This document shows, piece after piece, positions 1 through 64,000 of a stretch of DNA of 64,000 nt (its first letter is position 1; each line of letters opens with the position of its first letter). The stretch is from Mesorhizobium sp. (GTDB taxonomy: Bacteria > Pseudomonadota > Alphaproteobacteria > Rhizobiales > Rhizobiaceae), in assembly GCA_004020545.1 (NCBI GenBank), contig SAQE01000015.1, positions 34,582-98,581 of the forward strand. The letters run 5' to 3'. The position numbers were made by a program, and so were the translations under genes. Below the pieces are notes generated by a model, which saw only the letters and a list, made by a program, of their open reading frames with translations, did no database searches and was not told the DNA's origin.

Positions 1-1
1 G

Positions 2-229
2 GGCCTGCTCGGCGAGCTGAAGGCGCTCGCCTTCAAGCCGCTGTTCAACATCGCGCTGCATCAGGACCGCCGGGTGCTGAAATCGGCAAGCGACAACGCC
101 CGCTTCGCGCCACAAGCACTGCCCGTGATCGGCCCGCTCGATTTCCTGCGCCGGGATATCGCGGCGATCATGGAAGGGAAACTGCCGGCGGCGGCGGGTG
201 AGCCGAGGGTGCATCAGATCGAATTGTGA
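2..229 (+). CDS. C-terminal fragment of an unidentified protein (possible ring-hydroxylating oxygenase tail)
   Basis: An open frame enters from the left edge and stops with TGA at 227-229, giving about 75 residues. It has normal high-GC coding character. The segment with FHIALHQD-like spacing (here FNIALHQDRRVLK) followed by a hydrophobic VIGPLDFLRRDI stretch loosely recalls the C-terminal end of Rieske-type aromatic ring-hydroxylating oxygenase alpha subunits. The Rieske and iron-binding parts lie outside the window, so that is a guess. It reads toward the toxin-antitoxin pair and ends just before that pair's operators. Confidence 0.5.
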   Translation, partial: GLLGELKALAFKPLFNIALHQDRRVLKSASDNARFAPQALPVIGPLDFLRRDIAAIMEGKLPAAAGEPRVHQIEL

Positions 230-234
230 ATTAA

Positions 235-279
235 AGTTCACAGAGCTTGATTTGTTTGCCTCTGTGAACTATAGTTCAC
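235..279. promoter_or_regulatory. Palindromic operator array upstream of the HigB/HigA-type pair
   Basis: Three copies of one half-site lie here: AGTTCAC at 235-241, GTGAACT at 264-270 and AGTTCAC at 273-279. The last two form a perfect 16-bp palindrome (GTGAACTATAGTTCAC, 264-279). The first pairs with 260-270 as an 11-bp inverted repeat (AGTTCACAGAG against CTCTGTGAACT). The array ends 3 bp before the toxin ATG, the usual place for autoregulation by an antitoxin or toxin-antitoxin complex. The operator role is inferred from position and symmetry. Confidence 0.7.
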
Positions 280-281
280 GA

Positions 282-569
282 ATGATAGAGGTGCGGCAGA
301 CCGCCGATTTCACCAGATGGCTCGGCGGTCTTCGCGACACGGCGGCGCGCATGCGTATAGTCGCTCGTATCCGCCGGGTCGAAATCGGGAATATCGGCGA
401 TACCAAGTATTTCGATGGCATCGGCGAGCTCGCATCGACCACGGCCCGGGCTACCGGGTCTATTTCGTGAAAGTTGGAAATGCAGGTGATCATCCTGCTC
501 TGTGGTGGCGACAAGTCCAGCCAGAGGCGTGACATCGCCAAGGCGAAACAGATGGCAAAGGAGATATGA
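282..569 (+). pseudogene. RelE/HigB-type toxin with two compensating frameshifts
   Basis: The reading MIEVRQTADFTRWLGGLRD then IVARIRRVEIGN is that of the RelE/ParE-superfamily addiction-module killer proteins (HigB-like mRNA interferases). The frame starting at 282 is lost near 429, where one base is missing between GEL and the expected RIDHGPGYRVYF, which is readable in the next frame. An extra base near 485 then restores the first frame, giving VIILLCGGDK and a normal end KAKQMAKEI followed by TGA at 567-569. Uncorrected, the frame stops at 468-470. The normal length would be about 95 residues. The two indels cancel, so either the gene decayed or the read has two indel errors. It overlaps the antitoxin start by 4 bp. 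Confidence 0.8.
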
Positions 570-877
570 CGATGCCTCTCGAAACCAGTCGCTTCGATAT
601 CCTGGATCATCTGAAAACCCCAGAAGATCGCCTGGCCTATATCGAGGCTGCCTTTGAGGATGGTGACCCAGCACTCATTACGCACGCTCTTGGCGATGTG
701 GCGCGTTCCATCGGCATGACGGCGGTCGCGAAAGAAGCTGGCGTAACCCGGGAAGCGCTTTACAAGGCGCTGAGCGAAAAGGGCGACCCGCGTCTGAGCA
801 CGTTGCTGGGTGTCACCAAGGCGCTGGGTCTGCAACTCTATGCGAAACCCTCCAATCCCGATTCCTTCAGGACATGA
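566..877 (+). CDS. HigA-like antitoxin (XRE-type addiction module antidote)
   Basis: This 103-residue protein has a helix-turn-helix in its C-terminal half (MTAVAKEAGVTREALYKAL, then STLLGVTKALGLQL) typical of the addiction-module antidote family paired with HigB-like killers. It should bind and neutralise the upstream toxin and repress the shared promoter through the palindromes at 235-279. The ATG at 566 overlaps the toxin stop (ATGA), which supports translational coupling; an ATG at 572 is also possible. The antitoxin is intact although the toxin frame is broken, as expected where losing the toxin is tolerated and losing the antitoxin is not. Confidence 0.85.
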   Translation: MTMPLETSRFDILDHLKTPEDRLAYIEAAFEDGDPALITHALGDVARSIGMTAVAKEAGVTREALYKALSEKGDPRLSTLLGVTKALGLQLYAKPSNPDSFRT

Positions 878-892
878 AGGAATGAGGAGGCA

Positions 893-2050
893 CTAGCTCG
901 GCCCGTTCCACTCGATATCACGGGTCGACGCCGCCTGCAGGCTAATCCCTTGGCGCCAAGCTGCTCCAGCAATCTCGGCCAGCGCCGTCCATTGCGCCTT
1001 CACCGGCGCAGGATCGCCTGGCCAGTCGAGCAATTCCTGGCCTTCGCGCATCGCCTTCCGAAAGCGGGCGAGACCACCTGAGCGCAAAGCCGCCGGCAGC
1101 CCGTAGATCCACATTGCAAGCCGCACCGTTTGCGGTGTGGTCACGTCGGGCTCGACCTCCGGCCCGTCCCCAAGCACCGCATCGGCAAACCGCGCGGGAT
1201 CGCGAAAAAAATGCAAGCCGCTCACGGCGCGCGGATTGCATTCCAGCGGCAGCACACGGCCGTCCGCCTCGCGCATCAGGTCGAAGGAAATCTGCCCTGT
1301 CCACGACGTGCCCGCCACGATGCGCTCGACCAATTCGCGTGCTGCCCCATCCTCGACCCGTTCGAAGAAGATGCCGGCGCCTCTACCGGCGCGATAGGGC
1401 GACCTGTAGAGCGCCAGCGCCTTGAGCCTGCCCGCGCGCGCCACCGCATAGGCGCTGATCTCCTCGCCATCGATGAAACGCTGCGCGACCCAAGGCATGG
1501 CGGGCGAGGGGGCGATGGCATCGAGAAAATCCGGCGTCGGACGTAGCAGCACCTGGCTGGCGAAACGCGACCAGACCGGCTTGAACACCAGCTCGCGCGA
1601 GCGGCGGCGCACCGCTTCAACATCGTCACGTGAATTGAGCAGCACCGTCTTCGGCACTGCGAGCCCGAGACGCTCGGCTAGCCGGATAAAGGTGTGCTTG
1701 TTGTGGACCTCCGCCAGCAACTCGATGCCGGGTGCCAACAGCGGCGCGGGCACCGCGCGCCCGCGCCAGGCCAGCGCGAGATAAAACACCTCCTCGCAGG
1801 TCGGGATGACCAGCTCTATACCTTCGGCCCGGATCAGCCCCTCGACCGCCTCGGCATAAGCCTGCGGCGCGAAGCGCGGCGGCGGCAGGCGATGGTAGCG
1901 CGCGCAGACCTTGCTGGCGGCTGCGATCGGTCGTGCCGGCGTGTCGGCCAGGATCACCCGGCGGCCGGCGCCATGAAGCAGGCGTGCCAGATGCAGCGCC
2001 ACCGGCGCGCGCGCCCCGGTGATGAGCACGGTCTTGTCAGCCCCCGGCAT
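893..2050 (-). CDS. ATP-grasp domain protein
   Basis: This 385-residue protein has an N-terminal Rossmann-like segment (VLITGARAPVALHLARLL), a pre-ATP-grasp region and an ATP-grasp fold. The lysine stretch LVFKPVWSRFASQ and the metal-binding motif LECNPRAVSG near residue 275 are the usual ATP and Mg contacts. ATP-grasp ligases join a carboxylate to an amine, thiol or imino acid through an acyl phosphate. The substrate cannot be told from the sequence. The C-terminal 90 residues after the grasp core are not recognised. No neighbour on the same strand forms an obvious pathway with it, and the M20 amidohydrolase behind it is separately transcribed. Confidence 0.75.
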   Translation of the reverse strand: MPGADKTVLITGARAPVALHLARLLHGAGRRVILADTPARPIAAASKVCARYHRLPPPRFAPQAYAEAVEGLIRAEGIELVIPTCEEVFYLALAWRGRAVPAPLLAPGIELLAEVHNKHTFIRLAERLGLAVPKTVLLNSRDDVEAVRRRSRELVFKPVWSRFASQVLLRPTPDFLDAIAPSPAMPWVAQRFIDGEEISAYAVARAGRLKALALYRSPYRAGRGAGIFFERVEDGAARELVERIVAGTSWTGQISFDLMREADGRVLPLECNPRAVSGLHFFRDPARFADAVLGDGPEVEPDVTTPQTVRLAMWIYGLPAALRSGGLARFRKAMREGQELLDWPGDPAPVKAQWTALAEIAGAAWRQGISLQAASTRDIEWNGPS

Positions 2051-2113
2051 CAGGTCTCGCGGTCGTTTCAGCTATGAGACCGTTGCGCGAATTCTCCACG
2101 CTTGGCAATCGCG

Positions 2114-3292
2114 CTACTTGCCGCCGGCCGGCAATGCGCGTCGGACGACGTTGAGGAAGAAGCCGATGCCGATCGGGATGATGGCGTCGTTGAAGACGAA
2201 GCGGTCGCCATGCAGCCCGGCGCCGGGACCGACATCGCCGGCGCCGATCCAGACATAGGCGCCGTCGCCGACGCCCTGCAGCAGGAAGGCGAAATCCTCG
2301 CAGCCCATGCTGGGCTGGAAGCCGGTTGCGACGCATTCGGCACCCACCGTGTCCGCGCCGGCTTGCGCCGTGAGGGCAGCTCCGCTTGCCGGGTTCACCA
2401 CCGGCGGGTAGCCGCGCTTGTAGGCGAGTTCGGCGCTGACACCGTGCATGGCGGCAGTAGCCTGCGCCACGCGTTCGATCTCGGCGGCGCAATGGTCGGA
2501 GAGCGCGGGGTCGTAGAAGCGGCAGGTGCCTTCGACCTTCACCTCGCCCGGGACGAAATTGTTGAAGCGGCCGCCATGGATCTGCGTCACCGAGAGCACG
2601 GCCGGCGACAGCGGATCGACGCTGCGGGAGACCAGCCGCTGGATCGCGGTGACGAAGCTTGCGGCGGCCAGCAGCGGATCGTCGCCCAGATGCGGCATCG
2701 CGGCGTGGCAGCCGCTGCCGCGAAAGCTGATCTCGAAATCGTCGACCGCCGCCATCTGCGGTCCGGCGCGCACGCCGATATGGCCTTCCGGAAAACCCGG
2801 CCAGTTATGCACCGCAAACACCTGATCGACCGGAAAGCGGTTCAGAAGCCCGTCCTCGATCATCTTCTTGCCGCCGCCAAGCACCTCCTCGGCAGGCTGG
2901 AAGACGAACACCACGGTGCCGTCGAAGCTGCCGCTTTCGGAGAGCAGCTTGGCGGTGCCGAGCAGCATGGCGGTATGGCCGTCATGGCCGCAGGCATGCA
3001 TGACGCCCTCCTTGCGCGAGGCGTAGGCGACATTGGCGGCTTCCTTGATCGGCAGCGCGTCCAGCTCGGCGCGCAGCGCGATCGCCTTCCCGCCCCTGCC
3101 TTTCGTCAGCGTCGCCACCACCGCGGTGGCGCTGACGTCGGTGTAAACCGCAAGGCCGAACTCCTTCAGCTTCGCCGCGACGAAAGCCGCTGTCTCGTGC
3201 TCGGCAAAGCCGAGCTCCGGATTGGCGTGGATCGCCTGACGCCAGCCGATCACCTCCGGCACGATCGCCGCCACCTCGTCGTTCTTCCGCAT
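2114..3292 (-). CDS. M20 family amidohydrolase (hippurate hydrolase type)
   Basis: This 392-residue M20D-type metallopeptidase would hydrolyse amide bonds of N-acyl amino acids or related conjugates. Metal-ligand motifs are visible: ACGHDGHTAMLLG, the catalytic Glu pair in FQPAEE, and the late CEDFAF with the binding His. The lid/dimerisation segment with GSGCHAAMPH follows. The open frame extends upstream to 4060, but ATG at 3292 is preceded by AACGGAGACACGACG, a good ribosome site, and gives the family's usual length. It is divergent from the AraC regulator at 3395, which probably controls it. Confidence 0.88.
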   Translation of the reverse strand: MRKNDEVAAIVPEVIGWRQAIHANPELGFAEHETAAFVAAKLKEFGLAVYTDVSATAVVATLTKGRGGKAIALRAELDALPIKEAANVAYASRKEGVMHACGHDGHTAMLLGTAKLLSESGSFDGTVVFVFQPAEEVLGGGKKMIEDGLLNRFPVDQVFAVHNWPGFPEGHIGVRAGPQMAAVDDFEISFRGSGCHAAMPHLGDDPLLAAASFVTAIQRLVSRSVDPLSPAVLSVTQIHGGRFNNFVPGEVKVEGTCRFYDPALSDHCAAEIERVAQATAAMHGVSAELAYKRGYPPVVNPASGAALTAQAGADTVGAECVATGFQPSMGCEDFAFLLQGVGDGAYVWIGAGDVGPGAGLHGDRFVFNDAIIPIGIGFFLNVVRRALPAGGK

Positions 3293-3394
3293 CGTCGTGT
3301 CTCCGTTTTCGATTGCGGCGATGTTGCCGATGCCTTCGGCTTCCGTCTTGAACGGGATTGACGGGCAGGGCGGTTTCAAGAAAGGCTGGCGGCC

Positions 3395-4225
3395 ATGAGC
3401 GATGCCAGCGAGCAAAGGGAGCGCGAAGCAGTCAAGCTGACGCGGCATGAGGGCCTTGGCGGCCTCGAAATGCTCGCCGCCCGCTACCGCGACCATGCCT
3501 ATGCGCTGCACACGCATCCGACCTGGGTGTTCGGCGTGGTGGTGGCCGGCGTCGAGAAGCTCAGGATCGGCCGCCGCCAGCATCTGGCGCCGGCGGCCTC
3601 GATCATCATCGTCAATCCGGAAGAGCCGCATGACGGCGAGAAAGGCGCTCCCGCCGGCTGGGCCTACCGCACCTGCTATCCCGATGCCGCGCTGATGGCC
3701 GAGGTCGCCGAGGATCTCGAGCAGGCGCGATTGCCGATGTTCAGCGAGGGCATCGTCCAAGCGCCGGAACTGACGCGCGCCTTCGTGCGGGCGCACCGCC
3801 TCGCCGGACAGGCGCTCGAGCAGGAAGCGGCGATGCTGGTGGTGCTGCGCGCCCTTGCCGGCCGCTTCGCCGACGGCAAGCGCCGCGATCGCGCTTCGGA
3901 CAGAGGCGAGACAGCACGGCGCTTCCGTCTCTATGGCGAGCTGATCGCCGAAGATCTCTCGGCTGGTTTCGATCTCGCTCGATTGGCGGCGACGACCGGG
4001 GTCACCCGCTTCCAGGTCATCCGCGATTTCCACCGCGCCGCCGGCATGACGCCCGGACAATATCTGCGCGACCGGCGCATCCGTGCCGCCTCGGCGCTGA
4101 TCAAAACCGACATGCCGCTAGCCGAGATCGCCGTGGCGACCGGCTTCGCCGACCAGAGCCATCTCACCAGGGTGTTCAAGGCGATCAAGGGGCTTGCGCC
4201 CGGGGCCTGGCGCGCCGCTGCGTGA
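3395..4225 (+). CDS. AraC family transcriptional regulator
   Basis: This 276-residue protein has an N-terminal AraC-type cupin sensor (the AYALHTHPTWVFG and NPEEPHDGE segments) and a C-terminal double helix-turn-helix, with FDLARLAATTGVTRFQVIR as the first unit and LAEIAVATGFADQSHLTRVF as the second. That layout is standard for AraC activators that sense a small molecule. The start lies 103 bp from the divergent M20 amidohydrolase, so the shared gap probably holds both promoters and the AraC site. The ligand is not predictable, though a substrate or product of the amidohydrolase is the simplest guess. Confidence 0.88.
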   Translation: MSDASEQREREAVKLTRHEGLGGLEMLAARYRDHAYALHTHPTWVFGVVVAGVEKLRIGRRQHLAPAASIIIVNPEEPHDGEKGAPAGWAYRTCYPDAALMAEVAEDLEQARLPMFSEGIVQAPELTRAFVRAHRLAGQALEQEAAMLVVLRALAGRFADGKRRDRASDRGETARRFRLYGELIAEDLSAGFDLARLAATTGVTRFQVIRDFHRAAGMTPGQYLRDRRIRAASALIKTDMPLAEIAVATGFADQSHLTRVFKAIKGLAPGAWRAAA

Positions 4226-4270
4226 GCGTCGCGCGGCCGTTGTGCCGGCGTTGCGCCAGCAGCCGGCACG

Positions 4271-5047
4271 CTACATCAGCGATGCCGTCGCCAGGCGATT
4301 CTTGGCGGTGTTCGGCTTCTTGTCTCCAACATAGTCCACATGCGTGTCGACGAGCCGGTCGCTGTCTATGCCGGCCGCGGTCAGGATATCCATGATCGCC
4401 TTGACGCGCTGCTTGGCCAGGTCCTTGTTCGTCTTGGCGGCGTCGGTGCCGGTGAATTCCCTGGCCGCCAGAGCGGTCAGTTCGACGTTGCAATGCGTGT
4501 CTTTGATGCTGGCGGCAAATTTCTCGAGGTCACTTTTAACCTGCGGCGAAATCACAAAAGACTGGCTGTCGAAGAACAGGGGGACCTGCAGAGGGCTCCT
4601 TTTCTCGTACTGCCGGCAGGAGATTCCCTGCTTCGGAAGCGTGTACAGAATCGCACTCCGCGCCTGTTTCGTATCCGCGGCGCTGTCGTCGACCCAGTGC
4701 GAAAGCGCCAGCACCATTTCGGGTTTCACACCTTGCGCCTTGAGAAAATCCTTGGTCGCGTCGAGCCTGCGGCCGGCTATGTTATCGGCCTTGGTGTAAT
4801 TGCCTTCCTTGCTGGCCGTCGCGTAAAGCCTGTAACCACAATCGCGCCCGCTGTCTTTCAGGAACGCCGCCAGCGAATTGGCGGTTTCGTCCGAAATCTT
4901 TCCTTCGCCCTTCTTGAACAGGACACGGTACGAATTCCATTGGGTGCATTTCGGCCCGACGTAACGTTCCTGGGCGGTCGCTTTGAACCAGGCCGTGCTG
5001 CCAGCGACGATGAAGATCGCCAGGATGAGGCTGAATACAGACTTCAT
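4271..5047 (-). CDS. Secreted protein with two OmpA-like halves
   Basis: The 258-residue product starts with a signal peptide (MKSVFSLILAIFIVAGSTAW). Start choice: ATG at 5047 follows GGGGAGGTGTCTTGAAG, so the longer frame to 5125 is rejected. Two segments resemble each other and the OmpA-like peptidoglycan-binding fold. Residues about 40-120 contain VLFKKGEGKISDETANSLAAF and a NIAGRRLDATKDFLKAQGV helix. Residues about 150-250 contain VPLFFDSQSFVISPQVKSDL and LAKQRVKAIMDILTAAGIDS. Each has the beta strand, an acidic position and the N-x-x-L-A-x-x-R-type helix spacing, with conserved Cys residues. A cell-envelope role is inferred. The convergent AraC gene ends 46 bp away. Confidence 0.7.
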   Translation of the reverse strand: MKSVFSLILAIFIVAGSTAWFKATAQERYVGPKCTQWNSYRVLFKKGEGKISDETANSLAAFLKDSGRDCGYRLYATASKEGNYTKADNIAGRRLDATKDFLKAQGVKPEMVLALSHWVDDSAADTKQARSAILYTLPKQGISCRQYEKRSPLQVPLFFDSQSFVISPQVKSDLEKFAASIKDTHCNVELTALAAREFTGTDAAKTNKDLAKQRVKAIMDILTAAGIDSDRLVDTHVDYVGDKKPNTAKNRLATASLM

Positions 5048-5131
5048 CTTCAAGACACCTCCCCAGGCGACCCCGCCTACCGCAGTTCTTGGCGCTGCCA
5101 AGTAACGTTCACGCGACTGCCACACCCGCCC

Positions 5132-8100
5132 TCAATCCCACACGAGCAGCAGCTTGCGCCAGAAGGCGTTGGACGGCATCGGCTTCGAACCGCGCGGCAG
5201 CCGGATCGCCAGATAGATCGTCAGCCATTTGCGATCGATCTCCCGCACCGAAACCTTCAGGTCATGCAGCTCGAAAGGTTTCGAAACCCGTGTCCATCCG
5301 GAGAACGCCAAGGCGCCGACGGGAGCGTCGCGGTTCCAAACGAGCTTTTCCTCCGGCCTGCCGAGAGCCATGGCGAACTCGAATGGCGACGCCTCCTCGT
5401 GGGCGATCTCCACCGTCGCGATGGCGCTCCTGGCAAATGCCGGGAAAGCGGCGTTGAGCGCGGCTACGACCGGGCCATGCGTGCTCGGTCGCAGGAATAT
5501 GCCGCCATTGTCGCCAGCGACGAGAAGCAACGGCAGTTCGGAGGGATAATTGGTCACAAGCGTCGAATGCTTCAGTTCGTCGCCCGTCAGCCGCCGCGTG
5601 CGTTGGCGCGATTGCGGCGCGTTGAGGCGTGGGCGCCTCGCGCCGGGCGAAACGACACTGCGGATCTTGATGCTTGAAAAACCGCCGAGCACCGGCGCGT
5701 CGGGCCGATTGCCGCCGCATCTTACGGCAAGCAGCAAATCGCGCCTGGCTGACGCCGGCGTATCGACGCTCGCCATGATTTCGCGCGGTTCGTGCGGGCG
5801 GCTGACATCGGCCCAGCCGCTTCCATCGCCATTTTCGAGGAACCGAGCGAGATCGCTGAAAGTCCGGTTTTCCGCATCGACGATCGCGATCTGAAACTGC
5901 GCCGGCCCGGTCAATGCTTCGTCGAGGTAAACCCAGCAATCCGCGCCGACTGTGCCGGGTGGGCAGACGCCCTTCAGCAAAGCCATTGAGACAATGTTGC
6001 CCTTGGCCTGGACGAACAGTTGGTCCGGCGATTGTTCGACATAGGTCAACAGATCGGGATCGGCATCCGGATACGAGCCGACATGGGCAAGGCGCAGGAC
6101 TTCGGCCGGGAGGTATCGCTCGCGCTGAAGCGCGGAATGCAGCTCCGGCACGGTGTCCTCGGCCGTCGCATCGAGCAGGTCGACGACACCCAGGGTGAAG
6201 TCCGATCGCCCGGAATGGGCGAGAAGCGAAATCGCCGTATCGGGCCTGCCTTCGCGCGCCGCAATCTCGGCCAGCAACTGCATCGCGTCGGTGGAATTGG
6301 CGGGAGCCGAGCTTAGCCGCAGATAGCGGTCATCCTTGACGCGCAGCTCCAGGTTCCAGAGGTTGAGTTCCTTTTCATGATCGGCGGTGTTCGAGCTGAT
6401 GCCGAGCTGCACGAACATGTCGGTGTGCGCGAATTTGTGCTTTCGGAACACATTGATGATCGGCCTGCGGTTCCTCAGCCACTCTGCATTCCGGTTCATG
6501 CCCGTCGGCGAGGAGCGGTACCAGTAGAGCGGCTCCGGGATCGTGACGATCGTGAGGCCTGCCAGATCGGCGCGCAGGAAGAATTCCCAATCGCTCGCCG
6601 AAAAGCCGCGCTCTTCGTTGAGGTACCCTACGTTGTCGAACACCTCACGCCGGAACATCGCATTGGCATCGCCATAGGGATTGGTGATCAGGGCGATGTC
6701 CGGAGGGCCGCCGACCGGGAAATAGAGCATATAGCCGCTTTTGGTGTCCGGCGGCACGAAGGGCTCATTGAGCCACTTGGCAAAGGTCGTGCAGATGTCG
6801 GCGCCGGACTTTTGCATACCGGCGACGAATGTGCTGACCGCATTCGGAAACAGTGCGTTGTCGTCATCCAGGAACAGGATCAGCGAACCCTTCGCGGCGC
6901 GAATTCCGGTGTTGCGCGCCTTGCCGAGGAAACCGTTCTTCTGCCGGATGATGCGCCAGCCGCGCCGCTTGAACTCGGGCTCCAGCTCCGCCAGCAGCTC
7001 GATTGTCTCCGGATCCGTGCTGCCGTCATCGACGACGATCAATTCGATGTTGGGGTAGTCCTGGCGCCGAACCGAGGCAATCGCCTGCGGCAGCAGACGC
7101 GCCCGATTATAATGCGCCGTGATGATCGAAACGAGCGGCAGAGCGCCTCGGCCGCGGCCGGCGGCCTTGCCGGGCTGCCGGCACAGCTTGGCGTGCAGCT
7201 TGCTCCAGGCCTTCTCGCGTGCGTCGCGGTTCTGCAGCGGCTTTGCAGGGCGGAACGAGGGGCTCTCCAGCGTTGAAGCGATCTTGGCCGCGATCCCGGA
7301 AGGCGACGCCTCCATCATGACGGCGTCGGCGGATTTCGGATGGAGCAGATCACGCACGCTGCCGACATCCGTCGCGATGAACGGAATCTCCTCGTCGAGG
7401 CACGCCACGACATCCAGCGGAAGTTGCGCGGCCGAATGGGTGATTGCCACCAGCGCACGACTCTGCCGTAGGTAACGGAAGATTTCCGGCACGTCCCGGA
7501 TGGGCAGGAGCTTCAGTTTGAACGGCCATTGCCGGGCCCGCCGAACGATCATGCCGCCCGAGTGCTCGCCGAGCACATGCCCAAACGCTCCGACGATCGT
7601 CACGGCGATGTCGGTCACACCGGCGTCGGCCAGGCGATCGAGCGCGTCGCAGAACAGCGTCAGTCCGCTGCGCGCTTCCGTGCCTGAAAAATGCACCACT
7701 TCCGCAGTCGGCCGATCTCGTGGCCTGTAGCGGTCGAGGGTGAAGTCCGAACGCCACTCCTCAGGCTCAAGCGGCGTCGCGATGTGGCGGCTGGCGGGCA
7801 GCGTCCATCCCGCCTTGGTCATCCAGTCGAGCAGGGACTGGCCGGTTACCACGATATGGTCGCAGGTTTCCGCCGACATCCTTTCCATATGCGCGACGGT
7901 CATCTGCTCCTTACGCTCGACCGCCCTGGCATTCGCCTCCAGTTTCCACATCAGTGGCTCGTGCGCGAGCACCACGAGCGCGGGAGGATCGGGAAACACG
8001 CCCGTGCGCTTGGCGACGGTCGGGAAGTGCGCCAGCCCGCCCTCGAGGGAAAAATAGACGACGTCGAAAGCGTTCTGCTTGAGGTAATGATAGACGGCTA

Positions 8101-8434
8101 CAGAATTCTTGTCGCTCGACTCCATTCCGCGCAGCAATTCGGGCGATGACGGCAGCAGTTCGAGCCGCACCAGGAAATTGTCGAAGCACCATTTGGCGAG
8201 CCTCGCGATCTCCTGCTCGTCGGGCTGGCTGCCGAGTGGGTTTGCCACCCATAGCAGCGTGACCGTGTCACCGATCTTCGCCAGATGCTGCGCCAGCGCG
8301 TAGGTCGCCGAGCCGGGATCGGCAGTCACCGTCGAGCCGAACGCGACCTCCGAGACGACACACACATTGCGGGGCTTCTGGCTTGCCTGTCGCTTGCGCG
8401 CGGAAATCGCGCCTGCCTTAGAACCAATGCTCAA
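5132..8434 (-). CDS. Giant two-domain glycosyltransferase (GT-B plus GT2) with C-terminal tail
   Basis: A 1100-residue cytoplasmic protein. Residues about 20-420 look like a GT-B (GT4-like) transferase, with EHSGGMIVRRARQWPFKLKLL and later FIATDVGSVRDLL. Residues about 432-700 are a complete GT2 domain: PLVSIITAHYNRARLLPQA, then VVDDGSTD, the DxD-type FLDDDNALFP, and SASDWEFFLRADLAGL. About 400 further residues end in a block (LPLLLVAGDNGGIFLRP to SNAFWRKLLLVWD) shared with the paralogue at 10063-12765. The start is TTG at 8434, preceded by GAGGGGGACTGA. The following residues SIGSK match the paralogue's ATG-initiated MAIGSK, which supports this start. It probably adds two sugars to a surface polysaccharide. 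Confidence 0.8.
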   Translation of the reverse strand: MSIGSKAGAISARKRQASQKPRNVCVVSEVAFGSTVTADPGSATYALAQHLAKIGDTVTLLWVANPLGSQPDEQEIARLAKWCFDNFLVRLELLPSSPELLRGMESSDKNSVAVYHYLKQNAFDVVYFSLEGGLAHFPTVAKRTGVFPDPPALVVLAHEPLMWKLEANARAVERKEQMTVAHMERMSAETCDHIVVTGQSLLDWMTKAGWTLPASRHIATPLEPEEWRSDFTLDRYRPRDRPTAEVVHFSGTEARSGLTLFCDALDRLADAGVTDIAVTIVGAFGHVLGEHSGGMIVRRARQWPFKLKLLPIRDVPEIFRYLRQSRALVAITHSAAQLPLDVVACLDEEIPFIATDVGSVRDLLHPKSADAVMMEASPSGIAAKIASTLESPSFRPAKPLQNRDAREKAWSKLHAKLCRQPGKAAGRGRGALPLVSIITAHYNRARLLPQAIASVRRQDYPNIELIVVDDGSTDPETIELLAELEPEFKRRGWRIIRQKNGFLGKARNTGIRAAKGSLILFLDDDNALFPNAVSTFVAGMQKSGADICTTFAKWLNEPFVPPDTKSGYMLYFPVGGPPDIALITNPYGDANAMFRREVFDNVGYLNEERGFSASDWEFFLRADLAGLTIVTIPEPLYWYRSSPTGMNRNAEWLRNRRPIINVFRKHKFAHTDMFVQLGISSNTADHEKELNLWNLELRVKDDRYLRLSSAPANSTDAMQLLAEIAAREGRPDTAISLLAHSGRSDFTLGVVDLLDATAEDTVPELHSALQRERYLPAEVLRLAHVGSYPDADPDLLTYVEQSPDQLFVQAKGNIVSMALLKGVCPPGTVGADCWVYLDEALTGPAQFQIAIVDAENRTFSDLARFLENGDGSGWADVSRPHEPREIMASVDTPASARRDLLLAVRCGGNRPDAPVLGGFSSIKIRSVVSPGARRPRLNAPQSRQRTRRLTGDELKHSTLVTNYPSELPLLLVAGDNGGIFLRPSTHGPVVAALNAAFPAFARSAIATVEIAHEEASPFEFAMALGRPEEKLVWNRDAPVGALAFSGWTRVSKPFELHDLKVSVREIDRKWLTIYLAIRLPRGSKPMPSNAFWRKLLLVWD

Positions 8435-8573
8435 TCAGTCCCCCTCGATCATCAGCCGCAGCGGGTCGAGACAGTCTTGCAAAGAGTAGGATAACACTTT
8501 GATAATTGTCTCGTGGGGATAATCGGCTTACCAATATCGCACCCGCATTCGCGTAACCCGGATCAACGCTCGG

Positions 8574-9587
8574 ATGCTCATCCATCGGTCTCCAAAACAC
8601 CTCGAAAGGCTGGACGATCGGCCGATCGATGTGAGCAAAGGCGAGATCCTGTGCTTTGTGGGACTGCGCAACGAAGCGACGTTGTTGCCGCATCTTCTCG
8701 ATCACTATCGCAGCCTCGGCGTCGACCGCTTCTTCTTCCTGGACAACGGCTCAACGGATGGAACGCGTGAGCTGATACTGGCGCAGCCGGACAGCCATTG
8801 CTTTCACACCGAAGGGTCGCATTTCGCGGAAAACATCACTCCGCCGCGATGGATCAACACGCTGATGCGCGTGTTCGGCTCCGGCCACTGGTGCCTATCG
8901 GTCGATGCCGACGAACTGCTCGTCTATCCCGATTTCGAACGTGTGAACCTGCGCCGGCTTTGCGGCTATCTGGACTCGACCGGCGCCGAGGCTGTGATCG
9001 GCTCGATGATCGACATGTATGCCGACGGGCCGCTGGCGGAATGCAGCTATGACGGCAAAAGCCCTCTTGTCGAGGCGTCGCCTTATTTCGATCCGGAGCC
9101 TGGGTGGCTGCGCGCGCGCGACGGCCTTTATCCGCCCGAGCAGATGTTCGGCGGCGTGAGGGAACGTGCCTTCTGGCACGGCCGGTTCAAGCAGACCCTC
9201 CCTCCGTGCCTGACCAAGGTGCCGATCGTGCGATGGGGCAGGAGCACGCACTACCATGCGGCGCAACATACGATCAGCGAGGTTCGTTTCAGCGAACTTC
9301 GCATCGCGCTGCTGCATTTCAAATTCATCTGGGGCTTTCAGCAGAAATCGGCATCTTCCCTGGGCGAGAATGCGCAACTCAAGGAAAAGACGCTTGAGGA
9401 GCGCGCTGCCTACATGGAAGCACTGGAACGCGACCCGAAATTGTCGCTTCGAAACAGCCGGTCTGTCCGCTATCGCGGCGACAGCGCGCAACTCGTGGAA
9501 CTTGGCTGGATGAAATCCTCGGACCGCTACGCCGAATACGTCGCGAAAACGACCAAGCCGCGGTTAGAGGAAACCGCGGCCACCTGA
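8574..9587 (+). CDS. GT-A glycosyltransferase (Glyco_tranf_2_4 type)
   Basis: This 337-residue protein has an N-terminal GT-A nucleotide-sugar core: ILCFVGLRNEATLLPHLLDHY, then FFFLDNGSTDGTREL, and the DxD-type metal motif SVDADELLVYPDFE near residue 105. It lacks membrane segments. This is the pattern of the family-2/92-like transferases common in rhizobial polysaccharide loci. The C-terminal 100 residues (HYHAAQHTISEVRFSELRIALLHFKFIW) match the usual ending of the group. It is read opposite to the two giant glycosyltransferases and sits between them. Donor and acceptor sugars are unknown. The ribosome site before ATG 8574 is weak. Confidence 0.8.
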   Translation: MLIHRSPKHLERLDDRPIDVSKGEILCFVGLRNEATLLPHLLDHYRSLGVDRFFFLDNGSTDGTRELILAQPDSHCFHTEGSHFAENITPPRWINTLMRVFGSGHWCLSVDADELLVYPDFERVNLRRLCGYLDSTGAEAVIGSMIDMYADGPLAECSYDGKSPLVEASPYFDPEPGWLRARDGLYPPEQMFGGVRERAFWHGRFKQTLPPCLTKVPIVRWGRSTHYHAAQHTISEVRFSELRIALLHFKFIWGFQQKSASSLGENAQLKEKTLEERAAYMEALERDPKLSLRNSRSVRYRGDSAQLVELGWMKSSDRYAEYVAKTTKPRLEETAAT

Positions 9588-9624
9588 GTTGGCGATCTGA
9601 GGAGTCGGAAGAGGCCGCTGGTGT

Positions 9625-9915
9625 TTAACCGCCGTAGCGGTGTCCACCGTCGCCGCTGCCGTTGCTGCGGCCATCTGCCGAAAACTGCGCCAAGCTGTTG
9701 AGGGCCAGCGCCTTGCAAGCCGTCGGCGCGTTCGGATAACGGTGCAAATAGTCCTCGAGCGCCTCGATGGTGCCGATCTTGAGGGCCTGCTCGCAAGCGA
9801 GCTCGGCTTCCTTGACCGGAGCAACTTCGATTTGTGCCTGCGCCGCGTTTGAAAAAACGACGCTCACGCCCAGAATGCTAAGTCCGCCCAACAGCAGCGA
9901 CTGGATCTTACGCAT
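9625..9915 (-). CDS. Small exported protein, glycine-rich C-terminus
   Basis: A 96-residue product with a clear signal peptide (MRKIQSLLLGGLSILGVSVV, cleavage likely after AQA). The mature part EAELACEQALKIGTIEALEDYL and YLHRYPNAPTACKALAL resembles the short helix-pair segment seen next to tetratricopeptide or caspase-like proteins of rhizobia. It ends in a low-complexity Ser/Gly/His tail. Start: ATG 9915 is preceded by GGAAAGGGGTTTGTT; the frame upstream to 9984 has no signal. An AT-rich stretch at 9945-9985 is the probable promoter. No function is assigned. Confidence 0.6.
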   Translation of the reverse strand: MRKIQSLLLGGLSILGVSVVFSNAAQAQIEVAPVKEAELACEQALKIGTIEALEDYLHRYPNAPTACKALALNSLAQFSADGRSNGSGDGGHRYGG

Positions 9916-10062
9916 AACAAACCCCTTTCCACCACATGCCCCATGTATTCTAATAATATAACAGGTTAATAATTTGTCAACCATAACGGGAGGTTATCGG
10001 GGCGGGTGTGGAGGGCCAGCGCGGTTAACCTTAACCGCGGCCGCATGGGTCTCGGGCAGCGC

Positions 10063-12765
10063 TCAATCACTGAAAAGCGTCAGCTTTCGAAAGAAGGCAT
10101 TGGTTGGAAAACCGTTGGGAATTTCCGCGAAACGAACCGCCAGAATGATCGAGAGCGGCGTTTTGTGCCGCACGCGAAGCGACGCCACCAGGCGGTGGCG
10201 CGCGAACTTGTCTCGAACGGCCGTCCATCCGGAAAAAGCGATGGTTTGCTGGGCGATGTCCTGCTGCCAGTCGATGATCCGGTCGGGGCGGGTGAGAGCC
10301 AGGCCGAAGTCGATTGCCGGCGCGTTGGAATGCGCGACTTCCACTGCTGCCTCCAGCCTGCGGAAGAAGGGTGGAAATTGTTGATCGAGCGACGCCGCGA
10401 TCGGCCCGTCCAGATGCGGTCGCAGGAATATCCCGCCATCGTCCCGCGCCACCAGGAGCAATGGAAGATCGGAGACGCGCGGCGTGAGAAGCCTGGCGCT
10501 CCTCAGCGCTTGAAAGGCGAGGCTGCGTGAGCCGTCGGCTCCATCGGTCTCGTCTGGAGTATCCTCATCGGTCTTGGCTGCGTCCCCCTCAAGCAAGGTC
10601 GCCGCGGTATCGGGACGACCGGTCGCCAGGGCGATGGCGGCGAGGCTTCCGATGGCCGCATCGCTGTTCGGTTCGAGATCGCAGAGTTCGAGATACTTTC
10701 GATAGGCGGGGGTATATCTCAGGTTTTCGCGCGCGCTTTCGATTTCGGATCGCGCCGTGTTCTGGGCGATGGCAAGCTGATAAAGCAGCCCGGCGTCGTC
10801 GAATCGGCCCGACCTGAACGCCTCGATGATGGGACGGCGATTGTCGTACCAGTTCGAGGTCCGGAACATTCCGTCCGGTTTCGAGCGATACCAGTAAAGC
10901 GGCTTCGGAACCGGCCGGATCCTCAACCCGGCAAGGGAAGCCCGCGCGAAGAATTCCCAGTCGTGCATGGCATAGCCAGGCTCTTCGATCAGAAACCCGA
11001 TCTGTGAGAAAACCTCCCGGCGCACCATCGCATTGGCATCGCCATAGACATTGTGGATCAGGCCAAGCGCGTCGGGGCCGCCGAGTGGCAGATACTGGAT
11101 CAGCCCGTCCGCCCGGTCCGCGGGAACGAAATCCTCGTAGAAGATCAGTTGGAAGGCGGTGCAGATATCCGCTCCAGATGCCGTCATGGCGCGGACGAAT
11201 TGGTCGACGGCCTCTGGAAAAAGTGCGTTGTCGTCATCCGCGAACAGGATCAACGCGCCACGCGCGGCGCGGACACCGGCGTTTCGCGTGGCGCCAAGGT
11301 GTTTGTGCGGCCGGCGCAAAATCTTCCATCCGCGCTGACGGAAGGTCGGCTCCAGCGCGTCCAGCAACCGCCTCGCTTCATCCTGGTCGCTTCCGTCATC
11401 GACCAGCACCAGCTCCAGCCGGTCGTAGGTTTGCGCCTCGATCGCCGCGATCGCCTGCTTGAGATAGAGCGGCCGGTTGCGATGGGCCATGACGATCGAA
11501 ACCAGCGGCGCCGGACCGGTGCGCTTGCCAACGCGCCGGCGTGCGGCCGATGCCGGCGGATTGCGTGTATCCAGCCAGGCCTGCCGGCATTGACCAGAAA
11601 TGTCTATCCGCCGCGGGCGGGGCGGGCTGCCGAGCGCGGCCAGGATCGAGCGGGCCAACTGGCCGGCGTCAGGCTCGGCCAATCGAGGCTGCTCCGCCTC
11701 TGCGTTCCACGCCTCGGCATTGGCGCCGGCGTTGGTGGCAACGAACGGCACCCCCGCCGCGATGCAGGCGGCGACGGCGGCGCCGGTCGATGCGGCAAGC
11801 GAAGGGATGACCGCCAACGCACCGCTGCGCGCGACGTAGTCGAGCTTCGCTGTCAGATCGGTGGCGGGCAAAACCTTGAGCTTGAACGGCCATTTCTCGG
11901 CCCGGCGCAGAAGCAGTCCGCCGCTGTGCTCGCCCATGATCTTGCCGAATGGAGCGAAGGCGGTAAGGGTCAGGCCTGGGGGCGCCGAAGGCGCGAGCAA
12001 ATCCAGCGCATCGCAAAGCAGCGTCAGGCCATCGCGAAACCGCGCCGTGGAGAAGACGGCGAGCTCTCGCACAGTTCCGCTTTTGGGCGCCGGCCGCGCA
12101 CCGGCCCGGCCGATGCCGGCGGACAGCGGCAACATCGGCATCACTGCCGCCTTGCGGACCTTCCAGCCTTTCGACAGCATCCACTTGCGCAGCGTGGCGG
12201 AGGCACAGATCGTCCGTCCGGCCATCTCCGCGCAGTATTTTTCCATATAGGCGATGGCGATCGCCTCGGTGCTTCCCATGAAGGCCTTGTCGGCTTCGTG
12301 CGCCCATTCCTCCGGAGCGTTGGTGAAGACAATGATCGGCGGAGGCGCGAAGGTCCCGGTTTCGGCCGCCAGCAGCGTATAGTAAGCCAATCCGCCCTCG
12401 AGGGGCGCGTAGACCAGATCGTGATTGGACCGTTCGAGGTAATGCAGCAACGCCGCGGAGCGGCTCTCGGGCGTCGCCAGCGAAGGGAGCAGTTGATCGG
12501 ACCTGTCGAGAACCTCCAGTTTGACCGAGGCGGCCCCGAATTCCGAGCGGTACGCTGCCACCTCGTCGGCAGACGGCGCATCCCGGCCGACAACCCAAAG
12601 CAGGGTGACGTTGTCTCCGTTCTCGGCGAACAGCCTGGCAAGTTCGCCGGGCGCCGTGGCGTCGTCGATGTCGTCGTTGCGCCGGATCGCTTGCGTCACC
12701 ACCAAGATGCGGCGACGACCGCCTTGCGGCTTCGACGCCTTCCTCAGCTTGCTCCCGATGGCCAT
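10063..12765 (-). CDS. Large two-domain glycosyltransferase, paralogue of the 5132-8434 gene
   Basis: 900 residues with the same order as its neighbour: a GT-B half (EHSGGLLLRRAEKWPFKLKVL, FVATNAGANAEAWN), a GT2 half starting about residue 425 (PLVSIVMAHRNRPLYLKQA, LVDDGSDQDE, LFADDDNALFP, MHDWEFFARASLAGL), and the shared tail block (LPLLLVARDDGGIFLRP to TNAFFRKLTLFSD). It is about 200 residues shorter, mostly between the GT2 half and the tail block. ATG 12765 follows AGAGGAACCGGCA. The duplication and the intact DxD-like motifs suggest two enzymes with different donors or acceptors acting on one polymer; specificity is unknown. Confidence 0.8.
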   Translation of the reverse strand: MAIGSKLRKASKPQGGRRRILVVTQAIRRNDDIDDATAPGELARLFAENGDNVTLLWVVGRDAPSADEVAAYRSEFGAASVKLEVLDRSDQLLPSLATPESRSAALLHYLERSNHDLVYAPLEGGLAYYTLLAAETGTFAPPPIIVFTNAPEEWAHEADKAFMGSTEAIAIAYMEKYCAEMAGRTICASATLRKWMLSKGWKVRKAAVMPMLPLSAGIGRAGARPAPKSGTVRELAVFSTARFRDGLTLLCDALDLLAPSAPPGLTLTAFAPFGKIMGEHSGGLLLRRAEKWPFKLKVLPATDLTAKLDYVARSGALAVIPSLAASTGAAVAACIAAGVPFVATNAGANAEAWNAEAEQPRLAEPDAGQLARSILAALGSPPRPRRIDISGQCRQAWLDTRNPPASAARRRVGKRTGPAPLVSIVMAHRNRPLYLKQAIAAIEAQTYDRLELVLVDDGSDQDEARRLLDALEPTFRQRGWKILRRPHKHLGATRNAGVRAARGALILFADDDNALFPEAVDQFVRAMTASGADICTAFQLIFYEDFVPADRADGLIQYLPLGGPDALGLIHNVYGDANAMVRREVFSQIGFLIEEPGYAMHDWEFFARASLAGLRIRPVPKPLYWYRSKPDGMFRTSNWYDNRRPIIEAFRSGRFDDAGLLYQLAIAQNTARSEIESARENLRYTPAYRKYLELCDLEPNSDAAIGSLAAIALATGRPDTAATLLEGDAAKTDEDTPDETDGADGSRSLAFQALRSARLLTPRVSDLPLLLVARDDGGIFLRPHLDGPIAASLDQQFPPFFRRLEAAVEVAHSNAPAIDFGLALTRPDRIIDWQQDIAQQTIAFSGWTAVRDKFARHRLVASLRVRHKTPLSIILAVRFAEIPNGFPTNAFFRKLTLFSD

Positions 12766-12996
12766 TGCCGGTTCCTCTGCCCCAAATTCATAAGCAGTGT
12801 TCTTCTGCTTCTGTGCCTTTTGACCATCCCTGGTTTACTTTTCAGTGATCATCCTTCTGCGCCGTTGGTAAACCAAGACCATCAAGCGGTCCCTAAAAAG
12901 GCTGTACAATCAATCGACTGTTACAAATTTATCGACACGGCATAACCAATCTTTACGCGTCCCGGCTAATCGTTCACGGCATAGCAGGAGGCGCAA

Positions 12997-13512
12997 ATGA
13001 AAACGACGTTGAAGTTTCTCGCTGCGCTCGGTCTGATGGGCGCGATGGTCTCGACGAGTTCTGCAGGGGAATTGCTGCGTCCGCGCATCAGTCTCGGCAC
13101 CGCCAACGTCAAGACGATCAGCGGCGATCGCGGTGGCTATGTGATCGACTATGCCATCCGTGCCTTGAAGCTGCGGCGCAGCGGCGGCTTTGTGCGGTTC
13201 GATGGTGCGTGCGACTCGGCCTGCACGCTCTATCTGTCCATGCCCAAGAGCAAGATGTGCGTCACGCGCAATGCATCGTTCGGCTTCCATCTGCCCTACG
13301 GCGCCGGCGCGCGGGGCAATCAGGTTGCCGCGAACTTCATGATGAAGAACTATCCTGGCTGGGTTCGCGGATGGATCGCCAAGCGCGGTGGGCTGAAGAA
13401 TTCCATCGCGACCATGACATACGCGGATGCGAGCCGTTTCCTCCCGACCTGTCCATCCGCGCAGCGTGCGACCATCGCAAGCCTGAGCCCGACGCGCCTG
13501 CGTGGCGGCTGA
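12997..13512 (+). CDS. Periplasmic ClpP/crotonase-fold-like protein
   Basis: A 171-residue exported protein (signal MKTTLKFLAALGLMGAMVST, cleavage near SSAG). The mature region has GGYVIDYAIRALKLRRSGG, then FDGACDSACTLYL and SFGFHLPYG. This is the order of a Clp-protease-like fold in which the Ser of a C-x-S-A-C-T motif (S74) and a later His (H98) are candidate catalytic residues. Cys72, Cys76 and Cys88 could form disulfides. It resembles the small secreted predicted periplasmic proteins of rhizobia with ClpP-like spacing. The start is supported by CAGGAGGCGCAA. Catalysis is unproven, because the third triad residue is not obvious. Confidence 0.6.
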   Translation: MKTTLKFLAALGLMGAMVSTSSAGELLRPRISLGTANVKTISGDRGGYVIDYAIRALKLRRSGGFVRFDGACDSACTLYLSMPKSKMCVTRNASFGFHLPYGAGARGNQVAANFMMKNYPGWVRGWIAKRGGLKNSIATMTYADASRFLPTCPSAQRATIASLSPTRLRGG

Positions 13513-13650
13513 TGCTCGAGCCGGTGCTGGAATAAATCCGACGGTGGGTGCGTCATGCGCCCGCCGTTGCCGATTCATGCGGCGGCTCTCAATTGAACCG
13601 AAAGGTCATTGGTGTATTTTTCAGACGTCTGTTGATTGGGCGTGGTCCGA

Positions 13651-14391
13651 ATGCAGTCTTGCCAAAAGTTCGTGCTGATCGCTTCGCCAAGAACCGGCTC
13701 CCAAGCGTTCAATCGCCATCTCAACCAGTATGACGGGATGGTGATGCACGGCGAAGTCTTCAATCCTGGCTTTGTCGGCTTGCGCCACGACTACCATGAG
13801 AAAATGAATCTGCCGCGCGAACGCGTCGATTTGCGAGATGCCGAGCCGGAGCGGTTCATCGCGCGGATTTTCGACGATCCGTCGGCGCGCTTTATCGGAT
13901 TTCACATATTTCCCGATCAGACCCGGCCCGCCATACTCCCTGTGCTCGAAGATGAGGGTGTCAAGAAGCTCTGGCTTGTAAGAAATCCGATCGGATCCTT
14001 CGTGTCATTGCTTGAGGCGGAGGCTTCCGGGATCTGGACGGTGCACGCCTCCGATCCCGTCGCCGCCGATAGTCCGAGGAAAAAAGTGTACTTCGACATA
14101 GACCGGTTCAATGCCTATCTGCGCGAACTGAACCTGTTTCGCGCGAAGATCAGATCCGTGCTGTTCGAGACCCGGCAGCCATTCTTTCCGATCCACTACA
14201 GCGACATCGGCGATCCGCTGGTTGGCAATGCGATCATCGCCTATCTCGGCGGCTCCCAGCGTCTGGATCATTTCGAGACCGAGATCCTGAAGCCGCCGCA
14301 GCGGCCTTTCGTCGACCGTATCGAGAATTACTGGGAATTCGTGACCTATTTCAGGGCCGCCTCGACAGACGATCTGTATGCGTTCGGCTGA
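13651..14391 (+). CDS. Sulfotransferase-like protein (Stf0 type)
   Basis: About 246 residues. The N-terminal FVLIASPRTGSQAFNRHL contains the SPRTGS loop that binds the 5'-phosphosulfate of PAPS in sulfotransferases. KKLWLVRNPIGSFVSLLE supplies the RNP-S motif that contacts the 3'-phosphate. The rest fits a small cytoplasmic sulfotransferase that modifies a carbohydrate or lipid hydroxyl. ATG at 13651 is used; a TTG at 13636 and a GTG at 13642 lie in frame, and none has a strong ribosome site. Its place between glycosyltransferases and the sulfatase-fold transferase suggests it sulfates the local polysaccharide or its lipid carrier. Confidence 0.75.
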   Translation: MQSCQKFVLIASPRTGSQAFNRHLNQYDGMVMHGEVFNPGFVGLRHDYHEKMNLPRERVDLRDAEPERFIARIFDDPSARFIGFHIFPDQTRPAILPVLEDEGVKKLWLVRNPIGSFVSLLEAEASGIWTVHASDPVAADSPRKKVYFDIDRFNAYLRELNLFRAKIRSVLFETRQPFFPIHYSDIGDPLVGNAIIAYLGGSQRLDHFETEILKPPQRPFVDRIENYWEFVTYFRAASTDDLYAFG

Positions 14392-14674
14392 TGCCCGGAG
14401 GGCAAGCCCGTCGGCGAGAGCCGGAGCAAGGCCGCCTCGCTCAATCTTGTCGCCGTCGAAATTCGCCGGCTTGCCAATTCCGGCCGGCGCCCTGATCCGC
14501 CATCAATCGGCAAAACCAATTGTCTTTCAATATGTTCGGTTAACCAGTTCTGAAGAGACATGGTTAACGAATACTTGATTTTGTTGACTCTTTTTTGGCC
14601 CGGGCTGATTCTGCAAGCGAGGGTTTGAAAGCTGCCGGCGGTGGCCGGAGCGCAAACTGGCGGCGGGCAATTGC

Positions 14675-17164
14675 ATGAGTATCGGCGGCAGTGTGGGATC
14701 GGCGAGCCGATCCGAAAGCGGCCAGGCGCAATCAAAGACGAAAACGGCCTTGACGCAGAACCTGCGCTTCAGGCGCATGTCCTTGCGCATCATTTGCACC
14801 GGCCTGTTGTCATGGCTGCTGCTGGGCGTCTACCGAGGCGTCATCCTCGATCCGCAAACGACATTTCAGGGCGTTCTGGCGTCCATCCCCATGGGATTGG
14901 CGGCAAGCTACTACGATCTGATCCTCGTTGCGTCGCTGACGGCGGCAACGCTGATCCTGCTCTTTGCCGCGAAGGCAAGCAGGCTTGCCTTCGCGGCAAT
15001 CGTCTTCCTCTTCTATCTCGTCGTCGTGGTGTCGCTGGCTTGGGGGTTTGCCAACATCAATCTCGTCAAGATGCTGGGTGAGCCATTCACGTTCCAGTGG
15101 CTGGTCTATGGCGACTTCCTGCAGAATGCCGACGCCAAGAATGCCATGGGCGACGCGCTCAATATGCGAGACGCCGCGACCCTTGGCGGGTCAATCGTCT
15201 TGGTGCTGGTTCTTGGCTCCGCCGCAGGCAGGTGGGGCCACCGGCTGAGTTCCGCGGGTCACCGAGCGTTTCTGATTGCGCTGGTCCTATGTGTCGGCGC
15301 GGCGCTGGCCGTTACCGGTTATCACGTGCGCGCGGAAGCGCTGCCGGCGCCGAAGATCGACAATCCGCTCGTCTATTTCATACAGTCGGCCTGGTTCAGT
15401 TCAACGCCGGTCATGCTGGCGATCGGCGCCGGCGTCGATGATCCCGATGTCGCTAGCGTCGGCGAGCGTCCGCCGGAAACGTCAAGCTTCAAGGCGCCGG
15501 CACCAAATCCGATCAAGAACGTGCTGATCTTCATGATGGAGTCGGTGCCATCAAAGTACATCGAGACCTTTGGCGGCAAGTATCCGATTACGCCGAACAT
15601 CAAGAGCTATGCCGCGGATTCCATCCGCTTCGACAACATCTATGCGCACGCGCCTTCCACCCACTACTCGATATTCTCCCTGCTGACCTCGATGTATAAC
15701 GACATCTCGTTCTACGGGATGACCAGCAGGTACCCGTATCTGCCGTTGGATTCGATTTCCAACACGCTGTCCAAGCACGATTTTCGAACCGGGTTTTTCT
15801 GGAGTGCGGATTCCCGCTTCCAGCGAGTGGACGAGTTTTTGCTCAACAAGGGACTGGATGTGATCCAGGACTACCGAGGGCAAAAATGCGCCACCCCGAC
15901 CTTCAAGCTCAGCACCGAGCAGTGGAAGAACATGGACTACAACAGTGATCTCTGCACGGCGCAATCGATCATCGACTGGATGAACAAGGATTCGGAGAAG
16001 CCTTTCTTCGGCATAATGTTCACGGCGATGACCCACTATCCCTACATCTCCGACAGCCCGATGTTCTCGAAGATGACGCCTTCCGCCAAAGACAGAGGGC
16101 CGATGCATTACGTCGATGATGAGAAATTCAACGCCTATCTCAACGCCCTGAAGGTCGGCGACACCGCGCTCGGTGAAATCCTTGAATCGCTGAAGCAGTC
16201 AGGCAAGCTCGACTCGACGCTTGTCGTCATCCTGGGCGATCACGGCGAGGCGTTCGGGGAACATGGCGAGTATATCCATGCCAGCGCGATCTACGACGAG
16301 AACGTCCACATCCCGCTGATCATGATCAACAAGCGCCTTTTCCATGACGAGGTTGCGCATCCGGTTGGCGGCATTATCGATATCGCCCCGACGATCTTCG
16401 ACGTACTCGGACTTCCACTGCCGAAGCAATGGCAAGGGCGCAGCCTGTTCAGCGAGCAGCGGCCGAACAAGACCTTCTTCTTCAACCCATGGGCCGGGTC
16501 CTTGCTCGGCTATCGCGAAGACGATCGAAAGGTGATTTTCAACGCGACCACCGGCAAGGTCGAAGAATACGACCTCAGGACGGATCCCGGGGAGAGGGCG
16601 AACCTCTTCAACGACGGTTCAAGCGACCGAACGGCGCTTTTGCAGCCGATTGCCGGATGGGTGCAGTCGCAGAAGCGGCGAATAGCAAACCTTGTCGCCG
16701 AGAACGAGAAGGACGCCGGGCACTGCACCGCCATGTCTCTGGAGATCGACGCGGCCGGCACCGATTACCAGGGTCCGCCTCTCTTCGACGTTCTCGTTGA
16801 CGGCAAGCAACTTGCCGAAATCGCCGTCCAGGGCAAGGGGAGCAAGGCATCGACAGGCGAGGAGCGCGTGGCGGAACTGAACGACGCGGCAATGGGCGCG
16901 CGGCCGTTCCGCATCGATCTCAGTGGCGCGCCCAATCCAAAGTCAATCGAGATTCGCTATGTCAACGACCAGTGGGCCGGAGACGGCCTGCCCGGCGATC
17001 GCAACCTTTTCATCAAGAGCATCAAGGTGAACGGGCAGTTGGTGCCCAATGGCAAACTGCATGTCGATGAGCAGTCGCATGGCTATACCGACGACAGCGG
17101 GACCGCCATGTACACCAATGGCTCGCTATGGGTCAGCGGCCCATTCATCGAAGGATGCATGTAG
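14675..17164 (+). CDS. LtaS/OpgB-like membrane phospho-group transferase with C-terminal carbohydrate-binding module
   Basis: 829 residues. Five or so membrane helices lie within residues 35-235. A periplasmic alkaline-phosphatase/sulfatase fold follows: the metal-binding Glu in FMMESVPSKY (about 289), a nucleophile region APSTHYSIFSLLTS (about 325-340) and GDHGEAFGEHG (about 520-531). This is the arrangement of lipoteichoic acid synthases and phosphoglycerol transferases, which move glycerol-phosphate onto glycans. From about residue 687 the tail LEIDAAGTDYQGPPLFDVLV, with VNDQWAGDGLPGDRNLFIKS, looks like a calcium-dependent xylan-binding module (CBM36/60-like). An enzyme that decorates an exported polysaccharide and holds it through its own binding module is the natural reading. 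Confidence 0.8.
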   Translation: MSIGGSVGSASRSESGQAQSKTKTALTQNLRFRRMSLRIICTGLLSWLLLGVYRGVILDPQTTFQGVLASIPMGLAASYYDLILVASLTAATLILLFAAKASRLAFAAIVFLFYLVVVVSLAWGFANINLVKMLGEPFTFQWLVYGDFLQNADAKNAMGDALNMRDAATLGGSIVLVLVLGSAAGRWGHRLSSAGHRAFLIALVLCVGAALAVTGYHVRAEALPAPKIDNPLVYFIQSAWFSSTPVMLAIGAGVDDPDVASVGERPPETSSFKAPAPNPIKNVLIFMMESVPSKYIETFGGKYPITPNIKSYAADSIRFDNIYAHAPSTHYSIFSLLTSMYNDISFYGMTSRYPYLPLDSISNTLSKHDFRTGFFWSADSRFQRVDEFLLNKGLDVIQDYRGQKCATPTFKLSTEQWKNMDYNSDLCTAQSIIDWMNKDSEKPFFGIMFTAMTHYPYISDSPMFSKMTPSAKDRGPMHYVDDEKFNAYLNALKVGDTALGEILESLKQSGKLDSTLVVILGDHGEAFGEHGEYIHASAIYDENVHIPLIMINKRLFHDEVAHPVGGIIDIAPTIFDVLGLPLPKQWQGRSLFSEQRPNKTFFFNPWAGSLLGYREDDRKVIFNATTGKVEEYDLRTDPGERANLFNDGSSDRTALLQPIAGWVQSQKRRIANLVAENEKDAGHCTAMSLEIDAAGTDYQGPPLFDVLVDGKQLAEIAVQGKGSKASTGEERVAELNDAAMGARPFRIDLSGAPNPKSIEIRYVNDQWAGDGLPGDRNLFIKSIKVNGQLVPNGKLHVDEQSHGYTDDSGTAMYTNGSLWVSGPFIEGCM

Positions 17165-17191
17165 GGCAGGGGGCCGGCGGCGGCTTATGCG

Positions 17192-18175
17192 CTACCTCTT
17201 GCCTTCCGGCCGCCATTCGTGCCGGTACCAGTCGACGAACTTCGCCAGTCCTTCCTCGATCGACACTTTCGGCTTGAAGCCGAAGTCGCGTTCCAGCGCG
17301 CTGGTGTCGGCATAGGTCTTCTCGACGTCGCCGGGCTGCATGGGCAAATCCTCACGGATCGCCTTGACGCCAAGCAGGTTTTCCAGCGTCTCGATGAAGC
17401 GGCCGAGATGCACCGGCTGGCTGTTGCCGATATTGTAGATCCTGTGGCGTTCGCCGCCGGCCGCCGGCGGCTTGTCGAGAACCGCCACCACGCCATCGAC
17501 GACGTCGTCGACATAGGTGAAATCGCGCCACATCTCGCCATGGTTGAAGACGCGGATCGGCTTGCCGGCGAGCATTGCCTCGGTGAAGATCCAGGCGGCC
17601 ATGTCAGGGCGCCCCCACGGACCGTAGACCGTGAAGAAGCGCAAACCGGTCTGCGGCAGGCCGAAGAGATGCGAGTAGGCCGAGCTGATCAGCTCGTCCG
17701 CCTTCTTGGTCGCGGCGTAGATCGACACCGGATTGTCGACGCGGTCGGTTTCCGCGAACGGCACCTTGGTGTTGCCGCCATAGACCGAGCTCGATGAAGC
17801 ATAGACCAGGTGCTTGACGCTGGGCGAGGCGCGGCAGAGCTCCAGCACCTCCAGATGGCCTGCGATGTTGGCGTGGATATAGGCGCGTGGATTTTCCAGC
17901 GAGTAGCGCACGCCCGCCTGCGCCCCGACATGGACGATGCCGCTGATCTGCGTTCCCTCGAGCTTCCCCGCCAGGGCGCCGGGCTCGGCGATGTCGAGCT
18001 GATGGAACGAAAAACCCTTGTACGGGGAAAGCCTGGCGAGCCGCGCAGCTTTCAGCGCAGGATCGTAGTAGGCGTTCATGCTGTCGACGCCGATTACCGC
18101 GTCGCCGCGAGCCAGAAGGCGTTGGCAGACATGGCTGCCGATGAAGCCGGCGGCTCCGGTCACCAGGACGGTCAT
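17192..18175 (-). CDS. NAD-dependent epimerase, UDP-glucuronate 4-epimerase-like
   Basis: This 327-residue short-chain dehydrogenase-type epimerase has the NAD motif TGAAGFIGSHVCQRLL, a substrate loop typical of UDP-glucuronate 4-epimerases (GVDSMNAYYDPALKAARL), the catalytic SSSSVYGGN region and YAATKK (Y-x-x-x-K). It would interconvert UDP-glucuronate and UDP-galacturonate in the cytosol. ATG 18175 follows AAGGTGAAGATCGC, so the longer frame to 18304 is rejected. It lies directly downstream of the GT2 gene on the same strand, in a probable operon flippase-GT2-epimerase. The uronic acid product fits an acidic polysaccharide. Confidence 0.85.
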   Translation of the reverse strand: MTVLVTGAAGFIGSHVCQRLLARGDAVIGVDSMNAYYDPALKAARLARLSPYKGFSFHQLDIAEPGALAGKLEGTQISGIVHVGAQAGVRYSLENPRAYIHANIAGHLEVLELCRASPSVKHLVYASSSSVYGGNTKVPFAETDRVDNPVSIYAATKKADELISSAYSHLFGLPQTGLRFFTVYGPWGRPDMAAWIFTEAMLAGKPIRVFNHGEMWRDFTYVDDVVDGVVAVLDKPPAAGGERHRIYNIGNSQPVHLGRFIETLENLLGVKAIREDLPMQPGDVEKTYADTSALERDFGFKPKVSIEEGLAKFVDWYRHEWRPEGKR

Positions 18176-18209
18176 GCGATCTTCACCTTGGGGCAGGGGG
18201 TGTTCGGCA

Positions 18210-19286
18210 TCATTTCCGGCGCCGGCTTTTCTTGGCGCCCGCCGGCGGGCTCGGCCAATGCCAGCCGTCGCCTTCGCCATGCGCGGGCTGCGGCCGCGCC
18301 ACATAGGCGAGGGAGACGTTCGCCTCGAGATAGACGCGCGAAAGCATTTCGGCGAGCACCCCCGATGTCACCGCCTGCAGCCCGGCGATCACCAGGAAGA
18401 AGCCGGTGAACAGCATCGGACGCGTTCCGATATCTTGTCCGAAAAACACCTTCAGGGCAAATAGATAGGCCAGGATCAGCGAGCCGAGCACGCCGAGCAC
18501 GATGCCGATGCCGCCGAAGAAGTGGCCGGGCCTGGTGCGGTAGCGCATGAAGAAGAACATGAAGACGAGGTCGAGCACCACGCGGAAGGTGCGCGAGATG
18601 CCGTATTTCGACTGGCCGTGGATGCGGGCGTGATGGGTTACCACTTCTTGGGCGATGCGGCGCGGCGTCGTCACCGTCGCCAGCCACGCCGGGATGAAGC
18701 GGTGCATTTCGCCATAAAGCCGGACGCTGCGGATGACGCTGCCGCGAAAAACCTTCAGGCTGCAGCCATAATCCTTCAGCCGCACGCCGGTGACGCGCGC
18801 GATCAGCGAGTTGGCGATGCGCGAAGGCAGCCTGCGCATCCAGAAACCTTCCTGGCGGTTCTTGCGCCAGCCGGCGACGAGGTCGAGATCCTCGATCAGC
18901 AGCCGATAGACCATGCGCGGTATGTCGAACGGGTCGTTCTGCAGGTCGCCGTCGAGCGTCGCGATGACGTCGCCGCGCGCGGCGTCGAGGCCTGCCTGCA
19001 TGGCCGCGGTCTGCTTGAAGTTGCGCACCAGTTCCACGCCATGCACATGCGGACCGTATTCGGCCGCGAGCCTGCGGATTTCGTTCGGCGTGGCATCGGT
19101 GCTGCCGTCGTCCACCAGCACCACCTCCCAAGGCTGGCTGTAGTTCTCCATCGCCTGGTGGATGCGCATGAGCAGCGGCTCGACATTGTCGGCCTCGTTG
19201 TACATCGGAATGACGATGGAAAGCCTGTGCTCGGGCATGACGGCGCCCTCGGGCAGGCCCGAGACAGGAATGGGAAGCACGTTCAT
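18210..19286 (-). CDS. GT2 glycosyltransferase with two C-terminal membrane helices (polyprenol-phosphate sugar type)
   Basis: 358 residues. The N-terminal GT2 core shows LSIVIPMYNEADNVEPLL, VVLVDDGSTDATPNEI, TLDGDLQNDP (the DxD-type motif) and a C-terminal pair of membrane segments (HFFGGIGIVLGVLGSLILAY and MLFTGFFLVIAGLQAVTSG). This is the layout of undecaprenyl-phosphate sugar transferases such as ArnC, GtrB and DPM1-like enzymes, which load one sugar onto the lipid carrier. The start is placed at ATG 19286 because AAGGAA lies 9 bp upstream. ATG 19295 overlaps the previous stop and is the alternative. It sits between a flippase-like gene and the epimerase. Confidence 0.85.
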   Translation of the reverse strand: MNVLPIPVSGLPEGAVMPEHRLSIVIPMYNEADNVEPLLMRIHQAMENYSQPWEVVLVDDGSTDATPNEIRRLAAEYGPHVHGVELVRNFKQTAAMQAGLDAARGDVIATLDGDLQNDPFDIPRMVYRLLIEDLDLVAGWRKNRQEGFWMRRLPSRIANSLIARVTGVRLKDYGCSLKVFRGSVIRSVRLYGEMHRFIPAWLATVTTPRRIAQEVVTHHARIHGQSKYGISRTFRVVLDLVFMFFFMRYRTRPGHFFGGIGIVLGVLGSLILAYLFALKVFFGQDIGTRPMLFTGFFLVIAGLQAVTSGVLAEMLSRVYLEANVSLAYVARPQPAHGEGDGWHWPSPPAGAKKSRRRK

Positions 19287-19291
19287 TGCGG

Positions 19292-20296
19292 TCATTTCCT
19301 TGCGGGTCCCGTGGCCGGGTTCTCCGGCAGCGTCGATTTGGAGGGAAACAGCCAGGCGATCGCGCCGGTGGCGACGGCCGAGCAGAGGATGAAGAGATGC
19401 AGTGCCAGCGCCACCTGCAGGCCGTCCTTCACGGCGATGCCGGAATAGAGCAACGCCGCCGCGGCGCCCGCCTCGTAGGTGCCGAAGCCGGCGACGCCCT
19501 GCACCGGCAGGATGGCCGCGGCCTCGGCTCCGACAGCGCCGGGAAAGGCGGTCTGGAAGGAGGTGCCGAGCAGCATCGCGAGCAGCCATCCCTGCACGGC
19601 AAGCTTCAGCGTCCAATTGGCCACTGTCCACCACCAGCCGTAGCGGGAGCGCCCCGTGGCCTCGGTGAAGATGTCGCGCAATTTGCCGAGCTTCGAGACG
19701 ATGCTGCCGCGATGGGCCCAGTCATGCGGTGCGCGCGCCCAGCGCGGCAGGTACCAGGCGACGGCAATCAGCGCCGCGATGCCTGCTGCCCGGAGCGCCG
19801 GATGGAGGCTCGGCCACACCAGGCAGGCAAGCACGCCGACGACAAAGGCATCCTGCAGCCTGAACCACAAGAGCGAGGCGCTGGCGCGCACGATCGAGAT
19901 GCCGAACACCTGGCGAAGCAGCAGCGGGAAGGCGGTCTCTCCGCCGCGGAACGGCACCACGTTGATCATGGCGTTGTGGATCAGGATGACGCGCAGGCAG
20001 GCGCCGAAGCGGCCGTTCACCTCGTCGCGGAATTCGTCGCAAACGCGCAGCGCACGCAGCACATAGGTGACGAACAGCGCCAGCGTCACCGCCGCGAAGG
20101 TGCCGGGCGTGATGCTGGCAAATGCATCGCCGACCATCTTCCAGCGCGAGTCGCTGGCAAGCCATGCCAGCAGCGCCAGGGTGACGATTATCGATACCGC
20201 TCGCTTCAACCAATTCTCCGATGGCGTCCACCGCCGCGTTACGGCAAAATGCTCCGCTTTTCGAGGATGCTCCGCGCGGTCGGGGGCGGTTTGCAT
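19292..20296 (-). CDS. Flippase-like integral membrane protein (LPG synthase TM/UPF0104 family)
   Basis: About 334 residues with seven or eight hydrophobic helices. Family marks include VLRALRVCDEFRD, the polar IHNAMINVVPFRGGETAFPL loop and VQGVAGFGTYEAGAA, as in the AglD/MprF-N-terminal (lysylphosphatidylglycerol synthase transmembrane) superfamily. Relatives occur beside polyprenol-phosphate-sugar transferases and are proposed to move the lipid-linked sugar across the membrane or help a partner transferase. The start is uncertain: ATG 20296 gives the family length, and ATG 20389 would add an arginine-rich 31 residues. It overlaps or abuts the GT2 gene, which supports joint function. Confidence 0.75.
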   Translation of the reverse strand: MQTAPDRAEHPRKAEHFAVTRRWTPSENWLKRAVSIIVTLALLAWLASDSRWKMVGDAFASITPGTFAAVTLALFVTYVLRALRVCDEFRDEVNGRFGACLRVILIHNAMINVVPFRGGETAFPLLLRQVFGISIVRASASLLWFRLQDAFVVGVLACLVWPSLHPALRAAGIAALIAVAWYLPRWARAPHDWAHRGSIVSKLGKLRDIFTEATGRSRYGWWWTVANWTLKLAVQGWLLAMLLGTSFQTAFPGAVGAEAAAILPVQGVAGFGTYEAGAAAALLYSGIAVKDGLQVALALHLFILCSAVATGAIAWLFPSKSTLPENPATGPARK

Positions 20297-20602
20297 CGCC
20301 GGTTGCCTTGCCGGTTTCCTGTCCGGCGTGCGGCCGCCGAAATTCCGGGCCCTGCCTGGTTTGCGGCCCGTTCTACGTCTCCGCTCCATCAAGGGCGGCT
20401 GATCCTATAGACCAGCGGCTTGCTCAAATCCACAAGCTTGGCGCGGCCGCGGTCACTGTCCGCAAAGCACTCTTGTTGCCTATGCAACGAAAGGTTGACA
20501 CCGTTCCTCGGGCGGCCATTAATAACACTTGGGGGCGGTAACTGCGATGTTGGGGGAAGACCCAGCCTGGGTGGTGACGCCGGAGAGAAAGGCGACACCG
20601 GC

Positions 20603-21178
20603 ATGTTATCGTTCATTGTGCAGACAGCTCGAAAAATATGGCCATCCGAACCAGCCAGGGGCGTAGGTCGCGATCGATCCGCCCGGATGCTAATCCTCGC
20701 CTGCGGGGGGATGGCGCTTTGCGGCGCCGCTCACGCGGCCGGTGCTCAGGAACCCGCGCCGGCTCAAGCAGTCACCACGCCGACCGCGTTCGAGCTGCAG
20801 CTTTTCTATGCGGACCGCACCTGGAATTGGGACGACGGAGCCGCCTATTTCGCGCAAGATAGAAAGATGCGGGCCTTTACGTCCAAGCCCGATTCAACGT
20901 CCGTTGCCGAGGGCACATGGCATCTCAGCAACGACGGCAAGATGTGCATGGATCTTGTCTGGCGGTCGACGGCGTCTGCCGCAACGCCCGTTCGCACCTG
21001 CTTCAGCCATCGCGTCCAGAATGGAACCGTCCAGCAGCGCAGGGATCCGGATGGCCGGTGGTACAGCTTCAAGCACGCTTCGGAAGATCCGGCCGACGAG
21101 CTCAAGAAGATCCAGGCGGGTGACACCCGGGACGCGGACTTCGAGAGGACCCGGAAATTGGTCGATTCCAAAAGCTGA
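20603..21178 (+). CDS. DUF995 family exported protein
   Basis: 191 residues. An arginine-containing N-terminus leads into a hydrophobic signal (MLILACGGMALCGAAHAAGA), suggesting export; translation may also begin at ATG 20687. The mature region has the family pattern LFYADRTWNWDDGAAYF, MCMDLVWRS, TCFSHRVQNGTVQQRR, DGRWYSF and KIQAGD, as in DUF995 proteins of rhizobia that often lie in exopolysaccharide regions. ATG 20603 follows GGAGAGAAAGG. The molecular function is not known. It is divergent from the flippase operon and convergent with galE. Confidence 0.7.
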   Translation: MLSFIVQTARKIWPSEPARGVGRDRSARMLILACGGMALCGAAHAAGAQEPAPAQAVTTPTAFELQLFYADRTWNWDDGAAYFAQDRKMRAFTSKPDSTSVAEGTWHLSNDGKMCMDLVWRSTASAATPVRTCFSHRVQNGTVQQRRDPDGRWYSFKHASEDPADELKKIQAGDTRDADFERTRKLVDSKS

Positions 21179-21186
21179 ACCGCTGA

Positions 21187-21289
21187 AAGCATGTCTCCCG
21201 AAAGTGGGATCCGGTTTCGGGACAAAGACATGCGTAAAATCAAAACCTAAAGCGCGTGGAGCGAATCTGAAAGATCGCGACGCGCCTTA
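21187..21289. repeat. RIME-like palindromic intergenic element (GCATGTC type)
   Basis: The stretch contains two imperfect hairpins. GCATGTCTCCCGAAAGTGGG pairs with TTTCGGGACAAAGACATGC, and AAAGCGCGT pairs with GACGCGCCTT, separated by a short AT-rich linker. A shorter relative lies at 42971-43060. Bipartite palindromic units like this are dispersed through rhizobial genomes, usually at gene ends. Here it lies between the convergent DUF995 and galE genes and may serve as a transcription stop. Confidence 0.8.
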
Positions 21290-21324
21290 GGCGGATCAAA
21301 CCTGGAGGCTCGCTGAGACAGCCC

Positions 21325-22461
21325 TCAACCCAGCTCAGCGAGCCCACGTCCCGACACATTACTCACAGGGACGGCTGCCAGCCTCGCGGGCTGGCGTTTT
21401 TTCGTGGCGCCCCTTCCGCGCGGCGCGCCTTTTGCGCGCGAAACGGCGGCGGACGCATTGAAAATCTCTGGTTTCGCAATCGGCCCGAGCCCGAAGAAGG
21501 GCGCGGCGGTCCTGACGATGGTATCGATGTCGGAGAGTTCGGCCGCGAAGCCCAGCGTCTCGCGCGCCAGGCCGGGGTCGGCGTAAAGCCCGGCCGGATC
21601 GCCCGGCCGGCGCGGCTTGTAGATGACCGGAACCGGCCGTGACGTGATGCGGCCGACAGCTTCGAGGATCTCCTTGATCGAAATGCCCCGGCCGGTGCCG
21701 AGATTGACGGCCAGGCTGGCGCCGCCGGCTTCCAGATGCGTCAATGCCATGAGATGCGCGCGGGCGAGGTCGCTGACATGGATATAGTCGCGCACGCAGG
21801 TGCCGTCCGCAGTCTCGTAGTCGGTACCGAAGATCTCGATCGCCTCGATCATGCCGGACGCCGCCATCAGCACCCTTGGAATGAGATGGGTCTCGGGCGT
21901 GTGCCACTCGCCGAGCTCGCCCTCGGGGTCGGCGCCGCAAGCGTTGAAGTAGCGAAGGATCGCGTATTTCAGCCCGTAGGCAGAGGCATAGTCCTTGATG
22001 ATCTGTTCGCCCATCAGCTTGCTGCGGCCGTAGGGGCTGATCGGGTTCTGCGGCGAGGCCTCGCTGATCGGCAGCGCCTCTGGCACGCCATAGGTCGCGC
22101 AGCTCGAGGAAAAGATCACCTTGTCGATGCCATTGGCCCGCGCCGCATCCAGCACCGCGATCGTGCCGCCGACATTGGTCGCGTAGTAATCCGCCGGCTC
22201 GCTGACCGACTCGCCGACATAGGCAAGGGCAGCAAAATGAATGATCGCCTGCGGCCTGTGGGCTTCGATTGCCCGCTGCAGTGCATTGCGGCCGCGTATG
22301 TCGCCGACGACCAGCGGACCCCAGGCGACGGCCGTCTGGTTGCCACGGCTTAAGTTGTCGTAAACCACCGGCAGGTAGCCCGCGGCCGACAGCAGCTTGC
22401 AAGTATGGCTGCCGATGAAGCCGGCGCCACCCGTCACCAGAACGGGGCGGCGGGTCGTCAT
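21325..22461 (-). CDS. galE: UDP-glucose 4-epimerase
   Basis: 378 residues. The Rossmann motif [16 protein letters not shown], the SSSCATYG segment, [10 protein letters not shown] (Y-x-x-x-K) and [15 protein letters not shown] are diagnostic of GalE, which interconverts UDP-glucose and UDP-galactose. A 40-residue basic tail rich in Arg and Lys follows the usual end. Its ATG (22461) overlaps the stop of the upstream UXS gene (ATGA), so the pair is translationally coupled. It supplies UDP-galactose to the local glycosyltransferases (called exoB in rhizobia), though other genomic copies may exist. Confidence 0.9.
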
Positions 22462-23519
22462 GCCGTTGCCTCCCTGACGGAAGACGCGTGGACTCTGCGC
22501 GGGACAACAGGCCGGCGGCCGCCCAGCAGGGTTTCGAAATACGCCGTGGTATGGGCGAGGCCTTCGCTCAGGGCGACCTTAGGCTCCCAGCCGAGATGCT
22601 GTCTGGCGAATGAAATGTCGGGCTTGCGCTGCCTGGGGTCGTCGACGGGCAGCGGCCGGTGCACGATGCGCGAGCGCGAATTCGTATAGTCGATGACCAA
22701 CTCGGCCAATTCCATGATGGTGAACTCGACCGGGTTGCCGAGATTGACCGGGTGCAGCGGCGCCACCGGGGCATTCATCAGGCGCAAGAAGCCCTCGACC
22801 AGGTCGTCGACGAAGCAGAAGGAGCGCGTCTGCGTGCCGCTGCCATAGACGGTGATATCGTCGCCACGCAGCGCCTGGACGATGAAGTTCGACACCACGC
22901 GGCCGTCATCGGGCTGCATGCGCGGACCATAGGTGTTGAAGATGCGCGCTACGCGGACATCGATGCCGTATGTCCTCGAATAGTCGAAGAACAGGGTCTC
23001 GGCCGAACGCTTGCCCTCGTCGTAACAGGAGCGCGGGCCGTGCGTGTTGACGTTGCCGAAATAGCTTTCCGGCTGCGGGTGCACCAGCGGATCGCCATAG
23101 ACTTCGGAGGTGGAAGCCTGGAAGATCTTGGCCTTGTGGCGCCTGGCGAGCTCCAAAAGGTTGATCGAGCCGATCACGCTGGTCTTGAACGTATGGATCG
23201 GATCGGCCTGATAGTGCGGCGGAGAAGCGGGGCAGGCGAGGTTGTAGATTTCGTCGACCGCGAAGTCCGCCGGCAGTTGGTCGACGATGTCGTGCTTGAT
23301 GCAGGTGAAGGAGGCATCGCGCGCCATGGCGGCGAGATTGTGTCTCTTGCCGGTGTGGAAATTGTCCAGCGCGATCACCTCATATCCGTCGGATATGAGC
23401 CTTTGACACAAATGAGAACCTAAAAATCCCGCTCCGCCGGCGACCAGCGCGCGACCGCGATCGGCACGCTTCCGTCCCGGCTTGGTGTCTAGCTTAAGAA
23501 CCTTGATGACCCTGCCCAT
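22458..23519 (-). CDS. UDP-glucuronate decarboxylase (UDP-xylose synthase)
   Basis: 353 residues from ATG 23519. The N-terminal [61 protein letters not shown] and [10 protein letters not shown] are the signature of UXS enzymes, which decarboxylate UDP-glucuronate to UDP-xylose through a 4-keto intermediate. Longer frames to 23540 or 23543 are possible; no start has a strong ribosome site. It is the first gene of a two-gene unit with galE. With the epimerase at 17192-18175, UDP-GlcA here could feed both UDP-GalA and UDP-Xyl. Confidence 0.88.
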
Positions 23520-23639
23520 GGCGCCCACATCCCCGCACATCATCGATCCGGGCCGGGGCAACGGCGTTGCCCGACCAGGCCAAATCACGGCGATCCCTCC
23601 GCATGCGCGGAATCGCCACAACCGATGTGTTTTTTCTGA

Positions 23640-24427
23640 GTTCGCGGGGTCGTTGCCGTACGGCTATTTGCTGCCGCTCAGCGTCCCTTTGCCCCTAAAG
23701 TCGCGATCCACGATTATGGTTGCCACCACCGCGGACTGCTCGCCCAAATTGCACACCCAACACATACAAAGATATACCTGTGCACGGTGTAGTCAACTAA
23801 ATTAGCATTCTGTTTACCTTGCACGTTTGTGATTGGTTAATCATCAGCCGGCCGCCGGGTGGTTGTCCGTAGGCTCGGCGCGGTTCGGCCTTGCCGGTGT
23901 TCGCGTGGTAATGAGCCAAGTGCCCGCAGCGCGGCGAAAGCTTGTCGAATGACAACAGTGAAAACCTCAAGGTGTGCGCCCGGAAGCGCCATCCGTTCTA
24001 GTCTTTCAGGTTCGGAAGTTGCTTTATGTTGCTCTTCGATCTTCCGATTCTCCGAAGAACAGGCCCGTGAAGAGGAGGAGTAGTGGGGCGCGGTTGCTGC
24101 CGAAGCCGGTTCAGTCGCAAATAGGCACGCGCCTTCAGGACAGCGGAATCCAGGCGCCGCGGCGAGGAAGGATGGACGGCGCTCTTGCCGCTCGGGCATT
24201 GCGATGTGATTTCAAGCTCCTCGCAAGGGCGCCACCACTTGGAAGTGCAGAGAAAAGAAATACGATTTCAGCAATACAGGATGATGGCCGGATCTCCGGA
24301 AACGCTCGGTCGGCCCGCTGAGCGGCGGCATCGCGGCCGTCGCAAGACGACTACGACCGCAGGCGTTTCAGCAACGGACGCGGCCTGCGATTTCGCGGGC
24401 CACGTCCTTGCGTTGGTGGCTCCGGCA
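23640..24427. other. Long intergenic stretch without a recognisable gene
   Basis: About 790 bp between the UXS promoter side and the CMD gene. Bases 23740-23850 are AT-rich and probably hold the uxs-galE promoter. Open frames are present in several phases (for example minus 23837-24199 and plus 23974-24321), but their translations are Arg/Ser/Pro-rich and show no family pattern. A decayed gene or small RNA locus cannot be excluded. Confidence 0.5.
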
Positions 24428-24901
24428 TCACTCCCCGCCCATATCCTTCTTGAACTGGGCGAGATCGACCTGCATGCCGTTGAAGATGGTGCTCCAGTGG
24501 CGGGTGAGCGCCGCCATGGCGACGGCCTCCTGGATTTCTTCGCCGGTGGCGCCGGCGCGTTTGGCGTTCTCGGTGTCCGACCAGATGCAGTAGCTGCAGG
24601 GGATTTGTGCCGCGACCGCCAGCGAGATCAGCGCCTTCACCTTCGGCGGCAGCGCCGTCTTGTCGCTGAGCTCGATGGCCTTGACCTCGGCCCAGGCGCC
24701 GGGCAGACCGGCTTTCGGCAACTGCTTCACGAAGCCGGGCACGCTGCCCATCGTCGACTGGATATCCTTGATGGCGGCGTCATAGTCGTCGGCCTGGGCC
24801 GGCGCCGAGGTCAACATGGCCGCGAGCGCGCCGGCGGCGGCGATGAGGCAAGCGGAACGAAGGCGGGAATGCGCATTTGAGACGACGCGAGAGACTGACA
24901 T
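24428..24901 (-). CDS. Exported carboxymuconolactone decarboxylase-like (AhpD-fold) protein
   Basis: 157 residues. The N-terminus is a signal peptide (LRSACLIAAAGALAAMLTSA, ending PAQA), unusual for this mostly cytosolic fold. The core LPPKVKALISLAVAAQIPC, CSYCIWSDTENAKRAGATGEE and EAVAMAALTRHWSTIFNG matches the CMD/AhpD helical family. The C-x-x-C (CSYC) is present, but the usual downstream His is replaced, so classical AhpD chemistry is uncertain. It is divergent from a TetR gene, with two operator-like palindromes between them, and is likely repressed by it. Confidence 0.8.
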   Translation of the reverse strand: MSVSRVVSNAHSRLRSACLIAAAGALAAMLTSAPAQADDYDAAIKDIQSTMGSVPGFVKQLPKAGLPGAWAEVKAIELSDKTALPPKVKALISLAVAAQIPCSYCIWSDTENAKRAGATGEEIQEAVAMAALTRHWSTIFNGMQVDLAQFKKDMGGE

Positions 24902-24926
24902 GGTTTTCTCCTCTGGCTTTTGTTAG

Positions 24927-24970
24927 CCTTACGGTGTAAGGTGTTTGGAAAATGAACCTTACAGTGTAAG
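24927..24970. promoter_or_regulatory. Two copies of a TetR-type operator between divergent genes
   Basis: CTTACGGTGTAAG at 24928-24940 and CTTACAGTGTAAG at 24958-24970 are near-perfect 13-bp palindromes 30 bp apart centre to centre. They lie between the CMD gene (start 24901) and the TetR gene (start 24986). Spacing close to three helical turns fits two dimers on one face. Regulation by the adjacent TetR protein is inferred. Confidence 0.75.
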
Positions 24971-24985
24971 TTGTCAAGTGACGCC

Positions 24986-25681
24986 ATGGACTCATCGATC
25001 AAAAAAAAGCGAACCCGCGGCCGGCTGTCCCGCGAGATGATCGAGGACGCCGCATTCGAGGTGATCGAGAGGGAAGGGCTCTCCGGCTTTTCGATGCGCA
25101 AGCTTGCCGCCGCGCTCGGCTGCGAGGCGATGAGCATCTACCATCACTTCCCTTCGCAGGCGCATCTCTACGAGGCGCTGGTCGACCGGCAGATGAGCCG
25201 GCTCGTGATCCCCGATGACAGCCTGCCCTGGCGCGAGCGGGCCCGTATCGGCATGCAGGAATTCCGCCGCGTCGCGACCGAGCATCCGGCCTTCGCGCCG
25301 TTCATCGTCGTCTACCGCATGAACTCGCCGCCCTGTCTTGCCAAGCTCAACGCCATCATCGGCCTGTTCGAGGACGGCGGCTTCGGACCCGAGCTCAGCG
25401 CCCGCCTGTTCCGCGCCGCCGGCTACTATCTGACGGGCGCCATCCTCGACGAGACCGCCGGCTACGCCAAGGGGCCATCGGCGGTCACCACGGTCAGCGA
25501 CGAAGAATTGGCGCGCGATTACCCAAGTGTCGTGGCGGCCGGCGCCTATTTCGGCACGAGCGGTTTCGACAAGACTTTCGAGCTTGGCCTGGAGATGTTT
25601 CTGGACGAGATGGAGCGGATTCGCGACGCTGCCCGGGGCGAGGCCGCCAAAAGTGGCGATCGCGCCCGGAAAAAATCGTAA
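24986..25681 (+). CDS. TetR family regulator
   Basis: 231 residues from ATG 24986. The N-terminal helix-turn-helix is RLSREMIEDAAFEVIEREGL, then FSMRKLAAALGCEAMSIYHHF, the classic TetR recognition helix ending in Tyr-His-His-Phe. The ligand domain follows, with TetR_C-like helices around YYLTGAILDETAG. It should repress itself and the divergent CMD gene through the palindromes at 24927-24970. The inducer is unknown. The next gene on the same strand follows after 12 bp and may be co-transcribed. Confidence 0.88.
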   Translation: MDSSIKKKRTRGRLSREMIEDAAFEVIEREGLSGFSMRKLAAALGCEAMSIYHHFPSQAHLYEALVDRQMSRLVIPDDSLPWRERARIGMQEFRRVATEHPAFAPFIVVYRMNSPPCLAKLNAIIGLFEDGGFGPELSARLFRAAGYYLTGAILDETAGYAKGPSAVTTVSDEELARDYPSVVAAGAYFGTSGFDKTFELGLEMFLDEMERIRDAARGEAAKSGDRARKKS

Positions 25682-25693
25682 CCAGGGCTTTCA

Positions 25694-26317
25694 ATGCGCT
25701 TCCTATCGGTTCTCGTCCTCATCGCCGGCGCCGCAATCGGCGTCTTCTATCCCTGGGCGATGAGCAATTTCTCCGGCCATGCGATCGGTACTTACAGGGT
25801 CTACGAGGGCGGCCGCTTCCGGTCGGCGACGGTGCGGCTGGCGGCAAGCGATGCGCCCGTGCGGGTGCTGGTCGACCTCACCGCGCGGGCTGAGCGCGTC
25901 GCCTCGCAGCAGCGCACCGTGCTGACGCTGACCGCGGCAAGCGGCGGCCGCACGGCGCTTGCCTCGACATTGTCCTTCAACCACACCGACAATCCGCGCC
26001 AGGTGAGCCCGCAACTGCCCGACAAGATCTTTCGCGACGAGGCCGGCGTGATCGAGACGGTCGCACCGGGCGCCTATGTCTTCACCGTTGGTCCGGGCGA
26101 TGCCGACGGCATCGACATGCGCGCCGTCGATCTGATCCTGCGCGCCGGCACCGGTTCGATCGACGAGAGGGCGCGGCCGGCCGGCTATGGGCTGATGGGC
26201 ATCGGCCTGGCCGGGCTGGTGCTGTCGCTGGTCTTTGGGCGTCGCAACAAGCCGCCGCAGAACCCGAACTCGCAGCCGCCACCACCGCGCTGGGGCCGCG
26301 GCGGTTCGCCGAGATGA
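25694..26317 (+). CDS. Hypothetical membrane-anchored protein
   Basis: 207 residues. An N-terminal hydrophobic segment (VLVLIAGAAIGVFYPWAMSN), a 130-residue soluble region of beta-strand character, and a second hydrophobic segment near residue 170 (YGLMGIGLAGLVLSLVFG) are followed by a cytoplasmic tail rich in Pro, Asn and Gln. The soluble part would face the periplasm. No family is recognised. It sits 7 bp before rlmJ on the same strand. Confidence 0.6.
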   Translation: MRFLSVLVLIAGAAIGVFYPWAMSNFSGHAIGTYRVYEGGRFRSATVRLAASDAPVRVLVDLTARAERVASQQRTVLTLTAASGGRTALASTLSFNHTDNPRQVSPQLPDKIFRDEAGVIETVAPGAYVFTVGPGDADGIDMRAVDLILRAGTGSIDERARPAGYGLMGIGLAGLVLSLVFGRRNKPPQNPNSQPPPPRWGRGGSPR

Positions 26318-26324
26318 GGACGGC

Positions 26325-27173
26325 ATGAACTACCGCCACGCCTATCACGCCGGCAATTTCGCCGACGTCGTCAAGCATGCCGTGCTCAGCCGTCTGGTCG
26401 AGTATCTGAAGCAGAAGGACAAGGCTTTCCGCGTCATCGACACCCACGCCGGCATCGGCCGCTACGACCTCGCCTCCGTCGAGTCCGGCAAGACCGGCGA
26501 ATGGCAGGGCGGCGTCGGCCGGCTGTTCGAGGCCACGCTCGAGCCTCGGGCGGCAGCGCTCCTTCGGCCCTATCTGGAAGCGGTGCGCGCGGAAAATCCC
26601 GGCGGCGGCCTTGGTCGCTATCCCGGCTCGCCGCTGATCGTGCGCCACCTCCTGCGCAACCAGGACCGGTTGACCGCGATCGAGCTCCACCCTCAGGATG
26701 CGGCGCGATTGAAATCCGTCTTTGCCGGCGACTTCCAGGCAAGGGTGATCGAGCTCGACGGCTGGCTGGCGCTCGGCGCGCATCTGCCGCCGAAGGAGAA
26801 GCGCGGCCTGGTCCTCGTCGATCCGCCCTTCGAGGAAGAGGGTGAGTTCCAGCGCCTCGTCGAGAACCTGCGCCGTGCACACCGGCGCTGGCCGGGCGGC
26901 ATCTACGCGCTCTGGTATCCGATCAAGGACCGCAAGGCGGTCGCCGCCTTCCGCGCGGCGCTGAAGGAGACAGGCATCCCAAAACTGCTCGACATCGGCT
27001 TCGAGATCCGGCCGATCTCCAGCGAGCCCAGCCTGGATGGCAGCGGCCTGGTGGTCGTCAATCCGCCCTTCACGCTGGAGGGCGAATTGCGGGTGCTGCT
27101 GCCGGCCCTGCACAAGGTGCTGGCCGTCGAGCAGCCGTCGCGCTGGACGATCGAGTGGCTGGCCGGCGAATAA
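26325..27173 (+). CDS. rlmJ: 23S rRNA (adenine2030-N6)-methyltransferase RlmJ
   Basis: 282 residues beginning MNYRHAYHAGNFADVVKHAV, the conserved RlmJ N-terminus with the RNA-binding tip. The S-adenosylmethionine pocket is read from IDTHAGIGRYDL and the catalytic motif from LVLVDPPFEEEGEF (D-P-P-F). Late motifs GIYALWYPIKDR and GLVVVNPPFTLEGEL complete the family pattern. It methylates A2030 of 23S rRNA. The start at ATG 26325 follows GATGAGGACGGC; the upstream frame extension is rejected. Confidence 0.93.
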   Translation: MNYRHAYHAGNFADVVKHAVLSRLVEYLKQKDKAFRVIDTHAGIGRYDLASVESGKTGEWQGGVGRLFEATLEPRAAALLRPYLEAVRAENPGGGLGRYPGSPLIVRHLLRNQDRLTAIELHPQDAARLKSVFAGDFQARVIELDGWLALGAHLPPKEKRGLVLVDPPFEEEGEFQRLVENLRRAHRRWPGGIYALWYPIKDRKAVAAFRAALKETGIPKLLDIGFEIRPISSEPSLDGSGLVVVNPPFTLEGELRVLLPALHKVLAVEQPSRWTIEWLAGE

Positions 27174-27191
27174 GCTCGCGCGAAGATTGAG

Positions 27192-27947
27192 CTATGTCAG
27201 TGCCGATGGCGTGATCCCCGTCAGTCGCCGGCTTTCGCGGATCAGATGCGCCTGGTCGGCATAGCCGGCCTCGATGGCGAGCACGGCGGTCGAGGCATCG
27301 CCGGCTTTCCCGCGCAGGCGTCGGAAGCGGTGGAAGCGCAAAATGCGGTCGAGCGTTTTCGGGCCATAGCCGAAGGCGCTCTCGAAGCGACGCCTCAGCG
27401 TCCGCTCGCTCATATGCAGATGGCGCTGCAGGAAAGGAACCAAGGGCGTCTCCGGCGGCAGTCCTTCGTCGATAGCGTCAAAGGCTCTGCCCATCAGCGG
27501 ATCGAGCGCATCGCGCCCTTGTGTGTGCATGCCGACCGTCTCTTCCAGTTGCCGCACCATGACGTCGAGGTCTGGCACGGCCTTGATGCGGTCGGACAGC
27601 GCCCGGGCGCGCGTGCCCCAGAGCACGCCAAGGTCGAGGCGTTCGCCGACGATCTCGCTGGCCGGCACGCCGAGCCAGCCGGCGGCGGCTCCCGGCCGGA
27701 AGCGGAAGCCGACGATCACCGCGCCGGAGGATGGCCTTTCGATCTGAGGCTCCTTGTCCGGACCGGCGATGCGGAACCGGCCGTCGATCCATTGCAGGTC
27801 GATGGTTGCGTCGGGTGTGATCACGATCGGCGGGACAGCCTGATGATCCATGCGATGCACCCAGAGCGCGGAAAAGGCGCCAGCCAGGCCTCGGGCTACG
27901 GGCCGCTCCCGAAAGAAGCCGGTAGTCTGCGCCAGAACCGGTTCCAT
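27192..27947 (-). CDS. AraC family transcriptional regulator
   Basis: About 251 residues. The N-terminal half carries the sensor domain (PIVITPDATIDLQW, GVIVGFRFRPGAAAGWLG-like) seen in DUF6597-type AraC regulators. The C-terminal double helix-turn-helix is MSERTLRRRFESAFGYGPKT and STAVLAIEAGYADQAHLIRES. ATG 27947 is preceded by CGGAGAAGAA; earlier in-frame Met codons at 27989 and 28058 lack such a site. It is divergent from the VOC-DoxX pair and is the likely regulator of it. Confidence 0.82.
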   Translation of the reverse strand: MEPVLAQTTGFFRERPVARGLAGAFSALWVHRMDHQAVPPIVITPDATIDLQWIDGRFRIAGPDKEPQIERPSSGAVIVGFRFRPGAAAGWLGVPASEIVGERLDLGVLWGTRARALSDRIKAVPDLDVMVRQLEETVGMHTQGRDALDPLMGRAFDAIDEGLPPETPLVPFLQRHLHMSERTLRRRFESAFGYGPKTLDRILRFHRFRRLRGKAGDASTAVLAIEAGYADQAHLIRESRRLTGITPSALT

Positions 27948-28121
27948 TTCTTCTCCGATCTGCTCCGCCCGGATCGGTGCGACGGTCATTTTGGCCGAAA
28001 TCTTCAATGCCGGCCGCGTCGTTCGTGGCAAAACGAATGCAGCTTTACAGCGCTTCATGCGCTTCTATCAGACCGCGTCCGTTTCCGAATGTGGTCCCGA
28101 ATATAGAAAGGAGTGAGAGAA

Positions 28122-28544
28122 ATGAAAGCTCGCATCACCGTCGTCACGCTTGGCGTCGACGATCTGGAAGCGTCGCTCAAATTCTACCGCGACGGCCTGG
28201 GCTTGCCGACCGAGGGCATCATCGGCCGCGAGTTCGAGCACGGCGCCGTCGCCTTCTTCGAGCTCGCAGGTGGCTTGAAGTTCGCCATCTTCGAGCGCTC
28301 GAGCATCGCCCACGACGCCACGGTGCCACAGAGCGGCCGCAGCCCCACCGAGTTAACCATCGGCCACAATGTGGCCAGCGAAGCCGAGGTCGACGCCGTG
28401 ATGGCAGAGGCCATCAAGGCCGGCGCGCGCGTGGTCAAGCCGGCTCAAAAGACCTTCTGGGGCGGCTATGCCGGCTATTTCCAGGACCCCGACGATCATC
28501 TCTGGGAGGTCGTCTACAACCCCGCTTTCATCCCCGAGGACTAG
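28122..28544 (+). CDS. VOC superfamily protein (glyoxalase-like)
   Basis: 140 residues with paired beta-alpha-beta-beta-beta modules typical of glyoxalase/bleomycin-resistance/dioxygenase proteins. The N-terminal half has TLGVDDLEASLKFYRDGLGL and the C-terminal half FQDPDDHLWEVVYNPAF, with the metal-ligand Glu in LWEV. ATG 28122 follows AAAGGAGTGAGAGAA. It is followed 37 bp later by a DoxX protein, and the pair is divergent from an AraC regulator, which suggests a small stress or detoxification module. The substrate is unknown. Confidence 0.85.
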   Translation: MKARITVVTLGVDDLEASLKFYRDGLGLPTEGIIGREFEHGAVAFFELAGGLKFAIFERSSIAHDATVPQSGRSPTELTIGHNVASEAEVDAVMAEAIKAGARVVKPAQKTFWGGYAGYFQDPDDHLWEVVYNPAFIPED

Positions 28545-28581
28545 GCACTACACGCCCATATTCCGTCGAAAGGAGGTCGTC

Positions 28582-28944
28582 ATGTTTGTTCAGAACGCTC
28601 AGGCGCTTGGCGCGCTTCTTATCGGCGGCGTGTTCATCCTCGCCGGAATCGAGCACTTCGTGAAATTCAAGGCGATGCGCGGCTATCTGGCCGCGCAGCA
28701 ATTTCCAGCGCCTTCCTTCATGCTCGCCGCCGGCTCGGCGCTCGAGATCGTCGCCGGCCTGATGCTTGTGCTGGGCCTCGCCGTGCCCTTCGCCGCCGGC
28801 GCGCTTGTCGTGTTCACGCTGGCCGCGAATTTCATGCTGCTGCGCTTCTGGGCATCCGAGGAGCCGGAACGGCAGGTGCTGCGCAATGCGTTTCTGATCA
28901 ACGTCGCGGTCATTGGCGGGCTGCTGCTTGCCGCAACGACCTAG
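28582..28944 (+). CDS. DoxX family membrane protein
   Basis: 120 residues with four hydrophobic helices. The first includes ALLIGGVFILAGIEHFVKF with the family's G-x-x-F-x-x-x-G-x-x-H/K arrangement, followed by RGYLAAQQFPAP and ALEIVAGLMLVLGLAVPFAA. DoxX/SURF4-like proteins are small inner-membrane proteins linked to redox stress or quinone chemistry in several bacteria. ATG 28582 has a strong ribosome site, AAAGGAGGTCGTC. It is likely co-transcribed with the VOC gene. Confidence 0.85.
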   Translation: MFVQNAQALGALLIGGVFILAGIEHFVKFKAMRGYLAAQQFPAPSFMLAAGSALEIVAGLMLVLGLAVPFAAGALVVFTLAANFMLLRFWASEEPERQVLRNAFLINVAVIGGLLLAATT

Positions 28945-29051
28945 CCAGTGACATCTGGAACGATGTTTTCTGGAAACCATTGTTTTCGCACCCGCTTGAC
29001 CGCCGCCAAGCGAATCCGCACAGTGCGCGCAACCGACCTTGAGAGGCTGTC

Positions 29052-29504
29052 ATGACTCGCTTCGCTCATTCCGCTCTTGCCGCGCTGATTTCGCTTCTGA
29101 CGCCGCTTGGCACGTCGCTTGGCTTCACCCAGGCCGCGCATGCAGCCGACCTTGCCGTCTACACCGAGGATGACGGTGGCGTCTGCGGTGAGGCCTGGGT
29201 GCTGAACAAGATCACCGATCGCTTCGCCTATCAGGTCAAGCACGTACCGCATCTGCCCAATGTCGCGATCGCCGACTTCCATCGCATTCACCAGCACCGC
29301 TATTTGCCGGCGAGCAACGAATGGCCGATCGGCCGGCGCTATTGCGGCGCAACCGTCAGCCTGTCTGACGGCCGCGACCGCACCATCTGGTACCTGATCG
29401 AGGAAGGCCAGGGCTTTGCCTCGATCGGCGACAATGTCGAGTTCTGCGTCTCGGGCTTCGACCGCTGGATGGTCTATAACGGCCGCTGCCGCGTGCTGCG
29501 GTAA
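29052..29504 (+). CDS. Secreted hypothetical protein
   Basis: 150 residues. A signal peptide (LAALISLLTPLGTSLGFTQA, ending AAHAA) precedes a soluble domain with HVPHLPNVAIADFHRIHQHR, YCGATVSLSDGRDRTIWYLI and FCVSGFDRWMVYNGRCRVLR. Three or four Cys residues in the mature part could form two disulfides. Rhizobial relatives of this appearance are uncharacterised. It has its own ribosome site (GAGAGGCTGTC) and no operon partner. Confidence 0.65.
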   Translation: MTRFAHSALAALISLLTPLGTSLGFTQAAHAADLAVYTEDDGGVCGEAWVLNKITDRFAYQVKHVPHLPNVAIADFHRIHQHRYLPASNEWPIGRRYCGATVSLSDGRDRTIWYLIEEGQGFASIGDNVEFCVSGFDRWMVYNGRCRVLR

Positions 29505-29672
29505 AGGTTCTTCCAATCAGTCTCGTGCCTGCGGTTCGCAGGTCGCAGCCGCTTCGTTCGGCCTACCGTCGACATCAGCCGTTCGCGAATATTGCGGGCC
29601 TGCCGTCTATCGCCGGAAAGCAAATCGGCTAATCTGACCGCCCGAGAGCACAAATCACTTTCGGGAGTTTTT

Positions 29673-30287
29673 ATGGATCTTGCCACCATACTCGCCTTCG
29701 CGGCTGCCTTCTTCGTCTTCGCCGCCAGCCCCGGTCCGGACAATATGACGATCGTCGCCCGCACGATCTCCAACGGCCCGGCATCGGGCATCGCCTACGG
29801 CACCGGCACGGTGGTCGGCATCCTGATCTTCTTGAGCCTTGCGGCCTTCGGCCTGTCGATTGTCGCCGCCAAGATGGCGATCCTCATGACGGCGCTTCGC
29901 TACGGGGGCGCGGCCTACCTGATCTGGATGGGCATCAGGCTATGGAGCGCTGCGCCGGTCGTGCCGGAACTGCAGCCCGTCTCCGAGCGGCGCGGATTGC
30001 TTGCTATTTTCGCCACCGGGGTCGCGCTCAATCTAGGCAATCCGAAAATGCCGCTGTTCTACCTGGCGCTGCTGCCCAATGTGGTCGGCGCCTCGCTCGA
30101 CGCTGGTCGTGTCTGCGTGCTGATGGTGGTGATCGTGGCTGTCGAGATCGTGGTGATCGGCGGACATGTCATGCTCGCCGGTCGCGCCCGCAAACTGCTG
30201 CGCACGCCGAAGGTCGTGCGCCGGGTGAACCGTGCGGCGGGCGGCGTGATGGTCGGCGCCGGCGTCGCGGTCGCCGCCGTCCGCTGA
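29673..30287 (+). CDS. LysE family translocator
   Basis: 204 residues and six hydrophobic helices. The N-terminus FAAAFFVFAASPGPDNMTIV contains the S-P-G-P motif that marks the LysE/RhtB exporters, which expel amino acids or related compounds using proton flow. The central GLLAIFATGVALNLGNPKM has the usual N-P-K loop. ATG 29673 follows CGGGAGTTTTT. The substrate is unpredicted. The next gene, a TetR regulator, starts 80 bp later on the same strand. Confidence 0.88.
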   Translation: MDLATILAFAAAFFVFAASPGPDNMTIVARTISNGPASGIAYGTGTVVGILIFLSLAAFGLSIVAAKMAILMTALRYGGAAYLIWMGIRLWSAAPVVPELQPVSERRGLLAIFATGVALNLGNPKMPLFYLALLPNVVGASLDAGRVCVLMVVIVAVEIVVIGGHVMLAGRARKLLRTPKVVRRVNRAAGGVMVGAGVAVAAVR

Positions 30288-30336
30288 TACCCGGCGACTC
30301 GGCCAATTGACAAAACTCAGAGCCACCGCTAGGAAA

Positions 30337-30352
30337 GAGACAGACCTGTCTC
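30337..30352. promoter_or_regulatory. Operator-like palindrome upstream of a TetR gene
   Basis: GAGACAG and CTGTCTC are perfect 7-bp inverted arms around a 2-bp centre, 17 bp before the TetR ATG at 30369. Its position over the likely promoter suggests autorepression by that TetR protein. No second copy was noticed nearby. Confidence 0.7.
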
Positions 30353-30368
30353 ATCACTTGGTGGCGAC

Positions 30369-30950
30369 ATGACGCCTTCATCGCCTTCCGGCAAACGCCA
30401 GCATGTCGTCGACGCAGCCTATGCGCTGTTCAAGCGCGACGGCTTCCATGCCACCGGCATCGACCGCATCATCGCCGAGGCCGACATCGCCAAGATGACG
30501 ATGTACCGCCATTTTCCGGCAAAGGACGATCTGATCGTCGCGGTGCTGGAGCATCGCGCGGCGCGTTTCGAACGTCAGCTCGACCGGCTGGCCGCGACAG
30601 CGGGCACGGCGGCGGCGAAGATCGCGACGATCCTGGACTGGCACGAGCGCTGGTTTCGCGATCCGGATTTCCACGGCTGCCTGTTCGCGCACGCGCTCGC
30701 CGAGTTCGGCGATACCGATCATCCGGTGTTCAAGGCCGCCAGCCGCCAGAAGAACGGCTTGCGCAAACGCATGCGTTCCATACTCGAGAAGGAGATGCCG
30801 ACCGAGCCGGCCGAGGGCGCCGCGGCGGCGCTGCTGATGCTGATCGAGGGCGCGACGCTGATGGCTCAGATGGGAGAAGCGACCGCCGCCATCGACAGCG
30901 CCCGCAAGGCGGCTTCCGCCATCATCGCAAGCGCGCGGGTGCCGCCGTGA
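30369..30950 (+). CDS. TetR family regulator
   Basis: 193 residues. The DNA-binding N-terminus is HVVDAAYALFKRDGFHATGI then IDRIIAEADIAKMTMYRHF. The ligand domain contains GCLFAHALAEFGD, a pattern found in TetR_C_33-type regulators. The palindrome at 30337-30352 is the likely site. The stop overlaps the following transporter start (GTGA), so the regulator and the EamA exporter form a two-gene unit, as seen in efflux modules. Confidence 0.87.
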   Translation: MTPSSPSGKRQHVVDAAYALFKRDGFHATGIDRIIAEADIAKMTMYRHFPAKDDLIVAVLEHRAARFERQLDRLAATAGTAAAKIATILDWHERWFRDPDFHGCLFAHALAEFGDTDHPVFKAASRQKNGLRKRMRSILEKEMPTEPAEGAAAALLMLIEGATLMAQMGEATAAIDSARKAASAIIASARVPP

Positions 30951-31779
30951 GCGCGACGGTCGTCGGGCTCGCGCTGTTCGCGGCTATCCTGCATGCCAGT
31001 TGGACTTCCTGCGGACCGGGGCCGACAGGCTGTGGACGATTACAGTGATGAGCTTTTCAAGCGCGGCGGCTGCCATGCCCTTCGTGCTTTTGCACCCGCT
31101 GCCATCGCCGGCCGCCTGGTTATATATCGTGCTCTCAGCCGCTCTTCAGGTCGGCTATAGCGTGTTCCTGGTGGCGGCCTACCGCTATGGTGAGCTGGGA
31201 CAAGTCTACCCGATCGTGCGCGGCAGCGTGCCGTTGCTGGTCGCGCTCGGCGGTTTTCTGCTCGCCGGTCAGCGACTTGCCGCGCCGGAGATCATCGGCG
31301 TACTGCTTGTCGCTTGCGGCATCATGGGTCTGTCGCTCGGGCGGGGCAGGGCATCGGCGACATCGATCCTCTATGCGCTGGCCACCGGCACAATCATTGC
31401 CGCATACGCGACCGTCGACGCGATCGGTGTGCGGGCGACCAGCGACAGCGGCGCCTACACCGCCTGGGTGCTGCTGATCTACAGCATCTTGCTGTCGACG
31501 ACTTTTATCGCTCTGCGCGGCGGGCTTGTCGTCGACCTTAAGGCGATGGAAACGTGGAAGGCGTTGGGCGGCGGCGTGTTCGCGCTTCTTGCCTATGGCG
31601 CGGTCGTCGCTGCCTTCGCGCTGGGACCGGCCGGGCCGATCACCGCCATCCGCGAAACCAGCGTCGTCTTCGCCGCCTTCATCGGCCGGTTCTTCCTCGG
31701 CGAGCAGCTCACGCCCCGACGTGTCGGCGCCTGCGCCGTCGTCGCGCTCGGCGCGATCTGCCTCGGCTATCAGCCCTGA
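30947..31779 (+). pseudogene. EamA/DMT family transporter, frameshifted near its first helix
   Basis: From GTG 30947 the frame reads SATVVGLALFAAILHASW, a normal first helix of the drug/metabolite transporter family (H-A-S-W-N-A-F-L-R-T expected). Within the codons after HASW (about 31000-31005) the frame shifts, and the rest continues as FLRTGADRLWTITVMSF through about nine more helices, ending GAICLGYQP at 31779. Compared with the family, about four bases are missing or one base is lost. The longest single open frame starts at a TTG at 31000 and would lack the first helix. Either the transporter is inactivated or the read has an indel. Confidence 0.8.
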
Positions 31780-31807
31780 CGATGCCGACCGCCGGCGCTC
31801 GCCATCG

Positions 31808-32434
31808 TCATGCCCGCGCGCCCTGGCCGGACAGATAGGCGCAGATCAGCTCGCCGAGCTGCTTCTGCAGTTCCGGCGCATCGAGCATGTTGCGGCGCGC
31901 CGCATTGTGGATCACGCCCTCGACGGCGGAAGAGAGTACGCGCGCCATGGTCTCGGTGTCCTTGCGGCGCCGGCGGTATTGCGCGACGGCCGCCGCATAG
32001 TGCTCGAGGTAGCGGGCCTGGAACGAGGCATGCGCGGCGCGCGAGCCGCGGTCGCCCGGCGCTTCGTCGAGCAGTACTTGGTGCAGCGTCGGATGGATGC
32101 TGTGCGCCGCGATCATGCCGCGCACCAGCTCGCGCGCGAACTGCCTCAGCGGCTTCTCCTCGGCCGCGGCTTCGCGGATGACCGACAGCACATGGTCGAA
32201 GTGGCGGCGCCGGATGGCGTCGACCAGCGCGAGCTTGTCGGGAAAATACTGATAGAGCGAGCCGATGCTCACGCCTGCGGCCTCGGCCACCTTGTTGGTG
32301 CTGAAGCCCGCCCAGCCGATCTCGCTCAGAACGCGAGCACCTGCTTCAATTATCGCCTCGACGGTGGCGACCGAGCGCGCCTGGCGCGGTTCCTTGCGCA
32401 TGCGCGGAGCGGATTTCGCAATGCGAGTAGACAT
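31808..32434 (-). CDS. TetR family regulator
   Basis: 208 residues from ATG 32434. The N-terminal ARSVATVEAIIEAGARVLSE then FSTNKVAEAAGVSIGSLYQYF is the TetR helix-turn-helix. The ligand domain includes LVRGMIAAHSIHPTLHQVL, of the TetR_C_17-like group. It is divergent from the DinB gene (start 32506), so the 71-bp gap probably carries both promoters. The open frame extends far upstream to 33010, but no start there is supported. Confidence 0.85.
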   Translation of the reverse strand: MSTRIAKSAPRMRKEPRQARSVATVEAIIEAGARVLSEIGWAGFSTNKVAEAAGVSIGSLYQYFPDKLALVDAIRRRHFDHVLSVIREAAAEEKPLRQFARELVRGMIAAHSIHPTLHQVLLDEAPGDRGSRAAHASFQARYLEHYAAAVAQYRRRRKDTETMARVLSSAVEGVIHNAARRNMLDAPELQKQLGELICAYLSGQGARA

Positions 32435-32505
32435 CCTGGCCGGCTCTCCCGAGAATATAAACAGCTTACTCACATTTGACTCCAACGCAAATGGGGCGCG
32501 GACGG

Positions 32506-33037
32506 ATGAGTGCCAGGACGTTGCTGAAGAGCCTGCTTGTCTACCAGGCCTGGGCCAATGACGAGCTCCTGGGAGAAGCTCGCCAGTCTCGATCCGCGCG
32601 ACAACGAGATGAAACGCCGCGCCGCGCTGAGGCTGATGAACCACATCCATGTCGTGTCTCGGATCTTTGCGGCGCATCTCGCGGGCGCTGACCACGGCTA
32701 TACGAGCGACAACACCGAAGAAACGCCGGAGCCGGCTGAGCTGCGCGCCGCCATGGCGGAAAGCGACCGCTGGTATCTCGACTATCTCGAAACCGTTTCG
32801 GAGCAACGGTTTGCGGAGCCTGTCGCCTTCACCTTCACCGACGGCGACAAGGGCTGCATGACCAGGCAGGAGATGCTGACCCATGTCGTACTGCACGGCG
32901 GCTATCATCGCGGCGAGATAGGCCGCATGCTGGCGCAGATCGAGGTTTCGCCGCCCTGGGATACCTATGCCGTCCATCTGCACCGGGCCGAGCCGTCGCG
33001 TCGCTTGCACAGCAAGCCCGAACCGCTTGATGCCTGA
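32506..33037 (+). pseudogene. DinB family protein with a one-base insertion
   Basis: From ATG 32506 the frame begins MSARTLLKSLLVYQAWANDE, matching the DinB/damage-inducible family. Near 32573 an extra G in a GGG run breaks it. The following frame continues KLASLDPRDNEMKRRAALRL, VMSRIFAAHLAG-like, and the metal-site helix QEMLTHVVLHGGYHRGEIGR with its late His pair, ending at 33037. Corrected length is about 176 residues. These four-helix metal proteins are often thiol-dependent transferases. The gene is divergent from the TetR regulator and may be its target. A sequencing error is possible. Confidence 0.75.
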
Positions 33038-33463
33038 TGCGGCAGTCGTCAGAATGCGAGCATCAAGCTCACTTTCTAACCGGCAAGCTTTGCCGCGACC
33101 TTGGTTCGGCTCTGCTTCTTCCCGACCTGTAGATCTTTCCGCTGGACAAGATGAAACTCTCGCCGCTCTGCTTCTTCTCCCTTATGAGCAGTGTGCTCAC
33201 ATTCTGCTCTCTGGGCAACGTCGACACGTCCGGATGATCGGGCGATAGAGAGCATCGAGAATTCTCGGAGATGCAATTTCACTTCGACAGACAAAGATTC
33301 GTTGTCGTTTTTTGCGCCGTTACCCTTGTCAGCGCGTCTTGTGTAACCAAAATTCAATAACTAAAAATCATTGTGTTGCTTCGCTGGCTAGACAGTCGCG
33401 AGTCAGATATGCATGAGCACGCCGGGTCACTCACGACCATCGGCAAAACGCAAGGGGCATCGC
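33038..33463. other. Intergenic stretch before the H1-like gene
   Basis: About 425 bp of lower GC. Bases 33330-33380 are AT-rich (TAACCAAAATTCAATAAC and following) and are the likely promoter of the lysine-rich protein. A minus-strand frame at 33076-33357 begins with TTG and shows no family pattern, so no gene is called. Confidence 0.5.
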
Positions 33464-33859
33464 ATGGCAAAGACGACAACCAAGGCGCCGGCGGCGAAAG
33501 CGCCGGCAAAGAAAGCGGCACCGAAAGCTGCCGCGAAACCCGCAGCAGTGAAGAAGGCAGCACCGAAGGCGGCCGCCAAGGCTCCGGCCAAGGCTGCGGC
33601 GAAACCCGCCGCGAAGGCCGCGGCTAAGCCGGCCGCGAAGGCTGCGGCTAAGCCTGCCGCCAAGGCAGCGGCAAAGCCTGCCGCCAAGGCCGCGGCGAAG
33701 CCCGCCGCCAAGGCAGCAGCCAAGGCTCCGGCCAAGAAGCCTGCTGCAAAGGCAGCGGCAAAGCCCGCCGCCAAGGCTCCGATGAAAGCGGCTGCCGCCA
33801 AGTCGACGGCAGCGGTGAAGAAGGCGGCGCCGGCAAAGAAGGCGCCTGCCAAGAAGTAA
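33464..33859 (+). CDS. Histone H1-like Lys/Ala/Pro-rich DNA-binding protein
   Basis: 131 residues made almost entirely of Lys, Ala and Pro. The core is a run of K-A-A-A-K-P-A and K-A-P-A-K units, repeated about ten times between residues 40 and 110. This is the composition of bacterial H1-like proteins and eukaryotic H1 tails, which bind and compact DNA. ATG 33464 follows AAGGGGCATCGC; the earlier ATG at 33413 is less likely. The repeat DNA (AAGGCNGCGGCNAAGCC units) is prone to copy-number change, so length may vary among strains. Confidence 0.82.
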   Translation: MAKTTTKAPAAKAPAKKAAPKAAAKPAAVKKAAPKAAAKAPAKAAAKPAAKAAAKPAAKAAAKPAAKAAAKPAAKAAAKPAAKAAAKAPAKKPAAKAAAKPAAKAPMKAAAAKSTAAVKKAAPAKKAPAKK

Positions 33860-33968
33860 TCGCGTAGCTTCGCTTGCGGGCCGCGATGGGTGAGGGCGGG
33901 TGCCGTCGAGGCGTCCCTCTCGCCGGCTCGGCGTGATAGCGAGCGGAGTCGGAGCGCACGCTCCTCCT

Positions 33969-34015
33969 AAAGCTCTCGGAAATTTTGCCGTCGGCAAAAC
34001 TTCCGGGAGCTTTTT
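33969..34015 (+). terminator. Intrinsic terminator downstream of the H1-like gene
   Basis: AAAGCTCTCGGAA and TTTTGCCG pair with CGGCAAAA and TTCCGGGAGCTTT to form a long hairpin, followed by a run of five Ts. It lies about 110 bp after the H1-like stop. Confidence 0.8.
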
Positions 34016-34118
34016 GTTGCGGTGACCAGTGCACATTGGCACGATCGATCCGGCCGTCGGGTGAGGGGAACTGCGTCATGCCAGATTCGCAGCGGCTAAG
34101 ATGCGAGACGAATGCTTC

Positions 34119-34577
34119 ATGGCTTTGGCACTTATTATTCGTCCGGCGAGCGAGGACGACGCGGAACCGGTGAGCCGCGTGATCGTGGCCGCTCTGCGTG
34201 AAACCAACGCCAGGGACTACGCGCCGGACATCATTGCCCGCGTGCAACAAAGCTTCAGCCCGTCGGCAATGCTGCAGTTCTTCAGAAAGCGCCAGGTCTT
34301 CGTCGCCGTTGTCGGCAACAGGGTCGTAGGAACCGCGAGTCTGGATGGAGCGATGGTCCGATCCGTGTTCGTCGATCCCGCATTTCAGGGCCGGCACGTT
34401 GGCAGGCGACTGATGTCGCGGATCGAGGATGCGGCGCGGGCAAACGGCGTGACGGTGCTGACGGTGCCTTCCTCGGTTACCGCGGAGCCATTTTATTCCA
34501 GGCTCGGGTTCCAGGCGGTTCGGAACAGTTTCCATGGCGACGAACGAACCGTCATCATGGAGCGACCCCTGAGGTAG
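34119..34577 (+). CDS. GNAT family N-acetyltransferase
   Basis: 152 residues. IIRPASEDDAEPVSRVIVAA is the N-terminal strand-helix of the GNAT fold. MVRSVFVDPAFQGRHVGRRL carries the acetyl-CoA pyrophosphate loop (Q-G-R-H-V-G, a Q/R-x-x-G-x-G/A variant), and AEPFYSRLGFQAV ends the core. The acceptor is unknown. ATG 34101 is an in-frame alternative six codons upstream. Confidence 0.85.
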   Translation: MALALIIRPASEDDAEPVSRVIVAALRETNARDYAPDIIARVQQSFSPSAMLQFFRKRQVFVAVVGNRVVGTASLDGAMVRSVFVDPAFQGRHVGRRLMSRIEDAARANGVTVLTVPSSVTAEPFYSRLGFQAVRNSFHGDERTVIMERPLR

Positions 34578-34702
34578 CGGCGGCGGCGACCGCTCGCTTG
34601 GCCAAAGCTCTTGTCTGGCGGGCGGCAGGTTTTGGCGACGCTGGCGTTGCCCTCGGAAGCCCATTCGGTCAACAGTGCGCGCAAACAACCAGGAACCTGA
34701 TC

Positions 34703-35299
34703 ATGCCGAAGCTGCTCTACGCCCCCACGTCACCCTATAGCTCGAAGGTCCGCATGGCGGCCGCCTATGCCGGCATCGCCATCGATCTCGTGCCGGTCAA
34801 GACGGAGGACAAGCCGGCGGAGCTGATCTCGGCCAATCCGCTGGGCAAGATCCCGGTGCTGGTGCTGGAGGATGGCCGCACGGTGCACGACAGCCGCGCC
34901 ATCACCCAGCATCTCAACCGGCTGTCGAAGAATGCGCTGTTCCCGCGCAATCCCGACAAGCGGCTCGAGGCCGAAGTGCTGGAGGCGCTGGCCGACGGCA
35001 TCTGCGACTGCGCGCTGTCGATGGTCTATGAGCGGCGCACGCGCCCCGACGCCATGGTCTATCAGCCCTGGCTCGACCGCCAATGGGCGAAGATCACGAC
35101 CGCGCTCGACCAGCTTAACGCCAACCCGCCAAAACTGCCGAAGAAGATCACCGCCGGCCAGATGGCGCTGCGCGCCACCCTCGGCTATCTCGCGCTGCGC
35201 TTCGGCGGCCAATGGGAAAAGGGCCGCGGCCGGCTGGTCCGCTGGGCCGCGCGCTTCGACGAGAAGTTTCCGGAGCTGAAAGGCTGCGTGCCGGGGTGA
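34703..35299 (+). CDS. Glutathione S-transferase family protein
   Basis: 198 residues. The thioredoxin-like N-terminal domain has LYAPTSPYSSKVRMAA (with a Ser rather than Cys at the usual active position), NPLGKIPVLVLEDGR with the cis-Pro, and HDSRAITQHL with the Glu/Asp-Ser glutathione contact replaced by D-S-R. The all-helical C-terminal domain follows from about residue 85. The start follows AGGAACCTGATC. The physiological substrate is unknown. Confidence 0.87.
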   Translation: MPKLLYAPTSPYSSKVRMAAAYAGIAIDLVPVKTEDKPAELISANPLGKIPVLVLEDGRTVHDSRAITQHLNRLSKNALFPRNPDKRLEAEVLEALADGICDCALSMVYERRTRPDAMVYQPWLDRQWAKITTALDQLNANPPKLPKKITAGQMALRATLGYLALRFGGQWEKGRGRLVRWAARFDEKFPELKGCVPG

Positions 35300-35313
35300 C
35301 GCACCCTTTTTTT
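35294..35313 (+). terminator. Short intrinsic terminator overlapping the GST stop codon
   Basis: GGGTG, loop ACG, CACCC, then seven Ts. The left arm includes the TGA stop codon of the GST gene. The hairpin is short (5 bp) but GC-rich. Confidence 0.65.
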
Positions 35314-35498
35314 CCAAAAGAAGGAAGGTCATCCAACGCCGTCCCATTCCGGGACGATCCCGCTGGCACCCATCTTGCACCGCAGGATATGCCGGTTGAT
35401 CCCGGTCCCGATCGCGTTCCAGATCGGGTTGTAGGCTCGCCGGGCTTGAGGTTGTTGGGGACTCGCCCGGCGGGTTTACGGCAGGTGCTCGGATTGAA

Positions 35499-35546
35499 AT
35501 GGACCATCAGATGGTCTATTTTTAAGATGGACGAGATGATGGTCCA
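35499..35546. promoter_or_regulatory. Inverted repeats upstream of the Phd/VapC pair
   Basis: GACCAT at 35502-35507 and ATGGTC at 35511-35516 form a perfect 6-bp palindrome with a 3-bp centre. ATGGACCAT (35499-35507) is also the reverse complement of ATGGTCCAT (35538-35546). The site ends 13 bp before the antitoxin ATG, as expected for autoregulation by the toxin-antitoxin complex. Confidence 0.7.
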
Positions 35547-35558
35547 TCGGGAGCAGCC

Positions 35559-35816
35559 ATGCAGATATCCGTGACAGACGCCAAGGGACAGCTAACCGAT
35601 CTGGTGCGCCGCGCAGAGGCAGGCGACGAGATCATCCTGACCCGTCACGGCCATGCGGCCGTGCGGCTGGTTCCTGTACGAGCTATGCCGGACCGGAAGG
35701 GGCGCCGGGCCTTGCTGGAGGCCGCCCGGACTGCGGGCGCGGCCAAGGCCAGCGCCGGCCCTTCCGCCGCGCGTAGCCAGGATTTCCTCTATGGCGACGA
35801 CGGCTTGCCGGAATGA
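35559..35816 (+). CDS. Phd/YefM-type antitoxin
   Basis: 85 residues. The N-terminus ISVTDAKGQLTDLVRRAEAG, followed by DEIILTRHGHAAVRLVPV, is the Phd/YefM DNA-binding fold. The C-terminal segment ARSQDFLYGDDGLPE would wrap the toxin. Start ATG 35559 is supported by CGGGAGCAGCC. The stop overlaps the toxin ATG by 4 bp. Confidence 0.87.
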   Translation: MQISVTDAKGQLTDLVRRAEAGDEIILTRHGHAAVRLVPVRAMPDRKGRRALLEAARTAGAAKASAGPSAARSQDFLYGDDGLPE

Positions 35817-36196
35817 TCGCGGTTGATACGTCCGCCTTGATGGCCATTGTCCTCGATGAGCCTGAGGCGAGCGCCTGCATGGCGGCGCTCGAAACAGAGG
35901 ATGACCTTCTGATATCGGCGGGAACCGTGGCCGAACTGCTGATCGTTGCGGCAAGGCGAGGGGTGGCCGAGGAAGTGTCGGCCCTGGTCGATGGACTCGG
36001 CTTCGAGATCGCGCCCCTAACGGAGGGCACCGCACGCCGCATTGCTGAGGCCTACGCGCAGTGGGGCAAAGGCATTCACGCGGCGGCGCTCAACTTCGGT
36101 AACTGCTTCGCCTATGAGTTGGCGAAGGATCGCGACTGTCGCCTGCTCTATGTCGGCGAGGATTTTTCGAAGACCGATATCGAAAGCGCGCTATAG
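35813..36196 (+). CDS. VapC-type PIN domain toxin with a substituted catalytic residue
   Basis: 127 residues. The PIN ribonuclease fold shows MIAVDTSALMAIVLDEPE with the first Asp (D5), the internal AGTVAELLIVAARRG with the Glu, and the third motif LNFGNCFAYELAKDRDC. In family members this third motif is N-F-G-D-C-F-A-Y, so the conserved Asp is Asn here (codon AAC in place of GAC). A later Asp in VGEDFSKTD is present. With one acidic metal ligand gone, endonuclease activity may be lost or weak. It is preceded in the same unit by its antitoxin. Confidence 0.85.
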   Translation: MIAVDTSALMAIVLDEPEASACMAALETEDDLLISAGTVAELLIVAARRGVAEEVSALVDGLGFEIAPLTEGTARRIAEAYAQWGKGIHAAALNFGNCFAYELAKDRDCRLLYVGEDFSKTDIESAL

Positions 36197-36254
36197 GCAC
36201 TCGGCCGGCGGAGCGCTTATGCGCTCGTCAACCGGGGATCCGGCTTAGGAAAAC

Positions 36255-36331
36255 TGGTCGGAGTGGCGTGATTCGAACACGCGACCCCCTGATCCCAAAT
36301 CAGGTGCGCTACCAGGCTGCGCTACACTCCG
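36255..36331 (-). tRNA. tRNA-Pro (anticodon TGG)
   Basis: Read on the minus strand, 77 nt with an encoded CCA. The acceptor CGGAGTG pairs with CACTCCG, the D arm is GCGCAGCCTGGTAGCGC, the anticodon loop is TTTGGGA with TGG, and the T arm is GTCGCGTGTTCGAATCACGCC-like with the GTTCGAA loop. Confidence 0.96.
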
Positions 36332-36406
36332 ACGCTCGCGGCGTATAGGGTTCCGTGGGCCGGAAGGCAACCCAAAAACGGAAGCTTCGCATGGGGAAAT
36401 AGCGCC

Positions 36407-37603
36407 TCAGCGCTTCCGCCCGGCAATCCTGCGAGCAATAGCGGCGCCCTGGATGCGGGCGTTGGCAAAGCAGCCGCGGATGCTCGGCCGCATGCCGGTG
36501 AACCATAGGCCCGGCAGCTTCGGGTCGCCGGCGGCACCGTTGAACAGCGGCACGCCCTTGGCGTCGAGCACGCCGAGCCTGCCTACCATCGCCTCCAGCC
36601 CGGTGCGGTAGCCGGTGGCGGCAATGACGATGTCGGGCGCGATTGTCAGGCCGCTCTCGAGAACCACGCTGTCGTGCCTGAATTCCTTGACCTGCGGCAC
36701 GAGGATGATGCGGCCGGCCTTGATCGCTTCGACCGCGCCGTCGTCGGCGGCGATCGCCGTATAGTCCGAGCCGAGGCGGCTGGCGCCGCCCGACGGGGCA
36801 GGGGGCAGGCCATATTTCCTGAGGTCGCCGAAGACCAGCCGCTGCGTCGCCGCCATCACCGCGTCCGCCAGCCGGGCCGGCAGGCGCGCCATGACCGGCG
36901 AGAAGCGATGCACGGCGACCTTGCCGATGCGCTTCGGTAAAAGCGAAGGCCCGTTGCGCGCCGCAAGCCACATTTGCCCCGTCTCGACGCCGGAAAGATG
37001 GTTGAGCGCGTCGAAGCCGGAATTGCCGGCGCCGACCACCAGCACCTTCTTCCCTGCATAGTCCATTGCCCGGCCGAAATCGGCCGAATGGATGACCTTG
37101 CCCGAGAAATCCTTCATGCCGTTCCAGGCCGGGATGAAGGGTTGCCGGTCGCGCCCGGTGGCAACCACCACATGCCGCGCCGCCCGGGAGCCTGAGCTGG
37201 TCTTGACCAGCCAGTGGTCGCCGCGGAATTCGATTTCCTCGACGACGACGCCGAAGGCGATCGGCAGCCGGTGCGTCTGGGCGAAGTCGTTGAAGAGACG
37301 GATCACCGCGCTGCGATGCGGAAAGGCGGGGGTGCCTTTCGGAAAGGAAACGCCAGGCAGCGTCGAGAGGTCGCGATGCGTGTTGAGATGCAGGTTGTCG
37401 TGGCGGCGGTGCCAGGGCTCGGCCAGCCGTCCCTCACGCTCGAGGATATCGGTGGCGATGCCTGCCTCGATCAGCGCGTACGCCACCGCCAATCCGGCCG
37501 CGCCTGCGCCGATCACGATCGCGCCGTCGAAGACCGCCGGCTCGCCGGTCCGGTCCGACGAGATTTCCGCTTCCATGCCCATTCTTGTCTTTGTCGTCGT
37601 CAT
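36407..37603 (-). CDS. Flavin-containing monooxygenase / NAD(P)-binding oxidoreductase
   Basis: 398 residues. The FAD site is IVIGAGAAGLAVAYALIEAG and the NADPH site VLVVGAGNSGFDALNHL. Between them lies FGRAMDYAGKKV, and the C-terminal IVIAATGYRTGLEAM carries the A-T-G-Y motif of class B monooxygenases. These enzymes oxidise soft nucleophiles such as sulfides or amines. Start options are ATG 37603, 37582 and 37576; the first gives the longest plausible N-terminus, without a strong ribosome site. A proline tRNA lies just beyond its stop. Confidence 0.82.
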   Translation of the reverse strand: MTTTKTRMGMEAEISSDRTGEPAVFDGAIVIGAGAAGLAVAYALIEAGIATDILEREGRLAEPWHRRHDNLHLNTHRDLSTLPGVSFPKGTPAFPHRSAVIRLFNDFAQTHRLPIAFGVVVEEIEFRGDHWLVKTSSGSRAARHVVVATGRDRQPFIPAWNGMKDFSGKVIHSADFGRAMDYAGKKVLVVGAGNSGFDALNHLSGVETGQMWLAARNGPSLLPKRIGKVAVHRFSPVMARLPARLADAVMAATQRLVFGDLRKYGLPPAPSGGASRLGSDYTAIAADDGAVEAIKAGRIILVPQVKEFRHDSVVLESGLTIAPDIVIAATGYRTGLEAMVGRLGVLDAKGVPLFNGAAGDPKLPGLWFTGMRPSIRGCFANARIQGAAIARRIAGRKR

Positions 37604-37704
37604 GGCCCCAAGTGGCACGACCGTGTATCCGACATATGCCGCCGACGAGGCAATGGGAATAGTCGCTGTTGCAGAGAGCCCCGGCATTGTGTCGCGGGAT
37701 GGCT

Positions 37705-37804
37705 GGAGCAATTCCAGGAAAAGTGCGCAGCGGTTTTCCGTCTGGAATTGCGGGAAGGCAAAGACTTAAGGCGGATCAGCAATTTATCAACGCTGAGCCG
37801 CCTT
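37705..37804. repeat. RIME-like palindromic element (GCAATTCC type)
   Basis: GGAGCAATTCCAGGAAAAG and CGGTTTTCCGTCTGGAATTGC form the first hairpin. AAGGCGGATCAGC and GCTGAGCCGCCTT form the second. Close relatives lie at 42188-42268, 56283-56354 and, in part, 58604-58670. It sits between the monooxygenase promoter side and the FMN reductase stop. Confidence 0.85.
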
Positions 37805-38774
37805 ACCCGTTGGCGGGATCAGCGTGGCGGTGCACCAGCTTGAAGGCGCCGTCCTCCAGCCGGAACACCTCCGTGACCCGCAGGGTCATCTCGGCAGGCT
37901 GGCCGTTCTTGCCCATGCGCGCCTTGGCATGCTGCAGCCCAGTCCAGAACGCCAGCTCGCCGCTCGCGGAGGCTTGCAGCACCTCGAGATCGGTGCTGCC
38001 GCCCTGGTGGAAGCTGGCGGCGTCGCGCTCGTAGCGTCCGGCGACGGCGTTGGCGCCTTCGAGATGGTCGCCGCGCGGCGAAAAGAAGGTGGCGGGCTCG
38101 CTATGCGTCACGATCGCCTTCAGCGATGTGGCGTTGCCGTTGACATAGTCCTCGGCGATTTTCTCGCGCTGCTTCATGAAGGCGTCGAACGACGAGCCGC
38201 TGGGCCGCACGGTTCGGATCCACGTCTCCAGCGCGCCCATGAAAGTCTCCAGAAAGGCGGCGGTGTCGCCGTTCTTGACCGCGCCGTTGGTGTCGAGGAG
38301 CTCGGCGACATTGCTGACATAGGCCTCCGGCTGCTGCATCACCGGCATGTCGAGGAAGACGAAGGTCTGCCGTATCGCATGGTTGGCGCCGAAAGCGCCG
38401 AGCTTGTTCGGCGTGACGCTGACGACACCGGCGGGCAGCCCCTTGAAGACGCTTTTGCCCGATGGGCGCGAGCCGACATCGAGCGCGTTCTTCAGGCAGC
38501 CTGGGATCGACCGGTTGTATTCCGGCGTGACGAAGAGCACCGCATCGCATTCCCTGATGGCGGCGCGGAAAGTCGACCAGGCGGCAGGCGGTGTGTCGCC
38601 GTCGAGATCCTCATTGTAAAGGGGCAACTCACCGATTTCGATGAAGCGGCAACGCAGCGAATCCGGCGCGCGGGCCGCCAGCGCCTTGGCGATCTTGCGG
38701 CTGAAGGATTGGGCGCGCAGGCTGCCGACAAGCACGGCAAGCTGCAGGACGGGATGTTCGGTTGTCATGGTCAT
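37803..38774 (-). CDS. NADPH-dependent FMN reductase fused to a SnoaL-like domain
   Basis: About 323 residues. Residues 8-190 are a flavodoxin-fold reductase: LAVLVGSLRAQSFSRKIAKA, LFVTPEYNRSIPGCLKNALD and AGVVSVTPNKLGAFGANHAI. Residues about 200-320 begin FDAFMKQREKIAEDYVNGNA and include the SnoaL/DUF4440-like pattern SPRGDHLEGANAVAGRYERD and VFRLEDGAFKLVHRHAD. The second domain would normally be a separate ketosteroid-isomerase-fold protein. No frameshift joins them; the frame is continuous. ATG 38774 and 38768 are both possible. Confidence 0.8.
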   Translation of the reverse strand: MTMTTEHPVLQLAVLVGSLRAQSFSRKIAKALAARAPDSLRCRFIEIGELPLYNEDLDGDTPPAAWSTFRAAIRECDAVLFVTPEYNRSIPGCLKNALDVGSRPSGKSVFKGLPAGVVSVTPNKLGAFGANHAIRQTFVFLDMPVMQQPEAYVSNVAELLDTNGAVKNGDTAAFLETFMGALETWIRTVRPSGSSFDAFMKQREKIAEDYVNGNATSLKAIVTHSEPATFFSPRGDHLEGANAVAGRYERDAASFHQGGSTDLEVLQASASGELAFWTGLQHAKARMGKNGQPAEMTLRVTEVFRLEDGAFKLVHRHADPANG

Positions 38775-39101
38775 GGCTGATTGTCCGGGCTTGGTGACGA
38801 GGAATGGCGACGCTTCGTGGCGCTCGGCCGCCCTGCAAGCCGTGATCCATTGGCCGGAGCAGCCGGGCTGGTCGCCTGACCTTCCGTTAATGTCTGGGCC
38901 GGCGCGAGGGTTCCCCGCTCGGCCAGGACCACTTGCCGGGACCGTTTGGCAAGCCGTGACCCTTTGGCAAGCCGTGGCCGCTTGCAGGCGGCGCCGTTGC
39001 ACAGTATTGACGGGTTGGCGCGCGACCTCAGGCTCCAAACCGGGTTTTCGGACGGGCGCCGCGAATAGGATGCCCGGTTTTCGGGCGGCAACGAGGTGGT
39101 C

Positions 39102-39407
39102 ATGTCCGCGCGTATTTTCAGCCCAGCCAAAACCGCGATGCAGTCCGGCAAGGCCAAGACCGGCCACTGGGTGCTGGAGTTCGATCCGGCCGAACGCAAG
39201 AAGATCGACCCGCTGATGGGTTACACGACCTCGGGCGACATGCTGAGCCAGGTGCGGCTCACCTTCGATACCAGGGAAGAGGCGGTCGCCTATGCCGAGA
39301 AGCAGGGTATCGCCTTCCGCGTCGAGGAGCCGAAGGAGCCGAAGCGCCGGCAGATTTCCTATTCGGACAATTTCCGCTATGACCGCAGGACGCCCTGGAC
39401 GCACTGA
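39102..39407 (+). CDS. Complex I accessory subunit, NDUFS4-type (ETC complex I subunit conserved region)
   Basis: 101 residues. ARIFSPAKTAMQSGKAKTGH, then WVLEFDPAERKKIDPLMGYT, MLSQVRLTFDTREEAVAYAE and YSDNFRYDRRTPWTH are the family signature of the 18-kDa/NDUFS4 subunit carried by alphaproteobacteria and mitochondria. It would attach to the peripheral arm of NADH dehydrogenase. ATG 39102 follows AACGAGGTGGTC. It is transcribed alone, 57 bp ahead of tRNA-Arg. Confidence 0.92.
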   Translation: MSARIFSPAKTAMQSGKAKTGHWVLEFDPAERKKIDPLMGYTTSGDMLSQVRLTFDTREEAVAYAEKQGIAFRVEEPKEPKRRQISYSDNFRYDRRTPWTH

Positions 39408-39464
39408 CCTGCGAGTCGAGCGGCGCTTGGCGTAGTGGCATCAGCCGGCCCCCAGCCGGCCAGC

Positions 39465-39541
39465 GGTCCCGTAGCTCAGCTGGATAGAGCACCGGCCTTC
39501 TAAGCCGATGGTCGCAGGTTCGAATCCTGCCGGGATCGCCA
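39465..39541 (+). tRNA. tRNA-Arg (anticodon TCT)
   Basis: 77 nt with an encoded CCA. The acceptor GGTCCCG pairs with CGGGATC (one G-U), the D arm is GCTCAGCTGGATAGAGC, the anticodon loop is CTTCTAA with TCT, and the T arm is GCAGGTTCGAATCCTGC. Decayed coding sequence begins about 170 bp downstream. Confidence 0.96.
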
Positions 39542-39711
39542 TAAATTCAAGCACTTAGCGGTTTGCCGGATAACGAGTTCCAACTCGTCTTGGAGCCGAG
39601 TTCCAACTTTTCACCCCTTTTCGTTCTCGCGGATGCGCTTGCGGCCGAGGCGGCGGGCGTGGTCGGCGGCGCGCACCGAGGGCGAGGTCGACGGGCTGGT
39701 AGGTGGCGTGC

Positions 39712-39948
39712 AACACATTCGAGGTGTCGATGGTGTTGGCCATCTTCGCCGACCGCGTCGCCGGGCGCACCTCCATCGCCATCGTCGCCACCGCCGGCAC
39801 GGTCAACACCGGCGCCATCGATCCGCTGCCCGAGATTGCGGACATAGCCCGCCGCGAAGACCTGTGACTGCATGTCGACGGCGCCTATGGCGGTCTAGCG
39901 GCGATCGCCGTGCCGGATTTGGGCGCGCCGGACCAGCCTGTGGATAGT
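39712..39948 (+). pseudogene. Remnant of a PLP-dependent (group II) decarboxylase
   Basis: In frame from 39712 the reading TSIAIVATAGTVNTGAIDP, then LPEIADIARREDL, a TGA at 39865-39867 where Trp is expected, then LHVDGAYGGLAAIAVPDL matches the central part of aromatic-L-amino-acid or related decarboxylases, including the A-T-x-G-T-T/V-x-x-G-A and H-V-D-A/G-A-Y motifs near the PLP lysine. The N-terminal third and the lysine-bearing C-terminal part are absent. It follows tRNA-Arg, a frequent integration site, so it may be the scar of a lost island. Confidence 0.8.
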
Positions 39949-40198
39949 AACCTTCCGTTCACCACGAACCGGTCTTCGCGTTGAACGCGGACGTCCGACT
40001 CGCCGAAATGAAAGGGCCTGAACACACAGGCGCCCCCGCAGCCCAGCGGCCGACGTTTTCATGTACCCCGCGGGATGCACTCTGAACGCTCTCGAGTATA
40101 CGTCGGCCGCGCCGCGGTTTTCCGTCCAGATTGCCCGGCACAAAATCAAGCCCGCCCCGGCGATGGGAAGCCAGAACGGGCTCGGCTTGGGTCTGGAA

Positions 40199-40222
40199 CC
40201 CTGTAGTCAGGAGACTACAGGG
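40199..40222. repeat. Perfect 10-bp stem hairpin of unknown role
   Basis: CCCTGTAGTC, a 4-base loop AGGA, then GACTACAGGG. It is followed by GGAGGAAACAGGTCG and an ATG at 40236 on the plus strand, whose reading has no family pattern and overlaps the DUF982 gene. There is no T-run, so it is not a standard terminator. Confidence 0.6.
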
Positions 40223-40327
40223 AGGAAACAGGTCGATGGCTGCAATGTTCCGAAGTTTTTCTCGACTGCGCGCGGCCTGGGGCGGATGGGGACGCCCGGG
40301 CGCGGTTCTTCCGGAATTGCCCGGCGC

Positions 40328-40570
40328 TCAGGCCAGCAGCCCGGCGGACTTCGCCGCCTTGCGCAAGGTTTTGCGGGCTTCGACTGGGCTTCTCAGGCCG
40401 TCGAGCGCGTCGCGGCAGACGCGGCTTGCCGACCGCCAGGTGCGGTCGCGCGCCCGCCTTGGCCAGCGCTGGTCCAGGCATTCGACGGCCTCGAAGCAGC
40501 TTGAGACCCTGTGTTGTCCGCTTGGCTCGAAATCGATCACGACCGGCTCGGAAAACCAGACGTCGTTCAT
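40328..40570 (-). CDS. DUF982 family protein
   Basis: 80 residues: NDVWFSEPVVIDFEPSGQHR, SSCFEAVECLDQRWPRRARD, SRVCRDALDGLRSPVEARKT and LRKAAKSAGLL follow the DUF982 pattern (W-x-x-P-V; eight-residue spacing; the W-P; the A-R-x-x-F/L-x-x-A-A). Function unknown; the family is confined to rhizobia and relatives. ATG 40570 has a strong ribosome site, CGGAGGATGTG. A second member lies at 40779-41024. Confidence 0.85.
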   Translation of the reverse strand: MNDVWFSEPVVIDFEPSGQHRVSSCFEAVECLDQRWPRRARDRTWRSASRVCRDALDGLRSPVEARKTLRKAAKSAGLLA

Positions 40571-40778
40571 CACATCCTCCGTTCGTATGGTCGACTTTTG
40601 ATCAGCAACCGGCGCCGGCTGGCGCCCGGTGGGACGCGGGTCCGGGACGATTGGCGGACCCGCGCGTTAACCATCCACCGCCGATAATGTTCCGAAGAAT
40701 TTTGGATCGGCGATGCGCCGCACCGCCCGGGACGGCTCGGTCATTCCGTCGACACCCCTGGCGGCGGAAAATGAGCGC

Positions 40779-41024
40779 CTATTCGACCAGCACATGCGCT
40801 TCGCGCGCGGCGCTGACGAAGGCTTCCCTGGCATTGTCGGCTGGAACGTCGCCGCTCATTGCCCGGCGGCAGGCGCGCAGCGCCGCGCCATGCTGCGCGC
40901 TGCCGGCGTCGCGCCACTGGCCCGTCAGCAATTCCACGGCCTGCTGCGCGTTGGAAATATGCCGAATCGAGCCCGCTATGCCGACGGTGACTTCGACCGG
41001 CCTGGAAAACCATCCCTGGATCAT
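40779..41024 (-). CDS. DUF982 family protein
   Basis: 81 residues: GWFSRPVEVTVGIAGSIRHI, SNAQQAVELLTGQWRDAGS, ALRACRRAMSGDVPADNARE and AFVSAAREAHVLVE fit the family. It is in tandem with the related gene at 40328-40570 on the same strand and shares about a third of aligned residues by eye. The ribosome site CAGGGGTTTCGCG precedes ATG 41024. Confidence 0.83.
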   Translation of the reverse strand: MIQGWFSRPVEVTVGIAGSIRHISNAQQAVELLTGQWRDAGSAQHGAALRACRRAMSGDVPADNAREAFVSAAREAHVLVE

Positions 41025-41138
41025 CGCGAAACCCCTGATGCGTTATGGCGGATCAGAAACGCGCAACTGCCCGGCAGGTTTCATCCCTATATTTCAAGAG
41101 GATGTGAGCAGCGCGCCGACAGCCGGCATGATCCGCCT

Positions 41139-41336
41139 CTATCGCCCGAGCGGCTTGCGGGACAGTTCCACGAGTTCGGCCTCGTCGGTGATGCCGGCCA
41201 TGTAGTTGGCGATGATGCGCGAGGCGCGCGCCTGCTTCTGCTCCTCGGTTTCTCCGGCGACGCGGCCGCTCTCGAAGACGCGCCCAAACATGGCGGTCTC
41301 GTCTGGCGTGAACGTGTTTCGTGAAATATTGGACAT
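41139..41336 (-). CDS. Small conserved-looking hypothetical protein
   Basis: 65 residues from ATG 41336, preceded by the strong ribosome site GGAGGAGAAAGCC. Text such as RNTFTPDETAMFGRVFESGR and IIANYMAGITDEAELVELSR suggests a small helical protein. No family is known to me. It lies in the same orientation as the DUF982 pair. Confidence 0.6.
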   Translation of the reverse strand: MSNISRNTFTPDETAMFGRVFESGRVAGETEEQKQARASRIIANYMAGITDEAELVELSRKPLGR

Positions 41337-41760
41337 GGCTTTCTCCTCCATGTCCCCCTTCCTGCCCCGGCTGATATTAACACGGGTTCGGAAATGAGGG
41401 TGAGTCTCGAAAAACGTGGTGGCGATGCGCCTTCCTGCGTGGCGCTGTCGCCGCCAGGTTCTTCATCTCGCGCCTGGTCCGAGGCCTGCCGGATGCGGCG
41501 CCGGCCTCGCTATATCCTTGCCGAAACAACGAAGCGCTGATACTCATTAGCGGCGTGGAATTATTCCGAGTCTGCGCCAACTTGCGTCACACAACAATGC
41601 GGCGCATGCTGTCCGAGGCCAATATCCCGACGTGGTGGCAACCGGGTTACGAAGGGATTTGGTCGACAAAGAAGCAGGGCAGGTTCCGATTCCGTGTCGG
41701 AGCAGGTCCACCAAATGCTCTGGAATTCTGAAGCCATTGCCCCCATGGCGTCGGAAGAGC
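41337..41760. other. Intergenic stretch ahead of the ArsR regulator
   Basis: About 420 bp without a supported gene. The minus-strand frames (41377-41580 and 41547-41864) lack family features. Bases 41520-41580 are moderately AT-rich and may carry the ArsR promoter. I see no repeat here. Confidence 0.4.
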
Positions 41761-42138
41761 ATGAACATGGGGAAATCGATGGTCACGAAGAAACTTACCG
41801 CCAACGCAGAAAGCGCGGCAGCCTTTCTCGCGGTGATGGGCAACGAGAAGCGTCTGCTCATCATGAACTACCTGGCAGAGGGCGAACTGTCGGTCGGCAT
41901 CCTCGCCGACAAGGTCCAACTCAGCCAGTCCGCACTCTCCCAGCATCTGGCCAAACTGCGCAGGTTTGGCCTGGTCGACACCCGCCGCGACCGACAGATG
42001 GTCTACTACTCCTGCAAGTCGTCCGCGGCGCGTGAGCTCCTCGCCCTGCTCGACGGCCTGCTGACCATGGACCGGCCGCTCGCCGGCCCGGCCCGGCAGG
42101 CTCTTGTCGAGAGGATGCGGCGGCCGCAGGCCGCCTGA
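41761..42138 (+). CDS. ArsR family regulator, NolR-like
   Basis: 125 residues. After a short N-terminal arm, AAFLAVMGNEKRLLIMNYL, then LSVGILADKVQLSQSALSQH and LAKLRRFGLVDTRRDRQMVY form a winged-helix DNA-binding domain. The spacing and words (SQSALSQHLxKLR, TRRDxQxxYY) are close to NolR, a rhizobial repressor of nodulation and other genes. No metal-binding Cys pair is seen, consistent with NolR and not with ArsR proper. ATG 41779 is a possible alternative start. Confidence 0.82.
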   Translation: MNMGKSMVTKKLTANAESAAAFLAVMGNEKRLLIMNYLAEGELSVGILADKVQLSQSALSQHLAKLRRFGLVDTRRDRQMVYYSCKSSAARELLALLDGLLTMDRPLAGPARQALVERMRRPQAA

Positions 42139-42187
42139 TCGGCCGCGGCGCAGGCGAGGGTCGAGTGGCCTTCGCCTTGCGCGGCAT

Positions 42188-42268
42188 CATTCCAGGAAAA
42201 GTGCGCAGCGGTTTCCTGGAATTGCGAATAGTTCGAGCGGTTTGACAGAAAGCTGAACCGCTCGAACT
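42188..42268. repeat. RIME-like palindromic element (GCAATTCC type)
   Basis: ATTCCAGGAAAAG and GTTTCCTGGAAT pair. The second hairpin is GTTCGAGCGGTTT with GAACCGCTCGAAC. It lies about 50 bp after the ArsR stop and shares its words with the elements at 37705 and 56283. Confidence 0.85.
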
Positions 42269-42431
42269 GCGCGGACTGCAGATGGTCGGCGACGGGCCGC
42301 GTGTGTGGCGCCGGACGTTGCGCTTGGCGCGCCTCCTCAATTGGTCGAAGCCTTACCGATTCTTAATTTTGCGGCCGCAAGTCTGCCAAGAAGACCCGCG
42401 ACACCGGGGACTCCTCGATCGGAGTTGTGCA

Positions 42432-42971
42432 ATGACCTTCATCACCACCTATAATTCTACGCAGAAGTTCCTCCATTGGGCACTCTTTGCCCTCGTCATT
42501 CTGCTCTATGCGCTGACCTATGGCGAAGAATTCTATCCCCGCGGCGATCCCGCGGTCGACGCCATTTGGCGATTGCACATTTCCTTCGGCCTTCTGCTTG
42601 CCGCATTTGTGCTTTGGCGGGTGGTCCTGCGCGGCCTGAGAGGAACGCCGGGTCTCCCGGCAGAGATGTCCAGGCTCGAACAGACCGCGGCGAAGGCCGG
42701 ACATGTCATCCTCTACGGTCTGCTGATCGCGCTTCCCGTCCTCGGTATTTTGCTGACCTGGTTCCGGGGCGACGCGTTGAGCTTCTTCGGCCTGTTTGCG
42801 ATACCGTCGCCATTCACACCGGACAAGGCGACCGCCAGGAACATCCGCGAACTGCACGAACTGTGCGCCAACGGCATACTGATCGCCGCTGGCCTGCACG
42901 CCTTGGCCGCGCTCTATCATCATTTCGTCCGCAGGGACGGAGTGCTGGCGAGGATGCTTCCCGGCGGCTGA
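42432..42971 (+). CDS. Cytochrome b561
   Basis: 179 residues and four membrane helices: FLHWALFALVILLYALTYGE, RLHISFGLLLAAFVLWRVVL, HVILYGLLIALPVLGILLTW and ILIAAGLHALAALYHHFVRR. The heme-ligand His residues lie in helices 1, 2 and 4 (FLHWA, RLHIS, GLHAL, LYHHF). It is a two-heme bacterial cytochrome b561 family member that passes electrons in the inner membrane. The start follows GGAGTTGTGCA. Confidence 0.88.
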   Translation: MTFITTYNSTQKFLHWALFALVILLYALTYGEEFYPRGDPAVDAIWRLHISFGLLLAAFVLWRVVLRGLRGTPGLPAEMSRLEQTAAKAGHVILYGLLIALPVLGILLTWFRGDALSFFGLFAIPSPFTPDKATARNIRELHELCANGILIAAGLHALAALYHHFVRRDGVLARMLPGG

Positions 42972-43060
42972 TGCGTGTCGCCCAAAAGTACGCAGCGGTT
43001 TTGGGAGAACGACATGCATCGAGCGCGTGGAAGTGAATCTGCAAGATCGCGCCGCGCTTT
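42971..43060. repeat. RIME-like palindromic element (GCATGTC type, partial)
   Basis: CCCAAAAGTACGCAGCGG and CGGTTTTGGGAGAACGACATGC resemble the element at 21187-21289. A second half GAGCGCGTGGAAGTGAATCT, then GATCGCGCCGCGCTTT, also matches it in part. It begins at the cytochrome b561 stop. Confidence 0.75.
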
Positions 43061-43345
43061 GGTTGTGTGGGCTGGTCCGCTCGGGTCGCAGCGCGCCAGG
43101 CCGCTCCGGCCATGGCGGTTCCGGCTCGGCCCGGCGTCCATCACTTTTCGTTGAAAGACAAGCGCGCGTGAGCCGCAATGCAGCGGTAAGTGTCTGAATG
43201 AAAAACATATTCAAACATTTGCCCCGGGTGTGCGCGGCCCGAAGTTTACGGATTTGTAAATCGCCCGCCGGACCGCCTTTGGCTAGACTTCCCGTGATCC
43301 ACACCCCCGGATCACGACGGGCCAAACTTCCACTTTGGCATCGTT

Positions 43346-43377
43346 AAGAGGCTCGCCGCTCCCGGCGAGCCTCTTTC
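43346..43377 (-). terminator. Intrinsic terminator of the polyamine-type ABC operon
   Basis: AAGAGGCTCGCCG, loop CTCC or GGAG, CGGCGAGCCTCTT: a perfect 13-bp stem 22 bp past the last ABC gene on the minus strand. Confidence 0.85.
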
Positions 43378-43398
43378 GTTTGGGGCAAAGCCACAAGC

Positions 43399-44205
43399 TT
43401 ACGGTGTGGCTTGCCGGCGCGTGACGACGCTGCGCACGGCAAGCACCAGCACGGTGATGATGATCAGGATCACCGAAAGCGCGGCGATCGCCGGGTCGAT
43501 GTTGTCGCGCAGGCCCATCCACATCAGGCGCGGCAGCGTGATGGCATTGACCGAGGTGATGAACAGCGTCACGCCGATCTCTTCCCAGGAGAGCACGAAG
43601 GACAGCAGCGCCGCGGTGACGATGCCGAACTTGATGTTGGGCATGATGACGCGCGTCGCGCGCTCCCAGACGCTGGCGCCAAGGCCGCGCGCGGCAAGGT
43701 CGATGCGGCGGTCGAGCTGGCTGAGCGAGACGAGGATCAGCACGGTCGCGAAAGGCACCGTCATCACCGAATGCGCCATGGCCACGCCCAGCCAGGTGTC
43801 GTAGCCGAAGAAGGAGGTGATGCCGGAGACCGAGGTGAGCAGGAAATAGAGCGTCACCGCCGAGACCACCGGCGGCACCACCATCGGCAGCAGCACGAAG
43901 CCGACAAGGGCCGCCGTGAAGCGCGGCTGGAACATCCACACGCCCAGGCTAAAGGTGAGTGCGAGCACGGTGGAGAGCGCGCTGCTGACCACGCCGATGC
44001 GGATCGAGAGCAGGATGGACTCCAGCCAGCGCGGGTCCTCGATCAGCGAGCGGTAGTGACGCAGCGACAATTCCCCGGTCGGCATAGTCAGCATACGGCT
44101 CGGCGTCAGCGACACTGGGATCACCGCCAGCAGCGGCAGCAGCAGGAACAGCGCCACGAGCACTGCGAGGATGAGCGAGACGGGGCCGGGGCGATAGGTC
44201 GGCAT
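43399..44205 (-). CDS. ABC transporter permease, polyamine-type (PotC-like)
   Basis: 268 residues, six membrane helices beginning PVSLILAVLVALFLLLPLLA. The permease loop AARGLGASVWERATRVIMPN is the E-A-A motif that docks to the ATPase. It is the second permease of a spermidine/putrescine-type importer. The gene is last in the ATPase-binding protein-permease-permease unit, separated from the previous gene by 4 bp. Confidence 0.88.
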   Translation of the reverse strand: MPTYRPGPVSLILAVLVALFLLLPLLAVIPVSLTPSRMLTMPTGELSLRHYRSLIEDPRWLESILLSIRIGVVSSALSTVLALTFSLGVWMFQPRFTAALVGFVLLPMVVPPVVSAVTLYFLLTSVSGITSFFGYDTWLGVAMAHSVMTVPFATVLILVSLSQLDRRIDLAARGLGASVWERATRVIMPNIKFGIVTAALLSFVLSWEEIGVTLFITSVNAITLPRLMWMGLRDNIDPAIAALSVILIIITVLVLAVRSVVTRRQATP

Positions 44206-44209
44206 CGCG

Positions 44210-45043
44210 CTACACCAACTGCTTCGGTTTGACGTGGCGGAACAAGAGCGCCATCAGCGTGCCGACGAACACCACCAGCACGACGCTGATCGCCGCGCCC
44301 AGTCCCCAGTCCGGGCTCTGGAAGATGCGCAGGTAGATGAGTTCCGCGATCATCACGCTGCGGCCGCCGCCGAGGATCGCCGGTGTGACGAAGAAGCCCA
44401 GCGAGAAGACGAAGACGATCATGGCCGAGCCGATGATGCCGGAGCGCGTCATCGGCACGAACACTGTCCAGAAGGTGCGCATGCGGCTGGAGCCAAGGCC
44501 GCGCGCCGCGAGCAGCACGCGCTCGTCCAGGCTGCGCATGGCCGACGCCAGCGGGAATACCGCGAAGGGGATGAGGAAATGCGACATGCCGACGACGACG
44601 CCGAATTCGTTGCGCACCAGCGTCAGCGGCTCGGAGATGAAGCCGATCGATTGCAGCCAGGTGTTGATCAGGCCGCGGTTGGAGAGCAGCGCCACCCAGC
44701 CGAAGGCGCGCGTCAGCACCGAAATCCAGAACGGCACCAGGATGCAGAACTCGGCGAGCACGCGCTGCACCGGGCTGCCGCGCACCCACACGACGGTGAT
44801 CGCATAGGCGGCGATGACAGAAACAATCGTGACGATCGCCGCGATGCGCAGCGTGCGGATGAACACCGACTGCACCAGCGGGTCGCTGACCAGCGCGCCA
44901 TATTGGCCGAGCCCCGGCGTCGGCAGGGTGAAGCTCCATTTCACCACGCCGAGGAAGGGCCAGGCATAGGCAATCACAAGGAACAGGAGCAGCGGCGCCA
45001 TCAAAAGCGCCGCGCCCATCCTGTCGGAGAGGATGCCTCTCAT
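44210..45043 (-). CDS. ABC transporter permease, polyamine-type (PotB-like)
   Basis: 277 residues with six helices, starting ALLMAPLLLFLVIAYAWPFL. The EAA-type loop is ARGLGSSRMRTFWTVFVPMT. PotB-like subunits form the inner-membrane channel with the PotC-like partner. It starts 22 bp after the binding protein gene. Confidence 0.88.
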   Translation of the reverse strand: MRGILSDRMGAALLMAPLLLFLVIAYAWPFLGVVKWSFTLPTPGLGQYGALVSDPLVQSVFIRTLRIAAIVTIVSVIAAYAITVVWVRGSPVQRVLAEFCILVPFWISVLTRAFGWVALLSNRGLINTWLQSIGFISEPLTLVRNEFGVVVGMSHFLIPFAVFPLASAMRSLDERVLLAARGLGSSRMRTFWTVFVPMTRSGIIGSAMIVFVFSLGFFVTPAILGGGRSVMIAELIYLRIFQSPDWGLGAAISVVLVVFVGTLMALLFRHVKPKQLV

Positions 45044-45065
45044 CAGTCCGAAAATCCGCGCCCGC

Positions 45066-46190
45066 TCAGGCGGAGATGATCTTGGTGTATTCGTCGAGCG
45101 CTGCGCCGTAATTCTTGGCGTACCACTCCATGTCGAGCGGGATCTGCTTCTTCATATTCTCCGGATCGACCGGGTTGATGCGCTTCTTGTCGGCCGGGAT
45201 CAGCGCGTCGGCCGCCGGATTGGCGGGGCCCTGGCCAAGCTTGTCGAACATCACCAGCTCCTTCTGCGGATCCTGGGTGCTGGCGATGAACTTCATCGCC
45301 GCTTCCTTGCCGCCGGGATTGTTCTTCAGCACCGCCAGCGCGCCGGGCGAGATCAGACCCTGGTCCCAGATGAACTTGATCTGGCCGCCCGAGTCCTGCT
45401 CGACCAGCGAGGCGCGCGTCGACCACACGATCGCCATCGAGGCTTCGCCATTGAGCAGCACGCTTTGGCTTTCGGCGCCGCCGCCCCAATAGGAGACGAC
45501 GTTTTCCTTGAAGGCGGCGATCTTGTCATGCGCGCGCTTGAGGTCCAGCGGATAGAGCGAGGCGGGCGCCACGCCGTCGGCGAGAAGCGCTGCCTCCCAG
45601 CTAGAAACGCCCCATTTGTAGAGCGAGCGCTTGCCCGGAAATTTCTTCACGTCGAAGAAATCGGCCATGCCGGTCGGCGCGTTGGAGCCGAATTTCTGCG
45701 AGTCGTAGGCGATCACGTAAGAGAAGAAATAGGTCGACGCCGCATATTCCCAGCCGAAGCCCGGCCGCATCTTGCTCTTGTCAACGACCTTGTAGTCGAT
45801 CGGCTCGAGCATGCCCTGGCCGCCGAGCGTGATGGCCGAGAACGGGTCAACGTCGACCAGGTCCCAGGTCGGCGCGCCGCTCTTGAACTGCGCGGCGATC
45901 GCGCCTTCGGTCGGGCCAGAGCCGTCCATCTTGACCGGGATGCCGGTGTCCTTGGTGAAGGCCTGGCCGTAGGCTGCGTCGTAAGCGGTGATGGCGTCGC
46001 CGCCCCAGTTCACCAGCACCAGTCCCTTCGTCTCGGCGAAGGCGCCTGTTGAGCGCAGCAGCATCGGCGTGCCGGCAAGCACCAGGCCCGCGAGCTGCGC
46101 GAATTGCCGGCGCGAGATCTCGCCGCGCTTGGTCCTTTCGGAAAGAGACTCGATCGCCTGTTTCCGCGTGTGGTTCATATCGTCGTTCAT
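45066..46190 (-). CDS. Periplasmic substrate-binding protein, polyamine-type, with Tat signal
   Basis: 374 residues. The N-terminus has KRGEISRRQFAQLAGLVLAG, a twin-arginine motif, implying export as a folded protein. The mature part has PotD/SBP_bac_8-like text (GLVLVNWGGDAITAYDAAYG, GAIAAQFKSGAPTWDLVDVD, PTGMADFFDVKKFPGKRSLY). ATG 46190 follows AAGGGGAACTGAC. The usual Asp/Glu polyamine contacts cannot be confirmed by eye; the bound ligand may be a related guanidino compound. Confidence 0.85.
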   Translation of the reverse strand: MNDDMNHTRKQAIESLSERTKRGEISRRQFAQLAGLVLAGTPMLLRSTGAFAETKGLVLVNWGGDAITAYDAAYGQAFTKDTGIPVKMDGSGPTEGAIAAQFKSGAPTWDLVDVDPFSAITLGGQGMLEPIDYKVVDKSKMRPGFGWEYAASTYFFSYVIAYDSQKFGSNAPTGMADFFDVKKFPGKRSLYKWGVSSWEAALLADGVAPASLYPLDLKRAHDKIAAFKENVVSYWGGGAESQSVLLNGEASMAIVWSTRASLVEQDSGGQIKFIWDQGLISPGALAVLKNNPGGKEAAMKFIASTQDPQKELVMFDKLGQGPANPAADALIPADKKRINPVDPENMKKQIPLDMEWYAKNYGAALDEYTKIISA

Positions 46191-46255
46191 GTCAGTTCCC
46201 CTTGTTTTATTGATCTGGTCCGAAGCCGGTGCGGCGATCTCAGCCGCCTCGGTGC

Positions 46256-47350
<1,095 letters not shown>

Positions 47351-47523
47351 CCTGCCTCTTCCTTGGTCTCGGACGAAATCGTAGGCAGGGAGGCCCTCCG
47401 CCGCAACCGAATAGTTTTCGCCTGATCGGCAAATTTGATTCACGGATGGTTGGGGCGGAGCGCATGAAACGCGTGACGCAGTGCGCTCACAAACGTTCAC
47501 GATTGGCGGAAGCACCCATGCCG

Positions 47524-47684
47524 TTGTCATTCTAGGGCGAAGCAAGGAGCGTAGCGACGCAGCGCAGACCCTAGAATCCATGCCGTGACCGCTGAGAGCT
47601 GCAACGGTGCAGAATTCTGATATGCCGTGCCTTTCGCGATCGTCACGGCATGGATCCTCGGGTCAAGCCGGAGGATGACGACCG
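47524..47684. repeat. Mesorhizobium-type palindromic repeat element
   Basis: The arms ATCCATGCCGTGAC (47576-47589) and GTCACGGCATGGAT (47642-47655) are exact reverse complements. The outer sequence TTCTAGGGCGAAGCAAGGAG and GTAGCGACGCAGCGCAGACC is recognisable as a frequent intergenic repeat of Mesorhizobium chromosomes. It fills the gap between the ABC operon and the LysR gene. Confidence 0.75.
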
Positions 47685-47727
47685 GCAGGTTGGCGCTCCA
47701 TCGCACACCCATCCGCCGCAACCTGCC

Positions 47728-48624
47728 TCAATACTTCGTCAGCCTGTTCTCCGACAGCTTCGCCCTCAGCCAGTCGCTGAAGGCGTTGAGCACCGGGTGC
47801 CCCGCCTTGGCGTGCTCGAAGACCAGGTAATAGGAGCGCGGCGAGGGGACCGACGCTTCGAACGGCTTGACCAGCCGGCCCTCGCTCAGTGCCCGGCGGC
47901 CGGTCAGTTCGTCGCCCATGGCGATCCCCTGGCCGGCGATCGCCGCCGAGAAGACGAGGTTCATGTCGGAAAAGAAGATGCCGCCCTCGGTGTCGGGATT
48001 TTCCACCTTGGACAGCGCCAGCCAGCGCGCCCAGTCCTCGGTGTCGCTGAGATGCAGCAGATTGGCGCGCAGCACGTCGGCCGGTTTGGAAAAGCCGCCG
48101 ACCTTGTTGAGCAGCGTCGGGCTGCAGAGCGGCGTGAAGGAGACTTCGCAAAGCAGCTCCACCGCCCGGTTCGGCCAGTTGCCGACCCCGAAGGCGATGA
48201 AGGCGTCGGCTTCCGGATTGCTGACATCGTCGAGCCGCCGCGGCGTCAGCACCGAGAGCGCAACGTCCGGATACATCTGCTGGAACTCGCCGATATGGGT
48301 GCACAGGAACATCGAAGCGAAGCCCGGCGGACAGGAGATGCCGAAGGAGCCGCCGACGCCGGCGCCGCTCTTCTGCGATCCCGCGTCGCCAAGCACGGTC
48401 AGCGCCTTCCGGACATCGGCCGCGTAGCGCTGGCCACGCGGCGTCAGCGCCACGCCCTTGCCGATGCGCTGCAGAAGGTCGAAGCCGAGGTCGCGTTCGA
48501 GCAGCCGAAGCTGATGCGAAACGGCGCTGCGGGTGAGGTGAAGCTCGTCGGCGGCGCGCCATACGCTGCCGTGACGGGCGAAGCTGTCGAGGGCGCGCAG
48601 CGCCTGCGTGGATGGTATGCGCAA
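47728..48624 (-). CDS. LysR family regulator (GcvA-like)
   Basis: 298 residues. The N-terminal helix-turn-helix is ALRALDSFARHGSVWRAADE then LHLTRSAVSHQLRLLERDLG. The effector domain follows with GISCPPGFASMFLCTHIGEF and GQGIAMGDELTGRRALSEG. It lies between the ABC operon (downstream) and the divergent M20 gene, and its start is 84 bp from that gene, so it may regulate both sides. Confidence 0.88.
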   Translation of the reverse strand: MRIPSTQALRALDSFARHGSVWRAADELHLTRSAVSHQLRLLERDLGFDLLQRIGKGVALTPRGQRYAADVRKALTVLGDAGSQKSGAGVGGSFGISCPPGFASMFLCTHIGEFQQMYPDVALSVLTPRRLDDVSNPEADAFIAFGVGNWPNRAVELLCEVSFTPLCSPTLLNKVGGFSKPADVLRANLLHLSDTEDWARWLALSKVENPDTEGGIFFSDMNLVFSAAIAGQGIAMGDELTGRRALSEGRLVKPFEASVPSPRSYYLVFEHAKAGHPVLNAFSDWLRAKLSENRLTKY

Positions 48625-48707
48625 GAGGCCTCAGGTGAACCGAATTTGCACGAGCCGGGAAAACATATCACTTTTTGATGAGCCGCTTCACTGCTTTTCT
48701 TGGACCC

Positions 48708-50294
48708 ATGGAGAAACCGGTGACGACCTCCGCGCAGGAAACCGCGCTTGCCTGCATCGACGGCATCCAGCCGCTCTTGTCGGCCTGGACCCGCACCATC
48801 TTCGACTTCGGCGAGACCGCCTGGCGCGAGTATCAGTCAGCCGCCTGGTATGTCGATCGGCTGAAGCGCGAGGGCTTTTCCGTCGAGGAAGGCTCGGGCG
48901 GCATGCCGACCGCCTTCTGCGCCCACTGGACGAACGGCGAAGGCCCCACCATCGGCATGTATGCCGAATATGACGCCGTTCCCGGCAACTGCCAGGACGC
49001 CGCGACGGTGAAGCAGCCGCGTGCCGGTTTGGGCCTCGAGGCCGGCGGCCACACCGATCCGCATTCGGGCCTCGGCATCGGCAGCCTCGGCGGCCTGCTC
49101 GCCGCCAAGGCGGCGATGCTGGAGCATGGCATTCGAGGCACGCTGCGCTTCACCGGCGAGCCGGCGGAGAAGGTGAGGGGCTCGAAGCCGATCCATGCGG
49201 CAAAAGGCTATTATGACGGCCTTGCCGGTATGATCTCCTTCCATCCCTTCTACATGCTGCCGCTCTGCAACACGGCGCGCTGGGATACGCATTGCGGCGC
49301 GGCCTACGCGATGATCCACCGCTTTGTGTGCGACGAACCCGAAAATTGGATTCGCGCAGGCGATGGCGCGCCTATCCCGCAGGCGCATTCGGCGGTGCGG
49401 GCGCCAGGCGCCAACGACGCGCTGATGATGATGTACATGGCCTCCAAGGCGCTGCGCGATTCCATGCTGACGCACCAGGGCGGCTGGTCGATCAGTGAGG
49501 CGATCCTGACCGCGGGGCAAGCAACCGCCGACAATCTGCCGGCGGGGCTTGCCGAGATCCAGTACATGATCCGCGTGCCGACCATTGCCATGGCCGAGCA
49601 GGTGACCGCCGTGCTCGACCGCAACGCGGAAGCCGCCGCCAGGATGAGCGGCTGCCGCTACGAACGCCGCTGGGTGTCGAAGTCGCGCCCGGGTCTCGCC
49701 AATCACGCCATGGCCGAAATCACCTACGGAGCGCTCTCAACCGTCGGAGCGCCGCAGTGGAGCGAGGAAGCGAGAGCCGTCGCCCGCGAGATCCAGGTCA
49801 ATGCCGGCGGCGAGGCGACCGAGAACCCGTTCATCGACGAGCTGGAGCGGCTGATCTCGCCACAGGAGGCAGAGGCAATCCTGCGCCGCGACCTGCCGCC
49901 CTCGCAGGTGAACTCGACCTCCGACGACTATACCGACATGAGCTGGCACGCACCGACGGCGCGCTTCTATGTCGCCCGCCCGGCGCTGCGCCCGGCAAAC
50001 GGCCATGCCTATCCTTCCTGGGTAATGAACGCGCTGGGCGGCATTGCCGCCACCATCGACCCGATGGTGACCTGCGCCTCGAAGACGGTCGCGCTCACCG
50101 CGCTGCGGCTTCTGGAAGACAAGGCCGCGCGCGATGCCGCGATGGACGAGTTCGTCGCCCGCACCGGCGGCGGCGTCGGCGGCTCGAACTGGATCGCGCC
50201 GCTCTGCGATTACGACCCACCGATCAATTTCCGCTGGCCGGAATATGTCACCACGCCGCGCGGGCGCGACTGGTGGATCCCGAGCCATGCGTGA
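48708..50294 (+). CDS. M20 family amidohydrolase (AbgB-like)
   Basis: About 528 residues. TIGMYAEYDAVPGNCQDAAT and EAGGHTDPHSGLGIGSLGG hold the metal-site regions; the usual C-G-H-N is replaced by the G-H-T-D-P-H-S variant. TLRFTGEPAEKVRGSKPIHA contains the catalytic Glu area. Members cleave amide bonds of acylated amino acids or aminobenzoyl compounds. ATG 48678 is an alternative start. Together with the ABC operon and the hydrolase at 50444 it suggests a catabolic set. Confidence 0.82.
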   Translation: MEKPVTTSAQETALACIDGIQPLLSAWTRTIFDFGETAWREYQSAAWYVDRLKREGFSVEEGSGGMPTAFCAHWTNGEGPTIGMYAEYDAVPGNCQDAATVKQPRAGLGLEAGGHTDPHSGLGIGSLGGLLAAKAAMLEHGIRGTLRFTGEPAEKVRGSKPIHAAKGYYDGLAGMISFHPFYMLPLCNTARWDTHCGAAYAMIHRFVCDEPENWIRAGDGAPIPQAHSAVRAPGANDALMMMYMASKALRDSMLTHQGGWSISEAILTAGQATADNLPAGLAEIQYMIRVPTIAMAEQVTAVLDRNAEAAARMSGCRYERRWVSKSRPGLANHAMAEITYGALSTVGAPQWSEEARAVAREIQVNAGGEATENPFIDELERLISPQEAEAILRRDLPPSQVNSTSDDYTDMSWHAPTARFYVARPALRPANGHAYPSWVMNALGGIAATIDPMVTCASKTVALTALRLLEDKAARDAAMDEFVARTGGGVGGSNWIAPLCDYDPPINFRWPEYVTTPRGRDWWIPSHA

Positions 50295-50330
50295 TCTGCC
50301 GCACATGGAAATCTTGAACCGCAGGCGCCG

Positions 50331-50385
50331 TACCCCCACCCCTAACCCCGGTCCAAACAGTGGGGAGGGGTTAGGGGTGGGGGTA
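50331..50385. repeat. Perfect 19-bp inverted repeat
   Basis: TACCCCCACCCCTAACCCC at 50331-50349 is the exact reverse complement of GGGGTTAGGGGTGGGGGTA at 50367-50385. It stands 37 bp after the M20 stop and 58 bp before the next start. It could be a transcription stop or a dispersed REP-like unit; there is no U-run after it. Confidence 0.85.
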
Positions 50386-50443
50386 GTGCCCTGCGCGACA
50401 GGCCCTGGCATCAACTTGAAAACAACATCACGAGGAGAACCCC

Positions 50444-51376
50444 ATGACCGTCCATGACCGCATTGTCGCCGAGCCGTTCTCGCTGCAGCGCCGCAACCCC
50501 AATGGCGGCACCAAGCCGCTGACCGCCTGGGGCTTCGCCAACGAAACCGATGTGCTGACCGACGTCCTGCTCGGCTCGCCCAAATTCCTACGGCATCTCT
50601 CGACCAGTTCGCTGTCGAGAAAGCATTTGCGCGAGGCGCCCTGCAACGTCCAGATCGCACAGGCGCAGCACAAGGATCTTGTCGCCGCCTACGAGCATTT
50701 CGGCGTCAACATCCACTGGCACGAGCCGACGCCGGAACTGCCGATGCAGGTCTATTCGCGCGACTCCAGCGTCATGACGCCCTACGGCGCCTTCATCACC
50801 GCCATGGCCAACTGGTGGCGGCGCGGCGAGAACTACGCCGCCATCCGCACCTACGAAAAGCTCGGCATCCCGATCTACGACATGGTCACGGCCGGCACGT
50901 TCGAGGGCGGCGACTTCAACGTCATCGAGGAGGGCGTGGTGCTGATCGGCTGCGGCGGCGCCCGCACCCAGGAAGAAGGCGCGCGCCAGGTGCAGGCCTG
51001 GTTCGACAAGGAAGGCTGGGAGACCCGCATCGCCTTCATCGACGAATACTATGTCCACATCGACCTGATGGTGGTGCCGATCGCCGAAAAGCTCACCGCC
51101 GTCTGCCTCGCCTGCACCGAACCCGGCATCGTCGACTGGCTGAAGGGCAAGGGCCACGAGATCATCGACGTGCCCTTCCAGGACACGATGGCGCTCGGCT
51201 GCAACTTCATGTCGCTCGGCAAGGACAGGGTGATCGCGCCGACGTCGAGCAAGACGCTGATCGAAAAGCTGAAGGCGCAGGGCTTCGAGGTCGCGGCTGT
51301 CGACATGAGCGAGATCTCCAAGACTGGCGGCGGCATCCATTGCATGGCGCAGGCGCTGAAGCGCGTGCCGGCCTGA
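50444..51376 (+). CDS. Dimethylargininase / arginine deiminase-like guanidino hydrolase
   Basis: 310 residues. The amidinotransferase-superfamily motifs are TFEGGDFNVI (E-G-G-D), YYVHIDLMVVPI (catalytic His) and TGGGIHCMAQAL (catalytic Cys near the C-terminus). Such enzymes hydrolyse methylarginine, arginine or related guanidines by a Cys-His pair. ATG 50444 follows CGAGGAGAACCCC. Next to a polyamine-type importer, a substrate such as an arginine derivative or agmatine-like compound is plausible; the exact one is unknown. Confidence 0.85.
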   Translation: MTVHDRIVAEPFSLQRRNPNGGTKPLTAWGFANETDVLTDVLLGSPKFLRHLSTSSLSRKHLREAPCNVQIAQAQHKDLVAAYEHFGVNIHWHEPTPELPMQVYSRDSSVMTPYGAFITAMANWWRRGENYAAIRTYEKLGIPIYDMVTAGTFEGGDFNVIEEGVVLIGCGGARTQEEGARQVQAWFDKEGWETRIAFIDEYYVHIDLMVVPIAEKLTAVCLACTEPGIVDWLKGKGHEIIDVPFQDTMALGCNFMSLGKDRVIAPTSSKTLIEKLKAQGFEVAAVDMSEISKTGGGIHCMAQALKRVPA

Positions 51377-51539
51377 GCGCGCTGCTTCGGCCGGCGCAGG
51401 CAAGGCAGTCTTCCAGGCAATCGCCACGTCCAGTCATGCAAATGGCGGGCTCGTTGCCCGCCATAACTTGCGCGATGGCTAACATAAGAGCACACTAAAA
51501 TTAGGAGAGGGCTCACCAGCAAAAAATCGGGAGGAAAGC

Positions 51540-52979
51540 ATGAATGCAATAAGCTTCACCACCCTTGAACGCGGCAAGGCGACCGTCGACGCCGCCTCCC
51601 TCGAAGCGCTTTCGGCACAAATACGCGGCACGGTGCTGCGGGAAGGTGATGCCGCCTACGACGAGGTCCGCGGCATCTGGAATGGCATGATCGACCGCCG
51701 GCCCGGACTGATCGTATGTTGTGTCGGTGCCTCCGATGTCGTCACTGCCGTGAATTTCGCCAGGGAAAACAGACTTCTCGTCTGCGTGCGCGGCGGTGGC
51801 CACAACATTGCCGGCAGCGCCGTCTGCGACGGCGGCCTGATGATCGACCTGTCGCTGATGAAATCGGTGCGGGTCGATGTCGCGGCGAAACGAGCATGGG
51901 TCGGACCCGGCGCCACGCTTGCCGATGTCGACCGGGAAACGCAGGCCTTCGGACTGGCGTTGCCCACCGGCATCAATTCGACCACCGGTATCGCGGGCTT
52001 GACGCTGGGCGGTGGCTTCGGATGGATCACCCGCAAATTCGGCCTGACGATCGACAATCTCGTTTCGGCCGACGTGGTCACCGCCGACGGCAAGCTGCTG
52101 CGCGCCAGCCAGAGCGAGAACCCCGACCTGTTCTGGGCGCTGCGTGGCGGCGGCGGCAATTTCGGCGTCGTCACGGCGTTCGAGTTCCAACTTCATCAGT
52201 TCGGACCGCAAGTGCTGTCGGGGCTCGTCGTCCATCCCTTCGCCGATGCCGCGAAGGTGCTGAGCCAATATCGCGAGGCGCTCGAGACCGCACCCGACGA
52301 ACTGACCTGCTGGGTGGTCATGCGGCAGGCGCCGCCGCTGCCGTTCTTGCCGGCCGAATGGCACGGCAAGGAAGTGCTGGTGCTGGCCATGTGCTATTGC
52401 GGCGACGTCCAGGCCAGCGAAAAGGCGACACAGAAGCTTCGCGCCATTGGCACGCCGATCGCCGACGTCGTCGGTCTCAATCCGTTCACCGGCTGGCAGC
52501 AGGCCTTCGACCCGCTGCTTGCGCCTGGCGCCCGCAACTACTGGAAGAGCCACGACTTCACCGAGCTTTCCGACGGCGTGATCGAGGTAACCACAGAGGC
52601 CATCGCCAGGCTTCCGGGTCCGGAATGCGAGATATTCTTCGGCCATGTCGGTGGGGCCGCGGGCAGGGTCGAGGCGGACGCCACCGCGTTTCCGCAGCGC
52701 AACTCGCATTTCGTCATGAACGTCCATGCCCGCTGGCGCGAGCCGGCAATGGACAAGGCCTGCATCGACTGGGCTCGCGGTATCTATGACGCGGCAAGGC
52801 CCTATGCCGCCGGCACGGCTTATGTGAACTTCATGCCGGAGGACGAGGTCGACCGGGTCGAAGCAGCCTATGGCGGCAACTATAGCCGGCTGCTGGAGAT
52901 CAAGCAGCGCTACGACCCGCAGAACCTGTTCCGCATGAACCAGAACCTGCGTGCGAAGGAAGGTCGGCGTGCCGCCTGA
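51540..52979 (+). CDS. FAD-linked oxidase of the BBE-like family
   Basis: 479 residues. The N-terminal FAD-binding domain has LIVCCVGASDVVTAVNFARE, CVRGGGHNIAGSAVCDGGL (His for covalent FAD), and TLGGGFGWITRKFGLTIDNL. The C-terminal berberine-bridge-enzyme-like end is NYSRLLEIKQRYDPQNLFR. A second covalent link through Cys is not seen: the expected position reads Ser or Thr (GINSTTGIAG). It oxidises an unknown alcohol, amine or sugar. The start follows CGGGAGGAAAGC. Confidence 0.88.
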   Translation: MNAISFTTLERGKATVDAASLEALSAQIRGTVLREGDAAYDEVRGIWNGMIDRRPGLIVCCVGASDVVTAVNFARENRLLVCVRGGGHNIAGSAVCDGGLMIDLSLMKSVRVDVAAKRAWVGPGATLADVDRETQAFGLALPTGINSTTGIAGLTLGGGFGWITRKFGLTIDNLVSADVVTADGKLLRASQSENPDLFWALRGGGGNFGVVTAFEFQLHQFGPQVLSGLVVHPFADAAKVLSQYREALETAPDELTCWVVMRQAPPLPFLPAEWHGKEVLVLAMCYCGDVQASEKATQKLRAIGTPIADVVGLNPFTGWQQAFDPLLAPGARNYWKSHDFTELSDGVIEVTTEAIARLPGPECEIFFGHVGGAAGRVEADATAFPQRNSHFVMNVHARWREPAMDKACIDWARGIYDAARPYAAGTAYVNFMPEDEVDRVEAAYGGNYSRLLEIKQRYDPQNLFRMNQNLRAKEGRRAA

Positions 52980-53043
52980 GGCCAAGCGTCTTTCGGCGGC
53001 GGCGCGGTCAGCCGCGCCGCCGCCAAGCTTCTCTTCCTGGTGC

Positions 53044-53223
53044 TCAACGCGCAGCCCTGCGCGGCGATCTGAGCGCGTCGAGCCGTTCCTGCAGATGGCC
53101 GTTGAGGACGATCATCTCCTTCAGCGCCTTCACCGCGTCGCCCTTATGCTCGGCAATGAAACGCTCGGCGACAGCTTGAAGCGCCGCTTCCTGGCGGCTG
53201 TCGAGCCTCACGATATGATCCAT
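53044..53223 (-). CDS. Small hypothetical protein
   Basis: 59 residues from ATG 53223, which follows AGAGGAGCAACCGCC. A helical composition (DHIVRLDSRQEAALQAVAER, HKGDAVKALKEMIVLNGHLQ) is evident, and the tail is basic. No family is recognised. It is opposed to the FAD oxidase. Confidence 0.55.
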   Translation of the reverse strand: MDHIVRLDSRQEAALQAVAERFIAEHKGDAVKALKEMIVLNGHLQERLDALRSPRRAAR

Positions 53224-53303
53224 GGCGGTTGCTCCTCTGGCTTCCATTAGCATGTGAACAAAAAGTGAACAAAAATGTCAAGGGCGAATTGACTCCGGCA
53301 GGA

Positions 53304-53621
53304 ATGGGTTCCTATTTTGTCAGGAGATGGGGCGGTTACTCGAGATCACGGAGAGCCGCGTTGGGCAGACGGAAGAGCCGCTATGACAAATTGTTCCGGT
53401 CGGACGCGGAGGCGATCATTCGTGACGCGCTGGAGCTGCGCCAGACGGTGCTGGCGGCGCAGCTCAACCTCAAGACCAATGGCGAAATGTACTGGCGGCT
53501 CAACGGCTTGGTGGAGCGGCTGCATGAGGTGATGGGCGCGGCTGCGGGCCGGGAGCCCGATTTCCGCGCCGCCTGGCTCGGCCTCTTGCCGCTGCCCGAG
53601 GATTACTCAGACCGGACATGA
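53304..53621 (+). CDS. Hypothetical protein
   Basis: About 105 residues. After a basic N-terminus, KSRYDKLFRSDAEAIIRDAL, LNLKTNGEMYWRLNGLVERL and FRAAWLGLLPLPEDYSDRT look like an authentic helical protein. The start is uncertain: a TTG at 53361 has the better ribosome site (GGAGAGCCGCG). The stop lies 4 bp before the next gene. Confidence 0.55.
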   Translation: MGSYFVRRWGGYSRSRRAALGRRKSRYDKLFRSDAEAIIRDALELRQTVLAAQLNLKTNGEMYWRLNGLVERLHEVMGAAAGREPDFRAAWLGLLPLPEDYSDRT

Positions 53622-53625
53622 GAAA

Positions 53626-53886
53626 ATGGCCGGATCCATGGACAGCGTTGGCCGGGCGGCCAAGGCCAACATGCTGCTCATCGTCGAATGCCGCCACTGC
53701 TACCACGTCGGCCGCTTCAAGGCGAACGACGTGGCCAAGGTGGTCGGCTGGAACAGGCCGCTCGAAGCCATCCGCTTCCGCTGCAAGCGCTGCGGCCGCA
53801 AGGACACGGAGGTCAAGACACAGTTCATCGACCAGGACCACCCGCCCAAGGGCTATATCTGGGTGCTGCAGAAGGCGAGGGGGTAA
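53626..53886 (+). CDS. Small zinc-ribbon-like protein
   Basis: 86 residues. Two C-x-x-C pairs (ECRHCYHVGRF and FRCKRCGRKD) stand about 30 residues apart and would hold one zinc. The rest, YIWVLQKARG, is not distinctive. ATG 53638 is an alternative. Probable co-transcription with the gene just upstream. Confidence 0.65.
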   Translation: MAGSMDSVGRAAKANMLLIVECRHCYHVGRFKANDVAKVVGWNRPLEAIRFRCKRCGRKDTEVKTQFIDQDHPPKGYIWVLQKARG

Positions 53887-53893
53887 GATAGCC

Positions 53894-54598
53894 CTAAAAC
53901 AATGAACTCTGCGCCGGCGGCTCGGCGGGAAACTTGATCTGCGTCGCCGGTTTTTCCACGATCACCAGCGCGTCGTCCGGCGCCGGCCGCTGCAGCTTCT
54001 TTGCCTCCGACCATGGTGCCGTGAGCCACAGCTCGGTTTCCTCCTGCGTGGTCAGGATCACCGGCATCGCCTTCTCGTGGATGGGCGCGATCAGCGCATT
54101 CGGCCTTGTGGTCAGGAATCCGTAGAGTTCGTGGTCCCCCGGTCCTTCCTTCACCTTGCGCACACCGTGCCAGGGCGTCCACAGCCCGGCGAAGAAGAAC
54201 AAATGCCGCTCTTGGCTGAGCGCAAACCAGAAGTTCTTCTGCACGCCGGTTTCGGGGTCCTTGTCGCCGGGCTTTGGCGAGGGCTCTGCAAAGCTCGTCA
54301 CTGGCACCACGCAGCGGTTCTCGATGCCGAGATAGGGCAGCCAGTGGGCATATTGCGGGTTGCGGATGTTGGTGGTGCCGGGGTCGGCATTGCCGCGCAT
54401 TCGCTCCGGCGGCGTCGGCATTCCCCAGCGCAGCCTGGCGAGCTCGCGGCTGCCATCGGCCGTGTTGCGCACCACCGGCGCCGGCTGGTTGGGGTAGATG
54501 TCGACCGAAGGCTCGAGGTTGCCCGAGATGTCGCGCAGCGCGCGCGTCCACTGGCGGATGGCCTCCTGGCTGGTGGTGATGTTGTAAAGATTGCACAT
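53894..54598 (-). CDS. SOS response-associated peptidase (YedK/HMCES family)
   Basis: 234 residues beginning MCNLYNITTS; Cys2 becomes the N-terminal nucleophile that forms the thiazolidine cross-link to abasic sites in single-stranded DNA. The remaining pattern is RWGMPTPPE, RCVVPVTSFAEPSP, FFFAGLWTPW and APIHEKAMPVIL (the conserved His). The usual G-F-Y-E-W active Glu is here within SFAEPSP. The upstream frame to 54634 is rejected because Cys2 must follow the initiator. Confidence 0.9.
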   Translation of the reverse strand: MCNLYNITTSQEAIRQWTRALRDISGNLEPSVDIYPNQPAPVVRNTADGSRELARLRWGMPTPPERMRGNADPGTTNIRNPQYAHWLPYLGIENRCVVPVTSFAEPSPKPGDKDPETGVQKNFWFALSQERHLFFFAGLWTPWHGVRKVKEGPGDHELYGFLTTRPNALIAPIHEKAMPVILTTQEETELWLTAPWSEAKKLQRPAPDDALVIVEKPATQIKFPAEPPAQSSLF

Positions 54599-54702
54599 CG
54601 GCAGCACTTCCCCGTCCGCCGATTGTTCTCGCATTTTCGCGCTAAGCGCAAACCGCCCGGTTACGGAGGGGGAGCCGATCGCGCCGGTTGCTTACATGCC
54701 GC

Positions 54703-54954
54703 TCAGCGCCCGCGTCCCCCGCGTCGCCTTGTCTCGACCGGCTCCGCGGCCGGCGGCTCGCCGGGCAGCCCGAGCCGGTGGCGTTCCTCCTCTGCGAAGG
54801 CTTCGGCTTCCGCGTGGATGTCGAACAGTTGCTGCGTCAGCCTGCCGCCATCGACGACGCGCACCAGCCATTGGCCGTTGATGAATTTCACGCGGACACT
54901 GTCTGGTTCGCCTGTCACCATGTGCAGCTCCAGCCCGTTGCCCAAGAATTGCAT
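54703..54954 (-). CDS. Small hypothetical protein
   Basis: 83 residues: GNGLELHMVTGEPDSVRVKF, INGQWLVRVVDGGRLTQQLF and IHAEAEAFAEEERHRLGLP. A basic Arg/Gly end follows. The start could instead be ATG 54918, which has GGAG at good spacing. No family is known to me. Confidence 0.5.
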   Translation of the reverse strand: MQFLGNGLELHMVTGEPDSVRVKFINGQWLVRVVDGGRLTQQLFDIHAEAEAFAEEERHRLGLPGEPPAAEPVETRRRGGRGR

Positions 54955-55136
54955 CCTCGAATGGCAATACGATTTAACCTGCGACGGATTGCCGGGTTGC
55001 CGCAAGCTTCCGTTCATTGGCCATAGTAGGATAGCAGTCGCGGGGCTCAGGTGGACTTGACGTCGAAAATATAGATTTCCCGCAAAGACCACGCAAAATG
55101 GATAAAAACTCTGCGCTGAAACCTTGAAGGAATCCC

Positions 55137-55313
55137 TCAACAGAATTCAACTTCGATATGGCGCTCGGTTCGCGAGACGACGCGGCAGCGCGTCTCGAAC
55201 GAGTCCGAGCGGATATGCAGCGCAAAGGTCTCGGGCACGCCGATGGAACTGGTCACGTCGAGGCCGATGGCGAGGCGAGCGATCGCCGTGTCGACAAGCA
55301 TACGATGCACGGG
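55137..55313 (-). CDS. Possible short PilZ-like protein
   Basis: The last 60 residues of a longer minus-strand frame read MLVDTAIARLAIGLDVTSS, then IGVPETFALHIRSDSFETRC and VVSRTERHIEVEFC. The final V-P-E-x-F-x-L then R-C-x-V-V-S-R ... I-x-V-E-F pattern recalls PilZ domains of rhizobia, but the N-terminal R-R-x-x-R signature is not seen. GTG 55313 is a weak start. Treat as a fragment or a false call. Confidence 0.3.
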   Translation of the reverse strand, partial: PVHRMLVDTAIARLAIGLDVTSSIGVPETFALHIRSDSFETRCRVVSRTERHIEVEFC

Positions 55314-55630
55314 CTCTGCCTGGTCGCAAATCCTTACCCGCCCGGCGGCGCAGGATGGGAGACAGGGCTGAACGTTCGGTGAAAGGCGAACCGGCCGTGA
55401 CACTCTGGGGGGCGGCGGCGAAACGGACAGGCTAGGGCGGCCCGGCAGCCTGGGGGGGTGTATTGGGTTCGGCAGCCGGGCCTGACCGGAGTTTGCGAGC
55501 CTGCCGGCTGCATCGAAGATGCGCTTGCGCTCATGCAAGGGCAAGAACGACCTAGGCCCTAAGACCAAAGCAGCCGGGGTGGCGCAAACGGCCGAAATGG
55601 CGGCCTCTGCCGTTCTCAATCGGTCTCCGC

Positions 55631-56182
55631 TCAGGCGGGCGCGTAGCGCAGCAGCGTCACGCCCTGGGGAAGGCTCCGCGTGCCAAGCGGCGTCAGCGCG
55701 AGCGACAGTCCACGCTGGAAGTACGGCTTGCCGCCGCCCAGCACGACCGGGTGCATATAGAGCCGGTACTCGTCGATCAGGCCCGCGCGTGACAGATGTC
55801 CGGCCAGTTCGGCGCCACCGACGCTTATCTCGCCATCCGTTTCCGCCTTGAGGGATCTTGCCACCGCCGCGGCGTCGCCGTTCGCCAGCCGGGCATTGGC
55901 ACCGAGCTCGCTGAGCGTCGTCGAAAACACGATCTTCGGCGTCTTCCGCCAGGCTTGGGCGAAATCCCGCTCGACCTCGGCGCCGTCCTTCCGCTCCGGA
56001 CTGTCCCAGAAGCGCATCGCCTCATACAGGCGCCGCCCGCAGAGCGCGATCGCCGTCCGCCGCATTTCCCCGTTGAAATGCCGATGCAGTTCTTCCTCGG
56101 GCACCGGCAGGTCGATGTCGCCGTCCGGCCCGGCAATATAGCCATCCAGCGACATCAGCATGGAATAGACGATCCTGGCCAT
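55631..56182 (-). CDS. Dihydrofolate reductase family protein (RibD C-terminal-like)
   Basis: 183 residues. RIVYSMLMSLDGYIAGPDGD is the family's N-terminal strand-loop; AIALCGRRLYEAMRFWDSPE, DGEISVGGAELAGHLSRAGL and YRLYMHPVVLGGGKPYFQRG form the NADPH-binding part. ATG 56182 follows CAGGAAAGGAGGCGCCG. Not a classical DHFR; the substrate is unknown. Confidence 0.87.
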   Translation of the reverse strand: MARIVYSMLMSLDGYIAGPDGDIDLPVPEEELHRHFNGEMRRTAIALCGRRLYEAMRFWDSPERKDGAEVERDFAQAWRKTPKIVFSTTLSELGANARLANGDAAAVARSLKAETDGEISVGGAELAGHLSRAGLIDEYRLYMHPVVLGGGKPYFQRGLSLALTPLGTRSLPQGVTLLRYAPA

Positions 56183-56282
56183 CGGCGCCTCCTTTCCTGA
56201 TCCGCTCGAGGTCGAGGATATACATCCGATTGCATTTTGCAATCGGTTTGCCGTGCGAGCGGAGGAAGTCGGAGGCGAGCCA

Positions 56283-56354
56283 GAGCAATTCCAGGAAAAG
56301 TGTGAAACGGCTGGGCTCGGCGACTTCGCCGTACCTTCCGTCCGGAATTGCGTA
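56283..56354. repeat. RIME-like palindromic element (GCAATTCC type, variant)
   Basis: GAGCAATTCCAGGAAAAG and CTTCCGTCCGGAATTGC pair, around a second short hairpin (GGCTCGGCGACTTCGCCG). It lies between the DHFR-family gene and the small membrane protein at 56370. Confidence 0.8.
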
Positions 56355-56369
56355 AACACAGACCTCGGC

Positions 56370-56516
56370 TCAGAAGCCGAAGAACTGCGTGCCGACGAGA
56401 TAGCCGAGCGCCACGACCACCAGCGGGAACAGCGCTGGAGCGATCTTGCCGAGCGGCGAGGGTTTTATCTCTCTCGCTGGAGCACTGGGCTTGGCGTTGC
56501 CGATGTTCTTGGTCAT
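56370..56516 (-). CDS. Small single-helix membrane protein
   Basis: 48 residues, read from ATG 56516 to TGA at 56370-56372. A short polar, Lys/Pro-containing N-terminus (MTKNIGNAKPSAP) precedes LFPLVVVALGYLVGTQFFGF, a single membrane helix ending at the C-terminus. It has the coding bias of the neighbours. The function is unknown. It is too short for usual open-frame searches. Confidence 0.6.
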   Translation of the reverse strand: MTKNIGNAKPSAPAREIKPSPLGKIAPALFPLVVVALGYLVGTQFFGF

Positions 56517-56620
56517 GGGACTCGCCGGAATTTCGTTGCTGAGTGACCCATAATATTAGAAACGGCTAATTAATTTTCTCACAATTCGATCGTGCAATTT
56601 GTAGCTATCGCCGGTAGTCG

Positions 56621-56854
56621 CTATTCCGCCTGCTGGGTGCGCTCGGCGAGCCCGAAGGCCTGCAGGTTCCTCGATTTGCCGAGGTCCTGGTCGGCATTGG
56701 CGATGATGGCGTGGAAGGCGGCGCGGGCGATGTCCTTCTTCTTGGCGCCGGGATGCACCTTGCGGACGGCCTTAACCAGTTCCTTTGGTGTCATGTCGGG
56801 GGTGACGAGGCGCATCAGCGTATCGCCTATGGCCTGCAGTTCGCTGGCATCCAT
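56621..56854 (-). CDS. Hypothetical protein
   Basis: 77 residues, helical: DASELQAIGDTLMRLVTPDM, TPKELVKAVRKVHPGAKKKD and IARAAFHAIIANADQDLGKS. A conserved-looking small basic protein of rhizobial type; no family recalled. The C-terminus ends in Gln/Glu. Confidence 0.6.
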   Translation of the reverse strand: MDASELQAIGDTLMRLVTPDMTPKELVKAVRKVHPGAKKKDIARAAFHAIIANADQDLGKSRNLQAFGLAERTQQAE

Positions 56855-57019
56855 AACGATGAACCCTGTCTTGGCTGCATGAGCCTAGCATATAGCGTGG
56901 CCAGAAGGTCACTTTTGTGATGCGCACCGCTCAAAATCGCGGTGAGGCGATGGCCTCTAAGACCCAAGTCGTCGATGATCGGCATCCGAAACGACCAAAG
57001 GGCGAATTGACGGGCCGCA

Positions 57020-57457
57020 ATGCTTGGTGACCTTGCCGCCTTCGGCGGACTCTTCCTAGCCGCCTTCGTCGCCGCGACCATCCTGCCGCTGCAGTCGGAA
57101 GCGGTGCTGGTCGGCCTGCTCTTGGCCGGGACCCATTCGCCGGCCGCGCTGGTTCTGGTCGCGACGATCGGGAATGTGCTTGGCTCGGCGGTCAACTGGC
57201 TACTGGGCCGCGGTATCGATAGCTTCCGCGACCGCAAATGGTTCCCCGCAAAGCCTGCCGCGCTTGACCGCGCGGCGGCGCGCTACCACCGTTATGGAAG
57301 ATGGAGCCTGCTGCTGAGCTGGGCTCCGGTTATCGGCGATCCGCTGACGGTGATGGCCGGCGTACTGCGCGAGCCCCTATGGAGCTTTCTCGCCATCGTC
57401 ACCATCGCCAAGGCTGGCCGATACCTGGCGCTGGCGGCCGCTACGCTCGGCCTCTAA
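57020..57457 (+). CDS. YqaA family (DedA-like) membrane protein
   Basis: 145 residues with three or four helices: GLFLAAFVAATILPLQSEAV, LVGLLLAGTHSPAALVLVAT and GRYLALAAATLGL. The N-terminal helix-hairpin with LPLQSEA and the NVLGSAVNWLLGRG loop are family marks. These proteins belong to the DedA/SNARE-associated superfamily with unclear transport roles. The stop overlaps the convergent PAP2 gene stop by 4 bp. Confidence 0.85.
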   Translation: MLGDLAAFGGLFLAAFVAATILPLQSEAVLVGLLLAGTHSPAALVLVATIGNVLGSAVNWLLGRGIDSFRDRKWFPAKPAALDRAAARYHRYGRWSLLLSWAPVIGDPLTVMAGVLREPLWSFLAIVTIAKAGRYLALAAATLGL

Positions 57458-57996
57458 AGGATACTCGTGGCGAAGACATCCATCCGCGAATTTTCGCGAT
57501 AACCGAGCCGCACCGCCAGGGCGGCGGCCGCCCCGGTAGCAGCGCCGCCAACGATGTCGCCGGCATAATGGATGCCGATGTGCAGCCGCGACCAGCAAAT
57601 CAGCAGCGCCATAATGAAGAAGGCAAGCGTACGGCGCGGCAGCGCCTGCATGGCGAAGGCGGCGACGATGGCCATGCCTGCCGTGGCGTGGTCGGACGGG
57701 AACGACCAGTCGGCGCTGGGCGCGATCAATAGATGCGTGACGCCGGCGTCGTAGGGCCTGATCCGGTGGACGAACAGCAGGATCACCTGGTTGACGGCAA
57801 GACCCAGCAGGAAGGCGAGGCCGGCGGACAGGCAGGCATGGCGCACATGGGGGCGGTCGGTCCTCAACCACCATTGCAGGGCAACCGCCAGCACCATCAG
57901 TGGCACGCCGATTTGCGAGACGGCAATCATTATCCTATCAAGGAGCGGGCTGACGCCTGCGGCAGAGTTGATCCAGTGGGTTAAGGCTGCATCCAT
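57454..57996 (-). CDS. PAP2-type phosphatase (undecaprenyl-pyrophosphatase-like)
   Basis: 180 residues, about five helices. The three PAP2 motifs are visible: VHRIRPYD (K/R-x6-R-P variant), FPSDHATAG (P-S-G/D-H), and SRLHIGIHYAGDIVGG (S-R-x5-H-x3-D). Enzymes of this type dephosphorylate lipid phosphates such as undecaprenyl pyrophosphate at the membrane. Cytoplasmic or periplasmic facing cannot be told. The start ATG 57996 lies 39 bp from the divergent gene at 58035. Confidence 0.85.
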   Translation of the reverse strand: MDAALTHWINSAAGVSPLLDRIMIAVSQIGVPLMVLAVALQWWLRTDRPHVRHACLSAGLAFLLGLAVNQVILLFVHRIRPYDAGVTHLLIAPSADWSFPSDHATAGMAIVAAFAMQALPRRTLAFFIMALLICWSRLHIGIHYAGDIVGGAATGAAAALAVRLGYRENSRMDVFATSIL

Positions 57997-58034
57997 GCGA
58001 TCTGATTTCCTTGGGTTGTTGTGAGGGCTGGGTC

Positions 58035-58517
58035 TTGAAGCCGGTCGCCGAGCGTCGCATCCATCAGCTTTTCGAAATCGGCGTGTGGCTGAAGGGCGCG
58101 CATGCGCTGATCGAATGCATCGGCGGCATCCTGCTCTATGTCGTCAGCACCGACACCATCGCTTCCTGGGTCAATGCCCTCACCCAGGAAGAGTTGATCG
58201 AAGATCCGAACGATTTGATAGCTGGCTATCTGTCGCAGACAGCGAGCCATTTCTCTGTCGCGAGCAAGGAGTTTTACGCCTTCTACCTGCTCAGCCACGG
58301 CCTGATTAAGCTGCTTTTGGTTGTCGGCCTATTGCGCGGCAAGCTGTGGTCCTACCCGGCCTCGCTCGCCGCGCTCGGCGCCTTCATGGTCTACCAGGTC
58401 TATCGCTACTCCTACACGCACTCGCTGGGCTTGCTCGTGCTGACCGTCTTCGATGCGATCGTCATGTGGCTGATCTGGCAGGAGTGGAAGACGGTACGCC
58501 GCCACATGGCCGGCTGA
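58035..58517 (+). CDS. DUF2127 family membrane protein
   Basis: 160 residues from a TTG at 58035 (GAGGG 8 bp upstream). Helices at FEIGVWLKGAHALIECIGGI, FYAFYLLSHGLIKLLLVVGL, SYPASLAALGAFMVYQVYRY and HSLGLLVLTVFDAIVMWLIW match DUF2127. Function unknown. The earlier TTG at 58011 is an alternative. It is divergent from the PAP2 gene. Confidence 0.8.
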   Translation: MKPVAERRIHQLFEIGVWLKGAHALIECIGGILLYVVSTDTIASWVNALTQEELIEDPNDLIAGYLSQTASHFSVASKEFYAFYLLSHGLIKLLLVVGLLRGKLWSYPASLAALGAFMVYQVYRYSYTHSLGLLVLTVFDAIVMWLIWQEWKTVRRHMAG

Positions 58518-58603
58518 GCGCGCCGAGGCGCAGCCGACTCCACGGGCCTTACGAGCCGTGACGTCGCCCTCCGGGCCAGTCTTGGCAGGTCACCAAGGTT
58601 GTC

Positions 58604-58670
58604 CCTCCGGAATTGCGCGAAAAATGATTGATGCGGTTCAGCGATCTACGCAAGGGCTGAACCGCTCCAT
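58604..58670. repeat. Partial RIME-like palindromic element
   Basis: CCCTCCGGAATTGCG and GCGGTTCAGCG, then GGGCTGAACCGCTC, are the second half of the GCAATTCC-type element seen at 37705 and 42188. It lies just before the cupin gene stop. Confidence 0.7.
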
Positions 58671-58673
58671 CTC

Positions 58674-59096
58674 CTACGCGGGGATCAGCACGGCGATGCG
58701 ATGCACGCCGACCTCCTTGCTTGTATTCGTCGCCTCGTCGGTCTTGCCCTTGGAGCAGGTATACACGTCACCCACCTTGAGCTTGAACTCCTTGTCCACC
58801 TTCTTGATGGTGAATGCGCCGGAAGTGATAGTGCACACCATGTCGTTGTCCATCACGCTTTGAGGCGCGTGTGCTCCGGGCTGAAACACGACGTCGACAA
58901 TGGCGATGCTCTTGTAGGCTGGAATGTCGGAATTGCCGGTGCCGACTTCCACCAACCTGACGCCGGGCGCGATCTCCTTGCCTTCCTTCGGACCGTACTT
59001 CTTGGTCTTTGCGACTGTTGCTGTTGCGAACAGGGGGGCAATCGTCGCGGCCGTCACGCCGAGGGCAATTGCAGACCTGCGATTCATCTTGTTCAT
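58674..59096 (-). CDS. Exported cupin-domain protein
   Basis: 140 residues. MNKMNRRSAIALGVTAATIA is a Tat- or Sec-like export signal with N-R-R-S. The cupin strand set includes VDVVFQPGAHAPQSVMDNDM, CTITSGAFTIKKVDKEFKLK and DVYTCSKGKTDEATNTSKEV. One His is present in the first motif (PGAH-x-P), but a full metal-binding set is not obvious. ATG 59096 follows CTTAGGGAGGACGCG. Function unknown. Confidence 0.78.
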   Translation of the reverse strand: MNKMNRRSAIALGVTAATIAPLFATATVAKTKKYGPKEGKEIAPGVRLVEVGTGNSDIPAYKSIAIVDVVFQPGAHAPQSVMDNDMVCTITSGAFTIKKVDKEFKLKVGDVYTCSKGKTDEATNTSKEVGVHRIAVLIPA

Positions 59097-59217
59097 CGCG
59101 TCCTCCCTAAGTAGGGCATGGTCTTACAACATGACCGCGGCCATATTAGCACATTGTGATTAATTGTATCCACGATGACGCGGGCTAGGTGCGAGGCAAC
59201 TCACGGCGCGGTGCGCC

Positions 59218-59781
59218 TCACTCCTGCCTTTGCCGGAACTTCAAATGGCAGCTCGAACAGTCCTGCAGGATGAGGTGCAGGAGATGCTCGGCGGGCATGC
59301 CGGAAGGGTCGGCTTGCGCCGCGCCCGGCCGCTTGCCGAGCAGGCTGCCGCCATCCATCGGCGGACCGGTCATCCGCATGTCGGCGGTGATCCCGGCCGG
59401 CGCCGTCTTCGCCTTGGCGTCAAGCGCGTCGGCGAGCCGGCCGATATGGCGGGCGAGCGCCTCGAACTCCGGCCTGGCCTGGTCGATCTCCAGTTTGGCG
59501 CTTGACGGCGCGCCCAGCGAGCCGGTGGGGAATTCGGCGATCAGGGCAGGGCCGGCGCGGGCGCTGAGTGTGCCCGCCGCCGCCCTGAAAGCTGCCGGCT
59601 CATAGGCGCGCCTGCCGTCGAACATTTCGGCGATTGTCTTCGCGGCCGCCGCCATCTCCTTCATCGAGGTCTGGCGCGCCTTGACGATGGGATCGCCCGG
59701 ACCGGCTGCCAGCGACGGGGCAAAGGCCAGCGGGCCGGCGAGCGCAAGCATCGCCGCCCCAAGGATGACGCGGGACCTCAT
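59218..59781 (-). CDS. c'-type cytochrome
   Basis: 187 residues. A signal peptide (LGAAMLALAGPLAFAPSLAA) precedes a helical bundle with KARQTSMKEMAAAAKTIAEM and a C-terminal heme-binding C-S-S-C-H (DCSSCHLKFR). This position and helical content are those of cytochromes c' and c556, periplasmic heme proteins. The ATG overlaps the multicopper oxidase stop (ATGA), so it is coupled to it. Joint function in copper handling or electron transfer is inferred. Confidence 0.87.
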   Translation of the reverse strand: MRSRVILGAAMLALAGPLAFAPSLAAGPGDPIVKARQTSMKEMAAAAKTIAEMFDGRRAYEPAAFRAAAGTLSARAGPALIAEFPTGSLGAPSSAKLEIDQARPEFEALARHIGRLADALDAKAKTAPAGITADMRMTGPPMDGGSLLGKRPGAAQADPSGMPAEHLLHLILQDCSSCHLKFRQRQE

Positions 59782-61304
59782 GCCTGCACGTCGACAATGC
59801 CCATCATGCCGAGCTGCTCATGCTCGAGGATATGGCAGTGATACATGCGCGGCCCCGGCTGCTCCTGGCGCAAAAGCAGCCGCACCGTCTCGCCGCGCGC
59901 CACGTTGACCGTGTCCTTCCACGCCAGATAGGGCGGCTTCGAGACCTTGCCGCCGCGCTCGTGCTCGATCACCTGGAACTGCGTGCCGTGGAGATGGAAC
60001 GGGTGGTCCATGTCGGCCTGGTTGACGATTTCCCAGAGCTCGGTCTCTCCGGCATTGGCGACGATGTCGACGCGCTCCATGTCGAAGGGCTTGCCGTTGA
60101 TCAGGAAGCCCATCGTCATGCCGGTGGGGTTCATCGCCATGGTCTCGGTGAAGACGAGGCGCCGGCTGACCGTGGGAGCCCTAAGCGATGCGATCGGCCT
60201 GAGCCGCTCGGGCAGCGGCGGCATCGCTTCTCCCGGCGTTTCCGACACATCGGCGGTGAGCAGCGTCAGCCCGGCGTCCGCCGGCCGGCCGGCGCCCATC
60301 CAGCCGCGGTCATAGTCAAGCGTGGTGAGCGTTGCGGCGCCCGGCCGGTCGAAGGCGACGACCAGCTCGACGCGCTCGGCCGGGCTGAGCATGATCTCGT
60401 TGGCCGCAACCGGCTTCTCCAGCAGGCCGCCGTCTGTCCCGATGATCGTCATCGCCGCGCCATCGAAGGCAAGCCTCAGGAAGCGCGCATTGGTGGCGTT
60501 GTAGAGCCGCAGGCGCCTCTTCGCGCCCATCGCCACGGCGAGTCGCGGGTTCTTCTGGCCGTTGACCAGCACATGGTCGCCGACGCGGCCATTCATCAGG
60601 TCGACCATGGTGTTGTCGGGCATCGAGCCGTCGGCGGCGAGGCGAAGGTCGGTGAACATAACCACCGTGTCGCCATACGCCGCCGGAACGGGATCGTCCT
60701 TGGCCTTGACGACGAAGGCGCCGGCAAGGCCGCGATAGACCTGCTCGGCCGTCCGGCCATGCGGATGCGGGTGGTACCAGTAGGAGCCGGCGCTGCCTTC
60801 CGGCAGGTCGAACGCGTAGACGCGGTCCGCGCCCGCCGCCACCGGGTCCATCGGATTGCCGTCCTGGTCTGCCGGCACCGGCATGCCGTGCCAGTGGATG
60901 GTGCTTTGCTCGCCCTCGATCCGGTTGGCGAACGTGATCTCGACGCGGTCGCCCTCATGGGCCTCGATCAGCGGGCCGGGGCTCATGCCGTTATAGGCAA
61001 GGATCGGCGTGTCGCGGTCAGCGGCAAAGCGCGCCGTGGCCGGCGCCGCCGTCAGCTTCGCCTTCAACAGGCCGGGCTGGCCGGCCTCGTTGGCGAGCAT
61101 CGGCAATTCGCGCAAGGGCTGGCCCTCGGGCAGCGCCACCGGGCCCTGGCCCATCGCGCCCATGTCATGGCCAGCATGGCCGCCCATGTCCATGCCGGGC
61201 ATCGAGTCCATGTTCGACATGCCGTCCATTTTCATCTGCGCCAGTGCGCGAGAGCCTGACAGAACCGTTGCCAGGCCTGCCGCCAAAAAGCCGCGTCGAT
61301 GCAT
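59778..61304 (-). CDS. Multicopper oxidase (CueO-like) with Met/His-rich linker
   Basis: 508 residues. The signal MHRRGFLAAGLATVLSGSRA is twin-arginine-like. A Met- and His-rich stretch (residues 24-50, for example MDGMSNMDSMPGMDMGGHAG) could bind copper. Four copper motifs are present: IHWHGMP, WYHPHPHG, HPFHLHG and MYHCHILEHEQLGMMG with the T1 axial Met. It would oxidise Cu(I) or phenols with oxygen. ATG 61304 follows GAGGAGCGGAA. The longer frame to 61499 is rejected. Confidence 0.92.
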   Translation of the reverse strand: MHRRGFLAAGLATVLSGSRALAQMKMDGMSNMDSMPGMDMGGHAGHDMGAMGQGPVALPEGQPLRELPMLANEAGQPGLLKAKLTAAPATARFAADRDTPILAYNGMSPGPLIEAHEGDRVEITFANRIEGEQSTIHWHGMPVPADQDGNPMDPVAAGADRVYAFDLPEGSAGSYWYHPHPHGRTAEQVYRGLAGAFVVKAKDDPVPAAYGDTVVMFTDLRLAADGSMPDNTMVDLMNGRVGDHVLVNGQKNPRLAVAMGAKRRLRLYNATNARFLRLAFDGAAMTIIGTDGGLLEKPVAANEIMLSPAERVELVVAFDRPGAATLTTLDYDRGWMGAGRPADAGLTLLTADVSETPGEAMPPLPERLRPIASLRAPTVSRRLVFTETMAMNPTGMTMGFLINGKPFDMERVDIVANAGETELWEIVNQADMDHPFHLHGTQFQVIEHERGGKVSKPPYLAWKDTVNVARGETVRLLLRQEQPGPRMYHCHILEHEQLGMMGIVDVQA

Positions 61305-61497
61305 TTCCGCTCCTCGATCTCGATTGAAAGGTCCCGCCGAAGGCCTCGCCGCGGACACTAGGGGTTCCAGTAGCTGGAAGGTCAAGCGCGATTGAGGGCC
61401 GGACCCGGAAATTCCAGCGAGTGGATCATAGTGGCCGCGGCCGCGTTCACCCGCAGGGGGGATGCAACCAGCCGTTTCATCGAACAGAGGCCGGATC

Positions 61498-61782
61498 ATG
61501 CTTATCCAACCGATCGACTATTTCCTCGTTGCCTGGTTCGTATTGGCGGCCGCCTCGACGCTCTATGTCGGCTTCGACCAGTATCGCAACAATCCCGAAC
61601 CGGTGGTGATGAAATGGGGCTTCATCCTGGTGACGCTCTATATGGGTCCGCTCGGCCTGCTGCTTTACGTGCTCGCCGACAAGGAACCGCGCCCGGGCGA
61701 GCATGAGGCCTTCACCAACTCCCTCTGGAATGTCGAGCAGAAGGGCGGCGGCGGGCTGATGGCGGTCATCGATGTCACGTGA
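61498..61782 (+). CDS. Small membrane protein (DUF4396-like N-terminal part)
   Basis: 94 residues with two hydrophobic helices: DYFLVAWFVLAAASTLYVGF and MKWGFILVTLYMGPLGLLLY. The loop FDQYRNNPEPVVMKWG resembles DUF4396 membrane proteins, whose usual C-terminal His/Cys-Gly-Asp segment is missing. The end FTNSLWNVEQKGGGGLMAVI may be a normal short end or a truncated one. It is divergent from the multicopper oxidase. Confidence 0.6.
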   Translation: MLIQPIDYFLVAWFVLAAASTLYVGFDQYRNNPEPVVMKWGFILVTLYMGPLGLLLYVLADKEPRPGEHEAFTNSLWNVEQKGGGGLMAVIDVT

Positions 61783-61880
61783 TCGCGGCAGGGTGCCCGG
61801 CATTCCCCAATTTGACGAACGCGCCTGGAGCTTGGAACCCTTGCCGCTCTCGCAGGGTTTACTGTGCGAGGCGAACTGCC

Positions 61881-62039
61881 ATGGAAGACAAACCGCCTGC
61901 CGAAAACCCGGGAAGGATCCTCGCCACCGTGCTGGCGGTCTGCCTCATCATCATCGCCTTGTTCTTTATCGGCTTCAGATATTCGGAGCGCGATCAGGGA
62001 GTCTTGATCGTGCCCGGAGTGGTGCAGGGCAGCAAGTGA
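61881..62039 (+). CDS. Single-helix membrane protein
   Basis: 52 residues: a polar N-terminus (EDKPPAENPGRI), a helix ILATVLAVCLIIIALFFIGF and a short outer end SERDQGVLIVPGVVQGSK. Start ATG 61881 follows GCGAGGCGAACTGCC. Likely co-transcribed with the gene upstream. Function unknown. Confidence 0.6.
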   Translation: MEDKPPAENPGRILATVLAVCLIIIALFFIGFRYSERDQGVLIVPGVVQGSK

Positions 62040-62276
62040 TCGGCCCGAAGTCCTTTGCCTGTTAGGGTGCGGAAAAGGCTGTAACACTTTGATTTTGCCT
62101 GTCATCCCTTCCAGGCCTTTAGGTTCGGGATCACACGCCGGGGAAGAAACAGGTTTTCCGAAACGTTTGTCGAACAGGCAACGCTCAGCGCCTGGCGCGC
62201 CTGACGATGGCGCTCATGAGCAAGGAACCCCTCCGGCAACAGCGCGCACCGCGCCCGAGGCCCAGGGAGGCAGTAC

Positions 62277-63344
62277 ATGTCCGCCAACGCCTATATCAAC
62301 CGGATCGCGACAGCGGTTCCGGAACATGAAGTCCATCAGTTCTACCTGCGCTACGCCGCCACGATGCTCGCCGCCGACCGCAGGAGGATATTCGAACGCA
62401 TGGCCGGCCTCGCCGGCATCGAGCACCGCTTCTCCTGCTTTGCGCCCGCCCTCGACCCCGAGGGGCCGTCGGCTGATCTCGGCGGAACCTTCAGGCGCGG
62501 CGCGTTTCCCGGAACGGCCGTCAGAATGGCGATGTTCGGCGAAGCTGCGCCCATTCTGGCGCAAAAGGCCGTCGGCGGACTGCGCCTCGGCGGCGAAGCA
62601 TCGCGCATCACCCACCTGATCGTCACCACCTGCACCGGTTTCTCCGCCCCCGGCATCGACCTCGACCTGGTGCAGCGCTGCGGCCTGCCGGACGGCGTCG
62701 AGCGCACGATGATCGGGTTCATGGGCTGCTACGCGGCCGTCAACGGCCTCAAGCTTGCCCGCCACATCGTCCGTTCCGACCCGCAGGCGAGGGTGCTGCT
62801 GGTCAATATCGAAATATGCACCTTGCACATCAGGGAAACCGCCGAGCTGGAAAAGCTGCTGAGCTTCTGTCTCTGGGGCGACGGCTGCGCGGCGAGCCTC
62901 GTCACCGCCGAGCCGTCCGGCATCGAGCTCGACAGCTTCCGCTGCGCCGTCGCGGACGAGCAGCGCGAACTGATGACCTGGGATATCCGCGACCACGGCT
63001 TCGACATGGTCCTTTCCGGCAAGGTGCCGGCAGCGGTCCAGGAGGCGTTGCGTAGCAACCAGGACGCCATCCTTGGCGGCCGGCCGCCGAAGGCGATCGA
63101 CCTCTGGGCCGTGCATCCCGGCGGGCGCAGCATTCTCGACGCCGTCGAAAGGGCGCTCGATCTCGATCCCGCCGCGCTCGGGCCGTCGCGCGAGGTGCTG
63201 CGCCGATACGGCAACATGTCGTCGCCGACCGTCATGTTCGTGATGGAGGAGATGCTGAAGAGGCCCGGCGGCTTGCTCGGCTGCGGCATGTCGTTCGGGC
63301 CCGGGCTGACGGCCGAGACCATGCTGTTCAGGACCGTCTCATGA
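62277..63344 (+). CDS. Type III polyketide synthase (chalcone synthase superfamily)
   Basis: 355 residues. The catalytic triad is seen in FMGCYAAVNG (Cys), LWAVHPGGRSIL (His) and YGNMSSPTVMF (Asn). GFSAPGIDLDL and GMSFGPGLTAETMLF are the family's start- and end-motifs. Bacterial members make alkylresorcinols, alkylpyrones or small aromatic polyketides from an acyl-CoA and malonyl-CoA. ATG 62277 follows CCAGGGAGGCAGTAC. The stop overlaps the next gene (ATGA), so the methyltransferase modifies its product. Confidence 0.93.
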   Translation: MSANAYINRIATAVPEHEVHQFYLRYAATMLAADRRRIFERMAGLAGIEHRFSCFAPALDPEGPSADLGGTFRRGAFPGTAVRMAMFGEAAPILAQKAVGGLRLGGEASRITHLIVTTCTGFSAPGIDLDLVQRCGLPDGVERTMIGFMGCYAAVNGLKLARHIVRSDPQARVLLVNIEICTLHIRETAELEKLLSFCLWGDGCAASLVTAEPSGIELDSFRCAVADEQRELMTWDIRDHGFDMVLSGKVPAAVQEALRSNQDAILGGRPPKAIDLWAVHPGGRSILDAVERALDLDPAALGPSREVLRRYGNMSSPTVMFVMEEMLKRPGGLLGCGMSFGPGLTAETMLFRTVS

Positions 63345-64000
63345 CCGCGCTCGCCCAGCGCAACCTCGTCCCGGAAATCCTGGACGGGCTTGCCGCCGAC
63401 GACGTGCGGGCACGCCGCTCGCGCCGCGATCTCGCCCGCATCAACGCGCTGATGTTCCAGGCGCTGATCATGGCCTCGCTCATGCGGAAGTTCTTGCCGA
63501 GGCCGCCCGGTCGCATTCTGGAGATTGGCGCCGGCGACGGCACTTTCATGCTGAAGGTGGCGCGGCGCATGGCAAGGGACTGGCGCGAGGTGGAGCTGAC
63601 GATGCTCGATCGCGTCGGTCTCGTCACGCCAAAGCTCAAGGCGGATTTCGCCGGTCTGGGATGGACGGTAGAAGCCGTCACCGCCGATGTTTTCGACTGG
63701 GCGGAGAAGGCCGATGGCGGGTCTTTCGACGCGATCACGGTCAACCTGTTCCTGCATCATTTCGACGCCGACGGACTGCTGCGCCTGTTTTCGCTTTTGC
63801 GGCGCAAGGCTCCGCTCATCCTGGCGACGGAGCCGCGGCGGGCGGGCTTGGCGCTTGCCGCGACCCGCCTTCTGCCGGCGATCGGTGCCAACGGCGTCAC
63901 CAGGCATGACGCCGCCCACAGCGTGCGCGCCGGTTTTCGCGGCAGCGAGCTTTCCGACCTCTGGAGCGCCGCCGGCGGCGCTCCAGAGGTCGGAAAGCTC
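63341..64000 (+). CDS. S-adenosylmethionine-dependent methyltransferase (partial)
   Basis: The visible 220 residues have a class I Rossmann fold: PPGRILEIGAGDGTFMLKVA (G-x-G-x-G), ELTMLDRVGL, VEAVTADVFDW and FDAITVNLFLHHFDADGLL. The stop is beyond the window. It follows the polyketide synthase with a 4-bp overlap and would O- or C-methylate its product. The last 18 codons lie within a perfect palindrome (63947-64000), so the C-terminal residues after about 202 may be artificial. Confidence 0.8.
   Translation, partial: MTALAQRNLVPEILDGLAADDVRARRSRRDLARINALMFQALIMASLMRKFLPRPPGRILEIGAGDGTFMLKVARRMARDWREVELTMLDRVGLVTPKLKADFAGLGWTVEAVTADVFDWAEKADGGSFDAITVNLFLHHFDADGLLRLFSLLRRKAPLILATEPRRAGLALAATRLLPAIGANGVTRHDAAHSVRAGFRGSELSDLWSAAGGAPEVGKL
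63947..64000. repeat. Perfect 54-bp palindrome at the window end
   Basis: The 27 bases at 63947-63973 are exactly the reverse complement of 63974-64000. It begins inside the methyltransferase and reaches the last base of the window. Such a long, perfect fold-back with no spacer inside a coding gene is unusual and suggests an assembly or library artefact at a contig end. Confidence 0.85.

Follow-up and report, generated by a model that had tools for sequence, protein, structure and literature searches.

A Mesorhizobium gene that joins a probable LtaS/OpgB-like membrane transferase to a CBM60 module at a variable polysaccharide locus

The DNA analysed here, referred to as the window, is a stretch of 64,000 nucleotides from a Mesorhizobium contig (SAQE01000015.1). 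The gene under study, its features and its neighbours are listed in Table 1. Pfam places a sulfatase-type domain (PF00884) and a carbohydrate-binding module (PF16841) within the same 829 residues, confirming the original prediction, made from the letters alone, that one chain carries both a sulfatase-fold active site and a carbohydrate module. The two glycosyltransferases of the window's cassette are mutually related (about 40% in cross-matches) and both carry DUF6212, a domain of unknown function. The nearest solved chain to the NAD-dependent nucleotide-sugar enzyme is 5u4q, deposited as a dTDP-glucose 4,6-dehydratase; we take the product to be a UDP-glucuronate 4-epimerase. The GalE-type product is possibly a UDP-xylose 4-epimerase instead. 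The identity of the UDP-xylose synthase is firm.

Table 1. Genes and protein features at the locus, in window coordinates.
Feature	Position	Strand	Basis or remark
Large multi-domain glycosyltransferase, GT2 + DUF6212, same cassette as the next row	5132..8434	-	
Glycosyltransferase, marker of the window's cassette	10063..12765	-	19/146 Mesorhizobium genomes
Sulfotransferase-like neighbour	13636..14391	+	Pfam similarity weak (E 0.05, cut-off not reached)
LtaS/OpgB-like membrane transferase fused to CBM60 module	14675..17164	+	829 aa
Membrane part, residues 36-218, about 5 hydrophobic helices	14780..15328	+	Hydropathy and low-confidence model
Catalytic domain, residues 281-650, alkaline-phosphatase/sulfatase superfamily	15515..16624	+	PF00884, SGSH_C, PDB matches
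Thr329 codon, predicted nucleophile	15659..15661	+	Aligned with Thr of E. coli OpgB
CBM60 module, residues 684-829	16724..17161	+	Pfam, fold, framing Cys684 and Cys828
Probable calcium/ligand loop, N764-D765...D775-R776-N777	16964..17005	+	Conserved ND...DRN
NAD-dependent nucleotide-sugar enzyme	17192..18304	-	Epimerase PF01370
GT2, ArnC/GtrB-like polyprenyl-phosphate glycosyltransferase	18210..19634	-	Resemblance, score below equivalog cut-off
Flippase-like membrane protein	19292..20392	-	LPG_synthase_TM
UDP-glucose 4-epimerase GalE by model	21325..22461	-	TIGR01179, 399.7 bits (cut-off 262.3)
UDP-glucuronate decarboxylase (UDP-xylose synthase, uxs)	22458..23621	-	2b69, 4gll, E ~1e-108

Hydropathy peaks at residues 39-57, 104-122, 167-185 and 198-216, together with the predicted helices, place a multi-helix membrane anchor ahead of the catalytic domain, an arrangement of the transferase type. 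A further helix at residues 79-98, hydrophobic by eye, appeared in a full-length structure model of the 829-residue protein that is of low confidence (pLDDT 47.7). The segment between the third and fourth helices, residues 123-154, is highly conserved, with invariant alignment columns.

The Pfam Sulfatase domain covers residues 281-579 (E 6.9e-42) and an SGSH_C subdomain residues 528-650 (E 1.8e-8), and the PDB matches of the catalytic domain include VP1736 and LtaP (4uop, E 1.3e-12). Alignment to E. coli K-12 references gave Glu289, Thr329, His454 and Asp522-His523 as the active-site positions. Glu289, Thr329, Asp522 and His523, corresponding to the nucleophile and metal ligands of the transferases, are retained in all 22 aligned family sequences. 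Thr329 aligns with the Thr of OpgB and with the residue at the formylglycine position of the sulfatases, Cys in YidJ and Ser in AslA. Furthermore, the motifs P-x-T-x-Y-x-I and R-F-x(3)-D-x-F-L(-x(3)-G-x-D) are common to the enzyme and E. coli OpgB. The place of the formylglycine motif reads P-S-T-H/N-Y, and the C/S-x-P-x-R motif of type I sulfatases is absent from the aligned catalytic domain. A formylglycine sulfatase is unlikely because the formylglycine Cys/Ser position is held by Thr329, a Thr in 22 of 22 sequences.

Overall similarity was evaluated by profile scores of eight E. coli references, which reached 56.1 (YidJ), 18.6 (OpgE), 16.2 (LapC), 12.8 (AslA), 8.9 (OpgB), 4.1 (EptB), 1.6 (EptC) and -1.5 bits (BcsG). 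OpgE is annotated as a phosphoethanolamine transferase. The LtaS model spans residues 281-602 (E 1.4e-13), and over the C-terminal half it is outscored by several sulfatase models and S1 sulfatases. The enzyme stays below the cut-offs of LtaS (50.3 vs 970 bits), of the OpgB model PRK12363 (32.8 vs 572 bits) and of EptA (36.2 vs 561 bits for the best model). The LtaS and OpgB models cover the whole catalytic domain, whereas the EptA models cover part of it only. On these alignments we call the enzyme LtaS/OpgB-like in its probable way of working; it resembles both equivalogs and lies outside both. The original prediction had proposed a transferase adding phosphoglycerol or a similar group. Its transferase part is upheld by the active site and the motifs shared with OpgB; phosphoglycerol as the donor group is a guess by homology, OpgB being only fifth of the eight references by score.

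The C-terminal module is a genuine CBM60. PF16841 matches residues 689-794 (E 4.1e-11, 43.6 bits vs a curated Pfam cut-off of 28.2), and residues 680-829 have the vCBM60 beta-sandwich fold (cf. 2xfd, 2xhh), bearing out the claim that residues 687-829 form a beta-sandwich CBM. The accompanying description of the module as xylan-binding was too narrow, as CBM60 is not xylan-specific. Cys684 and Cys828 bracket the module and are present in 22 of 22 aligned sequences, as are the ND and DRN of the probable ligand loop; ND...DRN is also visible by eye in other CBM60 proteins. The loop has a calcium role in CBM60, which we presume to hold here as well. Among the 22 aligned sequences, identity outside the window's cassette type is 54-61% for the CBM vs 68-79% for the catalytic domain. 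However, the membrane part (55-66%) drifts as fast as the CBM, so that the drift of the CBM says little about a change of ligand.

The distribution of the gene was determined by a profile search of 146 Mesorhizobium genomes (threshold E 1e-25). Twenty-two of them have the gene, whole or as a recognisable part, and 20 have it unbroken. The window's cassette, marked by its glycosyltransferase at E 1e-200, occurs in 19 of the 146 genomes, and a second cassette with a cellulose-synthase-like GT2 in 54 at an identity of at least 72% (69 with weaker matches). The two never co-occur (overlap 0). Counting a broken copy (G011) and a remnant (G717), the gene or part of it is found in 17 of the 19 window-type genomes; it is found in 5 of the 54 second-type genomes and in none of the 73 with neither cassette. 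In the loci read, one flank is usually alike in the two types, with uxs, a DUF995 gene and the galE-type epimerase. On the opposite flank, the window and the second-type loci L101, L127 and L128 carry an ATP-grasp gene (893-2050 in the window), which suggests that both cassettes occupy one chromosomal site; L104, L124, L125, L126 and L129, also of the second type, have a different outer flank. DUF995 proteins recur, at 20420-21178 in the window and on each side of second-type loci such as L101 (5253-5642 and 13945-14460). The GtrB-like GT2 and the flippase-like gene occur in the window (18210-20392), in L125 (5943-9725) and in L128 (5795-10601), and in many second-type loci a PMT_2 (GT-C) gene stands beside the pair. 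The set suggests a periplasmic glycosyl-decoration module whose presence varies together with that of a UDP-sugar epimerase.

In all five second-type copies the transferase gene follows the cellulose-synthase-like GT2 by about 200-250 bases on the same strand, and a GH26-like gene lies divergently upstream. At E 0.001, the solved relatives of this GT2 are confined to chains of cellulose synthase (E ~1e-16), although it scores far below the cellulose synthase cut-off (69 vs 699 bits) and reads QEFQW in place of the canonical QxxRW. The window's genome holds no orthologue of it (best match 25% identity, E 1e-10). The GH26-like protein matches PF02156 just above cut-off; among solved structures, a beta-1,3-xylanase is closest to it (E 4.3e-8). 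The stretch behind the GT2 was also taken from 48 of the 49 second-type genomes that lack the gene (G014, at a contig end, was omitted); 47 were readable, and their contents were scored by tblastn (E 1e-6). Three loci (L173, L174, L175) have an acyltransferase-3 gene in this slot, with PF01757 for one of them, one (G729) has debris of the transferase gene, and 43 have neither gene nor acyltransferase. The presence of an acyltransferase-3 gene in its stead argues for a decorating role. Given this exchange, the debris and the remnants, the enzyme is a decoration of the polysaccharide locus that can be swapped and is sometimes lost.

In four genomes (G001, G011, G717 and G729) the gene proved to be lost or broken, indicating that it is dispensable. 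G001, of the window's cassette type, retains only a 29-residue remnant between the sulfotransferase-like gene and the epimerase, and the G011 copy is broken into two pieces with stops. The front half of the G011 gene (L103, 8271-11013) is 97% identical to the window and the rear half, with stops, 83-86%, as if two lineages had recombined. In G717 only residues ~665-828, the CBM part, are left, in an open frame of 170 codons (L102, 9414-9902). This remnant sits beside otherwise conserved neighbours and represents either decay or a free-standing sugar-binding protein. The stop in G671 is the natural end of the gene.

A scan of genome contigs gave 12 loci, 10 from Mesorhizobium and two from Aestuariivirga litoralis, and the sulfotransferase-like gene adjoins the transferase gene in 6 of the 10. 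The two Aestuariivirga copies (L043, L044) belong to one genome and have unrelated surroundings; L044 adjoins FkbM, LicD and sulfotransferase genes. The surroundings of the three Aestuariivirga-type copies contained no recognisable synthase. A class-level draw of 385 genomes gave two matches, the window itself and a partial one (residues 432-684) without the CBM. CBM60 was matched in 15 of 249 genomes of the order, and the transferase fusion was found in 3 of the 9 whose CBM60 partner was resolved. In a phylum-level draw, CBM60 was matched in 6 of 398 genomes (the window, G204, G227, G207, G911 and G987); of the first three, whose partners were resolved, the window has the fusion and G204 and G227 have other partners. 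In another family of the order, locus L100 (4855-6117) encodes a probably secreted CBM60 protein with a tail that resembles the OmpA type by eye.

The neighbouring UDP-xylose synthase had been taken as a sign that the enzyme acts on a xylose-containing polymer. A uxs match is present in 98 of the 146 Mesorhizobium genomes at E 1e-130 and an orthologue (at least 74% identity) in 72, of which 71 carry one of the two cassettes; conversely, 71 of the 73 cassette genomes have the orthologue. Since uxs tracks the cassettes, the locus may plausibly make a product that contains xylose or arabinose. However, 51 of the 72 genomes lack the transferase gene, so that nothing ties xylose to the transferase in particular: the link is real for the locus and not specific to the enzyme. 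It would be a long shot that Mesorhizobium makes its own xylan-like (beta-xylose) surface polysaccharide, built by the cellulose-synthase-like GT2 and the linked UDP-xylose synthase, trimmed by the GH26 protein, and held by the CBM60 transferase as it adds lipid-derived phosphoglycerol. If true, the bacterium would have its own equivalent of a polymer of plant cell walls, which might act as a mimic in the legume symbiosis.

Most likely, the enzyme keeps hold of an undescribed outer glycan and decorates it; the polysaccharide genes around its own gene differ between species. The analysis establishes the domain architecture, the conservation of the active-site residues, the fold of CBM60, the association with the locus and the alternation with an acyltransferase in one slot. 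The reading as a whole, in which a periplasmic transferase anchored in the membrane decorates the glycan made by its own locus while CBM60 grips the chain, is considered moderately probable; its donor, acceptor, chemistry, topology and the grip of the CBM on the locus polymer are what we infer. The five or so N-terminal helices would anchor the enzyme in the inner membrane, close to the phospholipid that serves as donor, with phosphatidylglycerol as the first choice. Assisted by Glu289 and Asp522-His523 as metal ligands, Thr329 would attack the phosphodiester of the lipid head group; from the resulting phospho-threonine intermediate the group would then move to a hydroxyl on a sugar of the glycan. 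CBM60, at the C-terminal end, may grip the emerging chain through calcium; many groups could then be added because the chain is not lost, along the lines suggested for the AlgX CBM.

The possibility was considered that the same architecture uses phosphatidylethanolamine, or another lipid, and places phosphoethanolamine on a cellulose-like polymer as BcsG does. The EptA model matches residues 421-558 (E 2.2e-9), OpgE outscores OpgB (18.6 vs 8.9 bits), and a cellulose-synthase-like partner gene is present in five genomes. We nevertheless regard this donor as unlikely, given the lower scores of EptB, EptC and BcsG, the partial span of the EptA models beside the full span of those of LtaS and OpgB, and the OpgB-like motif round Thr329. 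It is improbable that the enzyme acts by hydrolysis, as a sulfatase, phosphatase or phosphodiesterase, and strips groups from a xylan- or cellulose-like polymer, its CBM serving as in ordinary carbohydrate hydrolases. The Thr in place of a C/S-x-P-x-R motif, the multi-helix membrane part and the slot shared with an acyltransferase all argue against it, despite the SGSH_C subdomain and strong sulfatase matches, YidJ as the best E. coli match and the weak sulfotransferase-like neighbour. CBMs are, in general, commonest on polysaccharide-degrading enzymes, which also speaks for a hydrolase.

The CBM might be a leftover or mainly structural, in which case the acceptor would be a different glycan of the envelope, for instance cyclic glucan or LPS. 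Phosphoglycerol substitution of rhizobial cyclic glucans is known (PMC7569799), and sequence drift is faster in the CBM than in the catalytic part. This seems quite improbable, however, when all 22 aligned sequences keep the ND...DRN loop and both cysteines unchanged and the CBM part of G717 is still open though the rest is lost.

No publication on the pairing of a sulfatase-fold or head-group transferase with CBM60 was found among the open-access matches listed (titles and abstract openings), in agreement with the earlier statement that no described rhizobial enzyme with this exact domain order was known to its author. Both domains are of known kinds; their union and its genomic setting are new to us. 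CBMs are known mainly from polysaccharide-degrading enzymes, and here one is carried by a member of the lipid head-group transferase class whose role is apparently to decorate. This suggests that a legume symbiont has a surface glycan, so far undescribed, that varies between species and whose decorating enzymes are exchangeable within one genetic slot. One gene, one nucleophile and one binding loop would offer a handle on the identity of the polymer and on plant sensing.

The nearest known systems each share part of this design. OpgB, phosphoglycerol transferase I of E. coli, has the aligned Glu, the Thr nucleophile and both motifs, and likewise a membrane-anchored periplasmic domain. However, it acts on periplasmic glucans, is not known to carry a CBM, and its overall similarity to the enzyme is very weak (8.9 bits). 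The lipoteichoic acid synthase LtaS and primase LtaP match the catalytic domain (1.4e-13 and, for 4uop, 1.3e-12), and LtaS has a comparable five-helix membrane part, but their product is teichoic acid, neither protein is known to have a CBM and the enzyme is far below the LtaS cut-off. BcsG, the cellulose phosphoethanolamine transferase, belongs to the same superfamily and its gene lies beside cellulose synthase; it is not known to have a CBM, and its similarity to the enzyme is not significant (-1.5 bits). BcsG has been called analogous to AlgX (PMC9734138). AlgX, the Pseudomonas alginate O-acetyltransferase, is a periplasmic polymer decorator whose C-terminal CBM presumably binds and guides the chain (PMC4148444); it has an SGNH fold and transfers an acetyl group, in contrast to the PF00884 domain here, so the comparison is one of working principle and claims no homology. 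The vCBM60 of a Cellvibrio japonicus xylanase (2xfd, 2xhh), described in PMC4444583 as belonging to a xylan-degrading enzyme, is only 17-18% identical to residues 680-829 and shares their fold.
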